From Coemansia sp. RSA 487 (taxonomy: Eukaryota; Kickxellomycota; Kickxellomycetes; Kickxellales; Kickxellaceae): 54,382 nucleotides of DNA. The notes below the pieces were generated by a model. That model saw only the letters and a program-made list of their open reading frames with translations, ran no database searches and was not told the origin of the DNA. The stretch's first letter is position 1, and each line of letters starts with the position of its first letter. A program made the position numbers and the translations under genes. The stretch covers positions 1 to 54,382 of the forward strand of contig JANBRJ010000104.1 in NCBI GenBank assembly GCA_027577595.1, given 5' to 3'. This document shows positions 1-54,382 of this stretch, one piece after another.

Positions 1-573
1 CTCCTCTTGTTGTTCTTGGGAGTCGACGGAGGTTCGCTCTCTTTGCCTGAAGTGGTCCTTCTCGCAAATTTAAAAAAAATATTAACGAGCCCGAATTTAA
101 AAATAAACAAAAAGGCAAAGCGAAAACCATGGTCAAAGTGTTTATTTACTCGCTTTGTTGACAACAGATGGCCAAAGCTGGCAAATAATTGGTTAACTTC
201 TGACTGCACAGACTGCACTATTTTCCAAGCCTTTCCCGATTAGAGCTACACATGACATGATATAGAAAAGTACAAATAGAAACTACTGATTTTTGTGTCG
301 ACTGCAACAGCACTGATACAAGCTAAACATGTAAATCTGATTCAAGTTAAAATATGTAGCCAAATCTTGCTTGGGAGTCCTTACTTAATGTTAAAAACCC
401 TTCAATTACATTCTTTTTATAACGTAATTATTAAAAAAACAAATGCCTTATTGCTCTCGTCTTGCAATGTGCTACAAAGATAGTTTGTACATCTGTGCTA
501 GACACGTGCTCTTTTTGTTTGCAATGTTTCTTTTAGACTTTGTATAATTTTTACGAATGAGCACGAACATCAG
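1..573. other. left edge, no gene recognised
   Basis: AT-rich DNA upstream of the AA9 gene. The first 65 bases are GC-richer and could belong to a gene crossing the window edge, but no frame there shows a recognisable domain. The short open frames in this stretch look random. Confidence 0.4.
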
Positions 574-580
574 TATAAAT
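574..580 (+). promoter_or_regulatory. TATA-like element of the AA9 gene
   Basis: TATAAAT lies 84 bp upstream of the AA9 start codon, at a distance that leaves room for a transcription start and a short leader. Assigned by motif and position only. Confidence 0.4.
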
Positions 581-663
581 GAGGAAAAATTGCCAGATAA
601 AAGTATTCTTGCAATTTTCTGCTTGACGATTACAAGTTTTCCTATTATTTTCCTGTTATAACA

Positions 664-1401
664 ATGCAGTTTTTTAAGATTATCCAACTTATTTTAGTAT
701 CAACAGCAACTGCTCTGACTGTCGTGCATGCTCATACACAAGTTTACAACGCTGGCGTTAACGGGGGGCTTGGCAAGGACTTTCAGTACAGGATAGAGAA
801 TGACTACGGCAACGCCCCAATCCAGAATCTCACTTCTACTGATTTGCGCTGCCGTAGCAAGAATGCAATAATTACTGGAACTGGCGTTGACAGGCTGAGT
901 ATTGATGCTGGTGAAACACTGACGTTCAGATGGGATCATGCGAATAACTCTGTTGTTCTTCCAGTGTTGCCACGCTCACATTTGGGACCATGCATGGTGT
1001 ATATGGCACCACTGTCTACCAAAGGTGATGGCAATTCGTGGTTCAAGATCTATGAGGACGGATACGATACCAAGATGAAAAAATGGTGCTCAATAAAGCT
1101 TATTGACGACTGGGGCATACTCAACGTACCTATTCCCAAGAACATCCCGAACGGAGACTACCTAGTGCGTGTAGAGGTTTTAGCACTACATCCGAGATTG
1201 GTGGTAGGTGCTACGCAATTTTATCCAAACTGTTTTGTCATTACTGTTAGTAATGGCGCAGGATCCAGTTTGCCTAAAGGATATTCGATCCCAGGAACAT
1301 ATGGATACAAGGACCCTGGCGTCTATTTCGCCCGCAATCAAGACCCAACAAACTATAAAATACCAGGTCCACCTGTGTTTACAGATAGTAAATCGGCATA
1401 G
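664..1401 (+). CDS. AA9 (former GH61) lytic polysaccharide monooxygenase
   Basis: A secreted copper enzyme predicted to cleave cellulose or related beta-glucans oxidatively. The 245-residue product starts with a hydrophobic signal peptide (1-23, ending VHA), and cleavage there exposes His24 as the mature N-terminus, which the copper histidine brace requires. The second brace ligand is His106 in SHLGP, and the axial Tyr187 sits in QFYPNC. Second-sphere His176 (ALH) and Gln185 are kept, as is the Cys63/Cys190 pair expected to form the core disulfide. The block LTSTDLRC and the C-terminal block IPGPPVF are typical of AA9. There is no linker or cellulose-binding module. The usual RHE before ALH reads RVE, and the motif usually written WHH reads WDH. 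AA9 is known mainly from Dikarya, so its presence here is notable if the host is a zygomycete. The neighbour downstream is a tiny unrelated gene. Confidence 0.88.
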   Translation: MQFFKIIQLILVSTATALTVVHAHTQVYNAGVNGGLGKDFQYRIENDYGNAPIQNLTSTDLRCRSKNAIITGTGVDRLSIDAGETLTFRWDHANNSVVLPVLPRSHLGPCMVYMAPLSTKGDGNSWFKIYEDGYDTKMKKWCSIKLIDDWGILNVPIPKNIPNGDYLVRVEVLALHPRLVVGATQFYPNCFVITVSNGAGSSLPKGYSIPGTYGYKDPGVYFARNQDPTNYKIPGPPVFTDSKSA

Positions 1402-1627
1402 AGTAGCGGGTTTTATCGTTTCACTCTTGCAAATTGTCATGATATTGTGATTCGGGTTGCATTAATATATTTAATTTTTCTATTTTGAATCATACTTTTT
1501 CTAAAAGTAAAATATATGATGACAATCATATGTATATTGTTCTTTAACGTTGATGTCAAGATCGTTAAATTGTAAAATAATGAACTTTTGAAATAGCTGC
1601 TCGAAAAATAAAGCCAGAGACCAAACG

Positions 1628-1638
1628 TATATAAAAAA
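1628..1638 (+). promoter_or_regulatory. TATA-like element of the small repeat gene
   Basis: TATATAAAAAA lies only about 7 bp before the first ATG (1645) but 64 bp before the second in-frame ATG (1702). This spacing favours 1702 as the start actually used. Confidence 0.35.
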
Positions 1639-1701
1639 GCAAAGATGGGCCACTTTTTGCAAACACCCCCACAACAAATAGTCGTCATATTTCTACATAT
1701 A

Positions 1702-1872
1702 ATGAACTCACAGCAGAACAACAAGGGTAAAACCGTGGTGCCCAAAGACGGTTCGTTGGATTTGAGGCAAATTTACAGAGACGGAAAAACAGTCATGCCT
1801 AAAGACGGTTCGCTGGATCTGAGAAATACTTTCAAAAAATGGAGGAAGATAGGCTTTACTTTATTTATTTAA
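1702..1872 (+). CDS. 56-residue protein with a 19-residue tandem duplication
   Basis: Unrecognised. The short product carries two consecutive copies of a 19-residue unit containing GKTV(V/M)PKDGSLDLR, followed by a basic, hydrophobic tail. Within the matched 14 residues most nucleotide differences between the copies are at silent positions (for example CCC/CCT for Pro, TTG/CTG for Leu, AGG/AGA for Arg) and only one residue changes, which suggests selection on the peptide. I chose the second ATG because a TATA-like element overlaps the leader of the first (1645, giving 75 residues). It ends 11 bp from the 3' end of the convergent SelO gene. It could still be a relic of a longer repeat protein. 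Confidence 0.45.
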   Translation: MNSQQNNKGKTVVPKDGSLDLRQIYRDGKTVMPKDGSLDLRNTFKKWRKIGFTLFI

Positions 1873-1883
1873 AACAAAATATA

Positions 1884-3482
1884 TTATGAACTGCAGCTGC
1901 TTTGAAGCCCTTGGCCCCACTTTGGCACTGGTCCGCCGTAAGCTTGCTCGGCTTTCAAATGATCAGGAAGAGTGTCGCTAAAGGCGTATGTTGTAATCAA
2001 ATCAAGGACGTGGTCAATGCAGTCATAGTCGCCATTTGCAGCACGGTTTATTACGTCTTGAGCGACCCAGTTGCGTAGGATGAAGCGTGGATTTGCTTTT
2101 CGCATCCGTTCTGCAATGTCTTGGAATGACGAGAGGTTGTTGCTGTCAACATCCTCACGCAGCCGAGGCCTATACACGTCGGTAAGAAAAGCGCGCATGT
2201 CTTTTTTCCAGCTGTCGTCATTGTTTTGTGGAGCAGCCATCCGGTCAATAAGCCGGTCAATAGCAGCACACTCACTGTTTTTGGAAAACAGAATTGGGGC
2301 GTCACACAGAGCCCGCATAGACAGCGTATAATCGGCTCCTGCACGCTGTAGTAGCGCAAGAAATGGATCAATGATCAAAGCAAGATCGTTATCCTTGGCG
2401 ACATTAAAAAGACCGAGCTTTTGTCGCATAAGCTCCGCATAACTGCGCCTGTACTCGTCTGCAAACGAATTCAATATATCGGCAATTGTGTCTATACTGC
2501 CGATCAGACCTTTAAATGGAGCAGCCAAGCGCAGCAGATTCCATAGTGCAATGCGTGGCTGCTCGACAAACGAGTAGCGGCCGGTGACATCTGAGCGGTT
2601 GCAAACAAACTGCGGGTCGTATGCGTCCATGAAGGCAAAGGGGCCATAGTCAATGGTCAGGCCAAGGATAGACATGTTGTCCGTGTTCATGACGCCATGG
2701 CAGAACCCGACGGCCTGCCATCGCGCAACAGTACTAGCTGTGCGGTGGGTAATCTCGCGGAATAGCTGCGTGTACCGGTCAGCAGCGGTGTTGCCAACGA
2801 TGTGTGCGTAGTTGTGCTCCAGCACATAGTCGGCCAGTCGCTGGCATGCTGCATGGTCGTTGCGCGACACAGGTAGCTCGAACGAGCCGAACCGCACCCA
2901 CGACGGAGCAAGCCTCGTGACTATAGCACCAAGCTCTGGTTCCTCACGCTGCACAACCCGATCGGTAAAAACCAGCGCAAGCGATCGCGAAGAGGGCACG
3001 CCTAGCGCGTGTAGATTCTCAGCCGCAAGGTACTCGCGGATACTCGACCGCCGCACAGCAAACCCATCTCCGAACCGCGAGTACTGGGTGCGGCCTGCGC
3101 CTTTAAGCTGTACCTCCCAGCTCCTACCCGACGATTCTATCTCGCCTAGGTTGATTGCGCGTCCATCGCCCAGCTGCCCTGCCCACTCGCCAAACTGGTG
3201 TCCGCCGTAGCACTGCGCCCATGGTCGCGATGCTCCAGGAATCAGCTCGTTTCCGCTCCACACTGCGGCTGCTGCACTGCGGTCTTTCCAAAACGTCTCT
3301 GAAGAGAGCCCAATGAGTTTTGCACCAGCGCCGCTTACGCCAACAAGGCGCGGATTCTCATGTGTAGTGGGCTGGGCATTGCTCCAGAGCACGCCTTCAA
3401 AATCGGCTAGCTTTTGTGCAAATGAATCTGTCCAGCGAAGAGCAGCATTCTTCCATTCCAAAGACTTTGTTATAGTGGCCAT
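1884..3482 (-). CDS. SelO/YdiU-family protein adenylyltransferase
   Basis: A pseudokinase-fold enzyme that transfers AMP from ATP to Ser/Thr/Tyr side chains. In eukaryotes it acts in mitochondria and is tied to the oxidative stress response (family knowledge). The 532 residues contain the family blocks GDGRAINLGE, the glycine-rich segment around VQLKGAGRTQYSRFGDG (residues 125-140), RRSSIREYL, the metal-binding MNTDN (Asp268, Asn269) and IDYGPFAFMD (Asp278). The C-terminus ends in CSS, so a Cys stands where animal homologues have selenocysteine. The N-terminus is short, and no long mitochondrial presequence is evident. The ATG at 3482 begins MATITKSLEW, just before the conserved domain. It is convergent with the small repeat gene. 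Confidence 0.92.
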   Translation of the reverse strand: MATITKSLEWKNAALRWTDSFAQKLADFEGVLWSNAQPTTHENPRLVGVSGAGAKLIGLSSETFWKDRSAAAAVWSGNELIPGASRPWAQCYGGHQFGEWAGQLGDGRAINLGEIESSGRSWEVQLKGAGRTQYSRFGDGFAVRRSSIREYLAAENLHALGVPSSRSLALVFTDRVVQREEPELGAIVTRLAPSWVRFGSFELPVSRNDHAACQRLADYVLEHNYAHIVGNTAADRYTQLFREITHRTASTVARWQAVGFCHGVMNTDNMSILGLTIDYGPFAFMDAYDPQFVCNRSDVTGRYSFVEQPRIALWNLLRLAAPFKGLIGSIDTIADILNSFADEYRRSYAELMRQKLGLFNVAKDNDLALIIDPFLALLQRAGADYTLSMRALCDAPILFSKNSECAAIDRLIDRMAAPQNNDDSWKKDMRAFLTDVYRPRLREDVDSNNLSSFQDIAERMRKANPRFILRNWVAQDVINRAANGDYDCIDHVLDLITTYAFSDTLPDHLKAEQAYGGPVPKWGQGLQSSCSS

Positions 3483-3848
3483 TTGAATTTAGCTAATAGA
3501 AGAATAAAAATATAAAAAGAGAAAGAAAGAAAAGGGAAAAGGCTGAGCTTTTGTCGCTGGTTGCTGATTGATCCACAAGACTTTAAATTCATTTTTCCTA
3601 TTGCCCGCTCAATCACAATTATGCTCGAATCGTTGTTATCACAGGCGCAAACAGCGAATATTGGCTTTTTTTAAGCAAACAAGCCCTTCATGCCTTGTTG
3701 CTATTTCTTGCCTGTGGAAACTTTGAGTGTACCATTTGAAGCAGACCATCTGCATCCACCATTCGACTTCTTGTGCTATAAAAGCACTAGAACAATGATC
3801 TCTCTGATAGCAACCAAACCAAAAGCAACCCACAGGAAGTACTAACAG
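3483..3848. other. intergenic, SelO promoter side
   Basis: AT-rich spacer between the SelO start and the end of the F-box-like relic. A purine-rich run lies directly upstream of SelO. No gene seen. Confidence 0.5.
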
Positions 3849-5440
3849 CTATTTCGGTTTATAAGCATACATATTAAGTGGCTGTATCCTGGCCGGGTGT
3901 GGAAACTCTTGTTGCCACTTGCCCTTTTGACTTTCAAAGGCCTCAATGTAGTTTCCCATTAATACCATTTCCCTTAGATTGGGCAAATGTATTGCAATAT
4001 ACACAAGCAAAGAAGCCCCACCATGGCCTTTGGGCCTGATTCGCTTTGTAAAAATAGTTTTCATATACTCGAATCTATTGGCTGAATATTCGACCATTGC
4101 TTTGAATGCAATGTATGTGCAGTGGCACTATCAGCAATATCGTCAGTTTGCAGTTTGGGCAAAAACATATTGCTGACAAGAGTGGATTTACGGACAATGT
4201 TTAATAACATTGCTGGATCCACAACAAAACATATATTCATAGTATCTACTGCCGGCCATACAAAGCTATCATTGTTTACAATTAAACTAAAGTTTTTGAT
4301 AGTTACGCTGGCGACCCGTGCTTTGTCACTCACTTCCAGGAGCTTTTGAGCTGTTGCAAAGCTATTTACAAGATTGTTTTCTGAATTTAAACAGGTATGA
4401 AGATGTTTTTGGATGTCCATGTCAATCGAAATGTCCATAAATGTAATACCTGCATCTTTATCTATGCCTATATCAAATAATTTGAGCTTTTTTGGCATTA
4501 CCGCTGATTTGACCAAGCTTGGACTGGCAATACAAGCATTAACACACACAACCTCCAGCTTTGGAACTGACAAGTACAGTGGCTGATCAAGATGTTCTTT
4601 CCGACCATTCAACTTGTTTTCTAAATCATAACAAAGCAGCAGGCTTTTCGGACTTTTAAACTCAGTAAATCTCGATGTTTTACTTTCAACAAAGATATCC
4701 CATGAAAAGTCGGATGAAATCAAACTCAGCTTAATAAACGCTATTAAATCGGGGTCAATCTGTAAGATGCATGGTGGTTTCTCTGGAAACCAGAAATACA
4801 CGAGATAACGGGTGGATTTAAAGTAAAGTGGTGCATTAGAATATACGTTTAAGAGGTCTTCAAATTTCAGCAGTTTCTTTGCATACTCAGAGACAAACTT
4901 TCCTGCAAAACTGCTACTTAGCTCTCGAATGGATGCACTATATATAGCTAAGTTTGTAATACTGGGGGAAATAGATGCAAGTCGTGAAATAGACGTGTTG
5001 ATTTCATCAAGTATCATGTTGGAAGCCTCTAGCCCTTCAGCATATAGAATACTATCAAAGTCGATGGTTAACGAAAGTTTGCTAATTTTCGCCCAGTCGA
5101 ATTTATCACGGTTGGCTAATTACTCATCACAGATAGCTTTCATAAATTGAACAACATCGGTATATTGGTAAAACATGACAACCGTTGTTTTTGCAAAAGT
5201 GTGAACCCCTAGGTTGGCAAATAGTGGGATATTGTTGATAATTCTAGCCTTTTATTTTGCTCTATGATGCATATATGTATATACCTATTGGTAAACCGAC
5301 CATCCTCCAGTACCGATAACAGTGTATGAGTGGAAGCCTTTTTTTAAAATGAGCCCCACATACATTCATGCTTACAATGAGGATGTTTAATAATCTGATA
5401 GAGAATGGCGATCGGCAAATTGTCGACATGCTAAAAAAGA
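3849..5440 (-). pseudogene. decayed F-box-like gene
   Basis: A broken host gene read right to left. An F-box-like N-terminus (DNLPIAILYQIIKH, near 5380-5425) is followed in shifted frames by a segment around PLIHCYRYWR, then NLGVHTFAKTTVV, an in-frame TAA near 5110, and a long intact piece that includes 4061-5017. The C-terminal continuation (ANRFEYMKTIF, IHLPNLREMVL) lies in another frame at 3849-4097. At least three frame changes and one in-frame stop interrupt it. The layout of an F-box followed by weak leucine-rich repeats matches large F-box-like families I associate with Kickxellomycotina. The longest open piece (318 residues) could still be expressed, but the flanking homologous frames argue for a pseudogene. 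Confidence 0.6.
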
Positions 5441-5626
5441 AAAGCAAAAAAATGATTATTGTGTTGAGGAGTGGAATGAATAGTAAGTGGAAACAAGACT
5501 GTTTGCTGTTCCAAAGTATACTTGGAATAAGAAAGATTTGTTTATGAGACTCGTTCGGTTCATTTAAAAATAAAAGTAAAACACCGACTAGAAATTGCCT
5601 CCAAAATAAATGTATAAAAATGATTT

Positions 5627-7245
5627 TTAGCCACTGCCCTTGGCGCCGCGACTACTGGCGGAAACGGATGCGTAGCGCCTGATCATTCCGGCTGTGTATG
5701 CAGAGTACTTTCTCCTGGCCATCGCCTGTGTATCCAGAGACCGACGCCCATAGTGTTGCTGCTGATGCTGAGCATTCGGTGCCAGCTGCGCCAGACTAAT
5801 TCGCTGGTATGATGACTTAACCTCTGATAAGTAGCGCGCAACAGCAGGGCGGATTGGAAGCTCTCTTCTTGGCGCTGCAAATCTGCCTGGACATGATCCG
5901 CTGCGCAGTCTGCCGTTGCGGACAGGAGCGACAGTCGGTTTTTTCCGGTACTCCAGCACACAAGAGCGCCTGTGGAACGGATGGCGACGTAGTCGTTGCC
6001 GGCCGCCACTGCCACCGCCATTGTTACCTGGCTTCTGCTGACTATGCCTAGACATACATTTCCTTCCGTTCTTTGCCAAAAGGCGTTGCAGCTCGTAGCG
6101 TAACGGAATGACAGTCACACACCTGCTACGTGAAATCCGAGCGTTGTCAAGCATCGACGACAGCTGCGTCGAAGTTATCATCGACTGAACGCGACGGCCC
6201 TTTTTATCATTTGTCGGGAACGCGTCGTCTATGGCGCGCACACCAGTTTGCTTTCCGGTGCCAATTGTATTGCTGCGCTTGCGACCGACAGTTGCGCGCT
6301 CCAACTTTCTGCGGATAGCAAAGCTCTGCGACCGGCGTGCGCGGATAGTGACAATATTTGTGCATGCGGGCTGTAGTAACTTTCTATTGTTTTGATCATT
6401 GACGGTGCCAAGGACATTTTCAAGACGCCGACCACCTACAGCAGATACGCTGGCTTTGTGCGATAGTGACATTTGCGGTGGTGAGTTTATCGGCAGCGCA
6501 GGGAACCCTGTCGTACGAGCAGGCAAGGCAGGCGGCCGCTTTGGTGGTGGCGGAGGTGACTTTATGGATGGTTTTTTCATCGACGGGCTTCGCAAGATAA
6601 TGGACATGCCGGCATCTGTGGCCGAATGGAAGGACTCTTTATCAGGCGACGGAGTAGGACAGTGCACTATAGGACTATCGAACCAGTGAACGGTCTTTGA
6701 GGAGCCACCACTGTTAGTAGGAGCAATAGCTACGTTATTAGCAGTGGTAGAAATGATAGCAGGAGGGGCTTTGCGGGCTGAGCTCACGCGTGGCGGGACA
6801 ATCGAGCTGCTGGTGATGAACTCTGCAACAGCGACTACTTCTCGAAGAGCCATCCCGCGGTCAAAGGACGCCTCAAAGTTGTTTGGCGAAATGGGTGGCA
6901 ACGGCGAGAGCGGAAGAATGCTGGTGGATCTGGCAGGCACGTTGTCTCTAACCAAGCGGGATGTCATGAAAGCTCCTGGCACACCGCCGCTGTAGGTGTT
7001 AGTGGTGGTGCTGGCAGTGATACCGTTTCTAAGACTAGTTGTTGATGGCGTGGCGCGCTTTATTGACCCGATAATCGATGCTTTGCGCGCACGCAGCGTT
7101 GCCATCAGACTGGCACGCTTGTTTGATTGCGGTTCGTTCGAGACAATGCTTGCCTGCGACTCGGGGCTCGACGTCATCCAGAACTGTGCGCGGACTGGTC
7201 GCACTGGGTCACTTGATTCGACTGGCACGAACTCATAAGAGCTGC

Positions 7246-7276
<31 letters not shown>

Positions 7277-8857
7277 ATTAGTAGTACCAACAGAGCTATC
7301 GTTATCTGCAGAGTCTGTAGCGGCCGGCGAAATAGGCGCAAGATTCGGCATCGGTGCAGATTCGCCAAGCACTTCACGGATCTTGGAGTACTGGCGGATG
7401 CGCATATTGCGAACAGAGGACATTCCGTCGATATCAACAGCATCCTCGTCTCTTTCGTCAAAGGAAACGGAGGGCGAAAATCCAATGATGCATTCGTCAA
7501 CCTGTTCGCCCAAAATAGCCTTGAGTTTGCGGCGGCGGCGAACCAGTAACTGCCTCTGTGCGCGGGTTAAATGCGTATCGTCGACAGGCAGCGACTCGTT
7601 GACTGTTTCAAGAGACGAAGAGGCCGGATCTGCGCGGCCAAAGAACTCGCGCAATTTGTCGACGCGCTTCTTACGTTCGAAGATCGAGATCATGGGGAGG
7701 CGCTGTGGCGGCTCATGCGGGCTGTTCCCAGCGGACGAGCTGGTACTATCGTGGGAGTCTGTCGTGTTGGGCATTCCGATCATCGATAGGGCGCGGTCCA
7801 GTGTACGCATATGCCTATCAGTGTAATGGCTGCAATTATCGTCACCATTGTCATCATCGTTGTCGCTGCTGGACCATCCGTTAGTTGATGAAGGTGTAGA
7901 CGGGGGCGGAGGCTCTTCCTTTTTGCGTGCCACCAGTTCGGCTGCAGCACGAGCGGCAGACATTTGTGAGCTGGGAGGGACCACGGCCATTAGTTGCTGG
8001 CGCAAAAGGGCTTCGTGCGGATTATCGCCAAAGAAATTGCACAACTTGCGCGTCTTCTTGATCTTGCGCTGCTTCTGGAGCGGCACAATACGTGTGGCCA
8101 GGCGAAAGTACCCGTCGCACATACACCGTGCGCGGCGATCTCCAATGAACTGGGCAGTAATGCGTTCAAGTAGTCGTTCGCGGAACGAGTCCGAGAGGCG
8201 GGACAAATTGGTCAACAGCTGTGTCCCCGAAGCATCGAACTCGAGCTCGTTGACCCAAATGACTACATCAATGTCAGGCTCAAAGTGCTCAGCAATAGCG
8301 GCCATCGGGTCGCACTCGTGATCAAATCGAAGAGGGCGCACGTACTCGTCGGGACTGAACCCGGGGGAGCCAAAGAGCGATGCTAATCCAACCGGAGACC
8401 TCTCAAAGCGCAGCAGTGTGTGCTTCTTCAGCGTGAATCCGACACTTGCAAGAATCTCGTCAAACACCCATGGGTTGTATTCCCAGCCAGGCAAGAACGG
8501 CCATGGAATGCGGTCGCGCATACGGCCGCTGACGTTGATACGCAGGGGAGCTGACGGCGCAATGTAGCTCAGGTAGATGTAGTTGGCTAGAAGACGCGCC
8601 ATACTTGGCTGCACGTGACGGAAGCGCTCGACATCAAGCACAAAGAGCAATGGCTCCAGCGCCAGCTCCGACGGCAGTGCACAGAACTCAAGGAATGCCC
8701 GCAGAAGCGTCGGATTGACCAGAACGTTAATAAAGCGTGCCTTGAGCGGAGCGCGTGACACGAGGTCGGCAAACAGCAGTGGGTGGGATGCTGCTGATGA
8801 TGACGAGTAGCCTGCAAAGCCAAGCAGAGGCGATGCATCCATATTAGTTAGTGGCAT
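5627..8857 (-). CDS. RGS-domain protein with repeated KLxxFFG motifs
   Basis: A probable regulator of G-protein signalling, which would speed GTP hydrolysis by a G-alpha subunit at the membrane. The 1076-residue product begins at MPLTNMDAS; the frame extends seven codons upstream only from a non-ATG codon. An RGS-like domain spans roughly residues 35-155, with the hallmark pattern LLRAFLEFCALP, then a helix ending in ANYIYLSYIAPSAPLRINV, and a final LLRFERSP. The rest is low-complexity and Ser/Pro-rich. It carries four spaced copies of K(L/I)xx(F/I/V)(F/L)G plus an acidic residue or Arg (near 271, 401, 444 and 492), a polyserine run encoded by a GCT/AGC microsatellite, and polyproline stretches that could bind SH3 or profilin. 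The C-terminal 250 residues are strongly basic. The target G-alpha is unknown. Confidence 0.72.
7241..7276. repeat. (GCT)n trinucleotide microsatellite
   Basis: Nine GCT units, one interruption (ACT) and two more GCT units. On the coding strand they encode the polyserine run of the RGS protein, so length changes stay in frame. Confidence 0.9.
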
Positions 8858-8990
8858 GATATTAATATTAACTAGCAAAGAAAAGTATATAGACTGATTA
8901 GCAAAAAGGATGGAAAGAAACTCCGTAACCGGTTCGTAGCCTCCTTCCCTTCGTCGGCAAACAGAATAGCCAAACTAGCAGACTGGAAAA

Positions 8991-9008
8991 ATATATATAT
9001 ATATATAT
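8991..9008. repeat. (AT)9 dinucleotide repeat
   Basis: Perfect AT repeat in the 307-bp spacer between the RGS gene start and the 3' end of the HECT gene. No gene is seen in this spacer. Confidence 0.9.
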
Positions 9009-9164
9009 GGACGCCACATGTTGCCATTTTTGGCGTAAACATTGCAACAGACAATGGATATTTTGGCACGATTGCAACAATTAGAAAACTAGAGCTCTAG
9101 TAGAAACAAGGCAACATCCACCCCCTCCCCTCCCTCGTTCTTCTGAACAATGACAAGCATCAAT

Positions 9165-11417
9165 TCAAAGAAGGCCAAAGCCGGACGAGTTCTCAATGGC
9201 CATCAGCAGTTTGGCACGCATCTTGGCTTCGGACGCGTATTGAGGCAGAAGCAGGCGGCCGAAGCACGTGATGGCAGCAGGCAAATGGTCCGAGTCGGGG
9301 CCGTGGCGCTGCACAACGAATGTCAAGCGCGTGTATCCGCCGAACGGCACGCGCTCCGATGCGGTGACAAATGCAAGCAGACGACGGCGGTTCTCGGGAG
9401 ACAACGCACGCACGATGCGCCAGAAGCAGCGCACGGCGCGGTGGTCTGCGTGATACCCGTCCTCGTAGGCGGCATGGCGCTCCAGCTGGTCGGCGTCTAT
9501 GTCAGCGGACCCGGCAGCCGGGCTCAGCATGGCGACGAGCTCCGGCGCACGCAACATACGCAGCACAACGCCGTCGCATACCGCCACGAAGCCGCGGCGT
9601 ATGGCATCAACTTGCGGCTGCGTCTGCTCAAAGGCGACAAACTGCAGGTGGCGGCGTACGTAGCGGCGGCGGTTGGCTCCAGTCACAGGGAGCCTGTCGC
9701 CGCCATCGACAAGCAGCGCAGTCGCACCGCCGTGCGCTGCCAGAACGCCCAGCGGATCACGCACCGTTACCTCGAACGACCGGCAAAATATGTCCTCCAC
9801 TGCACCCATTGTGCTTTCATCCCAGTCGAGCAGCTGCTGCAGCCCTGCCGCTAGCGCCGGAAACGTGCCACCCACAAGCGTCAGCAGCTCGCTCAGCGGC
9901 ATCCGCTCCGTGTCCGGGCGCTGCGACACAAGCTGCGACACAAGAAGAGGTGCAAGCGGTGCTGTGGCAGCGTCCAGAGGCACACGGTTGTACAGCGCCA
10001 GCCCCACAAGCGCGCCAACCGCCTCGAACTCCGTCAGAGCGTGCGGCGACGATGCGTTGGGCCACAGATGGTCGGTAGCTGCGTCTTCGGCAAACACAAA
10101 GAGTCCGGCACTGGGCGCCAGTAGCTCCGGAAGCAACTGCGCAAACAGCTCCTTCTGCACGCCACCCATATCTGCACCCAGCTCGCCGCCCAGCACGAAG
10201 CGCGCCTTCATCACAAACCGGGCACGCCCACTGCCGCTGCTGCTGCCGCACACGCTTGTAGCCATTAGCGTGTCGACTGCGTCTTGCATAATGTGGTCGC
10301 GTCGCACGTCCATCAGAAAGTATGGGTTGATCGCATCGCCCACCGCTGCGCTGCTCGATGCCAGCAGCTGCCACTCGGGTGTATCAACGCCCAGCAGCTC
10401 CTTCAGCCACAGAACCTCTGCCTGCCGGTCGCGCGCGTGCTTGAAACGCTGCGCCATGCCGTGGAACGCCCCGCTCCACAGCAGCTCCGCCTTGGCGTGG
10501 GCACTGAATAAGAACGGATACAGGAATAGGCTGAAGGCGTTGCGCTCAGTCCACACATCCTCTTCGATTCCCTGCCCTTCTTGCTTGGCGCATATCTGCA
10601 TGGTACGCATCCATCGGACGATATGCGTTCTCATATCGAAGCATGCGCAGATCTGGGGGCTGCTCACATCGACTGTAAGGTTGGTGCGTGGCCCACATCG
10701 GTCGCTGTCTCCCGCGCAGTTGGCGTCGCCGCATGCCCCATCGGCTGGCTGGAACGCCCCAGCCTGCTTCACCTGCAAACGGTCCACAAAGTCCAGGCGG
10801 CAGCCCACCAGCATTTCGTTGGCTTCATCCAGCATCCGTAGCACCTCGAGCGCTGCCGTCCACCGCACAGGTGCTTGGGCCACTTGTATTGCCACCGAGC
10901 GGTCACTGCTGAGTCCCGCCTGTAGCTGGCGCACGCTGTCCAGAGCATCTGCCTCCAACACAGACGCCCACCGCTGCACCACAAGCACCGGAACCCTCGC
11001 CCACCACCGAATCCACGAGCGTCGCGCATCGCTTTCGCGAGCGAACCGCGCAAACCACCCGTCTTCCTCGACTTCGCTGTATGTTGCTTGCACAATCATC
11101 TCGGTTGTTAGCTGTTGCAATGAACATAGCGCGCTGTTTTCAATAGGCTGTGCATACGATGCAAACAGAGTGGCCAACGCCAGCTCCCGCATCAACGTAT
11201 CTTTTGCATCGTCCGTATATAAGAGCGTACACAGTCGCTGTCGAAACTCTAGGCTCCGTTCTGTTGTTTGGTTGCTACTGTGCTGTTGATAGTAAGCGAC
11301 TGCTGCTGCCATGTCGATTCCAAAAGGACACACGTGTGGCCATTCACAGCTCGCGTGGTCATTATTATTATCGGAATGGAATTGTGGCGTGGCGATATGT
11401 GTAGCTGTTGTTTTCAT
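9165..11417 (-). CDS. HECT-type E3 ubiquitin ligase (UBE3A/Hul4-like)
   Basis: Accepts ubiquitin from an E2 on a catalytic Cys and passes it to substrates. The 750-residue protein has its HECT domain in the C-terminal half: NPYFLMDVRRDHIMQDAVD opens it, and FVLGGELGADMGGVQKELF follows. The C-terminal lobe contains ITCFGRLLLPQY with the catalytic Cys718 and ends in a typical tail (FGLL). The N-terminal half has scattered cysteines, including a cluster CGDANCAGDSDRC. It carries no WW, C2 or RLD modules, which points to the UBE3A/Hul4 branch rather than Nedd4 or HERC. The unusually high GC of this gene produces long antisense open frames that I treat as shadows. It is divergent from the CAS1-type gene. 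Confidence 0.9.
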   Translation of the reverse strand: MKTTATHIATPQFHSDNNNDHASCEWPHVCPFGIDMAAAVAYYQQHSSNQTTERSLEFRQRLCTLLYTDDAKDTLMRELALATLFASYAQPIENSALCSLQQLTTEMIVQATYSEVEEDGWFARFARESDARRSWIRWWARVPVLVVQRWASVLEADALDSVRQLQAGLSSDRSVAIQVAQAPVRWTAALEVLRMLDEANEMLVGCRLDFVDRLQVKQAGAFQPADGACGDANCAGDSDRCGPRTNLTVDVSSPQICACFDMRTHIVRWMRTMQICAKQEGQGIEEDVWTERNAFSLFLYPFLFSAHAKAELLWSGAFHGMAQRFKHARDRQAEVLWLKELLGVDTPEWQLLASSSAAVGDAINPYFLMDVRRDHIMQDAVDTLMATSVCGSSSGSGRARFVMKARFVLGGELGADMGGVQKELFAQLLPELLAPSAGLFVFAEDAATDHLWPNASSPHALTEFEAVGALVGLALYNRVPLDAATAPLAPLLVSQLVSQRPDTERMPLSELLTLVGGTFPALAAGLQQLLDWDESTMGAVEDIFCRSFEVTVRDPLGVLAAHGGATALLVDGGDRLPVTGANRRRYVRRHLQFVAFEQTQPQVDAIRRGFVAVCDGVVLRMLRAPELVAMLSPAAGSADIDADQLERHAAYEDGYHADHRAVRCFWRIVRALSPENRRRLLAFVTASERVPFGGYTRLTFVVQRHGPDSDHLPAAITCFGRLLLPQYASEAKMRAKLLMAIENSSGFGLL

Positions 11418-11647
11418 CGAATACGCCGTACAAAAGAGTGCATTCTATTATGATTTAGTTTGAAGTAAAGAGAACTGGTGAAAAAAAAAAATCAACGGAT
11501 GCCAGATAGCAGAGAGAAAAAAAATAAATATAACCCGCTTAACAATCACCCTGTTCTTTTATTTTCGGATATCTGATTTCCAACCTTCTGCTAGACTCTC
11601 CCCCTTTGTTTTCGGTTTTTCGTTTTTCGTACATACAATCCAATCTA

Positions 11648-14005
11648 ATGAACCACTTTACAATCGCATCACTCGTAATTCTAGCACTGTGTACGCTGTA
11701 CTCGCTACACCGACTGCCGGCCGCAGGCGACCGGTGCACTGCGTTGCTCGAAACCGGGTGGTGGACCAACAAACACTCGCTGGTATGGCAGCCGCAAGGC
11801 TGCACGCTTAAGCAGTACAAGCAGCCGGAAATCCGCCAGTGTCTGGGCCAAACCACTGCTCTCTTTGTTGGCGACTCTTCGGTACGCAACAAGTTTTTTG
11901 CGCTGGCACGCGCAGTCGATCCAAAGTTTACACCGCCAAACGAAAAGGCACACCAAAACATTGACGTTCTATGGCCTGCTACCACTGACAAGAATAGCAA
12001 AGGCGGAGATTCGTTGGCTGCGCGCTTCCTGTGGGATCCGTATCTGAATCTTACCGAGACACACGATGCCCTTAACAGCAAGGAACGCAAGATTGCTGTA
12101 GTTGGTAGCGGACTATGGTATTTGCGCAACCGAGCTGCAGGATCTGGCGGTGTTAAGGCGTGGCGCAAAGCAATTGACAAAATGTCTGACAAAATGAATG
12201 TGTACATCAGCCCAATACCGCACATTGTGCCTGAACGGCTATCGCAAGAGCGCCGCGAGACACTGGACGCCGAGTCGATCCACTTGATGAACGAATACAT
12301 GAGCACTCAGGTCGCGCATCTGCAGCTGTTCAGGAGCTGGAACCTCATGGCTCTGCCTGAAGAGACCCAGGACGGACTGCACTACTCGAACCGCGTGGAG
12401 GACCGTGCCATCAACGTGCTTCTTAACAGGGCATGCAATATGGTTACGGTCCCAGCGCACGCGCCATTCCGCACGACTTGCTGCGTCGCATACCCAAGCC
12501 CGCCGTGGCTCGTCGTCGGTGCCGCCCTACTGACATGTATAGGCATCCCGGCGCTCCTCTATTCGCAGGTGCGCAATAGCGCCGCCACCATGCCGTCGAT
12601 CGAAACGCTGCGGCAGATGCTGGTGTTCGGGGCGATTCTCTTGCTGATGTACGTGTGCGATCGGACGCCAGTATTCGACAAGCTGCAAAAGAACTTTGTT
12701 GTGTGGGTGTTCTGGCTGCTTGTGGGCGCCAGTGCGGCGTGGGGCGTGGCAACGTGGGAGAAGGACGCCAAAGGCGGCGGAGGATTCTTGGGACGGCTGC
12801 AAACAGACGAGTGGAAGGGGTGGATGCAGCTCCTGATCCTGGCGTACCATCTGATGAATGCATCGACGGTAGCCGGCATCTACAACCCGGTGCGCGTGTT
12901 AGTGGCAATGTATCTGTTTATGACCGGGTACGGACACTGCTTCTTCTTCCACAAGAAGGCCGATTTCGGACTGCGTCGGTTGACTGCGGTGCTCCTGCGC
13001 ACCAATTTGCTGGCTGTTGGGCTGGCGTACATGATGGGTACATCGTATATGGACTACTACTTTGCGCCGCTCTCCAGCGTCTGGGTTCTGATTGTCTGGC
13101 TGACCATGCGTGTGGCTCCGCAGGCCAACCACACGCACGTTGTGTGGGTCAAGATTGCGGTGTCTGCAATTGCAGCCAAGGCGGTGAACGACTGGTGGCA
13201 CCTGTGGCCCTTTGGGCTGCTGCGCCGCCTGGGCGTCGACTGGAGCCAGCGCGAATGGGAGTTCCGCTTCGGCACCGACATTTTCATCGTCTATGTCGGC
13301 ATGGCCACAGCCATCGTTGTGCTGCACCACGGCGCCCAATTGCAGGCGCATGCACGGTGGCTGCAAATGAAGCGCTGGGCGACGCTGGCATCTGTCGTCG
13401 GGCTTCTATGGTACACGGTCTTTGAGCTCACTCGCATCGACAAGTTTGCATACAACGCGTGGCACCCGTACGTGTCAATTGTGCCTGTGCTGAGCTTCGT
13501 CGTGCTGCGCAACTCGTCGGAGTACTTGCGTATGCATTCCAGCAGCGCATTCAGGTTCGTTGGGCTCATCTCGCTCGAGCTGTTCATTGCCCAGTTCCAC
13601 CTGTTTTTGGCCGCCGACACCAAAGCCGTGCTGGTGCTGTCGGACTCGCGGCTGTGGTTCATCAATTTGGCGCTTGTTTGCGTGGTCTTTTTCACCATGT
13701 GTCAGCTGCTGGGCAATGCTTCCACCGCCATCTGTGCATGGCTGATGGTTGTGCGCACCAGCTCCTCGGGAGCGCAGCAGCAGCAGCATCGTCCAGCAGC
13801 CAACGATGCTGCGATTCCAATGACCGAGCTCCCGGTTGTCCAGCCGCCTGCAGAACAGCCCAGCGCTGCAGCTGGTCACCACCGACCAGCTGCTCTGGAC
13901 CGCTTGGCGTCAGACCCGCCAATTGCTGCACGCTTGTTCGATAGTCTGGCAGCCCGCTGGGTGGTCGGTCTCGCTACGCTTGTCCTTATCAACTGGATAT
14001 ATTGA
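11648..14005 (+). CDS. CAS1/CASD1-type glycan O-acetyltransferase
   Basis: A Golgi membrane enzyme predicted to add O-acetyl groups to cell-wall or capsular polysaccharides. Family knowledge: Cas1p of Cryptococcus acetylates glucuronoxylomannan, and animal CASD1 acetylates sialic acid. The 785-residue product starts with an N-terminal signal anchor (6-22). A lumenal SGNH/PC-esterase-like domain follows, with the block I nucleophile in GDSSVRN (Ser77) and the block V pair in DGLHY (Asp242, His245). From about residue 280 there are ten or so hydrophobic helices of the 10-TM acyltransferase domain. A Gln-rich cytoplasmic linker and a last helix end the protein. I chose MNHFTIAS because the frame extends upstream only from a non-ATG codon. 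Confidence 0.88.
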   Translation: MNHFTIASLVILALCTLYSLHRLPAAGDRCTALLETGWWTNKHSLVWQPQGCTLKQYKQPEIRQCLGQTTALFVGDSSVRNKFFALARAVDPKFTPPNEKAHQNIDVLWPATTDKNSKGGDSLAARFLWDPYLNLTETHDALNSKERKIAVVGSGLWYLRNRAAGSGGVKAWRKAIDKMSDKMNVYISPIPHIVPERLSQERRETLDAESIHLMNEYMSTQVAHLQLFRSWNLMALPEETQDGLHYSNRVEDRAINVLLNRACNMVTVPAHAPFRTTCCVAYPSPPWLVVGAALLTCIGIPALLYSQVRNSAATMPSIETLRQMLVFGAILLLMYVCDRTPVFDKLQKNFVVWVFWLLVGASAAWGVATWEKDAKGGGGFLGRLQTDEWKGWMQLLILAYHLMNASTVAGIYNPVRVLVAMYLFMTGYGHCFFFHKKADFGLRRLTAVLLRTNLLAVGLAYMMGTSYMDYYFAPLSSVWVLIVWLTMRVAPQANHTHVVWVKIAVSAIAAKAVNDWWHLWPFGLLRRLGVDWSQREWEFRFGTDIFIVYVGMATAIVVLHHGAQLQAHARWLQMKRWATLASVVGLLWYTVFELTRIDKFAYNAWHPYVSIVPVLSFVVLRNSSEYLRMHSSSAFRFVGLISLELFIAQFHLFLAADTKAVLVLSDSRLWFINLALVCVVFFTMCQLLGNASTAICAWLMVVRTSSSGAQQQQHRPAANDAAIPMTELPVVQPPAEQPSAAAGHHRPAALDRLASDPPIAARLFDSLAARWVVGLATLVLINWIY

Positions 14006-14215
14006 GGAAAAGTAAATCGAGCACGTGGGTTCAGCTAAAAAGAGCATATAAAGCAAAGGCAAAAAAAAAAACCCCCTCCCTCCCTTTGTACATGCACTTG
14101 CTGTTTCTACCTTTTTTTCGCCCCCGCAAAATCCGAAATACCACCTTTTTTTTCTTTCCTCTCCCTATTTTACTTCTTTTTTTTCTATCTATTCTTAACT
14201 CTGAACATACTAGAC

Positions 14216-15118
14216 ATGACGCAGGACAGTGTAAAGTCGCTCCACGAAGCGTTTCCAGAGATTGACGCCGAGGTCATCAACGAGGTAGTGGCCACTAGCG
14301 GTGGCACAGTTGGTCCCGATGTGGTCAATATACTGCTTGGTATGAGCGACCCCTCGTACAAGCCAGAAGAGCAGGACGTTAGCAGAGCAAAGGAACTTGA
14401 GCGTGATGCAGAGTATGCACGTAGACTGGCAGCTTCCGAGGTGCGCTCAGGCTATGGTCGTCCGCGCCAGTACTCAGCGCCGCCGGCACCTGCTGCCAAC
14501 CCCAATGCCCCTATACAGCAAGAGCATAAAACAAGCAACAGGACCTTGAAGATACGCAATATGCTACGCATAGGTAAACGTAGCAACAGTACTTCGGCTG
14601 GTTCCAATGAGAATAGTCGGAATGCTTCTTCTCAGCACAGCAGACCCGCCGCCGCAGAAGCAACGGCTACGCTGGAGTCTGACTTTTCTGATGCGGCGCA
14701 GTCGTCTACGTCGTCATTGTCGCCACCATCGCCTGCCTATAACAATAACGGTACTTCGTCTACGTCAGCTCCCCCTGAAACAAGCGCCGCAAATAAGAGT
14801 GGAAATATACTGGACGACAGAGACAGCGTCAACCAGAGGAACTTGCTTAGCTCGTACGTGCCACTCAGCCCGTCAAAGTACAAGGCTCCTCCTCCTCCTC
14901 CTAGCCAACAGCAGCAACAGCCAGCAGCAGTAGCAGTAGCTAACGATGCCATCGTGGACCTGGAACACCCATTCGACTCTAACCCACTGCTACTTCCTGC
15001 TCAAGACAATAATCCGTTTGCAGCCGCTTCCCGGAAACTCACGGGCTCAGAAGAGGAAAGAGATCAGTACACAACTATCCCCATCTCAGAAACAAACCCC
15101 TTTCACAAGCGGGCGTAA
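14216..15118 (+). CDS. CUE-domain ubiquitin-binding protein (Cue5-like)
   Basis: Probably binds ubiquitin and links ubiquitylated cargo to membranes or autophagy. The 300 residues begin with a CUE domain (about 4-46: LHEAFPEIDAEVINEVV, then the di-leucine-type NILLGMSD). A short charged helix (ELERDAEYARRLA) follows, then a long disordered Ser/Pro/Gln-rich tail. Two NPF tripeptides (266-268 and 294-296) could bind EH domains. The acidic stretch before Tyr285-Thr-Thr-Ile288 fits an Atg8-interacting (W/F/Y-x-x-L/I/V) motif, as expected for a Cue5-type aggrephagy receptor; that function is inference. It is convergent with ARPC3, 99 bp between stops. Confidence 0.75.
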   Translation: MTQDSVKSLHEAFPEIDAEVINEVVATSGGTVGPDVVNILLGMSDPSYKPEEQDVSRAKELERDAEYARRLAASEVRSGYGRPRQYSAPPAPAANPNAPIQQEHKTSNRTLKIRNMLRIGKRSNSTSAGSNENSRNASSQHSRPAAAEATATLESDFSDAAQSSTSSLSPPSPAYNNNGTSSTSAPPETSAANKSGNILDDRDSVNQRNLLSSYVPLSPSKYKAPPPPPSQQQQQPAAVAVANDAIVDLEHPFDSNPLLLPAQDNNPFAAASRKLTGSEEERDQYTTIPISETNPFHKRA

Positions 15119-15217
15119 AACAATAGCTCTTTTTTTTCAATCGTGTAACAAAATCACTTCTTTGTTAGCCAAACAACAAAAGGGAGGAAGGCCTTTTTAG
15201 CGGAAACATTTTAGCGA

Positions 15218-15748
15218 TTATTTCATGCTCTTGCCCATGAAATGGCGTTTCTGGAAGCATAGCCACCATTTGCTCGGAAACTGAGACCCTCCTTCATAGA
15301 CGGTGACAACCAAACGCTGGGCTATTTCCTGGCGCAGCTGCTGCAAGTATTGGCGTAGCTGGTCAGCCTCCATTCTATCAACCACCTGCGGATACATTGA
15401 CTGCAGAGGGAAGCTGGGGTCGGCTGGGATGACCACATTGGTGACAGCAAGCGAGTGTAAGGTCTTTGTGGCTTCGGACTGTGACGTATTGGCACGCAGC
15501 TTGTTTAAGCATTGCGAGATGAATAGAATAATGTAGATGAGAAGGCGGTCGTTGGGTCCCTTGATTTCAAAGTTCTTGAAAAAGCTGTTGGGCCGGAACA
15601 ATTCAAGAGCTTCGGTTATTGCATCGTACGTTAGGTCTGGTGCTGCGTAAGGAGCGGGTCCGCGAATCTTTGTCACAAACGGTACCAGCGGTAGGCCATT
15701 GATGACGCGCGCATCTGGATGTGCAAGTGCTGAATGGTAAGCGGGCAT
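15218..15748 (-). CDS. ARC18: Arp2/3 complex subunit 3 (p21-Arc)
   Basis: A subunit of the seven-protein Arp2/3 complex that nucleates branched actin at endocytic sites. The 176 residues match ARPC3 throughout: start MPAYHSALAHPDARVING, then LPLVPFVTKIRGPAP, the block FFKNFEIKGPNDRLLIYI, AVTNVVIPADPSFPL, and a C-terminal block YLQQLRQEIAQRL followed by KWWLCFQKRHFMGKSM. The frame stays open another 95 codons upstream from a non-ATG codon into a CT-rich leader, but the family's conserved MPAYHS start fixes the N-terminus at 15748. A CCCTAAA-type element lies about 135 bp upstream. Confidence 0.95.
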   Translation of the reverse strand: MPAYHSALAHPDARVINGLPLVPFVTKIRGPAPYAAPDLTYDAITEALELFRPNSFFKNFEIKGPNDRLLIYIILFISQCLNKLRANTSQSEATKTLHSLAVTNVVIPADPSFPLQSMYPQVVDRMEADQLRQYLQQLRQEIAQRLVVTVYEGGSQFPSKWWLCFQKRHFMGKSMK

Positions 15749-15881
15749 TGATGTTGAATTGAAAAACAAAGAGTGAGAAACTAGTAGAAACGCCAAGAAA
15801 GAATAAAGAGTGAGAAAAAAGAACGAAAATAGAGCAGAAAGAAAGCGTGCATATTTCTTTTGCAAAAGCAAAGCTAGCTCT

Positions 15882-15895
15882 ACCCTAAACCCTAG
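15882..15895 (-). promoter_or_regulatory. telomere-repeat-like element upstream of ARPC3
   Basis: On the minus strand CTAGGGTTTAGGGT, two near-copies of TTAGGG, sits 134-147 bp upstream of the ARPC3 start. Such sites are bound by Tbf1/TRF-type factors in other fungi. A function here is inferred from position alone. Confidence 0.3.
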
Positions 15896-15914
15896 CAGCA
15901 GCAGCAGCAGCAGC
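15894..15914. repeat. (AGC)n trinucleotide microsatellite
   Basis: About seven AGC units between ARPC3 and the 3' end of the fungalysin gene, noncoding on both sides. Confidence 0.8.
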
Positions 15915-15932
15915 TGGAGATTGATTACCAGA

Positions 15933-17897
15933 TCAGCAGCCGCTTGGCACGGAATAGTCTTCGGTGTGGCTGAACCAGCTGCTTGCCGCTTTGACGCCGA
16001 GACCGCGCTTGGCAAAGCCCTTCCACACAGCACACTTGTTCTTGCCGCCGGTCAGGTTCTTCTCTGCCTGGACGATGGCGTCACGTGCATCGATGAACGA
16101 TGGATTGCACGGTTGCAGCTTCATGCCGTCCAGCAGGATCTGGAGCATGATGCTGTTGCCCTTGGACAGGTCGTGGTCGAACAGACTGTCGGCGATGCCG
16201 TTGGCTTCCAGCAGGTTCCACAGCACCTCGTACAGGATGGTGGCCCACACCTCGCCAATCGCATGCACCTCCTGGTACGCCGACTTGTCGAGGTAGGCGT
16301 ACGTCTCGGGGTTCGTCTTCAGGCTGGTGGAGTACGGGTAGTTGCGGATGTTGGATCCGTACGCGTACACACCCATCGTCAGATCACGGGAGCGCTTGTC
16401 GCCGGGCCTGATGCGCAGAAGATTGGCCACCATGTCGCTCCACCCCTCGCCCATTCCGCCTGCCTCGCCATTGTACAGACAGTCGGAGTTGGCCGGCCCG
16501 CCGGTCAGCCGGTTGGAGATGCCGTGCGTGAACTCGTGAGCCACAATGTCCTGCTCCAGGTCGCCGTCTCTGTTGGGCGTCGTCTGCGTCCACGTGTACA
16601 TGCGCATGACGCCGTTTTGGCCGTCTGGCGGAGTTGCAAAGTTGGCGTTGTTTGTGCCGCTGCCGTCCTGCGCAAACGCCACCACGTAGTCGCCGCCGAC
16701 GCCCTGGCCGCTGTGGTTGATGTCCTGGAAGTTTCCGGCTGCCTCGTCGAACCCGTACAGATACGACAGATCGTGCATTGTGTTGACAGTGTAGAACAGC
16801 TGCGTGATGGCGGCATCAACGTACTTGGACGGCTCCTTTGTCAGATCAAGCGGGAAATCAAAGACATTGTTGGTTGCATTGGGCCGGTAGTTTGTCTTCC
16901 ACTTGGATCCGCCAGTTGGGTTATTCTGTGCCCACACGTTGTTTCCCGTGGTGGAGCCGCCAGTCACCCAGCCCTTGGAGCTAGCCGTTGCGTCCGCCGG
17001 ACTGCTGACGATCTTGCGGCTCCCTTCGTCTGGCGCATCCACCGTGCGCGGATACACATTGAACGACTCTGCAGACGCGTGCGACACCCAGTTGTTTATC
17101 GCCTCCACGGCTCCCGTTTCAGAGTTGACGTGTGCGCTCCACCAGTTCTCGCTCTGCTGCAACGCAATGTGCCACACCTGCACAACGGTGCCGTCTTCCT
17201 TTTGCAGCAGCGCCTGCTGCGCCGACGACATCCCTTGCTCGGCTATGCTGTCAGGCAGCCCGCTTATAGTGATGGTAGGGTCGCCGGTCACTGCATTGGT
17301 GGTGGTGGCGATGGACAGCGCGTCGAGCGTGCTGTCGTCGACAGGGGTTTTGACGTAGCCTGCAAGCGACTTGAATGCAGCCCGCAGCGATGCATCGCTG
17401 TTTGCACGCGCCACCAGCGAACCCGTGGCGCCCCGCTTGGTCTTGGGAACCGACGACTCGGGAGCAAACGAGTTGCTAGAAGAGATAATTTGGCCATTGG
17501 CGTTAATGTTAACGTTGGCAAGCCCATTTGCCACCTCCAGTCCGGTGGGCGTCAGCTGCCGTGCATACACGTGGGTGATCCCCGTTGCCGCATCCGTATA
17601 AGCATCGGTAACTTTGATCGTCTTGGCGGAAATCCCATGATGCTTGCTTAGATACGCTGCCGCCACACTGGTCAGCTCTTGCATAGTTTGGTTCTTTGAA
17701 GATGGCCCGACAAATGACCCCACTTGTGTGGTGTCGCTGGTTTGCACGGATATGGGCGACTCGTACACGTTTAGCCTGGTCTTGTTCTTAAGCAAAGGCG
17801 TAAATGTCTTGATTGGCGCTTGTTGCGTGTCGCCAGGCACAAAGGCTGACAAAGCAGTGGTGGCGGCCAAAAGGCCCAGAGTAAACGCAATTCTCAT
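15933..17897 (-). CDS. fungalysin, secreted M36 metalloprotease
   Basis: A secreted zinc endopeptidase of the MEP/fungalysin family. The 654-residue preproprotein starts with a signal peptide (MRIAFTLGLLAATTALSAF). An FTP-type propeptide follows, which acts as chaperone and inhibitor (around residues 50-190, with VTDAYTDAATGITHVYARQ). The catalytic domain carries HEFTHGISNRL (zinc ligands His454 and His458, catalytic Glu455) and the third ligand Glu484 in GEGWSDM. Cys473, Cys597, Cys622 and Cys654 could pair. The open frame runs upstream through a polythreonine-coding repeat, but the signal peptide fixes the start at 17897. A TATATAAG box lies 162 bp upstream, with the GTT/GTC repeat in the presumed leader. 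A 613-codon antisense frame is a compositional shadow. Confidence 0.95.
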   Translation of the reverse strand: MRIAFTLGLLAATTALSAFVPGDTQQAPIKTFTPLLKNKTRLNVYESPISVQTSDTTQVGSFVGPSSKNQTMQELTSVAAAYLSKHHGISAKTIKVTDAYTDAATGITHVYARQLTPTGLEVANGLANVNINANGQIISSSNSFAPESSVPKTKRGATGSLVARANSDASLRAAFKSLAGYVKTPVDDSTLDALSIATTTNAVTGDPTITISGLPDSIAEQGMSSAQQALLQKEDGTVVQVWHIALQQSENWWSAHVNSETGAVEAINNWVSHASAESFNVYPRTVDAPDEGSRKIVSSPADATASSKGWVTGGSTTGNNVWAQNNPTGGSKWKTNYRPNATNNVFDFPLDLTKEPSKYVDAAITQLFYTVNTMHDLSYLYGFDEAAGNFQDINHSGQGVGGDYVVAFAQDGSGTNNANFATPPDGQNGVMRMYTWTQTTPNRDGDLEQDIVAHEFTHGISNRLTGGPANSDCLYNGEAGGMGEGWSDMVANLLRIRPGDKRSRDLTMGVYAYGSNIRNYPYSTSLKTNPETYAYLDKSAYQEVHAIGEVWATILYEVLWNLLEANGIADSLFDHDLSKGNSIMLQILLDGMKLQPCNPSFIDARDAIVQAEKNLTGGKNKCAVWKGFAKRGLGVKAASSWFSHTEDYSVPSGC

Positions 17898-17963
17898 TTT
17901 AAGGAGAACACTTGAATAAGAAAGAAATGAAGAAAGGGAGTTTACTATCAATGTTGCTGTTAT

Positions 17964-17985
17964 CGTTGTTGTTGTTGTTGTTGTT

Positions 17986-18022
<37 letters not shown>

Positions 18023-18024
18023 TT
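17964..18024. repeat. (GTT/GTC)n repeat in the fungalysin leader
   Basis: An uninterrupted run of GTT changing to alternating GTT/GTC units. It lies between the TATA-like box and the ATG of the fungalysin gene, so probably in its 5' untranslated region, read as GAC/AAC repeats. Confidence 0.85.
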
Positions 18025-18058
18025 TTGGTGGGCTGTCGTCTACAAGATGCTTTCACCT

Positions 18059-18066
18059 CTTATATA
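18059..18066 (-). promoter_or_regulatory. TATA-like box of the fungalysin gene
   Basis: TATATAAG on the minus strand, 162 bp upstream of the fungalysin start codon. The rest of the spacer up to 18531 is AT-rich with no gene seen. Confidence 0.45.
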
Positions 18067-18531
18067 CCCATCTGTCCCGTTCATCTTTTTATCTAGTAGC
18101 TCCATCTAGCTATCTATGGCGCAATAGATAGGAGGTTCGGATTTTTGAGGGACTGGAGGGACTACACATTTCCCGGTGAGCACATGCTCACCATATAAAT
18201 GCATACATCCCATTCTACTTTATATTAGCTATATGTCATTGTTCGCGACTAATGCAGCATGTGCCTTTTTTGATGTTACCAGCAAAATAAGTCAGAAAAA
18301 CCAGTTTGCTGCCATGAGAAACAAGACACTATATTCAGTCTTTGAATTATTGACAATAGGAATTTGATAATTCATTAAAGTGAAAAAATCCCTCTTTTTA
18401 TTCTTCGCACATGAACATGTATATTTTAGCATTTCATTTTAGACATTCAGTAAATAAAAAAAACAAGGAACTACAAAACATATCACATGTTATATAAAAA
18501 TACACCATACCCCGGGACTTTTTTAATATTT

Positions 18532-19203
18532 TTATGCCTCCAAAGACATCTGGTTCATTGCCACAACAAGGTCATCCACCGCGTTCCTTGGACTCGAAAG
18601 CTTGATAATGTTCTCTTTGCAAACTTGTAAAAACGAAATCATGCGTGTCCCGTGGTGTTCAATCATCGATTGCATAAAACAATCGATAAAAGTCCGTCTA
18701 TGTTCATGATAGTTATTTGTTTGGTCAGTGTATCTAAATATGGCGGCTGTCAATGGATGGTACGCTTGTGCGCGCAACCCCAAGAGGAATTGCGTGTTCA
18801 CTTGCTGTCCTTGGAACATCGCATTAAGCGGGATAACTAGATTTTCTATTGCCTTGATTGTTTTATAATTGATTTCGTAAATCGTATGCGCTGACAGCTT
18901 ATTTTGCAGTTCGGCCAAATGCCACACCATTTCCCACCAGCTACCTTGTGGATACTCTGTTTCGAGCTCATCCATTAGAAGCCAATCGTAGTCGCTTTGT
19001 TCAAGGCCCTTGATTATCATCTCTAAAGCGGACATGTCAAGGACGCCGCGAGTCAGGCGAAATCCAGTGCCACGCGTAATGCTCAGACTTTTGACAAAGT
19101 TGGTGAAAAACGCTTGGTTTTCCTGGTCCGACCACAGTCGTAGCTGCATATTCGTTGAGCACCGCCAACTTTTGCTTGTTTGTCTGCTTTTTCCACCTGC
19201 CAT
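18532..19203 (-). CDS. hypothetical protein, 223 residues
   Basis: Not recognised. Intact ATG-to-stop frame, basic at the N-terminus (MAGGKSRQTSKSWRC) and then largely alpha-helical with many Trp, Tyr and Asn residues (SWWEMVWHLAELQNKL, TNNYHEHRRTFIDCF). There is no signal peptide, membrane segment or familiar catalytic motif. The acidic, hydrophobic middle could form a helical-repeat fold, but that is only an impression. Coding is supported by length, amino-acid balance and the clean start just downstream of an AT-rich spacer. It is probably lineage-specific. Confidence 0.65.
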   Translation of the reverse strand: MAGGKSRQTSKSWRCSTNMQLRLWSDQENQAFFTNFVKSLSITRGTGFRLTRGVLDMSALEMIIKGLEQSDYDWLLMDELETEYPQGSWWEMVWHLAELQNKLSAHTIYEINYKTIKAIENLVIPLNAMFQGQQVNTQFLLGLRAQAYHPLTAAIFRYTDQTNNYHEHRRTFIDCFMQSMIEHHGTRMISFLQVCKENIIKLSSPRNAVDDLVVAMNQMSLEA

Positions 19204-19800
19204 CTAGTAAAAAAAATACTGACGTAAAAATGTATAAATGCCACTAATGTTTAAATACAAGAACGAAAGGGAAAAAAGAAATGAATGAAAACTATGTAAC
19301 AAGGATAGAGAGAAAAAAAAAGAAAGTGAAAAAAGAAATGTTTCGCTTACAGTGCTCTATAATATCCTGTCAATTTATTTTATCACCTTTTTTGTCTCTG
19401 TTCAAATGTGGATGTAGAAAGACCAGCAGCGTACTCTTTTTAGCTTCCGTTTTTTATTTTCTGCACATTTCCTACCTTTTTGTCAAGCTATCCCATTTTA
19501 TAAAAAGAATCCATTTCCTTTTTACAAATGGCCCCCCCATCCACATACTTTTTGTACAAGAGGAAAATAGATTTAAACCAAGAATCCTATGCTTATTTTA
19601 GATGCCAATGATCGCAATAGTGAATCAATGCATGCTTTGATCAATCAAATCTGGATAAACTCCGCCCACGTGATTCCATCTACCTCTAAATTCGCCGCAC
19701 AAATGGCAGAAGGCACCAGAAATTACAGGCTTGCTTATTTATTATTCTTTTTTCGTTCTTTTAGCTTTCGCTTAGCTATTTCTCTTACAAATTCAATACT
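19204..19800. other. intergenic between unknown gene and PEX22-like gene
   Basis: Low-GC spacer with poly-A and pyrimidine tracts, serving as the divergent upstream region of both neighbours. The open frames within it are low-complexity and not gene-like. Confidence 0.5.
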
Positions 19801-20628
19801 ATGCCTCGTTTCTGGAGCTGTTCGAACAGACGGAACGTAGCTTTGCTTGCGTCGGCAGGGATTTTGAGCATGGTTGGCTATGTTCTGTACGAAATTTACA
19901 AAGAAAGCACGAGTGACGACGAGCCGCCGCCATCGCCGGAACAGCTATCACCGCCGTCTCTGCCGTGTTCTGATACCGAGTCTTCAGAAGGCAGAGAGCC
20001 AGTAAATGACATTCAATCGAAACCATACTTGGTAGTAAGCGCCCAAGAGATACTGTTGTTTGGCGATATGCAAGTGCGCGAGACAGCAACGGCCATAGTC
20101 AAGCGACTCGCTTCCAAACACAACGTCGTTCTAGTTGTCAGGATAAGCGACGAAGAGGACAAGGATAAAGCGCTAAAAATGCTTGCAGCTCACGGAATTG
20201 TCCCACACAGCTGTCATATCGATCAGAGCATGGCCTGGGTCGAAAGAACAACAGCATCATCGAGTACCGACGATGATGACATCCCCAGCGATCCGCCGTC
20301 GTCGGCAGTTTCTTCGATCCTCGACGCACCATCGTCGCCTGACTCGCCGACAACTGCGATTATTCCGCGCACAAATGTGCTGTTCTGCCAGACAGAGGAA
20401 GGCAAACAGCACCTTGTTCGCCACCTGCTGACGCTCAAACCACAGCCGAACCCCGCCCACACGTATGCCGGATACATAGACACAAACAAGGACGTGGCCA
20501 GTCGGCTAGCCATGGTGCTGCGTGGACCAGTGGTCCTTGTAAGCAATGCGGTCTCTGCGGAAGATCCGCCGCTGCCCCGAAACATCCAGATAGTCGATGA
20601 CATCACCCAGTCTGTATTTTTCAAATAG
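19801..20628 (+). CDS. PEX22-like peroxisomal membrane protein
   Basis: Pex22 anchors the ubiquitin-conjugating enzyme Pex4 at the peroxisome for recycling of the import receptor Pex5. The 275-residue product has one N-terminal hydrophobic segment (about 12-30, ALLASAGILSMVGYVLYEI). An acidic Pro/Ser linker follows, then a Rossmann-like soluble domain: YLVVSAQEILLFGD, NVVLVVRIS and NVLFCQTEEGKQHLVRHL, followed by DVASRLAMVLRGPVVLVS. The (L)FCxTEEGxxHxVRxL block is what I recognise from fungal Pex22. A Ser/Asp-rich insertion sits in the middle. Its stop lies six bases from that of the convergent UTP6 gene. Confidence 0.65.
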   Translation: MPRFWSCSNRRNVALLASAGILSMVGYVLYEIYKESTSDDEPPPSPEQLSPPSLPCSDTESSEGREPVNDIQSKPYLVVSAQEILLFGDMQVRETATAIVKRLASKHNVVLVVRISDEEDKDKALKMLAAHGIVPHSCHIDQSMAWVERTTASSSTDDDDIPSDPPSSAVSSILDAPSSPDSPTTAIIPRTNVLFCQTEEGKQHLVRHLLTLKPQPNPAHTYAGYIDTNKDVASRLAMVLRGPVVLVSNAVSAEDPPLPRNIQIVDDITQSVFFK

Positions 20629-20634
20629 ATAGAA

Positions 20635-22608
20635 CTAATATAAAAGAGCCTGGTACTTTGAATCAAAAATAGTCCTGTCCTCGTCGCTAGCCAGCGCCTT
20701 TGATGCGCGCCAAAACACCGATGCAGCATCCTCGAGCCTCCGCTGCTTGACAAGAAACTCGAGGTACGCAAGCCATGGCTCCATATCCGATTCGTTTACA
20801 CGGCATGCAAACTCGTGCAGCATTACCAGGTGTTTGGCATCAGATTCCAGCTCCATGCACCGCTTGTAGAATCCTAGCGTTGGGAATGCCTGGCGAGTAA
20901 CCGTGTTGTATGCCGTGCGCATGGCTTCCAGACCCTTGGTGCGTTGCGCCCAATCGACAAACCTGATCTGCAGGTTCTCCTTGAGGCCACTGCTTTCCGA
21001 GGTCAGCTTGGCCGTCTGCACAAACGCACTCAGATACTTTTTTTGCACATCCATGTCAGAGGCAGCACCGTCTTTGTTTCTTTGCTCGATCCAGTCCAAC
21101 CAAACGATCCACAGATCCTGGGAGTCTGCACATGCAACCAGTGCCTGCGTCTCGAATATGCGCTCGATACTCTTCTTATTTTGCTCAACATCGTCGGATT
21201 TCTTGGTCAGTACATCCATCCGATGGACCCATAGTTCGTGAGACGTTGGAAACCTTGCTGTCGTGTCTTCCAGCCAGCCCAGCTTGCTGCCATCATCAAT
21301 GTTATTCAGCAAAAGCAGCGCAATCTCGCTGTTCAGTCGCTTGTCTTTGTCCTCGCACACCGCAGAATAAACACGCTTCAGCAGTACGCTGAAATAAGAT
21401 GCCAAGCCAGATAGATCCGAGACGTCGGCGCACACTTCATGCCAGTGGTTCAAAAACCGGGTGTACAGCACCCACATTTTGGGTACATCAGCAACATCTG
21501 CAATAGCCGCTTGGAACTTTGCTACAGCCGTCCGCAGTGCATCGACAAGATCAGGCGACTCAAGCGAAATTCCTGAAAGATGGGCTGTGCACAGATAGGC
21601 TATAGCAGTCGGGTCGCTTGCAAAGTCGCGGGATATTGTCTGCAAAACATAGTCGCGCTGCTGCTCCATCTCAGGAAACTGGCCAGCAATAGCTGCAAGC
21701 TCCTTGCGGAACTCGAGGTCGCTAGGGATTGCGGCGATCGCTTGGTCGTACACGATTCTAGCAATGGCTCCTTGGAGATACGGGTTTACTTTTGCTGCCA
21801 TCGCTGCCCTTTGCTCATCGGTGAGCTCCTGTCGGTTCTGTGCCTCTGACGATAGCGCCTTGGCTTCGATGTGCTCCTCGATCTCGTCAGACAGCGATGC
21901 ATCTGCTTTCTTTTCTTCGTCAAGCTCGGGCAGGTTAATAAATCCACTATCATCTTCTTCGTCATTGTTTTCGGAGTGTCCGTCGATTCCAAGCACGCGG
22001 CGCCGTGACTTTATCTTCTCCACAAGCAACAGCTCCAGCCTAAAATACTCGGCCCAAAGCTCCTTGCTCTTTGGGTTGACGCGCAGCGCCCTCTGCATCA
22101 GCCTCCGTGCGGCACCCCCATTACCATTATCTCTGAACTGGTTATCCGCTGCAACGATCCACATTTGCGGGTCATACGGATGGCTAGTGATAGCACGGGC
22201 ATGGATTTTCGACAACAGCCGCGAATACCCATTACTATCGCTATGACCCAAGCTCTTTACAAAGGCAATAAACTGGAGCCACAACGACTTATCCTGAGAA
22301 TGACGAATAAGCGCACGCTCAAACAACGAAATGATACGCTGATCAATAGAGTAATCGGAAACTGTAGTTTTGCCTTTAATTTTAAGCCGTTTTTTGCGTT
22401 CCTTTCGTAGAGCGTTGACGTTCATTTCATACTCAATGTATCGTAGGAAATCAGAGATTGCCACCCGACGTCTCTTGAGCGCATACTCGAACTTTGTGCG
22501 CTTCTTTACCAGCGAACGCAAGTCTTGCTTGTCGAAAAGCCCCTTCCGCTCGAGGTCCTCGAGCTCGGGAACCATTTGTTCCAAATGGTATTGAACTACT
22601 TCTGCCAT
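20635..22608 (-). CDS. UTP6: UTP6, U3 snoRNP / small-subunit processome protein
   Basis: A nucleolar HAT-repeat protein of the UTP-B module needed for 18S rRNA maturation. The 657-residue product opens with the strongly conserved N-terminus MAEVVQYHLEQMVPELEDLE, then LVKKRTKFEYALKRR and DFLRYIEYEMNVNALRKER. The remainder is half-a-TPR (HAT) repeats with recurring W-x-x-Y/F patterns (LWAEYFRLELLLVE, WVLYTRFLNHW, LWIVWLDWIEQR, PWLAYLEFLVKQ). An acidic insertion (ENNDEEDDSGF) lies near residue 215. Length agrees with fungal homologues. Its 3' end nearly abuts the PEX22-like gene. Confidence 0.92.
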   Translation of the reverse strand: MAEVVQYHLEQMVPELEDLERKGLFDKQDLRSLVKKRTKFEYALKRRRVAISDFLRYIEYEMNVNALRKERKKRLKIKGKTTVSDYSIDQRIISLFERALIRHSQDKSLWLQFIAFVKSLGHSDSNGYSRLLSKIHARAITSHPYDPQMWIVAADNQFRDNGNGGAARRLMQRALRVNPKSKELWAEYFRLELLLVEKIKSRRRVLGIDGHSENNDEEDDSGFINLPELDEEKKADASLSDEIEEHIEAKALSSEAQNRQELTDEQRAAMAAKVNPYLQGAIARIVYDQAIAAIPSDLEFRKELAAIAGQFPEMEQQRDYVLQTISRDFASDPTAIAYLCTAHLSGISLESPDLVDALRTAVAKFQAAIADVADVPKMWVLYTRFLNHWHEVCADVSDLSGLASYFSVLLKRVYSAVCEDKDKRLNSEIALLLLNNIDDGSKLGWLEDTTARFPTSHELWVHRMDVLTKKSDDVEQNKKSIERIFETQALVACADSQDLWIVWLDWIEQRNKDGAASDMDVQKKYLSAFVQTAKLTSESSGLKENLQIRFVDWAQRTKGLEAMRTAYNTVTRQAFPTLGFYKRCMELESDAKHLVMLHEFACRVNESDMEPWLAYLEFLVKQRRLEDAASVFWRASKALASDEDRTIFDSKYQALLY

Positions 22609-23242
22609 GATTCAAAAGAAAATCTAAAGTAACAAATATAAAAAAGGAGTAAAGCAAGAAAAAAAAAAAAAAAGAAAAAACAACCGAATTATAACAGGCT
22701 AAACGAAAAAGCGAATATTTTTGCCACTGCTGTAAAAAAAAAAAGTAAATGATTCAAGCTTTTCTAGATTTTCTAAATCGGGACGTCTAGATCAGATCAG
22801 ATTGTATAATCATGTGGCCTGCAAACGATCGGCCAGGGTCGTGCATCAAAAGCAGATTTTCTGCGATAAAATGTACCCTGGTATAAAAAAATAATTGAGG
22901 GAGGAAAAAAAAAAAGCTGTTTTGCTGCAATTACCGTTGCGGCGGGGGTGTGTTCTGGATTTGGACACTTTTGATGGGGAGGCAAAGGCGGGTGACACGC
23001 CTTTAGCCAATAAATCAAAAGACATTAGCGGGTTACCCGTATTGCTCGGTCCAATTAAAACGATTTTTCGCAAAAGACAATTGAGTAAAAGGCCCAGAAC
23101 ATTGGCGATAAAACAAAACCCAGGCAAATCTTTTTTCACCCATGTCCGTCCTCCCCCACCTCTTCTTATTTCCAGCTCTTTCGTATTTTATTATATTAAT
23201 ATTTTTGGGGGATAAATATAGTCTAATAATACCATTTATAGA
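22609..23242. other. shared upstream region of UTP6 and Zn2Cys6 gene
   Basis: A 634-bp divergent intergenic region with an A-rich tract near 22660 and a G/A-rich stretch near 22900. No gene seen; it likely holds both promoters. Confidence 0.5.
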
Positions 23243-24523
23243 ATGGCATCGATATCGGAGGAGGAACGATCCCCATCGGATACGCCCACGCACTGGCAGG
23301 GAAAGGCAAAGCGTGCCCAGGTCAAAAATGCATGCGTCAACTGCCAGCGTGCCTGCAAAAAGTGTGACTCGGGTAGGCCATGCCAGCGATGCGTCAAATA
23401 TAACATGGCTGACACATGCGTCGACTCCAAAAGGAAGCCTCGCAAAAAGGGCATCAAACGAGGGCCGTACAAAAAACGGAAAAAGAACACATCCCAGGAA
23501 GAAGACACGCAGAACGTAGCCTCCCCGACCTTGTCAGAAGCAGCAGTAGCGTCGACATCAACAGTGCCGCTGCCAAAGCCGCCGCCGCCGACGGCACGTA
23601 GAAGCGCCAGCAGCCGGCGACCACCGCGCACCACAACAACAGCGCTGTCGGACAGACCGCATAGACCGCGGCCGCCACAGATCCTCGGTCCCGGTGCTAT
23701 ACCTATTCTTCACACAGACCCACTGCAAGACGAAAACGAAGACGCCGAAGAAGCGGCCAGCAGCGGCTCCGACACGCCTTTAGTACACCAACGGCCAATT
23801 TTCCAACAACCAGAAACGCCCACAATGGGACTGACAGCTGCATTCAACACTCTCGCAACAGCCCATCGCCACCATCACTACCACCATCGCAGTCCACTTC
23901 CTTTTTCGCAATCATCTCATCCAGTTGGTGGCGGCAGCAGCAACATCGCCACCACCACAAGCACTAGTAACACTCTGCGGTATAGCCAACAACCCCCCTC
24001 GTACCGCCATGCTTTGCCGCCACTTCCGTTTTCGCGTGGCGCAGGGCCAATACGTTTACCGCCGATAGAGTCGTTTGACCACGCACAGGCGCTCAGCTCG
24101 CCGCCACAAGCCTCATCGCTGGCAATGCTGACTGATGTCGCGCTAGGACGTACGTCACGGCCTAGCACTTCCTTGCATGGCCAGCAACATATACCTCCAC
24201 CTCCTCCCTCGATACACACGATACCACCAATTCCCCATCCACTTCCTCCTCAGCAGCAGCAAGGGCGCCCGCGTAGCGCAAGCGACATCGAACAGCAGTC
24301 TTACTTGGATATTCCAGAAGATCCTCAGACTTCTCGGTACACAACATCGGCCGAATCAGACATGTCGTCTGTACCGTCATCATTTGACAGTCGCCAGTCC
24401 ATATTTTCAAACGACAAAACATCCCGTGCACGTATTCGACGGCTGTCTCGCAGGCTTCACAACACACATTTGGAGCAAGAGTACGCAGACATTGAACAAA
24501 GCGACAGCGCGCACTCTTGTTAA
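23243..24523 (+). CDS. Zn(II)2Cys6 transcription factor
   Basis: A fungal-type binuclear zinc cluster DNA-binding protein. The six ligands are Cys31, Cys34, Cys41, Cys47, Cys50 and Cys59 (C-x2-C-x6-C-x5-C-x2-C-x8-C), with one extra Cys38. A very basic tail follows (RKPRKKGIKRGPYKKRKK) that can serve as nuclear signal and linker. The other 340 residues are disordered and rich in Pro, Ser, His and Gln (HHHYHHR, proline runs, QQQQ). There is no fungal_trans (MHR) domain and no clear coiled coil for dimerisation, so it may bind as a monomer or through partners. Targets are unknown. Confidence 0.88.
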   Translation: MASISEEERSPSDTPTHWQGKAKRAQVKNACVNCQRACKKCDSGRPCQRCVKYNMADTCVDSKRKPRKKGIKRGPYKKRKKNTSQEEDTQNVASPTLSEAAVASTSTVPLPKPPPPTARRSASSRRPPRTTTTALSDRPHRPRPPQILGPGAIPILHTDPLQDENEDAEEAASSGSDTPLVHQRPIFQQPETPTMGLTAAFNTLATAHRHHHYHHRSPLPFSQSSHPVGGGSSNIATTTSTSNTLRYSQQPPSYRHALPPLPFSRGAGPIRLPPIESFDHAQALSSPPQASSLAMLTDVALGRTSRPSTSLHGQQHIPPPPPSIHTIPPIPHPLPPQQQQGRPRSASDIEQQSYLDIPEDPQTSRYTTSAESDMSSVPSSFDSRQSIFSNDKTSRARIRRLSRRLHNTHLEQEYADIEQSDSAHSC

Positions 24524-24833
24524 AAGAAATATAAAGGTCTCTTTACCTTGTTAATTATGTCTTAATATCTTTGTGTATATCTTTTCTTTTATCAAAAGCC
24601 TTTATCCATCTTGTAAAGCTTTTTTTCTTCTTTTTTGTAATAAAATGATAAAGGCAAAATAACACACCTTTGTAATCACTCTTTGGTCCAATAAACTTTA
24701 TATCCTATATTAATGAGATATAAACCCCTTTCCTTTTTTTTCAAACATACCGACTTTTCGTTCTTCTCATCTTGTTTAATGCGTTTAGGTTTATATATTT
24801 TCACTATTATTTGCATTTGTAGAAATAAAAATA

Positions 24834-25322
24834 ATGGAGTCATTGTCTGCTAACTATAGAAGCAACTTATTTTCTCTACTTTACTTGGCAGCGACAGTTT
24901 TTCTTTCCTTTGGATTAGGATACTTTTATGACTATTATAGGTATCCAACTCCAGGATATGAACCCACCAATCTTGGTGAGAATAACCCGATACTCTCCAA
25001 TGCACACCTTGTAGCACGCTTTTTTTTGATAGCTTTTATGACATTAGCTACCATCGCTAGAATAGCAACCGCGGATAGTTTCGTCGTAGCTGGGAAAGGA
25101 AATGTTTATAAAATATTCAACCACTGCCTATTTCTTTTGCTGGCGTCCTCTGTTACGCTACAAGACCCTATATTTCTGGTAATAATGTCTCTATGCCGTA
25201 ACAACGATACAGATCATATCAAGAATGCGGTATTTCCCATCCTGGGTAGCTGTTTGGTAGCGACTTACGTTCTTATTCACGTGTGTGTTCTTATCGGGAA
25301 GCATTGTATCTCTTCAAAGTAA
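24834..25322 (+). CDS. small four-helix membrane protein
   Basis: Not recognised. The 162-residue product has four hydrophobic segments (about 12-34, 57-75, 95-118 and 132-152) separated by short loops. An aromatic-rich first loop (GYFYDYYRYPTPGYEP) follows the first helix. No signal peptide cleavage site or retrieval motif stands out. The clean ATG, balanced composition and regular helix spacing support a real gene. It resembles tetraspan-like or DUF-type fungal membrane proteins only in general outline. Confidence 0.6.
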   Translation: MESLSANYRSNLFSLLYLAATVFLSFGLGYFYDYYRYPTPGYEPTNLGENNPILSNAHLVARFFLIAFMTLATIARIATADSFVVAGKGNVYKIFNHCLFLLLASSVTLQDPIFLVIMSLCRNNDTDHIKNAVFPILGSCLVATYVLIHVCVLIGKHCISSK

Positions 25323-25669
25323 TTTATATGTCAAACTATGTCTCTTTTTATATTAACGGGTTCCAAAGTGCATCGCATGGTTGTTTTAGTGCTTGTTTTT
25401 GAATTATTTTTAAGAAACACCCATTCTCTTTATTCTAATAGTCTTTGAGGTGGCTGATTGCTACTCTTAAAGTAAAAAATACCGTGGAGTTATTACTTGC
25501 TAAAAAAAAAGCTTGCAATTGATACTTTAGAAATGTTGACGATTTGTCCAAGCACCAATTTTAGATAATGGATTACAAGTCCATAAACATCCAATATTAT
25601 ACGATTGCTATTATCATACAAGGGCAAATCGATAAAACAGTCAACTAGATAAAAGATTGCTACCAGTCG

Positions 25670-26446
25670 TCACTCGTTGTGCTGCTTAAAATACCTTATC
25701 TGGACTCGCTGATCTTCATATTTTGCATGCCAATGGTTTGTTGGATTGTCTAAATTACAGAACATGCTTCTGTCGGTCGAGTTTATTATCTTGCCAAAAG
25801 AGATGTCTTCGCTGGAATGGAGCTCTTTCGTGATAGGGAACTGGGGACAGATTTGCTCCAGTATGACCCGTTTGAATATGTATATCTGACCGACTGGCCA
25901 GTAAAACCCGTAGTCTCGAGCAATTCCACCAGCGACTTGACAGTCCGTTCTAGACATTAGCCTTATAACCTCGTCAAGTTTGGATTCAGACATTACCAGG
26001 TCATCATCTATTTTGACATAAAAGTCTGTTTTCTCTGGTGCCTTGCACATATCCTCTAGCGCATCCAAGAGTTTGTCTGAAAGATTGCCCCACCTGTAAT
26101 TCCTTGGTAATTTGACATCGCAGCCGTCTATAGTTGTGCCATTGTCGCAGTAGCGAACCGCTCGCTTGTGCAAGGCAAATACGTCGTAAAGTGAACTGCT
26201 AAAGTCGCCGCGGAACATGAATACCGTTGATGTGATGCTTTCAGATGCTTCGCGAACTGGTTTCAACGAATAAAGCTCTTTTACCCTGGGTAGCAATGGA
26301 ATCTCGGGCTCCAATTCCGGGCTTGGCTCTTCCTTTGGTTTGTTGTAAGAGTTGCTTACAACATGATAGCTGACGCCAAGAGTTAGCAAGGTCACTAGTG
26401 TCGCAACTGCAATAAAGACGATTTTATAGCGCGCAAAAGTAAGCAT
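25670..26446 (-). CDS. GT31-like type II membrane protein, array copy 1
   Basis: First of six tandem paralogues, presumed Golgi beta-1,3-glycosyltransferases. The 258 residues comprise a short cytoplasmic start (MLTFARYK), a signal anchor (about 9-30), a Pro/Glu stem (36-52) and a compact lumenal domain. Asp147-Asp149 in FYVKIDDDLVM fits the metal-binding DxD of GT31. The block GQIYIFKR and Glu213-Asp214 in SSEDISFG fit the later GT31 motifs. Cysteines at 100, 109, 134, 169, 200 and 230 recur in its paralogues. The protein ends in QHNE. The start was chosen by alignment to the paralogues; a non-ATG extension upstream exists. The domain is shorter than in typical GT31 enzymes, so activity is uncertain. 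Confidence 0.65.
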   Translation of the reverse strand: MLTFARYKIVFIAVATLVTLLTLGVSYHVVSNSYNKPKEEPSPELEPEIPLLPRVKELYSLKPVREASESITSTVFMFRGDFSSSLYDVFALHKRAVRYCDNGTTIDGCDVKLPRNYRWGNLSDKLLDALEDMCKAPEKTDFYVKIDDDLVMSESKLDEVIRLMSRTDCQVAGGIARDYGFYWPVGQIYIFKRVILEQICPQFPITKELHSSEDISFGKIINSTDRSMFCNLDNPTNHWHAKYEDQRVQIRYFKQHNE

Positions 26447-27031
26447 GGCTGTAGTTTTATCCCCGCCTAAAGGCAATATTTAAGAATTATTAATATAGAT
26501 ATAAAGTAGCACATAACGAAACGCAAAAGATACCTTGAACGTACACGGAAAAAAGATTCCAAATGAGCTATAATTGTCCTGATTTTTTGTGAAACCCCAC
26601 CATTCCCAAAAGGTTTTTTATAGGAAATTCTTAGAAAGCTAGAGAGGTGGATCTCTAATCTAAAAATAATTCGGTGTAGGTCTAATTTTAAAAGCGGAAA
26701 ACAATTTCCACAAAGGAATTACCCCAATCAGCTTGCTTGGCCTTGCTGCTTCACGAAATTAGCTTATTAGTGCCGAAAAATCAAAATCATTATTGTAGCC
26801 AATGAGCATGTTCCAATGGACACCTACGCTCGGAAATATCGGCTTTGCTTTTCGAGTATAGCGGGATATATACGCCCTGGAGACAGTTTCTAAAATATTA
26901 TATTAGCTTTACATAGCATTGTTGGAAAAACATATTAGGAAAAGATAAAGAAGCCTTCCATTTATTTACAAACCCGTAGGTTTCTAAATAAACCTTTGCA
27001 GAACTATATGAGCAAGAGTATTTTTTTACCA
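26447..27031. other. spacer between array copies 1 and 2
   Basis: AT-rich, no gene seen. The element TATTAATAT lies at 26488-26496, also found upstream of copies 3 and 5. Confidence 0.45.
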
Positions 27032-27787
27032 TCATTCATTGTGCTGCTTAAAATATTTGATCTGGAGCCGTCGATCTGTGTAGCCTCTGTGCCAGTGGTT
27101 CTGTGGCCGATTCAGGTTGCAAAACATGCTTCTGTCGGTCGAGTTTATAAAACTACCAAACGAGATGTCTTCGCTGCTATGGAACATTTTTGCGATAGGA
27201 AGTTGCGCGCATATTTTTTCCAGTATTTGTCGCTTAAAGATGTATACCTGCCCAAGTGGCCAGTAAAACCCGTAGTCGCGAGCAATGCCACCAGCTACTT
27301 GGCAGTCTGTTGTAGACATCACTTTCATAACCTCGTCGAGCTTCGACTCTGACATGACTAGATCATCGTCAATCTTGACGTAAAAGTCTGTTTTTTCGGG
27401 TGCCTTGCACATAACTTCTAGTGCATCTGCGAGCTTTTCAGAAAGGTTTCCCCATTTGTAATTCCTCGGCAGCTTGATATTGCAGCCATCAATAGTAGTA
27501 TCTTTATCGCAGTAGCGAGTTGCTCGCTTTTGCAAGGAGAATAGATCATAAAACTTGCTGCTAAAGTCACCGCGAAACATGAATATAGTCGATGTAATGG
27601 TTTCGGGTGCCTTGCGAACTGGTCTCAGCGAATATAACTCGTTTACGTGAGGTAAAAGCGGTTTATCGTATTTGTGTCTCTCCTTATATCTGCTCACAAA
27701 ATACTTGCTTGTGCCAAGAGTTAGTAGAGTCACTACCATTGCGACTACAATAAAGAAGCATGCTCTTCGGCGTATTGGAAAAATCAT
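27032..27787 (-). CDS. GT31-like type II membrane protein, array copy 2
   Basis: The 251-residue paralogue of copy 1 has a signal anchor near residues 8-28 (FFIVVAMVVTLLTLG) and a short basic stem (RYKERHKYDK) in place of the Pro/Gln stem of other copies. The lumenal domain keeps YVKIDDDLVM, the GQVYIFKRQIL block, SSEDISFG and the C-terminal FKQHNE. It reads from a true ATG. All the recurring cysteines are present. Substrate unknown; the role in glycan building is inferred from the DxD and Glu-Asp arrangement. Confidence 0.65.
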   Translation of the reverse strand: MIFPIRRRACFFIVVAMVVTLLTLGTSKYFVSRYKERHKYDKPLLPHVNELYSLRPVRKAPETITSTIFMFRGDFSSKFYDLFSLQKRATRYCDKDTTIDGCNIKLPRNYKWGNLSEKLADALEVMCKAPEKTDFYVKIDDDLVMSESKLDEVMKVMSTTDCQVAGGIARDYGFYWPLGQVYIFKRQILEKICAQLPIAKMFHSSEDISFGSFINSTDRSMFCNLNRPQNHWHRGYTDRRLQIKYFKQHNE

Positions 27788-28186
27788 GATCGCTGGGCTT
27801 GGGTTTCTTCAAAGACACGTTTTACAGATAATAAGACAAAATTGGAAAGTTGGAAATAAGAAATTGTTTGCAGATAGAAAAGACTGAAAGGAAACTTTGT
27901 ATTTTCGCACTTGTCTTGGCATTTTCTGCCAATGTCGTTTAAAGGGTTAAACTAAAGGGTGAGGGGCAGACGTGCCTATCGCATTTCTGGATATGTTTGG
28001 TGCATAAAAAGATTGCTCCAAATAAAGAAAATGCGGAGGTGGATTGCACAAATCGATGCAAAGCCGATAAGCAACAAAAAAGACAAACACCACTCCAGTG
28101 CTAATTGTAAGTTCAAGCCGTTCCGTTGTTCTTGTGTACAATAAACTTTAGGAAAATGGAATAGCAAGGATAGAGTATATTAATAT

Positions 28187-28942
28187 TTACTCGTTATGCT
28201 GAATAAGATATTCAATCTTGATTCTTTTGTCACTGTAATCCTTGTGCCAGTGGTTTCTTGGAGTGTCTAGATCACAGAACATGCTTCTGTCGGTCGAGTT
28301 TATAAAACTGCCAAACGAAATGTCCTCACTTCCATGGAGCTGTCGTGTAATAGGAAGCTTTGCGCATATTGTCTCCAGTATTGCCCTTTTGAAAATGTAT
28401 ATTTGTCCGACAGCCCAGTAAAACTCGAAGTCGCGAGCTATTCTACCAGAGACCTGGCAATCCGTTGTAGACATTCTCTTTATAACTTCGTCAAGCTTGG
28501 ATTCGGACATTATCAGGTCATCGTCAATTTTGACGTAAAAGTCGGTTTTTTTGGGTGCCTTGCACATAACCTCTAACGCATCCAAAAGTTTGGACGAAAG
28601 AGTGCCCCATTTGTAGTTCCTCGGCAGTTTGACATCGCAGCCGCTTATAGTTGTGTCGTTGTCACAGTAACGAACTGCTCGCTTTTGCAAGGAGAAAAGA
28701 TCGTAAAAATCGCTGCTAAAGTCGCCGCGGAACATGAATACCGTTGATGTGATGTTTTCAGATGCTTCGCGAACTGGTTTCAACGAATAAAGATCTTCTA
28801 CGTGAGGTAATAGTCGGGCTTCGTTTTTGCGTCTTTCCCTGTCTCTGTTCAAAAAGTGATAGCTTGAGCCGAGAGTCAACAAGGTGACTACAATCGCAGC
28901 TACGATAAAAATGAAGCCTCTTTTGCGTGCTAGGAAATACAT
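28187..28942 (-). CDS. GT31-like type II membrane protein, array copy 3
   Basis: The 251-residue paralogue has a very basic N-terminus (MYFLARKRG), a signal anchor, and a short charged stem (NRDRERRKNE). The DDD motif reads YVKIDDDLIM. The later motif appears as GSEDISFG, and the end as IQHNE. The run usually read GGIARDYGFYWP is altered to GRIARDFEFYWA, so a Gly and the Tyr-Gly pair conserved in the sister copies are changed. It may differ in acceptor or be weakening. Otherwise intact. Confidence 0.63.
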   Translation of the reverse strand: MYFLARKRGFIFIVAAIVVTLLTLGSSYHFLNRDRERRKNEARLLPHVEDLYSLKPVREASENITSTVFMFRGDFSSDFYDLFSLQKRAVRYCDNDTTISGCDVKLPRNYKWGTLSSKLLDALEVMCKAPKKTDFYVKIDDDLIMSESKLDEVIKRMSTTDCQVSGRIARDFEFYWAVGQIYIFKRAILETICAKLPITRQLHGSEDISFGSFINSTDRSMFCDLDTPRNHWHKDYSDKRIKIEYLIQHNE

Positions 28943-29367
28943 AATCTCTGGGTTTTGAGTTCTCTCGAGTAGGTAGGTTATCGCTATGGTGGCTATTAAT
29001 ATAAATATTCATAAAAACAAGAATTGCAAATAAGGAATCGTTTGCATAAACTTAAAAAATCAAAATATCTGTAGGTACAGCTTCACATTTGTTGTCATTT
29101 TGTAAAACTCACTCCAAAGAAGGAAGGGACCTGAAGGAAATCAGAAAGTTTTTTTAGATAAATAACGAAAAAGCGGAAAGGATTTTCAGTATGTAGATCT
29201 GATTTGCTTTATCCACAAAAAGTGCACAAATAGAGGTGAAATAAAACCAATTGGCTGTGCTATGAAGCATTTGTACTGGAATTTTGGCTAATCAAAAGAG
29301 AAGAACCAAAGATATTTACTGTAAAATAACGAAATTAGAAAAGGCTGGCAATGTGCATACTTGCAAT
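28943..29367. other. spacer between array copies 3 and 4
   Basis: AT-rich with TATTAATAT at 28994-29002. No gene seen. Confidence 0.45.
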
Positions 29368-30270
29368 TTATCTCCTCTCATTGTGTTGAGTAAAGTATGT
29401 GATCTGAACTCGCTGATCTTCGTACTTTGCGTGCCAATGGTTTGTTGGACTGTCCAGATTGCAGAACATGCTTCTGTCGGTGGTGTTTAAAAGGCTGCCA
29501 AATGTAATATCCTCGCTGGGATGAAACACATTTGTAACTGGAAGCTGTGGGCAGATCTTCTCCAGAATTGCTCGTTTGAAAATGTATATCTGTCCGACTG
29601 GCCAGTAAAACCCGTAGTCTCGTGCGATGCCACCAGTGATTTGGCAATCTGTTGTGGCCATCACTTTTATAACCTCGTCGAGTTTGGACTCGGACATCAC
29701 CAGGTCATCATCTATCTTTACATAAAAGTCGGTTCGCTTGGGTGTCTTGCACATGTGCTCCAGTACATCCAAGAGTTTGTCTGAAAGAGTGCCCCATCTG
29801 TAGTTCCTCGATAATTTGACATTGCAGCCGCTAATCTTAGTATCTTTATCGCAGTAGCGAGTAGCCCGCTTGTGCAAGGAAAAAAGGTCGTAAAGTGAAC
29901 TGCTAAAGTCGCCGCGGAGCATGAATACCGTTGATGTGATGTTTTCAGATGCCTCACGCACCGGTTTCAATGAGTAAAGTTCATTTACTTTGGGTAGCAG
30001 TGGCTTTTGCTTTTGTTCCTGTATAAACTGCTGGCGCTGTTCTTCTGTTAGCTTCTGTTCCGTGTTCCCTGACGGTTGTTCTGCCTGTGGCTCTGTCGGT
30101 TGAGGTGATTGCTGTTGTTGCGGTTGATGTGTTTGTTGTGGCTGCTGCGGTTGCCCAATCTGGATTGCGCTGGATACATCCAAAATATGGTAGCTAGCTA
30201 AAACAGTCAGAAGAACCATCAGAGCCGCAACCGAGACAAATATGATCTTATACGTGGTAAAGGCAAACAT
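29368..30270 (-). CDS. GT31-like type II membrane protein, array copy 4
   Basis: The 300-residue paralogue starts at MFAFTTYK by alignment to its sisters; an upstream extension begins at a non-ATG codon. After the signal anchor comes a long Pro/Gln-rich stem (QPQQPQQTHQPQQQQ), then the shared stem block QKLTEEQRQQF and the lumenal domain with YVKIDDDLVM and PSEDITFG. It alone ends HNERR, with two extra arginines after the usual HNE. Most of its lumenal coding sequence is almost identical to copy 6, while both ends differ (see the conversion tract). Confidence 0.65.
   Translation of the reverse strand: MFAFTTYKIIFVSVAALMVLLTVLASYHILDVSSAIQIGQPQQPQQTHQPQQQQSPQPTEPQAEQPSGNTEQKLTEEQRQQFIQEQKQKPLLPKVNELYSLKPVREASENITSTVFMLRGDFSSSLYDLFSLHKRATRYCDKDTKISGCNVKLSRNYRWGTLSDKLLDVLEHMCKTPKRTDFYVKIDDDLVMSESKLDEVIKVMATTDCQITGGIARDYGFYWPVGQIYIFKRAILEKICPQLPVTNVFHPSEDITFGSLLNTTDRSMFCNLDSPTNHWHAKYEDQRVQITYFTQHNERR
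29438..30060. repeat. gene-conversion-like tract, copy 4 side
   Basis: A 623-bp block matching 32462-33084 at a constant offset of 3024 bp with no gaps and about nine mismatches by eye (about 98.5%). Immediately outside both ends the two genes diverge sharply. It covers the stem block and nearly all of the lumenal domain. Confidence 0.8.
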
Positions 30271-31157
30271 TGTCACTGCCGGTTTTATATATAGACAAAT
30301 AGCTCTAAATGAAATGGTAAACTGTATCAAAATAAACACAGAGAAAAGCAAAACACGTCAAATGAGGCAAAAAGGAACTGCCTGAAAGGAATTCAAAGCT
30401 CTGACATAAATGCTTGTGTTCCTTTATGCCAAAAAGTTTCAAAAGCAAACTTTTCAGATTAGCACAAAACATTTTGCCTGATGATTGAAAATCCTTTCTG
30501 GAAAGCTGGTGCCAAATGTGGAAAGTGCTGCGAAAATATGCACAATATTTTTAGTGCGGAGGTGACACTTACAGAGCATGACATGATGACAAATTTATCC
30601 AAACTCTTTAATTCTTCTCTTTTCCAGCCCACCGCATAGTGTGTGGCATTAGCATTACCAGCAGGGGCGAGGGATGGTCCCCCTACCAACACAAGCACTA
30701 TGTGCTGCGTTTAAAGAAGGCCTCCCTTTCCAAGAACAGATTACCTTCCTCAGGGAGAGCAAGAAAACATACTTAGCATTCCTACTCGATATTATTTGAA
30801 GGGGGCGAGTTATCTGATGTCGTGCTGAAAACAGTGCCAAATTGAATCCACGAGTTTTGGCTGATATTATCCAATGATTCTTTTTTAGATAGATAAAAGA
30901 TAAATAGCAGCTGAGACTAATGTGCTAGCTGTTGGCTATAGCTATCTAAACATGCCAATAAGAACGTCAATTATGTAATATACACTAAAAATGCAGCATA
31001 ATTACATGTTCACAATCTCCGAAATCATTTTCTTGGTAACAATTTGTATAATTCTCACTAGTTTCTTGCTGCTAAAGCATAGTCAAATTTAACTATTGGT
31101 CAATTAGAAACAAAAGAGAAAACCAACTACCAACAGGAAACAACATTCCTATTGTCT
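30271..31157. other. spacer between array copies 4 and 5
   Basis: The longest gap in the array (887 bp). A GC-richer island near 30620-30830 has short open frames on both strands but nothing I recognise. It may be a relic of an older gene. Confidence 0.35.
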
Positions 31158-32036
31158 TCACTCGTTGTGCTGAGTAAAGTATTTGATTTTAACTCTATGG
31201 TCCTCGTAGTTTATGTGCCAGTGGTTCGCTGGCGTGTTCAGATTACAAAACCTGCTTGTATCTTTGGAGTTTAGTATCATGCCAAACGAAATGTCTTCGC
31301 TAGAATGAAGCTTCATTGTGATAGGGAACTTTTGGCAGAATTGCTCCAGTATTTCTCGTTTAAAGATGTATACTTGTCCAAGTGGCCAGTAGAAACCCTG
31401 GCTGGACATAATACCGCCTGCAACTTGACAGTCCGTCGTAGACATTACCCTTATAACTTCGTCAAGCTTCGAGTCGGACATTATCAAGTCATCGTCAGCC
31501 TTTACATAAAAATCGGTTTTCTCGGGTGCCTTGCACATGTGTTCCAGTGCATCTACAAGCTTGTCTGAAAGATTGCCCCATCTGTAGTTCCTTGGCAATT
31601 TAACATCGCAGCCGTCAATAGTAGTATCTTTATCGCAGTAGCGAGTGGCCCGTTTGTGTAGGGCAAATATGTCGTAAAATGGACTACTAAAGTCGCCACG
31701 GAACATGAATACGGTCGTTGTGATGTTGTTTGGAGCCTCGCGGACAGGCGCTAACGAGTACAACTCATTCAATCTTTGCGGTGACTGTTTTTCATTCTGC
31801 TGTTGTTGCGGCGGTGGTTGTTCTTGTGTTTGTTCCGATTGTTGCGGTTGCGGTTGCGGTTGCGGTTGGGGTTGGGGTGGGGGTTGCGGTTGTGGTTGTG
31901 GTTGCGGTTGCGGTTGCTGCTCGTTTGCCTCCACTTTAGAAGCGTCCAAAAGCTTATAGGTAGCGCCAAGAGTAAGAATAATCACGAGTGCTACAGCCAA
32001 GCTAATTGTTGCTTTATACCGTACAAGAGCAAACAT
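31158..32036 (-). CDS. GT31-like type II membrane protein, array copy 5
   Basis: The 292-residue paralogue starts at MFALVRYK. Its stem is an extreme Gln/Pro repeat (PQPQPQPQ type, residues about 38-78) encoded by a GGTTGC hexanucleotide repeat. The lumenal domain carries YVKADDDLIM, where Ala replaces the Ile seen in the other five copies just before DDD. GGIMSSQGFYWP replaces GGIARDYGFYWP, and SSEDISFG is kept. The end is FTQHNE. It is intact but the most diverged around the predicted active site. Confidence 0.65.
   Translation of the reverse strand: MFALVRYKATISLAVALVIILTLGATYKLLDASKVEANEQQPQPQPQPQPQPPPQPQPQPQPQPQQSEQTQEQPPPQQQQNEKQSPQRLNELYSLAPVREAPNNITTTVFMFRGDFSSPFYDIFALHKRATRYCDKDTTIDGCDVKLPRNYRWGNLSDKLVDALEHMCKAPEKTDFYVKADDDLIMSDSKLDEVIRVMSTTDCQVAGGIMSSQGFYWPLGQVYIFKREILEQFCQKFPITMKLHSSEDISFGMILNSKDTSRFCNLNTPANHWHINYEDHRVKIKYFTQHNE
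31842..31917. repeat. (GGTTGC)n hexanucleotide minisatellite
   Basis: Degenerate GGTTGC/GGTTGG repeats encoding the Gln-Pro stem of array copy 5 on the minus strand. The unit is two codons, so expansion keeps frame and lengthens the stem. Confidence 0.85.
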
Positions 32037-32397
32037 CGTTACTAAATTCAATAATCGCTTAAACGGTCTATTAATATGTATAAATGGCTATACGGTTTGG
32101 TGCTAGTGTAGAGGAAAATAAAGAATGTTGAGACGGATGAAGAGGGAGAGGAACTCGAAAGCAACTCTGCTGGGGAAGTGTTCATTATATTTCTCTTTTT
32201 ACAAAAAAAAACTTCAAATGCAAACATCCAAAACGAACTCATTATATAGACTGACGATTTAAAATACCACAAAGAAATCAATATCTGATAACAATATCTA
32301 AGTATGGCAAAAAGAGTGATCTTCGAGAACAAGAAATTGATTGATTTTGATATAATTAAAATCACATGAAATGTACGTACACGCTATCTACTAATAT
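32037..32397. other. spacer between array copies 5 and 6
   Basis: AT-rich, with TATTAATAT at 32069-32077 just upstream of the copy 5 start. No gene seen. Confidence 0.45.
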
Positions 32398-33270
32398 TCA
32401 TTCGTTGTGCTGAGTAAAGTATTTGATTTTGACTCTATGGTCATTGTAGTTTTTGTGCCAGTGGTTTGTTGGATTGTCCAGATTGCAGAACATGCTTCTG
32501 TCGGTGGTGTTTAAAAGGCTGCCAAATGTAATATCCTCGCTGGGATGAAACACATTTGTAACTGGAAGCTGTGGGCAGATCTTCTCCAGAATTGCTCGTT
32601 TGAAAATGTATATCTGTCCGACTGGCCAGTAAAACCCGTAGTCTCGTGCGATGCCACCAGTGATTTGGCAATCTGTTGTGGCCATCACTTTTATAACCTC
32701 GTCGAGTTTGGATTCGGACATCACCAGGTCATCATCTATCTTTACATAAAAGTCGGTTCGCTTGGGTGTCTTGCACATGTGCTCCAGTACATCCAAGAGT
32801 TTGTCTGAAAGAGTGCCCCATCTGTAGCTCCTCAATAATTTGACATTGCAGCCGCTAATCTTAGTATCTTTATCGCAGTAGCGAGTAGCCCGCTTGTGCA
32901 AGGAAAAAAGGTCGTAAAATGGACTGCTAAAGTCGCCGCGGAACATGAATACCGTTGATGTGATGTTTTCAGATGCCTCACGCACCGGTTTCAATGAGTA
33001 AAGTTCATTTACTCTGGGTAGCAGTGGCTTTTGCTTTTGTTCCTGTATAAACTGCTGGCGCTGTTCCTCTGTTAGCTTCTGTTCTGAGTGCACTGCATGC
33101 TCTAGTGGCTGGGGTTCCTCTGTTGATTGCAGTTGTTGTGACTCTTTCGGCCACTCGATTGCATTAATGTTAGATTTGTCCATAACATAGTAACTGGCAC
33201 CAAGAGTCAAGAAAATAGCCAATGTTGTAACCGAGATAAGAACTATTATATATCGCGAAAAAGCAAACAT
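32398..33270 (-). CDS. GT31-like type II membrane protein, array copy 6
   Basis: The 290-residue paralogue starts at MFAFSRYI, preceded in frame only by a non-ATG codon. It has a signal anchor and a Gln/Glu-rich stem (QLQSTEEPQPLEH) unlike that of copy 4. From QKLTEEQRQQF to NLDNPTNHWH it is nearly identical to copy 4. Its last 20 residues (NYNDHRVKIKYFTQHNE) instead resemble copy 5, so the gene is a mosaic. YVKIDDDLVM and PSEDITFG are present. Upstream begins an 870-bp gene-free stretch. Confidence 0.65.
   Translation of the reverse strand: MFAFSRYIIVLISVTTLAIFLTLGASYYVMDKSNINAIEWPKESQQLQSTEEPQPLEHAVHSEQKLTEEQRQQFIQEQKQKPLLPRVNELYSLKPVREASENITSTVFMFRGDFSSPFYDLFSLHKRATRYCDKDTKISGCNVKLLRSYRWGTLSDKLLDVLEHMCKTPKRTDFYVKIDDDLVMSESKLDEVIKVMATTDCQITGGIARDYGFYWPVGQIYIFKRAILEKICPQLPVTNVFHPSEDITFGSLLNTTDRSMFCNLDNPTNHWHKNYNDHRVKIKYFTQHNE
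32462..33084. repeat. gene-conversion-like tract, copy 6 side
   Basis: Partner of the block at 29438-30060, same orientation and without gaps. Confidence 0.8.
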
Positions 33271-34138
33271 CACTGCAAATTTTCTTGTTCAATCGAAGAG
33301 AAAATACGTGTGATATTATAACAACGAAAATGAATTTGGAATGGGTGTGGAAAAAATAGATATTAGAAAAGAATGGAAGCGAGCATGATAGATTCGAAAA
33401 TAATTCGGCACAAACGAGGGCATGTTCATCTGGCCTCTTCACAACAACTTGCTTGAATGCGGAATTATCTGTTTCAAAGGCTAAATAAATTTCCGTAAAG
33501 ATACACAAAGAGGCATGCCATCCAACAAAAAAGCATATAAAGAGCTGTTGAATGTCTTTCTATCAAAAGATGTACATCGTTCTGGTTAGTATAAAAGTAG
33601 GTATGGTATTCACTACCAGCACTTTTTGGTGTTATTCTGGCTGGCATCTAATATCAAACAAATTGATTATTAGGAAACAAACGCTGACACTGCCTCACAA
33701 TTCCATATATTGTTTTTCTCCTGTTCGGAAAAGCCTACAATTTATCACTTTAAGAGTATCTTGTAGAGCACAGAAACTAGTTTTCTTATACACTTTGTAA
33801 AAAGGTAAATTAATGAGAGAAGATAGCAATGAAAATACTATCACAATGATTTTTTCGACTACTACAGAGAAAGGAAAAAGAAAAAACATGGTTTTCCGGC
33901 TTTAATCATATGAAAAGATAATTAGCGACATAAAAATTTTTGTTTCACACTGGTATCATTAGCGCACGCGACAATTTTACTTTATATTCCGACAAAAAGC
34001 AGCGGTTGAAAATTTGAGATCATACAGCGCCAAGAAAAACCACTAAGGCTGAGGCTATAAAGAGTATTTTATTTTCCTTGGTAATCAGAAGTGGTTCCGA
34101 GTTGGGAAATCACGGAGTCGCGTGAAATCACGTGAAAA
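33271..34138. other. gene-free stretch upstream of array copy 6
   Basis: AT-rich, with several short random open frames and no recognisable domain or repeat. Confidence 0.45.
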
Positions 34139-34212
34139 GTCTCGATGGTGTAGTTGGTTATCACGTACGCCTCACACGCGTAAGGTCTCCAGTTCGAGCC
34201 TGGATCGAGACA
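34139..34212 (+). tRNA. tRNA-Val (anticodon CAC)
   Basis: Seven-pair acceptor stem (GTCTCGA with TCGAGAC), D arm, anticodon stem TACGC/GCGTA enclosing loop CTCACAC (anticodon CAC), T arm TCCAG-TTCGAGC-CTGGA and discriminator A. No intron. It marks the end of the paralogue array. Confidence 0.93.
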
Positions 34213-34502
34213 TCCTTTTTTTTGACTTTTTGACTTGGAACTTTTTAGACTTTTTCTTGGCGTTTGGGTTGCTATTTTCTTTTTTTAACTTTTTGACAAC
34301 ACGGTACCCTTCTACCACACACAGGGACTAAAAATACCAGTACCTGTCAACAAAGGAGACATCGTTATCCTGTCTAGTCTGATTGTGTCAAATAACCATT
34401 TCATAGGTGACATGACATGAAAGCAAACATTTTATGGACGAAACTATAATACTAATTCCACCTACATGCCGATAATGGCATTGTTAGTCTTTTTTTCACA
34501 GG
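34213..34502. other. spacer between tRNA-Val and the zinc-finger frame
   Basis: T-rich just after the tRNA, then mixed AT-rich DNA. No further gene seen. Confidence 0.45.
34216..34223 (+). terminator. RNA polymerase III terminator of tRNA-Val
   Basis: A run of eight T begins three bases after the tRNA end. Confidence 0.8.
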
Positions 34503-34509
34503 TATAAAA
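34503..34509 (+). promoter_or_regulatory. TATA box before the zinc-finger microprotein
   Basis: TATAAAA, 113 bp upstream of the start codon at 34622. A one-codon frame (ATG TAG) at 34538 lies in the presumed leader. Confidence 0.4.
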
Positions 34510-34621
34510 CAGCGGGTTTGTGCTGAGGTTTCATTAAATGTAGACCAGAAAGAATCAGTAGCATCATTTAGCATCGCTTAATTTCATTTACATATAATTT
34601 CATTTTTATTGCATTCCAACC

Positions 34622-34726
34622 ATGTGTTGCAAATACCAGTGCCCATACTGCCACGCAGTGTTTGTATCGGCTGCTGCAGCCACAGATCATGTTCGCGAAT
34701 ATCATTTTTATCCGGAGATCGTTTAG
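34622..34726 (+). CDS. 34-residue single C2H2 zinc-finger microprotein
   Basis: A very short frame, MCCKYQCPYCHAV onward, whose body is one C2H2 finger: Cys7, Cys10, His23, His28 (C-x2-C-x12-H-x4-H). An aromatic (Tyr5) sits before the first Cys and Phe14 at the usual core position. It ends six residues after the last His. A TATA box precedes it by a plausible distance. It is too short to bind DNA stably alone and could act through RNA or protein, or be the first exon or remnant of a longer gene. No downstream continuation was found. Confidence 0.4.
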   Translation: MCCKYQCPYCHAVFVSAAAATDHVREYHFYPEIV

Positions 34727-35125
34727 ATCGAGAGAGTCAAAGATCCATTATAATTTGCATTCATCATATTCTACACTTTTCTTATTGCCAGTGCATTTTT
34801 CTCTATTGCAACAATAAACCAATTTATTCTTTATCAGCCAAAAGAGGAAAAATGCAAAAAAAAAAAAGCACGGACATGCCCGCATGTAAGAGGGATGCAT
34901 TGCATGTAAATAGACAATAGAATTTGAATGGGCTTTGTCAGTTTTTTTTTTTACCTTCACAGCATGACTCCAGCCAAAACGAGTGCTTGAAACCAAACGT
35001 GAAAAAAGATATTTCAATGTTTGAGGAGAGCAAAAGATATCCTTTCCTTTCTTTTTTTTTTCCCTCTTGTCAAACTATTTTTTTTATTTCCCAAACTTTT
35101 TTTAGACATTTTTCTGTATTCAATA
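34727..35125. other. spacer upstream of the insulinase gene
   Basis: AT-rich, with poly-T tracts at about 34942 and 35050-35105 that probably form the promoter and leader of the next gene. No gene seen. Confidence 0.45.
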
Positions 35126-38100
35126 ATGTTTGCAAAACAAACCACATCGTCATCACAAACCGTTTATCACAAATACACGGGAGACATTGAAGTTGGTGTC
35201 AAAAGCCAAAGACAGCATCGGCTGGTTCAGCTATGCAATGGGATGCGTGTGCTCTGTATAAGTGATCCGGAAGCAAAGCAATCTGTTGCATCCGTGTGTG
35301 TAGACATAGGCAGCTGCGCAGATCCTAGCGAGTTCCAGGGGCTTGCACACATGCTGGAGCACCTGGTGTTCATGGGAACAGCAAAGTACCCAGAGCCCAA
35401 TGACTTTGACACGTTCATCAGCCAGAATGCAGGCTACTCCAACGCAGAAACATCGGGGTTCATGACATGGTATCATTTGGCTATTAGACACGATGCATTC
35501 GGTAGAGCGCTCGACCGGCTGGCCCAATTCTTCGTGTCACCCTTGCTCGAATGCAACGAAGTCAGTGTGGTACATGCAGAGTTTGAAGAAACGTTGGGCA
35601 ACGATACTATGCGGTTCCAACATCTGAGTCGAGCACTAAGCAAGGAGGGCGGGCATCCAGTTGGGCAGTTCAGGGCTGGGAACCACAGCACGCTAAACAA
35701 TGCTGAAGCGACTGTGGTCAGGCGGTTCTTTGACAAGTACTATTCGGCCGATGCCATGCATCTCGTTGTCCTCGGTGCGTTGTCTCTGGATCAGATGACA
35801 GAGATGGCGGTGAATGCGTTTTCAGAAGTGCCGAGCAAAGGAGACACGCGGATCCACGTGCATGAGCACCCACTATCGGACAAGCAGCTCGGTACACTTG
35901 TTCGGTTCCAAACTCTGGGTGACGTGTACATTCTGGACATATCGTTTGCGGTGCCCGATATGCGGATGCACTACACGAGGAATGTCGAGGATTACGTGGC
36001 CGGGATCTTGTGCCTAGACGGTGCGGAGTCGCTGGTGTCGCTGCTGCGCGAACGCGGATGGGCAAACTCAATACGTGTCTCATACAGTGATCGGTGCACA
36101 GCAGAGTTCGGGGGCATCTTCCATGTAGGGGTAACCTGTACGCCCGAAGGGTTCCGTCGGTACGAAGACGTAGTTGCGCTGGTGTTCGGGTGCATTGAAG
36201 CTGCTAACAGTGGTGGTCCGCTGGAGTGGTTCTACCGGGAGCTTGAGACTTTGGACAGAATAGCGCAAGTCCGCGCATTGTCCAGCGACCTGACGGAATG
36301 GGTGGTCAAGGTGTCGCAGGGCATGGGTAACCCGTACCTGGATCCGTCGCACGTCATTACAGGCACACTGCAAACCTGCTACAGATTCGATGGGCAGGAG
36401 ATAGAGCGCTTTATGTCTTTCCTTCGCCCGTCAAATTGCCGCGTTATGCTGGGCGCACGCAACCACGGAATCGAGCTTGAGTCTGAGGAGCCGCACTTTG
36501 GGATAAAGTACCGTATAGAAAAGCTAGTGAGTTCTCTGAACACAGCCAATTGCACCGATGTATTCTGCCTTCCAACGCCAAACGAGTTTCTAGTTCCTGT
36601 GGTACCGCATGACAACCATGAAAAATACGCGCGCAAGCCGGAGCTGGTTCGCTCGACAGGACAGTGTGAGCTCTGGGTGGCCGAGATACGCACAGGCGTG
36701 GTGAGCTTCAACACAATCTACCTGTACGTGGAGAACCCTGTGTCTGGGCAGTCGGCGCAAACAGCCATGTGCATGCGGCTGTTTGCAGTAATTGTGCGCG
36801 ACTGGGTCAACGAGCAGCTGCAGCAGGCAAGACGCGCAGGGATGGAGTACTCTGTTAGTGCAGCAGCGAACGGGCTAACCATCAGAGTCAGCGGGATACA
36901 GCCGATGGCGCTTCTTCTTCTTGTTCTCCAGAGGATCCTGGGCATCCTGCGCCGCCAGCCAGATATCCACGAGTTCTTGAAGCACAAGGAGGCGCGCAAG
37001 CGGTACTATGCCAATTTGGACCACCAGACTGCGCCCAGCGAGATGGCCACATGGTACCCCGAGTACTTGACCAAGCGGGACGCATGGCACTACAGCGACT
37101 GCTTGCGCGAATTGGAAACACTAGAGTACAGCAAATTTCTTGGGTTTGTCAACCAGCTGTTCGTCGAGACCCGGCTGGTGATGCTCATTACCGGAGCGCT
37201 GGCGAAAACGGAAGCAGAGGCGCATCGCATTCTGGACGAAAGCATCGCAGCGCTTGCACCCACAAGCCCGATCTCTGACTTCCACAGACCCAGAGAGCTT
37301 GCGCATGAGCTGTACCCAGGGACGTACCAGTACCACGTAGCGCACAAGGGGGTGCGCAACACGCACAACGCCCTCTGCTACACGGTGCACGTAGGCACAG
37401 CGGGGAACAGTAGGCGCAGCAGAGCGATGGCTATGTTGCTGGCGCACATGGCCAGACGCGCGTTCTTTGACCAGATGCGCACCAAGGAGCAGCTCGGGTA
37501 CGCAGCCACGTGCATGTGGGTGGGACCAGGGAAAGCGCATGGCACCAACGCGTTGCGCTTTGTCGTGCAGGGCGCAAGCAACCCTTGGTTCATTCGGCTG
37601 CGCATCGAAGCGTTTTTGCACGCGTTCCGATATGGCTATTTGGACACGCTCAGCGATTGTGAGTTTGCGCAGACCGTCCAAAGCGTTGACGATGCGTGCC
37701 GGGGAGTGCGCGTGGAGCAAATGGCGGCAAGGTTCTGGGCGCACATCGAGGCTGGGCACTACGACTTTGACCAGACTGCCGCCGTTTGCACACAGCTGCA
37801 CTCGCTGCGTCTGGTCGATCTGATCGAATTCTGGGACACGTTTGTCCAGGCGCAGAATGCACAGAGAAGAATCGTTGTACATGTATGGGCCCACGATGCG
37901 CTGAGACAGCCGTCTGGAGACATCAGGCTCTATGCAGTGCCTGTTCTTGCGCTGCACTCATGTCTGGCATCCCTACTGGACAACAACACGTACCCAAACG
38001 TCACGCTGCAGGAGTTGGACGAGTTTGTTCGTGGCTGCGCCAGAAACCAAGTAGGCACTGGCAAGGCATTAAACAAGCTGCGTGCGCTTATTGCACACTT

Positions 38101-38341
38101 CCCTGGCGAAGAAGGTAAGGAAAAGCAGACATCGCAGCTCCAGTGCGCGCTCGAGATGGCCCTTGCAGGTGCAGCGGATGCAGAAGAAGCGCCGCAGTGT
38201 GCTCCGCAATGGCGGCTGGAGAATGCGGAAGCGTGGCGCACAGAGTCCAACGAGTGGGTTGTGGACGACTACCTGTCATTCAAAAGCAAGCACCCGATCC
38301 ATGGGCTAAGCATTCCATTCCACCGCACCACACTAGATTAA
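35126..38341 (+). CDS. insulinase-family (M16) zinc metalloprotease, Ste23/IDE-like
   Basis: A clamshell protease of the insulin-degrading enzyme type. Yeast Ste23 and Axl1 process a-factor pheromone and degrade small peptides. The 1071-residue product begins at MFAKQTTSSS; a T-rich upstream frame is leader. The inverted zinc motif HMLEH (His75, Glu78, His79) lies in GLAHMLEHLVFMGT. The distal ligand is Glu152 (VVHAEFEETLGND), and GGHPVGQFRAGN follows as in IDE. The C-terminal half has the non-catalytic M16 repeats with QLGYAATC. Length fits IDE. The block around 152 is less conserved than in mammalian IDE, so Axl1-like divergence is possible. It is convergent with elongin C, 18 bp between stops. 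Confidence 0.9.
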   Translation: MFAKQTTSSSQTVYHKYTGDIEVGVKSQRQHRLVQLCNGMRVLCISDPEAKQSVASVCVDIGSCADPSEFQGLAHMLEHLVFMGTAKYPEPNDFDTFISQNAGYSNAETSGFMTWYHLAIRHDAFGRALDRLAQFFVSPLLECNEVSVVHAEFEETLGNDTMRFQHLSRALSKEGGHPVGQFRAGNHSTLNNAEATVVRRFFDKYYSADAMHLVVLGALSLDQMTEMAVNAFSEVPSKGDTRIHVHEHPLSDKQLGTLVRFQTLGDVYILDISFAVPDMRMHYTRNVEDYVAGILCLDGAESLVSLLRERGWANSIRVSYSDRCTAEFGGIFHVGVTCTPEGFRRYEDVVALVFGCIEAANSGGPLEWFYRELETLDRIAQVRALSSDLTEWVVKVSQGMGNPYLDPSHVITGTLQTCYRFDGQEIERFMSFLRPSNCRVMLGARNHGIELESEEPHFGIKYRIEKLVSSLNTANCTDVFCLPTPNEFLVPVVPHDNHEKYARKPELVRSTGQCELWVAEIRTGVVSFNTIYLYVENPVSGQSAQTAMCMRLFAVIVRDWVNEQLQQARRAGMEYSVSAAANGLTIRVSGIQPMALLLLVLQRILGILRRQPDIHEFLKHKEARKRYYANLDHQTAPSEMATWYPEYLTKRDAWHYSDCLRELETLEYSKFLGFVNQLFVETRLVMLITGALAKTEAEAHRILDESIAALAPTSPISDFHRPRELAHELYPGTYQYHVAHKGVRNTHNALCYTVHVGTAGNSRRSRAMAMLLAHMARRAFFDQMRTKEQLGYAATCMWVGPGKAHGTNALRFVVQGASNPWFIRLRIEAFLHAFRYGYLDTLSDCEFAQTVQSVDDACRGVRVEQMAARFWAHIEAGHYDFDQTAAVCTQLHSLRLVDLIEFWDTFVQAQNAQRRIVVHVWAHDALRQPSGDIRLYAVPVLALHSCLASLLDNNTYPNVTLQELDEFVRGCARNQVGTGKALNKLRALIAHFPGEEGKEKQTSQLQCALEMALAGAADAEEAPQCAPQWRLENAEAWRTESNEWVVDDYLSFKSKHPIHGLSIPFHRTTLD

Positions 38342-38359
38342 GCAAACGGTATTTATTCA

Positions 38360-38698
38360 CTAACAGTCCAAGTAGTCTGCAGCCATAAGCACTTCCAGGG
38401 CAAGCTCCAGATCGAACCTGAACTCTGGGACGCTGGCATCCGAGGCGTCAGCCCCTGCGTACCGGTGCTTGTACACCAAATACTGGCACACCCTTTCCAG
38501 AACCTTCCCCTTGATCTCGGGAAAGCTGATCTCGTTGGTCAGCGCCTCGGTGAACGCCGCCGTGTCGGCGCCGCGCGAAAGGTCCAGCATGTTTTTGATT
38601 GTTGGCGAATTCTCGGCCACTTGCTTTGCAATTATGAACGTGAACCCGTCGCCACTCGTGAGCTTGACAGTTGGAAGGGCGTTGTGGCTGTTGGTCAT
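38360..38698 (-). CDS. elongin C (Skp1/BTB fold)
   Basis: A small adaptor of cullin-elongin ubiquitin ligases, also tied to elongin A and RNA polymerase II turnover. The 112 residues show the family hallmarks: VKLTSGDGFTFIIAKQVAENSPTIKNML at the start (here with FIIAKQVA for the usual FIVKREHA), the turn EISFPEIKGKVLERVCQYL-YKHRY, and the C-terminal block LELALEVLMAADYLDC that binds BC-box partners. Length matches fungal and animal homologues. It reads from a true ATG. Confidence 0.93.
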   Translation of the reverse strand: MTNSHNALPTVKLTSGDGFTFIIAKQVAENSPTIKNMLDLSRGADTAAFTEALTNEISFPEIKGKVLERVCQYLVYKHRYAGADASDASVPEFRFDLELALEVLMAADYLDC

Positions 38699-38909
38699 TT
38701 CCTTTGCTATTCTTGCAAATTAATAAATAAGTACTATGAATTCAATAAAGTGTGAGAAAAGAGAAAAAGAGAAAAAGAGAGAGAGAAAGTACTGCGGAAG
38801 GATTCTTGCAAGGTCTGTTTTTCAGCCTTGTGTTTTTTTCCCTCACAAATCATTTCCTTTTCCTTCCTTCGAATACACGCTATCTTGGATCGCCAATCAC
38901 CATCAGTCA

Positions 38910-39884
38910 CTAGAGGAGGGTCTCGCCCAGAGAACAGCGCACCAGCGAGCAGCCCACAGCAACGGTCTGGCGCAGGGACTCGGGGTCACCCAGGGACGGG
39001 TTGACCTCAACGAGATCGAGTGCCACAAGGCAGCCGGACTCCGCCACAGCCTCGCAGATGTAATGGCCCTCGCGGAACGTCAGGCCGCCACGCACAGGAG
39101 TGCCTGTGGCGGGAGCCACCGACGGATCCAGCGCATCGACGTCAAAGCTCATATGGACTGGCAGCGACCGGTCCCTGTTGACGTGGTCCAGCGCCATCTC
39201 GACGACCTTCCCGATGCCGTGCTTGTCGACATCGTGCATGCTGAACGCCTTGATCCCATGCGCACGCAAAATGGCCTTCTCGCCGGCATCCACGTCACGA
39301 AGCCCGATGTACACCAGCCGGTCCTTGCGCAGGCGGGGCGTCATCCAGTCGAACGGCGCCTTTGCCTCGCACAGCCCCAGGATAAACGAGAGCGGGCACC
39401 CATGCAAGTTGCCCGATTCCGTGGTGTCGGGGGTATTGATATCGGCGTGAGCATCGACCCATACTACGCACAGATCATCGCCGTACACTGCGGTGGATCC
39501 AGACAGCGTGCCCATGGCGATCGAGTGGTCGCCGCCTAGCGTCACGCACATGCGGCGCTTCTCGCAGTGTGCGCGTACTTGGTCCGCCACACGCCGTGCT
39601 GCCATCGACACGTATCGCGGGTTCTTCAGTATGCCCACTGGTGGATCGCTGGTGGGCTTTACCGCGTACTTGTCCATCCCCTCGCTCAGCTCCACAGTGT
39701 ACCCCATTGACTTGATCTGGTCCAGCATCCCGAACCGCACCATCTCCACGGGCCCGTCCTCGACTCCGCCCTTTGGCTGTCCGCCGCTGAACGGCACACA
39801 CGTCACGCCCACCACTGTCGGCTCTTTGAGGAACTTGGACCGCTGCGCCATGCGCTGCGCGTCAGTAATCACCGCATATGACAT
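38910..39884 (-). CDS. CAR1: arginase
   Basis: Hydrolyses arginine to ornithine and urea. The 324-residue product carries the binuclear manganese site: GGDHS (His ligand), WVDAHADINTP (Asp, His, Asp) and SFDVDALDPS (two Asp). The substrate loop appears as SGNLHGCPLSF, and GLREG-type residues as YIGLRDVDAGE. The glycine-rich start (VVGVTCVPFSGGQPKGGVEDGP) is typical of the ureohydrolase family. Length is usual. A TTTATAAA sits 31 bp before the ATG. An antisense frame of similar length is a shadow. Confidence 0.95.
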   Translation of the reverse strand: MSYAVITDAQRMAQRSKFLKEPTVVGVTCVPFSGGQPKGGVEDGPVEMVRFGMLDQIKSMGYTVELSEGMDKYAVKPTSDPPVGILKNPRYVSMAARRVADQVRAHCEKRRMCVTLGGDHSIAMGTLSGSTAVYGDDLCVVWVDAHADINTPDTTESGNLHGCPLSFILGLCEAKAPFDWMTPRLRKDRLVYIGLRDVDAGEKAILRAHGIKAFSMHDVDKHGIGKVVEMALDHVNRDRSLPVHMSFDVDALDPSVAPATGTPVRGGLTFREGHYICEAVAESGCLVALDLVEVNPSLGDPESLRQTVAVGCSLVRCSLGETLL

Positions 39885-40299
39885 TCTTGAGTTTCTTGCT
39901 TGTTGCTTGTGCTGTTTATAAAGGTTGCAGGCTCTGGATAGGACTGAATAGGTTGTGAGGAATAATACTGATTCAAAGGAAAAAATATACTAGTAACGTC
40001 TGCGCTTATAGCCAAGCCCTCCTTTCAAAGATAAAAAGAAAGCAGAAGCGAATGGTGGCCCCCTTTTATATCTGAGCTGCAGAAACAAGCAACCCCCCAC
40101 CATTGCATTTTTCCGTTGCAGAAAGAGCCCAGGAAAAACGTAACGGAGTGTGGGAACGAAAGGCGGAAATCGTTTACATAAATAGTGACGATAAAAAAGT
40201 TTTTATTGATCATGACCATGAGCCAATCCGCTTCCAGCAGCGATGCGTCTGCTGATTCGCCTACGCAAAGAGAATGAAAAAAAAGAACATCACATCCAA
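39885..40299. other. intergenic between arginase and HMG gene
   Basis: Arginase promoter side plus the 3' region of the HMG gene. AT-rich with a short C-rich run near 40094. No gene seen. Confidence 0.45.
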
Positions 40300-41142
40300 T
40301 CAGTGGCTGATGGAGCTGACGTATTTCTCCAGTGCCTTCTTGTAAGCTACCAAATCGGTGTTAGCAGCCTCAACAAAGGGCGCCTTTTCACCAGCCGACA
40401 TGGACTTCCACTGCGTGCCCAGCTGCTGCGCGCGCTGCGCCAGAGTCACGCCACCGCTAGGGTCAAAGCGGGTCAGCTTCGTCTTAACGAACCTCATGTA
40501 CGCCGACAACGGTCTCTTTGGGTGGAATGGATCCTTGAGGATCGGAAGCTTCGAACCCCTGAAAGGCTCGCCAGCCTTGGCCTTCTCACGGATGCGCTTG
40601 TTGATGCGTCTGCGGCGCTTGTTTTCAAGGAACACCATCTTGTGGTCCACTGACTTCCACCAGTCCAAGACCTCCTTTTCGTATTGTGCACGCTGTGCTT
40701 GCACAAGCGTCACGTATTTTGCCTTTTCGTCTTCGTCCAAGCGCTTCCATTTGAGCGACATTTCGCGCGCAACACCCTCCACTCCCCCAATGCCAACGTC
40801 CGCTGACGCGCTGCTGAACTGCTCCTTGTAGAACTGCAAGTACCCGCTCCTGATGGGGCCCTTAGGGTAAGCAACCAGAGGCGTCTTGGACTTTAGCATT
40901 TGCTCTTCAGCCGACAACACCTTGGCCTTCTTCTTCTTCTTGGGCTTCGCTGCCTTGGCGGTCTTTTTTGCAGTCTTCTTCTTCGTCTTTGATGCTGCTG
41001 TCTTTGTTGCAGTTCTCTCTGGCTTTGTGCCTCCAGTAGCAAGCGCGGCTGCCGCCTTTGTCACAAGCGGTGTAGTGTTGAGCGTGCGTATCCTCTGCGA
41101 CGTTATTCCGAGCCGGGAAATCGAATGGACCAACCGTAACAT
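40300..41142 (-). CDS. mitochondrial two-HMG-box protein (Abf2/TFAM-like)
   Basis: Predicted to package and bend mitochondrial DNA. The 280 residues begin with a presequence-like stretch rich in Arg, Ser and Leu and free of acidic residues (MLRLVHSISRLGITSQRIR). A Lys/Ala-rich linker follows (50-75, runs of KKK), then two HMG boxes. Box A is about 95-165 (PIRSGYLQFYKEQF through WWKSV) and box B about 207-275 (HPKRPLSAYMRFVKTKL through YKKALEKYV). The two-box layout and the targeting peptide point to Abf2/TFAM, but the lysine linker also suits a nuclear HMGB. The start is set at the ATG before the presequence; the upstream extension begins with a non-ATG codon. Confidence 0.8.
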   Translation of the reverse strand: MLRLVHSISRLGITSQRIRTLNTTPLVTKAAAALATGGTKPERTATKTAASKTKKKTAKKTAKAAKPKKKKKAKVLSAEEQMLKSKTPLVAYPKGPIRSGYLQFYKEQFSSASADVGIGGVEGVAREMSLKWKRLDEDEKAKYVTLVQAQRAQYEKEVLDWWKSVDHKMVFLENKRRRRINKRIREKAKAGEPFRGSKLPILKDPFHPKRPLSAYMRFVKTKLTRFDPSGGVTLAQRAQQLGTQWKSMSAGEKAPFVEAANTDLVAYKKALEKYVSSISH

Positions 41143-41473
41143 TATAATAACAAAAAGGCTGAAGCAAGTGGAAGATTTATGATGAAAGCGAAATAATAAA
41201 AATAATTGAAATGTCAATAATTGAATTAAGAAAAACAAGTTCGCGTAAACAAAGAAATGTAAACTCAGCCTATTCATTCTTGCTCCCTCCAAGCTCTAGC
41301 CAATCCAAAAAAAAAAAAGTGTCCAGACCTAATCCCAAAAGCTCTTGTTGTTCACGAGACTCTTGCCTAAAGTTTTGGTTTTTTTATTTATTTATTTTTT
41401 TTGAAAAGCACCACTCCAATTTTTTTAATTTATCTTGTACCTTGTAGACGTTTCCTTTTCTATTCATCGACAA
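41143..41473. other. divergent spacer, HMG and DUF1764 genes
   Basis: AT-rich shared upstream region with A- and T-runs. No gene seen. Confidence 0.45.
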
Positions 41474-41905
41474 ATGGCGCTAAAAGATAAAACCAAGACT
41501 GACAAGGTCAAGTCTGGCAAGGTCTTCAAAACTCACGCTCCCAAAAAAAAGCTCTCTGAAATCGACGACATTTTCAACTCAACCCCCAAGCACAACAAAT
41601 TACCAAAGAATCACATCGATAGACAAAAGGAAATGGGGACGACTCTATCAACAGAATCGAAGAAATCTTCTTCCGTCAAAATCGTTGACGCCACAAACGC
41701 CGGAAAATCCACTGCAAACAACAGCAGTAACTCCAGCAACAAAAAGAATCTTCCGCCAAAAGACGACGACTTCGCTGATTCCCGTGGCAAAAACTCAAAG
41801 TACACGGAAGACGGAATGCGTGTCTACTACATGGACGATCTGCGCATCGGTGAAGGTGAGGGTGATACTGATCTATGTCCTTTTGACTGTGACTGTTGCT
41901 TTTAG
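41474..41905 (+). CDS. DUF1764 family protein
   Basis: A small conserved eukaryotic protein of unknown function. The 143 residues match the family: a lysine-rich N-terminus with KKKLSEIDDIF, a disordered Asn/Ser middle, the block FADSRG followed by the C-terminal signature YTEDGMRVYYMDDLRIGEGEG, and the ending LCPFDCDCCF with four closely spaced cysteines. The start is the ATG at 41474; earlier codons in frame lack an ATG. Its stop is 41 bp from the tRNA-Phe gene on the other strand. Confidence 0.9.
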   Translation: MALKDKTKTDKVKSGKVFKTHAPKKKLSEIDDIFNSTPKHNKLPKNHIDRQKEMGTTLSTESKKSSSVKIVDATNAGKSTANNSSNSSNKKNLPPKDDDFADSRGKNSKYTEDGMRVYYMDDLRIGEGEGDTDLCPFDCDCCF

Positions 41906-41931
41906 CTCCTTTTCTTTTTTTTCTGCAAAAT

Positions 41932-41946
41932 AAAAAAATCCAAAAA
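41932..41946 (-). terminator. RNA polymerase III terminator of tRNA-Phe
   Basis: On the minus strand a T5 run directly follows the tRNA and a T7 run lies a few bases further. Confidence 0.7.
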
Positions 41947-42018
41947 TGGGGCTTCCGTGGATCGAACACGGGACCGTACGATCTTCAGTCGCACGCTCTC
42001 CCACTGAGCTAAAGCCCC
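41947..42018 (-). tRNA. tRNA-Phe (anticodon GAA)
   Basis: Minus-strand cloverleaf with acceptor GGGGCTT/AAGCCCC, D arm GCTCAGTGGGAGAGC, anticodon loop CTGAAGA (anticodon GAA), T arm CCGTG-TTCGATC-CACGG and discriminator A. The layout is that of canonical eukaryotic tRNA-Phe, without an intron. Confidence 0.95.
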
Positions 42019-42247
42019 ACTTTAACCCAAATCCAGGCTCTGATTCTCCGAATCTTATCTAATGTAGTCCATTACAAGAATCCTATTTAGCGCAAATGTT
42101 GATACCGCTGGTGGTTAGTGCTGATATTGGCATTGCACATATTACCCACTTTATATTCGTAGCAAATCCTGATACAAAAATTACAATAGAAAAAGCTACC
42201 AAATGAAAATAACGATAGAATGATGTTATCTTGTCAAAGTAGATAAA

Positions 42248-42454
42248 ATGGCAACTTTTAAATTAAACACTGAAAACAGATTGTTATCTATCGATTTTAA
42301 TAAATCCCTATCACACGATATAGCACGACACCACTATTATGACGAAAAGGGCTTGTGTTTACGGCTGGAATCGCATATACTGCGCCACCGTGTCTGGAAT
42401 GATCTAGTAGTCATCCATTTACATTTTTGCTCTACAAAACTCATTCCGAATTAA
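42248..42454 (+). other. unassigned short open frame
   Basis: A 68-residue ATG frame (MATFKLNTENRLLSIDFNKS onward) between tRNA-Phe and the coiled-coil relic. It ends just before that relic begins. It has no recognisable domain and may be chance or part of the same decayed gene region. Confidence 0.2.
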
Positions 42455-42460
42455 ATATAA

Positions 42461-42879
42461 ATGATAAGCACTGAAGGTTTACTGGAAGGGGAGGTCACAG
42501 TCGCAGATGATAGCCAAAACACACTAGCAAAAGTAGACATTAACAGGCTGTAAGATGAGATGAGGCGCCAGTTTTCAGATATCGAGGCAAAGTTTTATGC
42601 CGCTTTAAAAAGCTACGATGATCTGGAAGAAAACTAGCTATACACGAGAAAGAGCTCCAAGACAATTCAAACGTGCTAGATGAACTGTCCTATAGCGTCT
42701 ATTCGACCAAAAGTGAACTAGGAATGGAAATCGACAAGGTAAAGAAGCTCGTTAGGAATCTTAGCAATGCCAAGATCTCGGATCAAAAGAGGCTCAAAGA
42801 GTGTTTCAATAGCTGGTTATCAATAGGCCTGGGCCAACCAACGGATGTAAAGGGTCTCGATCTCTATCAAACATATTGA
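42461..42879 (+). pseudogene. coiled-coil gene relic, family copy B
   Basis: Starts MISTEGLLEGEV. An in-frame TAA interrupts after DINRL, and a second frame change is needed near LEEN to continue as LAIHEKELQDNSN through CFNSW. The central 76 residues, from MRRQFSDIEAKF, are charged and heptad-like. They align gaplessly with the relic at 52145-52590 on the other strand (about 21 identities by eye, including LEE, NS and LV..L.NA). The function of the family is unknown. A TATA-like AATATAAAT directly precedes the ATG. Confidence 0.5.
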
Positions 42880-43049
42880 ATCGCTGATGCTATTAATGCC
42901 AACCAGTTTGGCGCAGAGGGTATTATCGCTTGTGTTGGCTTTTCCATTTGCAGTGCCTTTTGGCAAAAATGCACCAGGAAAGCTAGTGAGTGAGGGTTGT
43001 GTGCAAGGGAAAAGCAAGCCAATACAAAAAAATCAGAAACCTCTCCCCC

Positions 43050-43074
43050 AAAAAAAAAAATTTTAAAAGGAAAT
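43050..43074 (-). terminator. RNA polymerase III terminator of tRNA-Ser
   Basis: Downstream of the tRNA on the minus strand are T4 and then T11 runs. Confidence 0.65.
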
Positions 43075-43156
43075 CGTCAGCTACAGGATTTGAACCTGTG
43101 CGGGCAATGCCCAACAGATTTCTAGTCTGTCGCCTTAACCACTCGGCCAAACTGAC
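43075..43156 (-). tRNA. tRNA-Ser (anticodon AGA)
   Basis: Minus-strand 82-nt class II tRNA. Acceptor GTCAGTT/AGCTGAC, D arm GGCCGAGTGGTTAAGGC, anticodon loop CTAGAAA (anticodon AGA), long variable arm around GGGCATTGCCC, T loop TTCAAAT and discriminator G as usual for Ser. No intron. Confidence 0.95.
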
Positions 43157-43316
43157 ACTTATTTCTGAGCCAATTCCCAGCTCTGGATCTCATAAATTAT
43201 GATAAAACTTTGATCCACCCATCTTTATACTGTTATTGCTTGCGATTTAGATAATACTTTTTTTAAAAGAACTGAAAGTACTGGACAGGCATATTTATTA
43301 AAATTGTAACCGTACT

Positions 43317-44453
43317 TTATAAGAACGCAGACATTATTGTAACAGTTGTACCAAGGACAGCCAGAAGCGTTACTCTGCTGGAAATCAAAGCCGCAGCACC
43401 AGAAGAAGTGGTTTCTTTCGCATTGGTGTGGGTAGAATCATTAAGCGCCGAATCGCCATCACCGCTGACGATATTGCTATTGTCTTTGCCGCCAGCACTC
43501 TTGTCGGCGTCGTCGTCAGAAGAGGATGTCGTATCATCGTCGGCACTGGATAAGACCCCAGATGCAGAAGTGGTCGTAAAGTCGTTAGAATCAATGTTTG
43601 CGTTTTTCGCAATCCAATCTATGTAGGCGTTAGCGCGGGTGAAGAAACTGCCGCTATTTTGTTCGACACACAGCTCAAGTGCAGTTTGGTTTGCAGTGCC
43701 GTCCTCATTCGAGATGCCAATAAAATCGGTGATACCCACAACGGCATACCCATCGCCTGAGGAAATGCTCAAGGGGCCGCCGCTGTCTCCCGGGCAAACG
43801 CGCCTTCCGGAAGAATCGTCAGTGCAAAGATAGTGCTTGGAGTCATACTTCGGATCGCGGCTAACGCAGAAAGACTGGCTGGCTGCAACAAGGTCGACCT
43901 CCATCAGCTGGGAGGCAGCAGAGTACTCGTCGCCAGGGACAGTGAGCCCATATCCTGCAGCAGTCAGCTTAGTGCCTGTGCCGACGTTGCCGGTATACAG
44001 TTTGACCGGGGATGCCACGCTTGACGGGATATCGTTGTCCAAAATAAGCAAAGCAATGTCGCTTTGCAGCGTGGTTTTGTCAAAGCCCGAATTAGCCACG
44101 ATCTTTGTCACGTTGTAGCCGGCTACCAGCACGGATTCTGGAGCTGGAGTGTGTGAAAAAGAAACCCTCAGCTGGTCGGCGGTGTAACCAAAGCCCATTG
44201 GCGAGAAGGTGCAGTGTGCGGCGGTGAGAATAACATTGGGCGCAATAAGACTGCCGGTACAGAGGGAGCTATCGAGCATGTTTCTGTATCCCTCGATATA
44301 GGCAATAAAGTTAAAATTGTCTCCAGAAGCTACCTCGCCACCAGCTATACGTGGCTGCGCGACAATGCCCGACTCTGTGGGCAGACCAGTGGCTAGTGGC
44401 GGTGCTGCGGCGAGAAGAGCAGCAGAGAGCCCGAGAATACGTATGAGGACCAT
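43317..44453 (-). CDS. GPI-anchor-like S1 (trypsin-fold) serine protease
   Basis: A secreted, probably surface-tethered protease. The 378 residues have a signal peptide (1-23), an activation-type site before Ile36 (RIAGGE), and the triad His80 (TAAHC), Asp132 (SDIALL) and Ser224 (CPGDSGGPL). A Ser/Asp-rich spacer (about 300-350) leads to a hydrophobic C-terminus (VTLLAVLGTTVTIMSAFL), which looks like a GPI attachment signal. Counting back from Ser224, the residue at the S1 base (chymotrypsin 189) is Arg218, not the Asp of trypsin, so Lys/Arg specificity is not expected. Fungal S1 proteases are scattered; their roles include nutrition and host contact. A TATAAAA on the minus strand (44571-44577) lies about 120 bp upstream. 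Confidence 0.88.
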   Translation of the reverse strand: MVLIRILGLSAALLAAAPPLATGLPTESGIVAQPRIAGGEVASGDNFNFIAYIEGYRNMLDSSLCTGSLIAPNVILTAAHCTFSPMGFGYTADQLRVSFSHTPAPESVLVAGYNVTKIVANSGFDKTTLQSDIALLILDNDIPSSVASPVKLYTGNVGTGTKLTAAGYGLTVPGDEYSAASQLMEVDLVAASQSFCVSRDPKYDSKHYLCTDDSSGRRVCPGDSGGPLSISSGDGYAVVGITDFIGISNEDGTANQTALELCVEQNSGSFFTRANAYIDWIAKNANIDSNDFTTTSASGVLSSADDDTTSSSDDDADKSAGGKDNSNIVSGDGDSALNDSTHTNAKETTSSGAAALISSRVTLLAVLGTTVTIMSAFL

Positions 44454-45796
44454 TGTTTAGGGGGGGTGAGAAAAAAGCAACGACAGGGGCGTTAATTAGA
44501 AGGGCGTTAGAAAAACAATGAATGGTGTGGAGGAGAATGGATAGCGGGCATGTCGAATCATTTTATAAAATGGTTGAATCGCTCTCAAACGTCTTGTCCA
44601 ACTTTGGTTACGTAAAAGGCGATACTTTCGCAGAAACAAAAACATCGTTGAAAAACTTGCACACTGAAGTTTGGAAAGACCAATGAAATCGCATTGCAAG
44701 GGGCGAAATGACGATCTGTTTTCCGCATATGCTATGTGGAAAATGGTGTCTTTACTTTCGGAGCCTACAAATAAAGGAACACAAAGCATTTCAGACAAAA
44801 ATAGGCCATGGATGTGATTGGTCCACATGGTGTCAATCGTAGACCGTTTGATGCAGAGGAGAGCAAATAAAGCCTGTTCTGCGAACCGTGGATAGCGTTG
44901 TAATTGCATTGCCGATATGTGGGGTAATTGACCAGCTTGATTTCCGTGGTACGACTTGTATCGCTCTTCACAACTTGCATTTATCGGGAAAAGGATTTCC
45001 AGAACTGCGGGTTTTGCAATCCTGTGTGTGCTAATTTTTGGAATCGTTGATATCTGGAATGGCCATTCAACACAAAACAGGAATTTGGTGCATATGGGCA
45101 TTAATGCTGCATGTGTATGTTTTTGCCATGGGATGTTTTTTTACCATCAATACAATAAGCTAGTATTATCAGCACAAGAACAATTTCATTGAGGTTATTC
45201 CCTGGAAGAGCAGGCCCGAGCATAGACAGCCTAATACTAGTTGGAGTAAAGAGTAGCACTCGCAAGGCAAAGTAAGGTGCGAGAAAGGAAAAAAAGGCAT
45301 TGCATCTACATTATAATAGTTTAATGAGCGTAGGATACACAAGCCAGTGGAAAAAAGAGAAGCAAACGCCAAACGCTCTGTTCTATAATAGGGGTGATTC
45401 TCTGTTGGTGAAAAAGAAAAAGTTCCTCTCTGTTTTTTTTTCTAATAACGTACGATATATGCCTATATGCACTTGATATATGCGAGATAATGATGCTACT
45501 AGGCATCCCAGTGAAAACGCAGGCTTGCTCAGCTTTTTCCTACAAAAAGATGATGCCGCAAAAGTTCCGTTAATCCTAATTAATTGAAGTAAACGCGATA
45601 TTTCTCAGATGACAAGACATGGAATGTGTGGCGTTGACGGGGAATTGGCGTGGCTGAAATCACTTGCCAGCAAGGATCTACAGTATATTGTTCAGTTTCA
45701 TATTGACAAATGACAAGTTCACAAAAAATCAGTTTATATTTGTAGCACAAACGAAAAAATCGATATATATTGTTTATCAACAAGGCAACGGGTTCT
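44454..45796. other. gene-free stretch, protease to BAHD gene
   Basis: About 1.3 kb with moderately long open frames on both strands (201 codons on minus at 44496-45101; 78 on plus). Neither has a domain, a credible composition or context. I see no definite gene or repeat. Confidence 0.4.
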
Positions 45797-45804
45797 TATA
45801 AATA
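45797..45804 (+). promoter_or_regulatory. TATA box of the BAHD-type gene
   Basis: TATAAATA, 102 bp upstream of the start codon at 45906. Confidence 0.45.
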
Positions 45805-45905
45805 AAGGCGCCAAACATTGGAGGAAGGAGGGTTTTTTTTGCGTAACAAACGTAACAAACTCTTTATCCTTGTTCCATTTTTCAACTCCAATTTTTTAAA
45901 TAAAA

Positions 45906-47420
45906 ATGATTCCAAATCCTATAGTTGACATGGGCAACTTTCTGCCCTCTTTACCTGCCAAAAGGCGGATAACTGGGGACACGCAGTTTATGTTCCAATT
46001 CTACAAACCGTGCATCCACTTTTACGCTCCCAACGAACACATTGCAACATACATGAGCAAAGACATGCTGTATCAATCGCTCGTAGTGGCGCTCCACGGA
46101 TGCCCACTACTGTTTGGGCGACTCAAAGTGCACGACAAGGACAAATCTGTATGGCTCGAATACAGCCCCTCGGATAGCAACCCGCCTACCCTGGAGTTCC
46201 AAACCGTCGATATAACGTATGGGGAATTGGCGCAGAGAAATTTTGCGTACTCAGTGGCCAGGCAGCACAGAATCGATATGGCTATCCCTGATGGGACCAT
46301 CTGCTCGGATGCGAAGCACAAGGACAAGCCGATGCTGATGATCAAGGTAAACTATCTTGCGGACGGCGGCATTGCCGTCTTCAGCATGTCGAACCATGTG
46401 GCCTTTGACGGAAACGCAGTGTTCAGCTTCCTTGCGCACTGGGCGTCGTGCAACAGAAGAATAGACGAGCTGCAAACGGACACACACAAGATGGAAATCC
46501 CGCACGACTTGCAGGTGTACGCAACATCGCTGGTAACCAACACAAGCAACGGCGCCGTGAATGCGCGTCCGGCTGAAATTTCCGTAGCTGCAGACAAATC
46601 GGCGCAGGAAATCGGCGCGCTGATCAACAAGAGTATCCCGCCCAGCGAAGGAACCAGAGCATGCGTGTTCAGCATATCGACCGAGAGTTTGGCGCAGCTG
46701 CATGGCAAAGTCAAGAATAGCGGAGTTCTGGGCCCCAGCGAATGGGTGTCTTCAAACAACGTGCTAGCAGCCTTTGTGGGCCAATGTGTTGCGCGTGCCA
46801 GCACTGAAGCGCAGACGTATGCCACAGGCGACTGGACAGTGTTCCAGACTATGGATATGCGGCGCGCGCTCGGACTGTCGCTCCAGGGGCTCGGGTCGCC
46901 ACTCATGCTGGCCGAATGCCAGATGACATTTGCTGAAATATCAAGCCCCGCAGAGCTCCCGTTCATCGCGAAACGCGTGCGTCAGAGCATCAACAAGTAC
47001 ACGGGGGAGTATTTGCAGAATGCGATGGACTGGATGCATCACACTTATATTCAATTGGCACAGAGGGGTGTTGATGAGCCGTGGCGTCGCTTCTGGTTCA
47101 CTGCGCTTAACACCAATAGCAGAGCTGTCGGGCTGTCGTTTATGAACAGGATTCCTGTGTATGGCGCTGATTTTGGCGCTGGCCGTCCGGCAATGGCACG
47201 GTCGTTCAACCCGAGAGTCAACTACATCATCGTATTCCCAGGTCCGCCTCTGGTAATAGGCGATGGAGGGTCGAAGGAAATCAGGGAGGAGGCGGCGGCC
47301 AGTGGCAAAGACTTCAGTGAGCTTCATCTATATGTGACGCTGGAAACAAAGGCAATGGAGGCGCTTCTTCTGGACAAATCATGGTCCGCCCTGTGTACAC
47401 TGATTAGCAAGGAGTCTTGA
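45906..47420 (+). CDS. BAHD-type acyl-CoA-dependent acyltransferase
   Basis: Transfers an acyl group from CoA to a hydroxyl or amine. Fungal relatives include trichothecene 3-O-acetyltransferases, and plant relatives make phenolic esters. The 504-residue product has the catalytic HxxxDG at His164-Asp168-Gly169 (SNHVAFDGNAVF) and the structural DFGxG at Asp422 (YGADFGAGRP) near the C-terminus, the two hallmarks of the superfamily. The N-terminal block ALHGCPLLFGRL is also typical. No signal peptide, so cytosolic. Substrate cannot be told from sequence; no secondary-metabolism neighbours are seen. A TATAAATA box precedes it. Confidence 0.85.
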   Translation: MIPNPIVDMGNFLPSLPAKRRITGDTQFMFQFYKPCIHFYAPNEHIATYMSKDMLYQSLVVALHGCPLLFGRLKVHDKDKSVWLEYSPSDSNPPTLEFQTVDITYGELAQRNFAYSVARQHRIDMAIPDGTICSDAKHKDKPMLMIKVNYLADGGIAVFSMSNHVAFDGNAVFSFLAHWASCNRRIDELQTDTHKMEIPHDLQVYATSLVTNTSNGAVNARPAEISVAADKSAQEIGALINKSIPPSEGTRACVFSISTESLAQLHGKVKNSGVLGPSEWVSSNNVLAAFVGQCVARASTEAQTYATGDWTVFQTMDMRRALGLSLQGLGSPLMLAECQMTFAEISSPAELPFIAKRVRQSINKYTGEYLQNAMDWMHHTYIQLAQRGVDEPWRRFWFTALNTNSRAVGLSFMNRIPVYGADFGAGRPAMARSFNPRVNYIIVFPGPPLVIGDGGSKEIREEAAASGKDFSELHLYVTLETKAMEALLLDKSWSALCTLISKES

Positions 47421-47450
47421 GCCAATATCAGCAATCTCTATTCCTCTCTC

Positions 47451-47480
47451 CTTTCCTTTCCTTTCCTTTCCTTTCCTTTC
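47451..47480. repeat. (CTTTC)6 pentanucleotide microsatellite
   Basis: Six CTTTC units between the BAHD and ChaC genes. The pyrimidine tract is on the sense strand of ChaC and probably sits in its promoter or leader. Confidence 0.85.
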
Positions 47481-47543
47481 CTTGCCTTTCTTTAGCTTTC
47501 CTCAACTTTTATTTTTTTACCGCTCTTTTCTAAATACAAAGTA

Positions 47544-48215
47544 ATGACTGTACCGTTGGCGACGGAAGTAGTAGAGCGCCAGGAAGCCATAGAGCTTGGC
47601 ACGCCGTGGCCCAAGGGCAAGCCGCTCTGGGTGTTCGGGTACGGATCGATAATCTACCGCGTCGACTTCCCGGTCGAGAGCCAAGTGTTCGGATTCATCC
47701 GCGGACGCAGGCGCGCATTCCTGCAAGAGTCGCACGACCACCGAGGCACCGAGGAGAACCCTGGTCGCGTATGCACGCTTATTCCTGCAGCCGACTGGAG
47801 CACGATCTTTGCTTCGGATCAACACGAGGCGGGCGATGACGACGTTGTTTGCTGGGGCATGGCGTACAAGGTCAAGAGCGGGATGGAGACGCAAGTCAAG
47901 GCGCACTTGGACCACCGCGAAAAGGACGGCTACTCGATTGATTTCGTCGATGTTTTTGGCAAAGACGATGCAACCACGCCTGTGCTGCACAACGTCATGG
48001 TGTATGTTGGCGTTAGCACGAACCCGTCGTTTGCATGTGCGGCGGCGTCGTCGCTGGAGCATACGGCTGCGGTTATTGCGCGGGCGGTTGGCCCCTCGGG
48101 AACCAACCGCGAGTACCTGTACAAGCTGTGTGAGGCGCTGCGGAAGCACCACCCGGAGGCGCTGGACACGTACCTGGCCAGGCTCGAGGCGATGGTGCGT
48201 GCGCTGGCCGACTAG
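47544..48215 (+). CDS. ChaC-family glutathione-specific gamma-glutamylcyclotransferase
   Basis: Degrades glutathione to 5-oxoproline and Cys-Gly in the cytosol (yeast Gcg1, human CHAC1/2). The 223 residues contain the substrate loop YGSI (33-36, in LWVFGYGSIIYRVDF), then GFIRGRRRAFLQESHDHRG and PGRVCTLIP. The predicted catalytic Glu126 lies in DHREKDGYS, and the C-terminal block IARAVGPSGTNREYLYKL is kept. The start follows a CT-rich leader. It is convergent with SMC5 (54 bp between stops). Confidence 0.93.
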   Translation: MTVPLATEVVERQEAIELGTPWPKGKPLWVFGYGSIIYRVDFPVESQVFGFIRGRRRAFLQESHDHRGTEENPGRVCTLIPAADWSTIFASDQHEAGDDDVVCWGMAYKVKSGMETQVKAHLDHREKDGYSIDFVDVFGKDDATTPVLHNVMVYVGVSTNPSFACAAASSLEHTAAVIARAVGPSGTNREYLYKLCEALRKHHPEALDTYLARLEAMVRALAD

Positions 48216-48269
48216 AAGCCAAGATATTTTTTCAAAAGCAAGTCGATTTAAATAGATAAACAAAGGAAA

Positions 48270-51200
48270 TCACGTGGCGACGGTGGACCGGCGTGCGTTG
48301 GTGATGTAGCGGTTAAAGTTGAAGGACTCTGGCTGCCACTCGCCGTTGTAGATGCACAGGACGCGCATCATCGGGTGGTACTCAAGGTCCTGCAGCAGCT
48401 TGGGCGTAATCAGGAAGTACTGCGGAGACCCTGCGCGGCACGCTGTGTCGACGATCAGGCGGTGCACCAGGCGCTCGTTGCGCTGGTCCATGCCCTGGTT
48501 GATCTCGTCCACCACGCGGAACGGCGCCGCCGCCAGCGTCTGCAGCGACTGCAGATACAGAATCGTCGACACTGCGCGCTCGCCGCCCGACTGGCGGTGG
48601 TTGTCCAGCGCATGCAGCTGCTCGTTGCGCCGGAACGCCACGCGGATCTCGATGCCCCAGTTGTTGTAGTCCTCGTCATCCGCCGCAGCCGCCGCAGCCG
48701 CCGCCACCACCACGCCGTCGCCGTTCTGCGTGGCCAATTCTGGCACCGCTGCTGCTGCTGCAACGATGCCGTCGCCGGCGCGGCACAGATGCACCTCGCC
48801 CATGCAGCCGATGCTATCAAACATCGCCGTGAACCGCTCGCTGATCTTGCGCACCAGCTCGTCCAGCGGCTGCTCCCACTTTCCGCGCACACGCAGCTTC
48901 TTCTTGCGCACCTTGAGCAGCTGGTGCTCTCGCTGCTGCAGCGTGCTGACCATCGTGGCCAGCCGCGCCTGCCGCTCCTCGTACTGCTCCATCACGCGCG
49001 CCGACAGCCCGCTGTTGCTGGCCATGCTCAGCCGCTGGCGACACGTGTGCAGCTCGACCTCCAGCTCCGCAGCCGTGGCATTGCTGCGCTCGTCCTGCGC
49101 CATGCGCACACGCATCCGCTCGTCGTCGCTCATCTCCTCCGTCACACGCCGCGTCTCGGCTAAGCACTCGCGCGCCGCCACCTTAGCCGCCTCGAATGCG
49201 CTGACCGCCTCCTCATAGGCAAGCAGCGCCTCGGAGATTGCCTCGCGCTGCCGCACCGCCTGCGCCTTGAGCTCGCTAAGCGCATGCATATCGCGGAAGC
49301 CCTCAAGACTGACAACCGTCAGCTGGTGCACCAGCTCGCCCTGCTTGCCAACAGCGGCCGCCATTTCGCACACCGAGTCGGCGCGGTCGATCGAGTTCTG
49401 GCGGATCGCTTGTTCGATGCGCTTTCGGTCGCGCGCAGTCTGTGACTGGCCCCCGCCTCTCGTCTCGCGTTGCTCGTCGGCCACCATGGTGTCCAGCTGC
49501 GCCCGCTTCGTCTCAACATGGATCTGGTTACGCTGCCACTTACCGATCTGCTCAGCCAACCTCTTGCGTTCCTCCTTGAGTTCCTTTTCCCGCGCATCGG
49601 CATTCCTGTGTTTATCGCGCGCATTCTTGTCCTTCCTTGATAGAAGCTTCATCTTCTCCTCGTTGCTTCGCAGCTGGTCGCGGAACATGCTGATCTCATC
49701 GTGGAGTCGTTCACGTGTTGCACGTACTTCATCGGTTTCACCCGACGAGAGGATCCGTGCCTGCGCGCGAACCCGTGACGTAGTAACGGTTGCTGCGCGC
49801 GACCCGTAGCGCCCACGCGTGATGGTGAACCGTGTACCGTCAGCGATATACTCCTTGAATAGCATTTTGGACTCGATCAGCTCGTGGTTAACGGGCCCAC
49901 GCGCCACAGGGATCTCGTGGATCTTGTCCCTATTGCACAGCGCTGCCAGCACTTTGCGCGGCGCCTCAATAAAGTCTAGCACGTATCCGTCGAACCCCAG
50001 CTTGTGCAGTACTTCGCGTGGTTGCGGCGGATGAAACTCATCCAGGTCCTTGTGGTAGCTGACAACGTCGACGCGCAGCTTCTGCTTATCGTTGACTTGG
50101 CGCGTAAACACACGGTAGTCGTCGTCGCTCTGCGTGACAAATGTGCGCAACGAGCTCATGGACACCACTGTTTCGACCAAGCTGGCATACTGGGGGGCGT
50201 CTCTTACTGAGACCTCCAGACAGATCGGTGCAAACACGTGCTGTGAAAACTGATCGCGGTTGGCTTCGAGCCACTCGAGCGCGCGGAACGAATCGTAGCT
50301 AGCGGACCGCAATGCATCGCGTTTGCGCGCAAGCACGTCGTCGAGCGATCGAAGTCGCTGGTCACGCGCCTCGATCTCCCGATTGGCTTCGCGACCCGCA
50401 CGCATCAGCTCCTTTTGCTCGTCCTGCAAAGCAACGATCTCGCCGTTCATTTGTAGCTTCATTTCGCGTAGCTCCGCTGCCAATTGCCGCATCTCGTCAG
50501 ACTCGCCCTCCGGTGCACTCTCGGGATGCGCTGCTTCCAATCGCGCAACTTCGGCCCGCAACTGCGCAATGTTTTCACGTCGCCGCTGTGCCCGTTTCTT
50601 CAGGTCATCAAGGTCGGAGTTCAAGTCATGCTGCTTTTTCTCAAAATCCTCAAGGCTCTTGAGCTGCTTGCGCATCTTCTTTTCAGAGTCCGCACGCTCT
50701 GTTTGCAGTCGCTGGCGCTTTGCCTCAGTACGGGCGATGCTTGATTCGAGTTCCTGCATTTCGTCCTCGGCTGGTCCACTGTCATTTTTCAATTGCTGGT
50801 ATTGGGCGTGCGCCTGGTTGCGTGTAACCTTGGCACCATCGTGCTCAGCCTTCGCTTCCTTGTACTTCATAACAGGGATAAGGGCCTCGAGCACGCGCAT
50901 TTGGGACTCTGCCTTCTGTCGCTCTTGCCAACGTTTGACATCCCGTTCAAGGACATCGTTTTGTTTGCGCATATTGTCAGCATCGTGTGTGCCTCTCTGG
51001 ATCTCCCCCATTATGCCCCGCTCCTCGGCACGCAGCTTGATAAGTTCGCGTTGTAGCTCCAAAAGATCGTCACGACCCACGGCGCACTGCGTCTCCTTGA
51101 GCAGCTCTTGTATCGACATCTTGGAAAACTCAACCACTCTGTCCTGGGGCAAGAATTGGCACAGGTTATTGACTTGTATGTTCAACGCCCTCGTGGTCTT

Positions 51201-51728
51201 TTGCACTTCACTAAAAGGAGCGGGTCGACCATTGAGTTTCCAATGCGACTTGTTGTTCTCACGAACGATTTCGCGACCAATAGTTATTGGGCCCTGACGA
51301 CCCGCAAGCGTTAGTTCAATCGAGCCCTGGTCACATCCATGTTTGACAAATTCTGAAAGCGTCGTGGATCGTCCTAGGAGCGATGGCTTTTCTCCTAGCC
51401 CCAAAGCAATGGCACATACAATGGTACTTTTGCCAGTTCCGTTTGGCCCTATTATCATGTTCATGTTGGGACCCGGCGTGATTTCTATTTCGCTGTACGT
51501 TACAAAGTTGTGCAATGAAATACGCATAATCGAGCCTACACGGTACCCATCCTGGTCTATCTGTGTTGGAACATTTGGCGTTTCATATTCTTCTTCTGAT
51601 TCCTCGCTGTCCATCGTATGCTTGTTACGCTTTGCTTGTGCCCCGCCATTTGGCTCGCTCTTTTGTATGGCCCGCATTGCTGCCGAGTTTTTGGTAGAAC
51701 GTGGTGTACGGCCACGCAATGTAGACAT
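48270..51728 (-). CDS. SMC5: SMC5, Smc5/6 complex ATPase
   Basis: With SMC6 it forms a ring complex that acts in DNA repair, replication-fork stability and rDNA maintenance. The 1152-residue protein has a Walker A at 94-102 (GPNGTGKST) after the Smc5-typical GSIMRISLHNFVTYSEIE. Two long coiled-coil arms flank a hinge (about 490-620), and the C-terminal head has the signature QSGGERAVSTILYLQSLQ and Walker B region VDEINQGMDQRNERLVHRL. The end FLITPKLLQDLEYHPMMRVLCIYNG is characteristic of SMC5. An alanine run inserted in the head (VAAAAAAAADDEDYNN) is low-complexity. GC-rich antisense frames are shadows. Confidence 0.95.
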   Translation of the reverse strand: MSTLRGRTPRSTKNSAAMRAIQKSEPNGGAQAKRNKHTMDSEESEEEYETPNVPTQIDQDGYRVGSIMRISLHNFVTYSEIEITPGPNMNMIIGPNGTGKSTIVCAIALGLGEKPSLLGRSTTLSEFVKHGCDQGSIELTLAGRQGPITIGREIVRENNKSHWKLNGRPAPFSEVQKTTRALNIQVNNLCQFLPQDRVVEFSKMSIQELLKETQCAVGRDDLLELQRELIKLRAEERGIMGEIQRGTHDADNMRKQNDVLERDVKRWQERQKAESQMRVLEALIPVMKYKEAKAEHDGAKVTRNQAHAQYQQLKNDSGPAEDEMQELESSIARTEAKRQRLQTERADSEKKMRKQLKSLEDFEKKQHDLNSDLDDLKKRAQRRRENIAQLRAEVARLEAAHPESAPEGESDEMRQLAAELREMKLQMNGEIVALQDEQKELMRAGREANREIEARDQRLRSLDDVLARKRDALRSASYDSFRALEWLEANRDQFSQHVFAPICLEVSVRDAPQYASLVETVVSMSSLRTFVTQSDDDYRVFTRQVNDKQKLRVDVVSYHKDLDEFHPPQPREVLHKLGFDGYVLDFIEAPRKVLAALCNRDKIHEIPVARGPVNHELIESKMLFKEYIADGTRFTITRGRYGSRAATVTTSRVRAQARILSSGETDEVRATRERLHDEISMFRDQLRSNEEKMKLLSRKDKNARDKHRNADAREKELKEERKRLAEQIGKWQRNQIHVETKRAQLDTMVADEQRETRGGGQSQTARDRKRIEQAIRQNSIDRADSVCEMAAAVGKQGELVHQLTVVSLEGFRDMHALSELKAQAVRQREAISEALLAYEEAVSAFEAAKVAARECLAETRRVTEEMSDDERMRVRMAQDERSNATAAELEVELHTCRQRLSMASNSGLSARVMEQYEERQARLATMVSTLQQREHQLLKVRKKKLRVRGKWEQPLDELVRKISERFTAMFDSIGCMGEVHLCRAGDGIVAAAAAVPELATQNGDGVVVAAAAAAAADDEDYNNWGIEIRVAFRRNEQLHALDNHRQSGGERAVSTILYLQSLQTLAAAPFRVVDEINQGMDQRNERLVHRLIVDTACRAGSPQYFLITPKLLQDLEYHPMMRVLCIYNGEWQPESFNFNRYITNARRSTVAT

Positions 51729-52144
51729 TTACTTTGCCAAAATTGCTCTTTATAGCTTAGAAATCAGATAGTTATTCCAATTAAATTTCTAAAAGTATTG
51801 TTTGCAATAACAAGAAAAAGAGGGATAAAAGTGTCGCTTTTGTTTTTTGCCATTTTTTGAAAGAAACAACAGACAGGAGAAGTTTAAACGCGTCATACTC
51901 ATTTTTCGCTTTGATTTCTTGATTGCAGTCATGGTGGATTAATCAACTCATATTTCAATATTGAAGTAGAATACCGTTTAAAAAAACACCCTTTACTGGT
52001 TTGTTAATAGCATGGATCATATATACTTCTAGCGACTTCCAGGTTGATGGAATCTTTTTATTGCATTGATACCAGAATTTACTGCGAAAGGAAGGACCAA
52101 TATGTGCAATAACGATTTTTGCACCAAATTTATCTTTATCAATA
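51729..52144. other. SMC5 upstream region
   Basis: AT-rich DNA upstream of SMC5. No gene seen. Confidence 0.45.
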
Positions 52145-52590
52145 TCATTTACAAATCATCAATGCTTCGGTATTGTCGATAAGATCATCTATATTTTCCA
52201 TATCAATCGACTGGTCAAGTTCGTATGATGGCCAGGCTTTTACTTTTTTCATCAGAAGAACCGTTTTGATTTGGGCCATCTGCATTAGTAAGGTCATGAA
52301 CCAAGGTACTAGTCCTGTCCGTATTTAACTGTACTTTTGTTTCAAGCGAATTAATGGTAGCACGCAGGTCATTAAGTGTTTTCGAATTTGTTTTTATCTC
52401 TCCATTCAGAGCATGTAGCGTTTCTTCCAGTCGGTCAAGAACATCCGGAGTATTATTAAACCCTTGGTCCAAGTTCAAAAACTGCTGTTCCATTTTTCTC
52501 CAGGTTTGTAGGAGCGACTGTTGTTACCGGACAAGGCTCACCGCATTCGTTGACTTTGACGCGATTGCAGGTAGGTTCAATACTATCCAT
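52145..52590 (-). pseudogene. coiled-coil gene relic, family copy A
   Basis: Reads right to left. A start MDSIEPTCNRVKVNECGEPC is followed, after a frame change, by the coiled-coil block MEQQFLNLDQGFNN through LVHDLTNADGPNQ. Another frame change leads to VKAWPSYELDQSIDMENIDDL and a stop at 52145. The coiled-coil block aligns without gaps to copy B at 42461-42879. A minus-strand TATAAATATA lies at 52696-52705. Two small-intron explanations were considered but the shifts are too short for introns. Unknown function. Confidence 0.5.
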
Positions 52591-53275
52591 CGTGCTCTGT
52601 AAATATGTCGAAAAAGTTCCAGGTGATAAAGATATATTTTATGTGGAAGCTGACGAGTAAATACTATCATTAAGGGAGTTTGTTCACACCACCGGTATAT
52701 TTATACCCAAGGCAGTTGTCAAAAAGAAAGCTATGAACCCAACACGGACAACAAATGTCTCGTAAATCTACTATTACGAGTTTTGTTTACTGTACCAGCA
52801 AACGATAGATATGCTGTTTATAGAAATGCTGTAGATCCCAAACAGAAAGTGCTTTTGGCAATTAAACGTCCACATGTGTTGGTTCATTTATATAACAAAC
52901 ATGCAGTACACTTTACAAACTGCACCAAAGGGAACGCGGAAACTCCACACACATTACTGTGGGCACGAGAGCTGGAACCAATGAAACTGACGTAATCTGA
53001 GCTGTAAAACAGCCGACATTTCATGCAATCGACATTATCCTATAAACAGGAGATAGATAGAGCGAAATGGGAAGCACCCATTCCTGGATGCCGGCTGTTC
53101 TGTTTGTTCCCTAACAAGGACAAATCTTGTAAACATTAAATCTTGTATATCACGCTTGGTAAAAGCAACATGTAGCTTTCATTGAAATGCGCTAGCAAAC
53201 AAATTGTCTCATAGTATCATACATTTTTATACATACTAAATGGCTGTGCTGCAAAAGTGCAAAAATAACTTCCAG
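52591..53275. other. spacer between relic A and the FunK1 gene
   Basis: A TATAAATATA on the minus strand (52696-52705) could serve relic A. A plus-strand frame open for about 113 codons (52654-52995) lacks any early ATG and shows no domain. Confidence 0.35.
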
Positions 53276-54382
53276 CTACTTTTTGCCACGAGTTTGTGAG
53301 CGGGTGCTCATCTGACTGGATGGACCTTCCGATGTCGAGCCTCTGGATGCCTTTTTGGGATTTGTCGCTTCTCCAGGGCTTGAGACAGCTGCATTCCGCC
53401 TTTTCGTCGTGCCAGAGCCGCCTTTGACAGGAACAATGGGCAGAAAGAGCTTGAGGTCATTCACCGCCTTTTCATCCATAAACTTTTCAGCCAGCCTTAG
53501 GTCGGGCAGGCGCTCGTGACTGCCATTGCTGAAGAGCTCATGTCCAACGTACTTATCGCCCAAGTAGAACAGAAACTTTAGCATCGCATCAACGGTCTCC
53601 TGGAGGGCGCCAAGGTCGCTTTTAACATTGAATAGTCTCAGGTAGCCACTTTCACAGCCCAAGATCCCAACACGGGCAAGCGCAAGGTTTTCGTTGTTGT
53701 AATGTTTAAAACCGCTGCAGTCCTCGGAGTCCGCAAATGCGCGGAGAACGACATAGAACAGGCTCTCAATGTCATCGAACAGACCACGCTTTGGCATCCC
53801 AAACAAGACCGGTACGCTCATAAACAGCACAGTACCAGTCAGCGGATCCCAGGTATCCTCGTTTTCGAGGACTGCTGCCTTGTCGAATCCCCACTGCTGA
53901 GCAACCTTGTCGGCAACAGCTGGATCGATGCCTATAACTCCCGACGAATTCGACTCGATGATTTTAGCGTAGCCCCAGTCGATTACCTTGGCCTGCCCGT
54001 TGCGAACCGCAATGTTCCCGTCCGAAATGTCACGATGAAGAACTCCACGTGCTCGCGCTTGAACAAGGCAGTTCGATACCTGATGGATGAACTGGTTGGT
54101 GTTTTTGTGGATTTCGGAATCAGTGACACCCCTTTTCCGACATTCCACGACATAGGTTTCAAGCGACTGCCCGCAGTGCTCAAGAATGATGTACTCTAGG
54201 CGATAGCCAAAGCAATTGGCCCGAATCAAGCCGCTGTCATAAACCTCGGGTACGCCTTCGACGCCAGTCTGGTGCAGGATGTCATACACTGCACTCTCCG
54301 GAAGACGCTTGACCGGCGTCCAAGAGAGCTTGAGGACTGCTCTTTTGGACTTGTACGTCGTGTCGAAGAGATAGGCGAGTCG
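53276..54382 (-). CDS. FunK1-type protein kinase, cut by window edge
   Basis: A fungus-specific eukaryotic-like kinase family, expanded in many fungi and of largely unknown role. The frame is open to the right edge, so the N-terminus is missing. The visible part starts near the catalytic lysine (RAVLKLSW) and helix C Glu (LPESAVYDIL). It continues with the hinge (EYIILEHCGQSLETY), the catalytic loop HRDISDGNIAV (variant of HRDxxxxN) and DWGYAK in place of DFG, as usual for FunK1. The activation-segment region TGTVLFMSVPVL and DDIESLFYVVL follow, also FunK1 hallmarks. The Ser/Lys-rich tail (TKRRNAAVSS, RSQTRGKK) may carry a nuclear signal. Intact as far as visible. Confidence 0.88.
   Translation of the reverse strand, partial: RLAYLFDTTYKSKRAVLKLSWTPVKRLPESAVYDILHQTGVEGVPEVYDSGLIRANCFGYRLEYIILEHCGQSLETYVVECRKRGVTDSEIHKNTNQFIHQVSNCLVQARARGVLHRDISDGNIAVRNGQAKVIDWGYAKIIESNSSGVIGIDPAVADKVAQQWGFDKAAVLENEDTWDPLTGTVLFMSVPVLFGMPKRGLFDDIESLFYVVLRAFADSEDCSGFKHYNNENLALARVGILGCESGYLRLFNVKSDLGALQETVDAMLKFLFYLGDKYVGHELFSNGSHERLPDLRLAEKFMDEKAVNDLKLFLPIVPVKGGSGTTKRRNAAVSSPGEATNPKKASRGSTSEGPSSQMSTRSQTRGKK

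What the first reader, a model, noticed from the sequence alone, without database searches (positions are those of the whole stretch)
25670..33270. Six-gene tandem array of GT31-like type II membrane proteins with an invariant HNE C-terminus
All six share a signal anchor, a variable stem, a DDD motif, a Glu-Asp motif (SEDI(S/T)FG), recurring cysteines and an end in -QHNE (copy 4 adds RR). The stems vary widely, from none to long Gln/Pro repeats, while the lumenal core is conserved. This is the pattern of an actively diversifying surface-glycan family. I do not know it as a described family. The carboxyl end is too constant to be incidental and could be a retention or structural element. This is my best candidate for an undescribed system.
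Basis: partly seen in the sequence, partly recalled or inferred. Interest (0 to 1): 0.75.

Follow-up and report, generated by a model that had tools for sequence, protein, structure and literature searches.

The report
Coemansia tandem array of Golgi glycosyltransferases
Six neighbouring genes in a Coemansia-like fungus encode membrane-anchored enzymes that very probably attach sugars to secreted or cell-wall molecules; they look like a previously unnamed branch of a well-known enzyme family, so the finding is real but fairly ordinary.

Summary
In detail: six uninterrupted ORFs on the minus strand, 25670-33270, 68-72% identical to copy 1, each with an N-terminal signal anchor, variable stem, DDD, SEDI(S/T)FG, six shared cysteines and -QHNE (copy 4 -QHNERR). 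The glycosyltransferase call holds. Pfam Galactosyl_T matches 36 of 38 aligned members. The AlphaFold model (pLDDT 87.6) is closest to GT31 enzymes (CHSY3-CHPF, B3GalT6, B3GalT5, C1GalT1, B3GNT2). DDD lines up with the metal-binding DDD of B3GNT2 in two steps, through a sister Kickxellales family. Most likely these are inverting, metal-dependent GT31-type Golgi transferases; donor and acceptor are unknown. The core is under purifying selection (dN/dS 0.06-0.17 in 20 of 21 pairs) and partly homogenised by gene conversion (copies 4 and 6 share 623 bases with 9 mismatches), so only the stems diversify. And the HNE end is not invariant: 7 of 38 database proteins with a C-terminus lack it. It usually ends 20 residues after a conserved Trp, as does the sister family (ending -NH), so it looks like the end of the catalytic domain rather than a retention signal. 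New member of a known kind.

The parts
25670..26446 (-). copy 1, 258 aa GT31-like protein
   Evidence: Galactosyl_T 19.0 bits, below the 23-bit cut-off; modelled
27032..27787 (-). copy 2, 251 aa, short stem
   Evidence: Galactosyl_T 25.1 bits
28187..28942 (-). copy 3, 251 aa, short stem
   Evidence: Galactosyl_T 25.6 bits
29368..30270 (-). copy 4, 300 aa, Gln/Pro stem, ends QHNERR
   Evidence: Galactosyl_T 24.0 bits
31158..32036 (-). copy 5, 292 aa, long Pro-Gln repeat stem
   Evidence: Galactosyl_T 19.2 bits, below cut-off
32398..33270 (-). copy 6, 290 aa
   Evidence: Galactosyl_T 22.9 bits, just below cut-off
26000..26008 (-). DDD (residues 147-149) of copy 1, predicted metal/nucleotide-sugar site
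   Evidence: invariant in 38 of 38 aligned members; aligned to DDD of the sister family, which aligns to DDD of B3GNT2
25805..25810 (-). Glu-Asp (213-214) of copy 1, predicted xED motif with catalytic base
   Evidence: invariant in 38 of 38
25727..25735 (-). His-Trp-His (238-240) of copy 1, candidate C-His metal ligand
   Evidence: W239 and H240 invariant in 38 of 38, H238 in at least 90%
25673..25684 (-). QHNE end of copy 1
29438..30060 (-). putative gene-conversion tract in copy 4 (partner in copy 6)
   Evidence: 623 columns, 9 mismatches; 50-column steps outside it are 14-56% identical on the 5' side of the gene and 76, 70, then 30-42% on the 3' side
32462..33084 (-). putative gene-conversion tract in copy 6 (partner in copy 4)

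Best explanation
The array encodes six paralogous, catalytically competent, type II Golgi glycosyltransferases of GT31 type. A short cytosolic N-terminus and signal anchor hold each enzyme in the membrane; a flexible stem spaces it; the lumenal GT-A domain binds a UDP-sugar and a divalent metal through DDD (147-149 in copy 1) and a C-terminal His (H238 or H240), and Asp214 of the Glu-Asp motif acts as base in an inverting transfer, probably of Gal or GlcNAc in beta linkage onto secreted glycoproteins, cell-wall glycan or glycolipid. The last 20 residues from the conserved Trp, ending in QHNE, belong to the hypervariable C-terminal segment (HV3) of the GT-A domain and may close the acceptor side. 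The array arose by tandem duplication, some of it probably before the sampled Coemansia species split, and ectopic gene conversion keeps some cores alike while stems drift. Shown by computation: the ORFs, homology, predicted fold, conserved catalytic residues, selection on the core, the near-identical tract. Inferred: Golgi location, activity, donor, acceptor, role of the tail, conversion as the cause of the tract.
Against: No PDB sequence match for the array family itself: copy 1 none up to E 10, the 6- and 38-sequence profiles one unrelated chance row each. The whole-genome scan with the Pfam model reported one locus on another contig and not the array. Three of six copies fall below the Pfam cut-off. 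The GT31 motifs I-V as quoted in PMC11538602 are met by 0, 0, 2, 1 and 0 of 38; only relaxed cores are met. Fold scores are moderate: TM to query 0.45-0.53 in Foldseek's first seven rows, and 11 of its 19 rows at E <= 0.001 are LH3 or alpha-1,3-galactosyl/ABO-type enzymes, not GT31. The tail is predicted at pLDDT about 68 in copy 1 and 41 in the sister, so its role is not resolved. No coordinates were available to measure the DDD-to-pocket distance.
Confidence: 0.78

Rival explanations
1. GT-A glycosyltransferases that are not of GT31 descent (for example nearer to GT2, GT25 or GT64) and merely share the fold and DxD.
Against: GT31 enzymes fill rows 1-17 for the array model and rows 1-18, with a gap of 2.5 Z, for the sister model; Galactosyl_T is the only Pfam family matched by more than one of the 38 members.
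Confidence: 0.12
2. Non-catalytic GT31 relatives acting as chaperones or scaffolds, as COSMC does for C1GalT1.
For: A GT31 paralogue has lost activity before: COSMC lost DxD and xED (PMC7185993, passage). The genomic relative on contig C93 has DED and no tail.
Against: DDD, ED and H240 are invariant in 38 of 38 aligned members; purifying selection on the core. DED still fits DxD.
Confidence: 0.07
3. The QHNE end is a C-terminal sorting or retention signal, comparable to HDEL.
For: QHNE codons differ only synonymously among seven copies, so the amino acids are selected.
Against: It lacks the final Leu of HDEL (recalled), is followed by RR in copy 4, the C97 copy and P0008, is absent in 7 of 38 database proteins, and its distance from the Trp is shared with the sister family that ends in -NH.
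Confidence: 0.08

Closest known systems
Human beta-1,3-galactosyltransferases B3GalT5/B3GalT6 and B3GNT2 (GT31)
   Same: GT-A fold, DDD/DxD, xED; best single-domain fold matches together with C1GalT1; a type II anchor (recalled for the human enzymes)
   Different: 10-15% identity in the structural alignments, no GT31 motif I; donor and acceptor unknown
Sister Kickxellales family (tandem pair on contig C12, L011; 73 database relatives in Coemansia, Linderina, Kickxella, Martensiomyces, Dipsacomyces)
   Same: Same architecture, DDD, ED, WHKxY; 20 residues from Trp to the end in 55 of 65 with a C-terminus; profile match
   Different: 19% identity; mostly ends -NH instead of -QHNE; different cysteine pattern; no described function found
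Fungal GT31 enzymes Pvg3 (S. pombe), Ggt1-3 (Cryptococcus neoformans), GfsA (Aspergillus fumigatus)
   Different: GfsA has an extra beta-sandwich domain and Gly for the first acidic residue of xED (PMC11538602, passages); Pvg3 and Ggt sequences were not compared here

Membership tests
GT31 (CAZy) / Pfam PF01762 Galactosyl_T | Sequence match to the family model | tested here: inconclusive
   3 of 6 copies over the 23-bit cut-off, 3 below; C97 copy 24.4 and C93 copy 29.6 bits; 36 of 38 aligned members at E <= 0.01; whole-genome scan missed the array
GT31 (CAZy) / Pfam PF01762 Galactosyl_T | GT-A fold nearest to GT31 structures | tested here: met
   predicted models only; sister model
GT31 (CAZy) / Pfam PF01762 Galactosyl_T | DxD metal motif at the donor site | tested here: met
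   FxxKxD(D/E)D in 38 of 38, aligned to B3GNT2 DDD in two steps; pocket geometry not measured
GT31 (CAZy) / Pfam PF01762 Galactosyl_T | xED with catalytic base, followed by Gly | tested here: met
   E213, D214 and G218 invariant in 38 of 38; the strict motif V with Val and Trp/Cys in 0 of 38
GT31 (CAZy) / Pfam PF01762 Galactosyl_T | C-terminal His for the metal | tested here: inconclusive
   H240 invariant, H238 nearly; which one coordinates cannot be told
GT31, canonical motif set I-V (as quoted in PMC11538602) | Motif I [RAL][RA]xx[IVA]xx[TS]W | tested here: not met
   0 of 38; the paper says it is not conserved in GfsAs either, which are GT31, so it excludes the canonical subgroup, not GT31
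GT31 | Inverting transfer from a UDP-sugar | not testable with these tools
   needs an enzyme assay
HDEL-type retention signal | C-terminal (H/K)DEL (recalled) | tested here: not met
   ends are QHNE, QHNERR, QHND and others
Pvg3/Ggt clades of fungal GT31 | Grouping with Pvg3 or Ggt1-3 in a tree | not tested
   those sequences were not fetched

The most novel reading that the evidence does not exclude
The carboxyl end of nearly fixed length (20 residues from the Trp of HWH, in both the array family and its sister family) is a new catalytic or acceptor-binding element of a fungal GT31 lineage: the chain terminus itself folds into the acceptor site, and the array, by exchanging cores against tails through gene conversion (the same core in copies 4 and 6, but with different tails), shuffles acceptor specificities.
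Probability: 0.17. Interest if true: 0.55.

Novelty: new member of a known kind. Interest (0 to 1): 0.36.

Why it matters
The cell-surface glycans of Kickxellales and their enzymes seem little studied: in the open-licence library no paper holds both Coemansia and glycosyltransferase. A lineage-expanded GT31-like family, with at least eight copies in this genome and a sister pair, gives defined genes with which to test what sugars decorate these fungi. The near-constant C-terminus gives a simple, testable idea on how a GT-A enzyme may build its acceptor side. If only the enzymology is confirmed, this is a useful but ordinary family annotation.

Tried and rejected
NCBIfam: no family for copies 1-3; the rows for copies 4-6 are low-complexity stem or weak matches, none a glycosyltransferase over its cut-off. 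Direct sequence searches of the PDB with copy 1, the six-copy profile, the 38-sequence profile and the C93 copy gave none or one chance row each (integrin, DENN domain). BFVD gave assorted viral GT-A proteins, not informative for origin. Rejected: 'actively diversifying core'; HDEL-like retention; a fold unrelated to glycosyltransferases. Limits of the dN/dS values: core dS is above 1 in 16 of 21 pairs; anchor plus stem gives 0.16-0.58 in 17 of 21 pairs and is saturated in 4; the 0.40 of copies 4 and 6 rests on few changes. Literature: Coemansia + glycosyltransferase 0 papers; GT31 + fungi + galactosyltransferase 35, listing; Coemansia + genome + gene family 14, listing; Kickxellales + cell wall + polysaccharide 6, listing; GT31 + Mucoromycota 1, passages read; Pvg3 2, listing; GT-A motifs 4, passages of two read. 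The first search of homologues scored only the 7988 candidates sharing most words, so the relatives are a lower bound. On checking, two supports for the novel case proved weaker than I first wrote, and I lowered its probability from 0.20 to 0.17: the profile alignment pairs the His of QHNE with the final His of -NH across a two-residue gap, so that the shared Asn in place 19 rests on counting from the Trp only; and the likeness of copy 4's tail to copy 1's is in protein, not clearly in DNA (77% in the last block, against 93% for copies 5 and 6).
Full report
What is there. The minus strand of 25670-33270 holds six uninterrupted ORFs of 251-300 codons. They are 68-72% identical to copy 1, and differ most in the stem. 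All six have DDD, SEDI(S/T)FG, six shared cysteines, and end in QHNE, copy 4 in QHNERR. Each has a hydrophobic stretch at about residues 8-27, a short N-side with one to three basic residues, and no other stretch nearly as hydrophobic: a type II signal anchor. Spacers are 361-887 bases with G+C 0.32-0.38.

Elsewhere in the genome. The assembly has 17.8 Mb in 184 contigs. Copy 1 finds the six array genes, one copy on C97, one on C93, and a weak hit on C12. The C97 copy (298 aa, ending QHNERR) is at L009:3796-4692. The C93 copy keeps DxD as DED and stops one residue after the Tyr, without the QHN tail. C12 carries a tandem pair of more distant relatives, and C132 a third kind that passes the Galactosyl_T cut-off. 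A search with P0028, a C93-like protein, finds the same eight copies plus C132. The tool calls such counts lower bounds.

Who else has it. A profile of the six copies finds 40 database proteins; 35 of 40 are named Coemansia. The others are the window's own protein, one from Umbelopsis isabellina, two unnamed ones that group with it, and one from a 6-kb contig of Trichomonascus vanleenenianus. A second search led by the Umbelopsis protein gave 36 hits, one of them new. Given names are 'hypothetical protein', 'Uncharacterized protein' or 'Hexosyltransferase'. P0005 (RSA 1813) is identical to the C97 copy over the core, and the halves of P0001 (RSA 1646) and P0002 (RSA 1843) are identical to copies 4, 3 and 2 over the core; P0010 (RSA 1813) matches copy 5 by eye. 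So the window comes from these or a close relative. In the tree (46 rows) array copies 1-6 and C97 fall in a clade of 21 rows with support 100/99. Copy 2 groups with genes of Coemansia sp. Benny D160-2 and RSA 1804 (81/88), copy 3 with C. erecta, RSA 1933 and RSA 2399 (90/83), while copies 1, 4, 5, 6 and C97 form one cluster (96/86); C93 lies in another, tail-less clade. Some duplications are thus probably older than the species, some younger.

GT31 motifs. PMC11538602 quotes five motifs from earlier work. As written, they occur in 0, 0, 2, 1 and 0 of 38 array-family proteins. A relaxed FxxKxD(D/E)D and (E/D)DxxxG occur in 38 of 38, and G186 and Y189, the G and Y of motif IV, are invariant. 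Motif I is absent, as it is not conserved in GfsAs by the same paper. So the family works like GT31 and is most likely a divergent branch of it, but it is not a canonical member by these motifs.

The HNE end. Of 41 family proteins (P0003, the window's own, included), 38 have a readable C-terminus: 22 QHNE, 7 QHN with another residue, 2 QQN, 7 without (three of the Umbelopsis group; P0007 and P0026 of C. spiralis, P0028 of RSA 2049, P0031 of RSA 1200). In 30 of 38 the chain ends 20 residues from the Trp of HWH, counted inclusively, and in 2 at 22 because of RR; in the sister family 55 of 65 end at 20, and 55 of 65 have Asn-His at places 19-20. Counted from the Trp, Asn in place 19 is common to both; the profile alignment instead pairs His with His across a two-residue gap, so residue-by-residue homology of the tails is open. 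The four QHNE codons of seven copies differ only synonymously. In GT-A enzymes the C-terminal tail after the last core strand is a hypervariable region, HV3, conserved within families and tied to acceptor specificity (PMC7185993, passages), and in B3GNT2 it holds an acceptor residue and the C-His. I read QHNE as the end of HV3. Its fold is not well predicted, and its loss in some relatives shows that it is not indispensable.

Evolution of the array. Core dN/dS (Nei-Gojobori, my script) is 0.06-0.17 in 20 of 21 pairs among seven copies, with dS above 1 in 16 of 21; copies 4 and 6 give 0.40 on few changes. Copies 4 and 6 share 623 columns with 9 mismatches (29438-30060 and 32462-33084), while 50-column steps outside are 14-56% identical on the 5' side and 76, 70, then 30-42% on the 3' side. 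The tract covers the end of the stem and most of the core but stops before the tail. Copy 6's tail is like copy 5's in protein and DNA (93% in the last block); copy 4's is like copy 1's in protein, less clearly in DNA (77%). Ectopic gene conversion is the simplest reading, since a recent duplication would have kept the flanks alike. So cores are conserved and partly homogenised, while stems, with Gln/Pro repeats in copies 4 and 5, drift.

Surroundings. I scanned 16 other long ORFs with Pfam: 11 matched, among them a Zn2Cys6 factor, M16 peptidase, arginase, HMG box, trypsin, UTP6, SelO, RGS and SMC-type proteins and a PF02458 transferase; 5 had no match. None is a glycan enzyme, but genes with introns and unscanned ORFs may be missed. 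I see no sign of a glycan gene cluster.

How it works, and how sure. Shown by computation: homology, predicted fold, residues, selection, the near-identical tract. From established knowledge: a GT31 enzyme uses a UDP-sugar, a metal and an Asp base, usually in the Golgi. Inferred: that these copies are active and what they modify. Fungal GT31 enzymes with known or proposed roles act on surface glycans or glycolipids: Ggt2 in the galactomannan side chain of the Cryptococcus capsule, Ggt1 in GIPC, Pvg3 in S. pombe (PMC11150766, abstract and sections 3 and 20), GfsA in galactofuranose chains (PMC11538602, passages). PMC13161914 reports B3GALT6-like GT31 proteins in non-flagellated fungi other than Dikarya and Zoopagomycota (passages). 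I give 0.78 to the model as a whole. Novelty: an undescribed, lineage-expanded branch of a known enzyme kind.

Noticed in passing
window 29438-30060 and 32462-33084: Copies 4 and 6 share a near-identical 623-base tract flanked by diverged DNA: probably recent ectopic gene conversion inside the array.
   Followed up: yes
L010:4055-4903 (contig C93): Eighth, diverged copy with DED instead of DDD and a chain that ends before the QHN tail; it groups with tail-less proteins of other Coemansia.
   Followed up: partly
P0001, P0002, P0007 (database proteins): Public gene models that fuse two neighbouring copies into one protein; they look like annotation merges, and suggest such arrays in RSA 1646, RSA 1843 and C. 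spiralis.
   Followed up: partly
P0024 (Trichomonascus vanleenenianus, 6-kb contig): An ascomycete yeast entry with a protein 51% identical to copy 1 and ending in QHNE: horizontal transfer or a contaminating contig.
   Followed up: no
L009:19-750 and L010:1247-3964: Both dispersed copies lie near ORFs that look, by eye, like ubiquitin-specific proteases; probably coincidence.
   Followed up: no
L011 (contig C12) 264-1040 and 2324-3130: A tandem pair of a sister GT31-like family found in several Kickxellales genera, with Asn-His at the end in 55 of 65 relatives.
   Followed up: yes
L012:1336-2097 (contig C132): A third kind of Galactosyl_T protein in this genome (25.4 bits) with DED.
   Followed up: no
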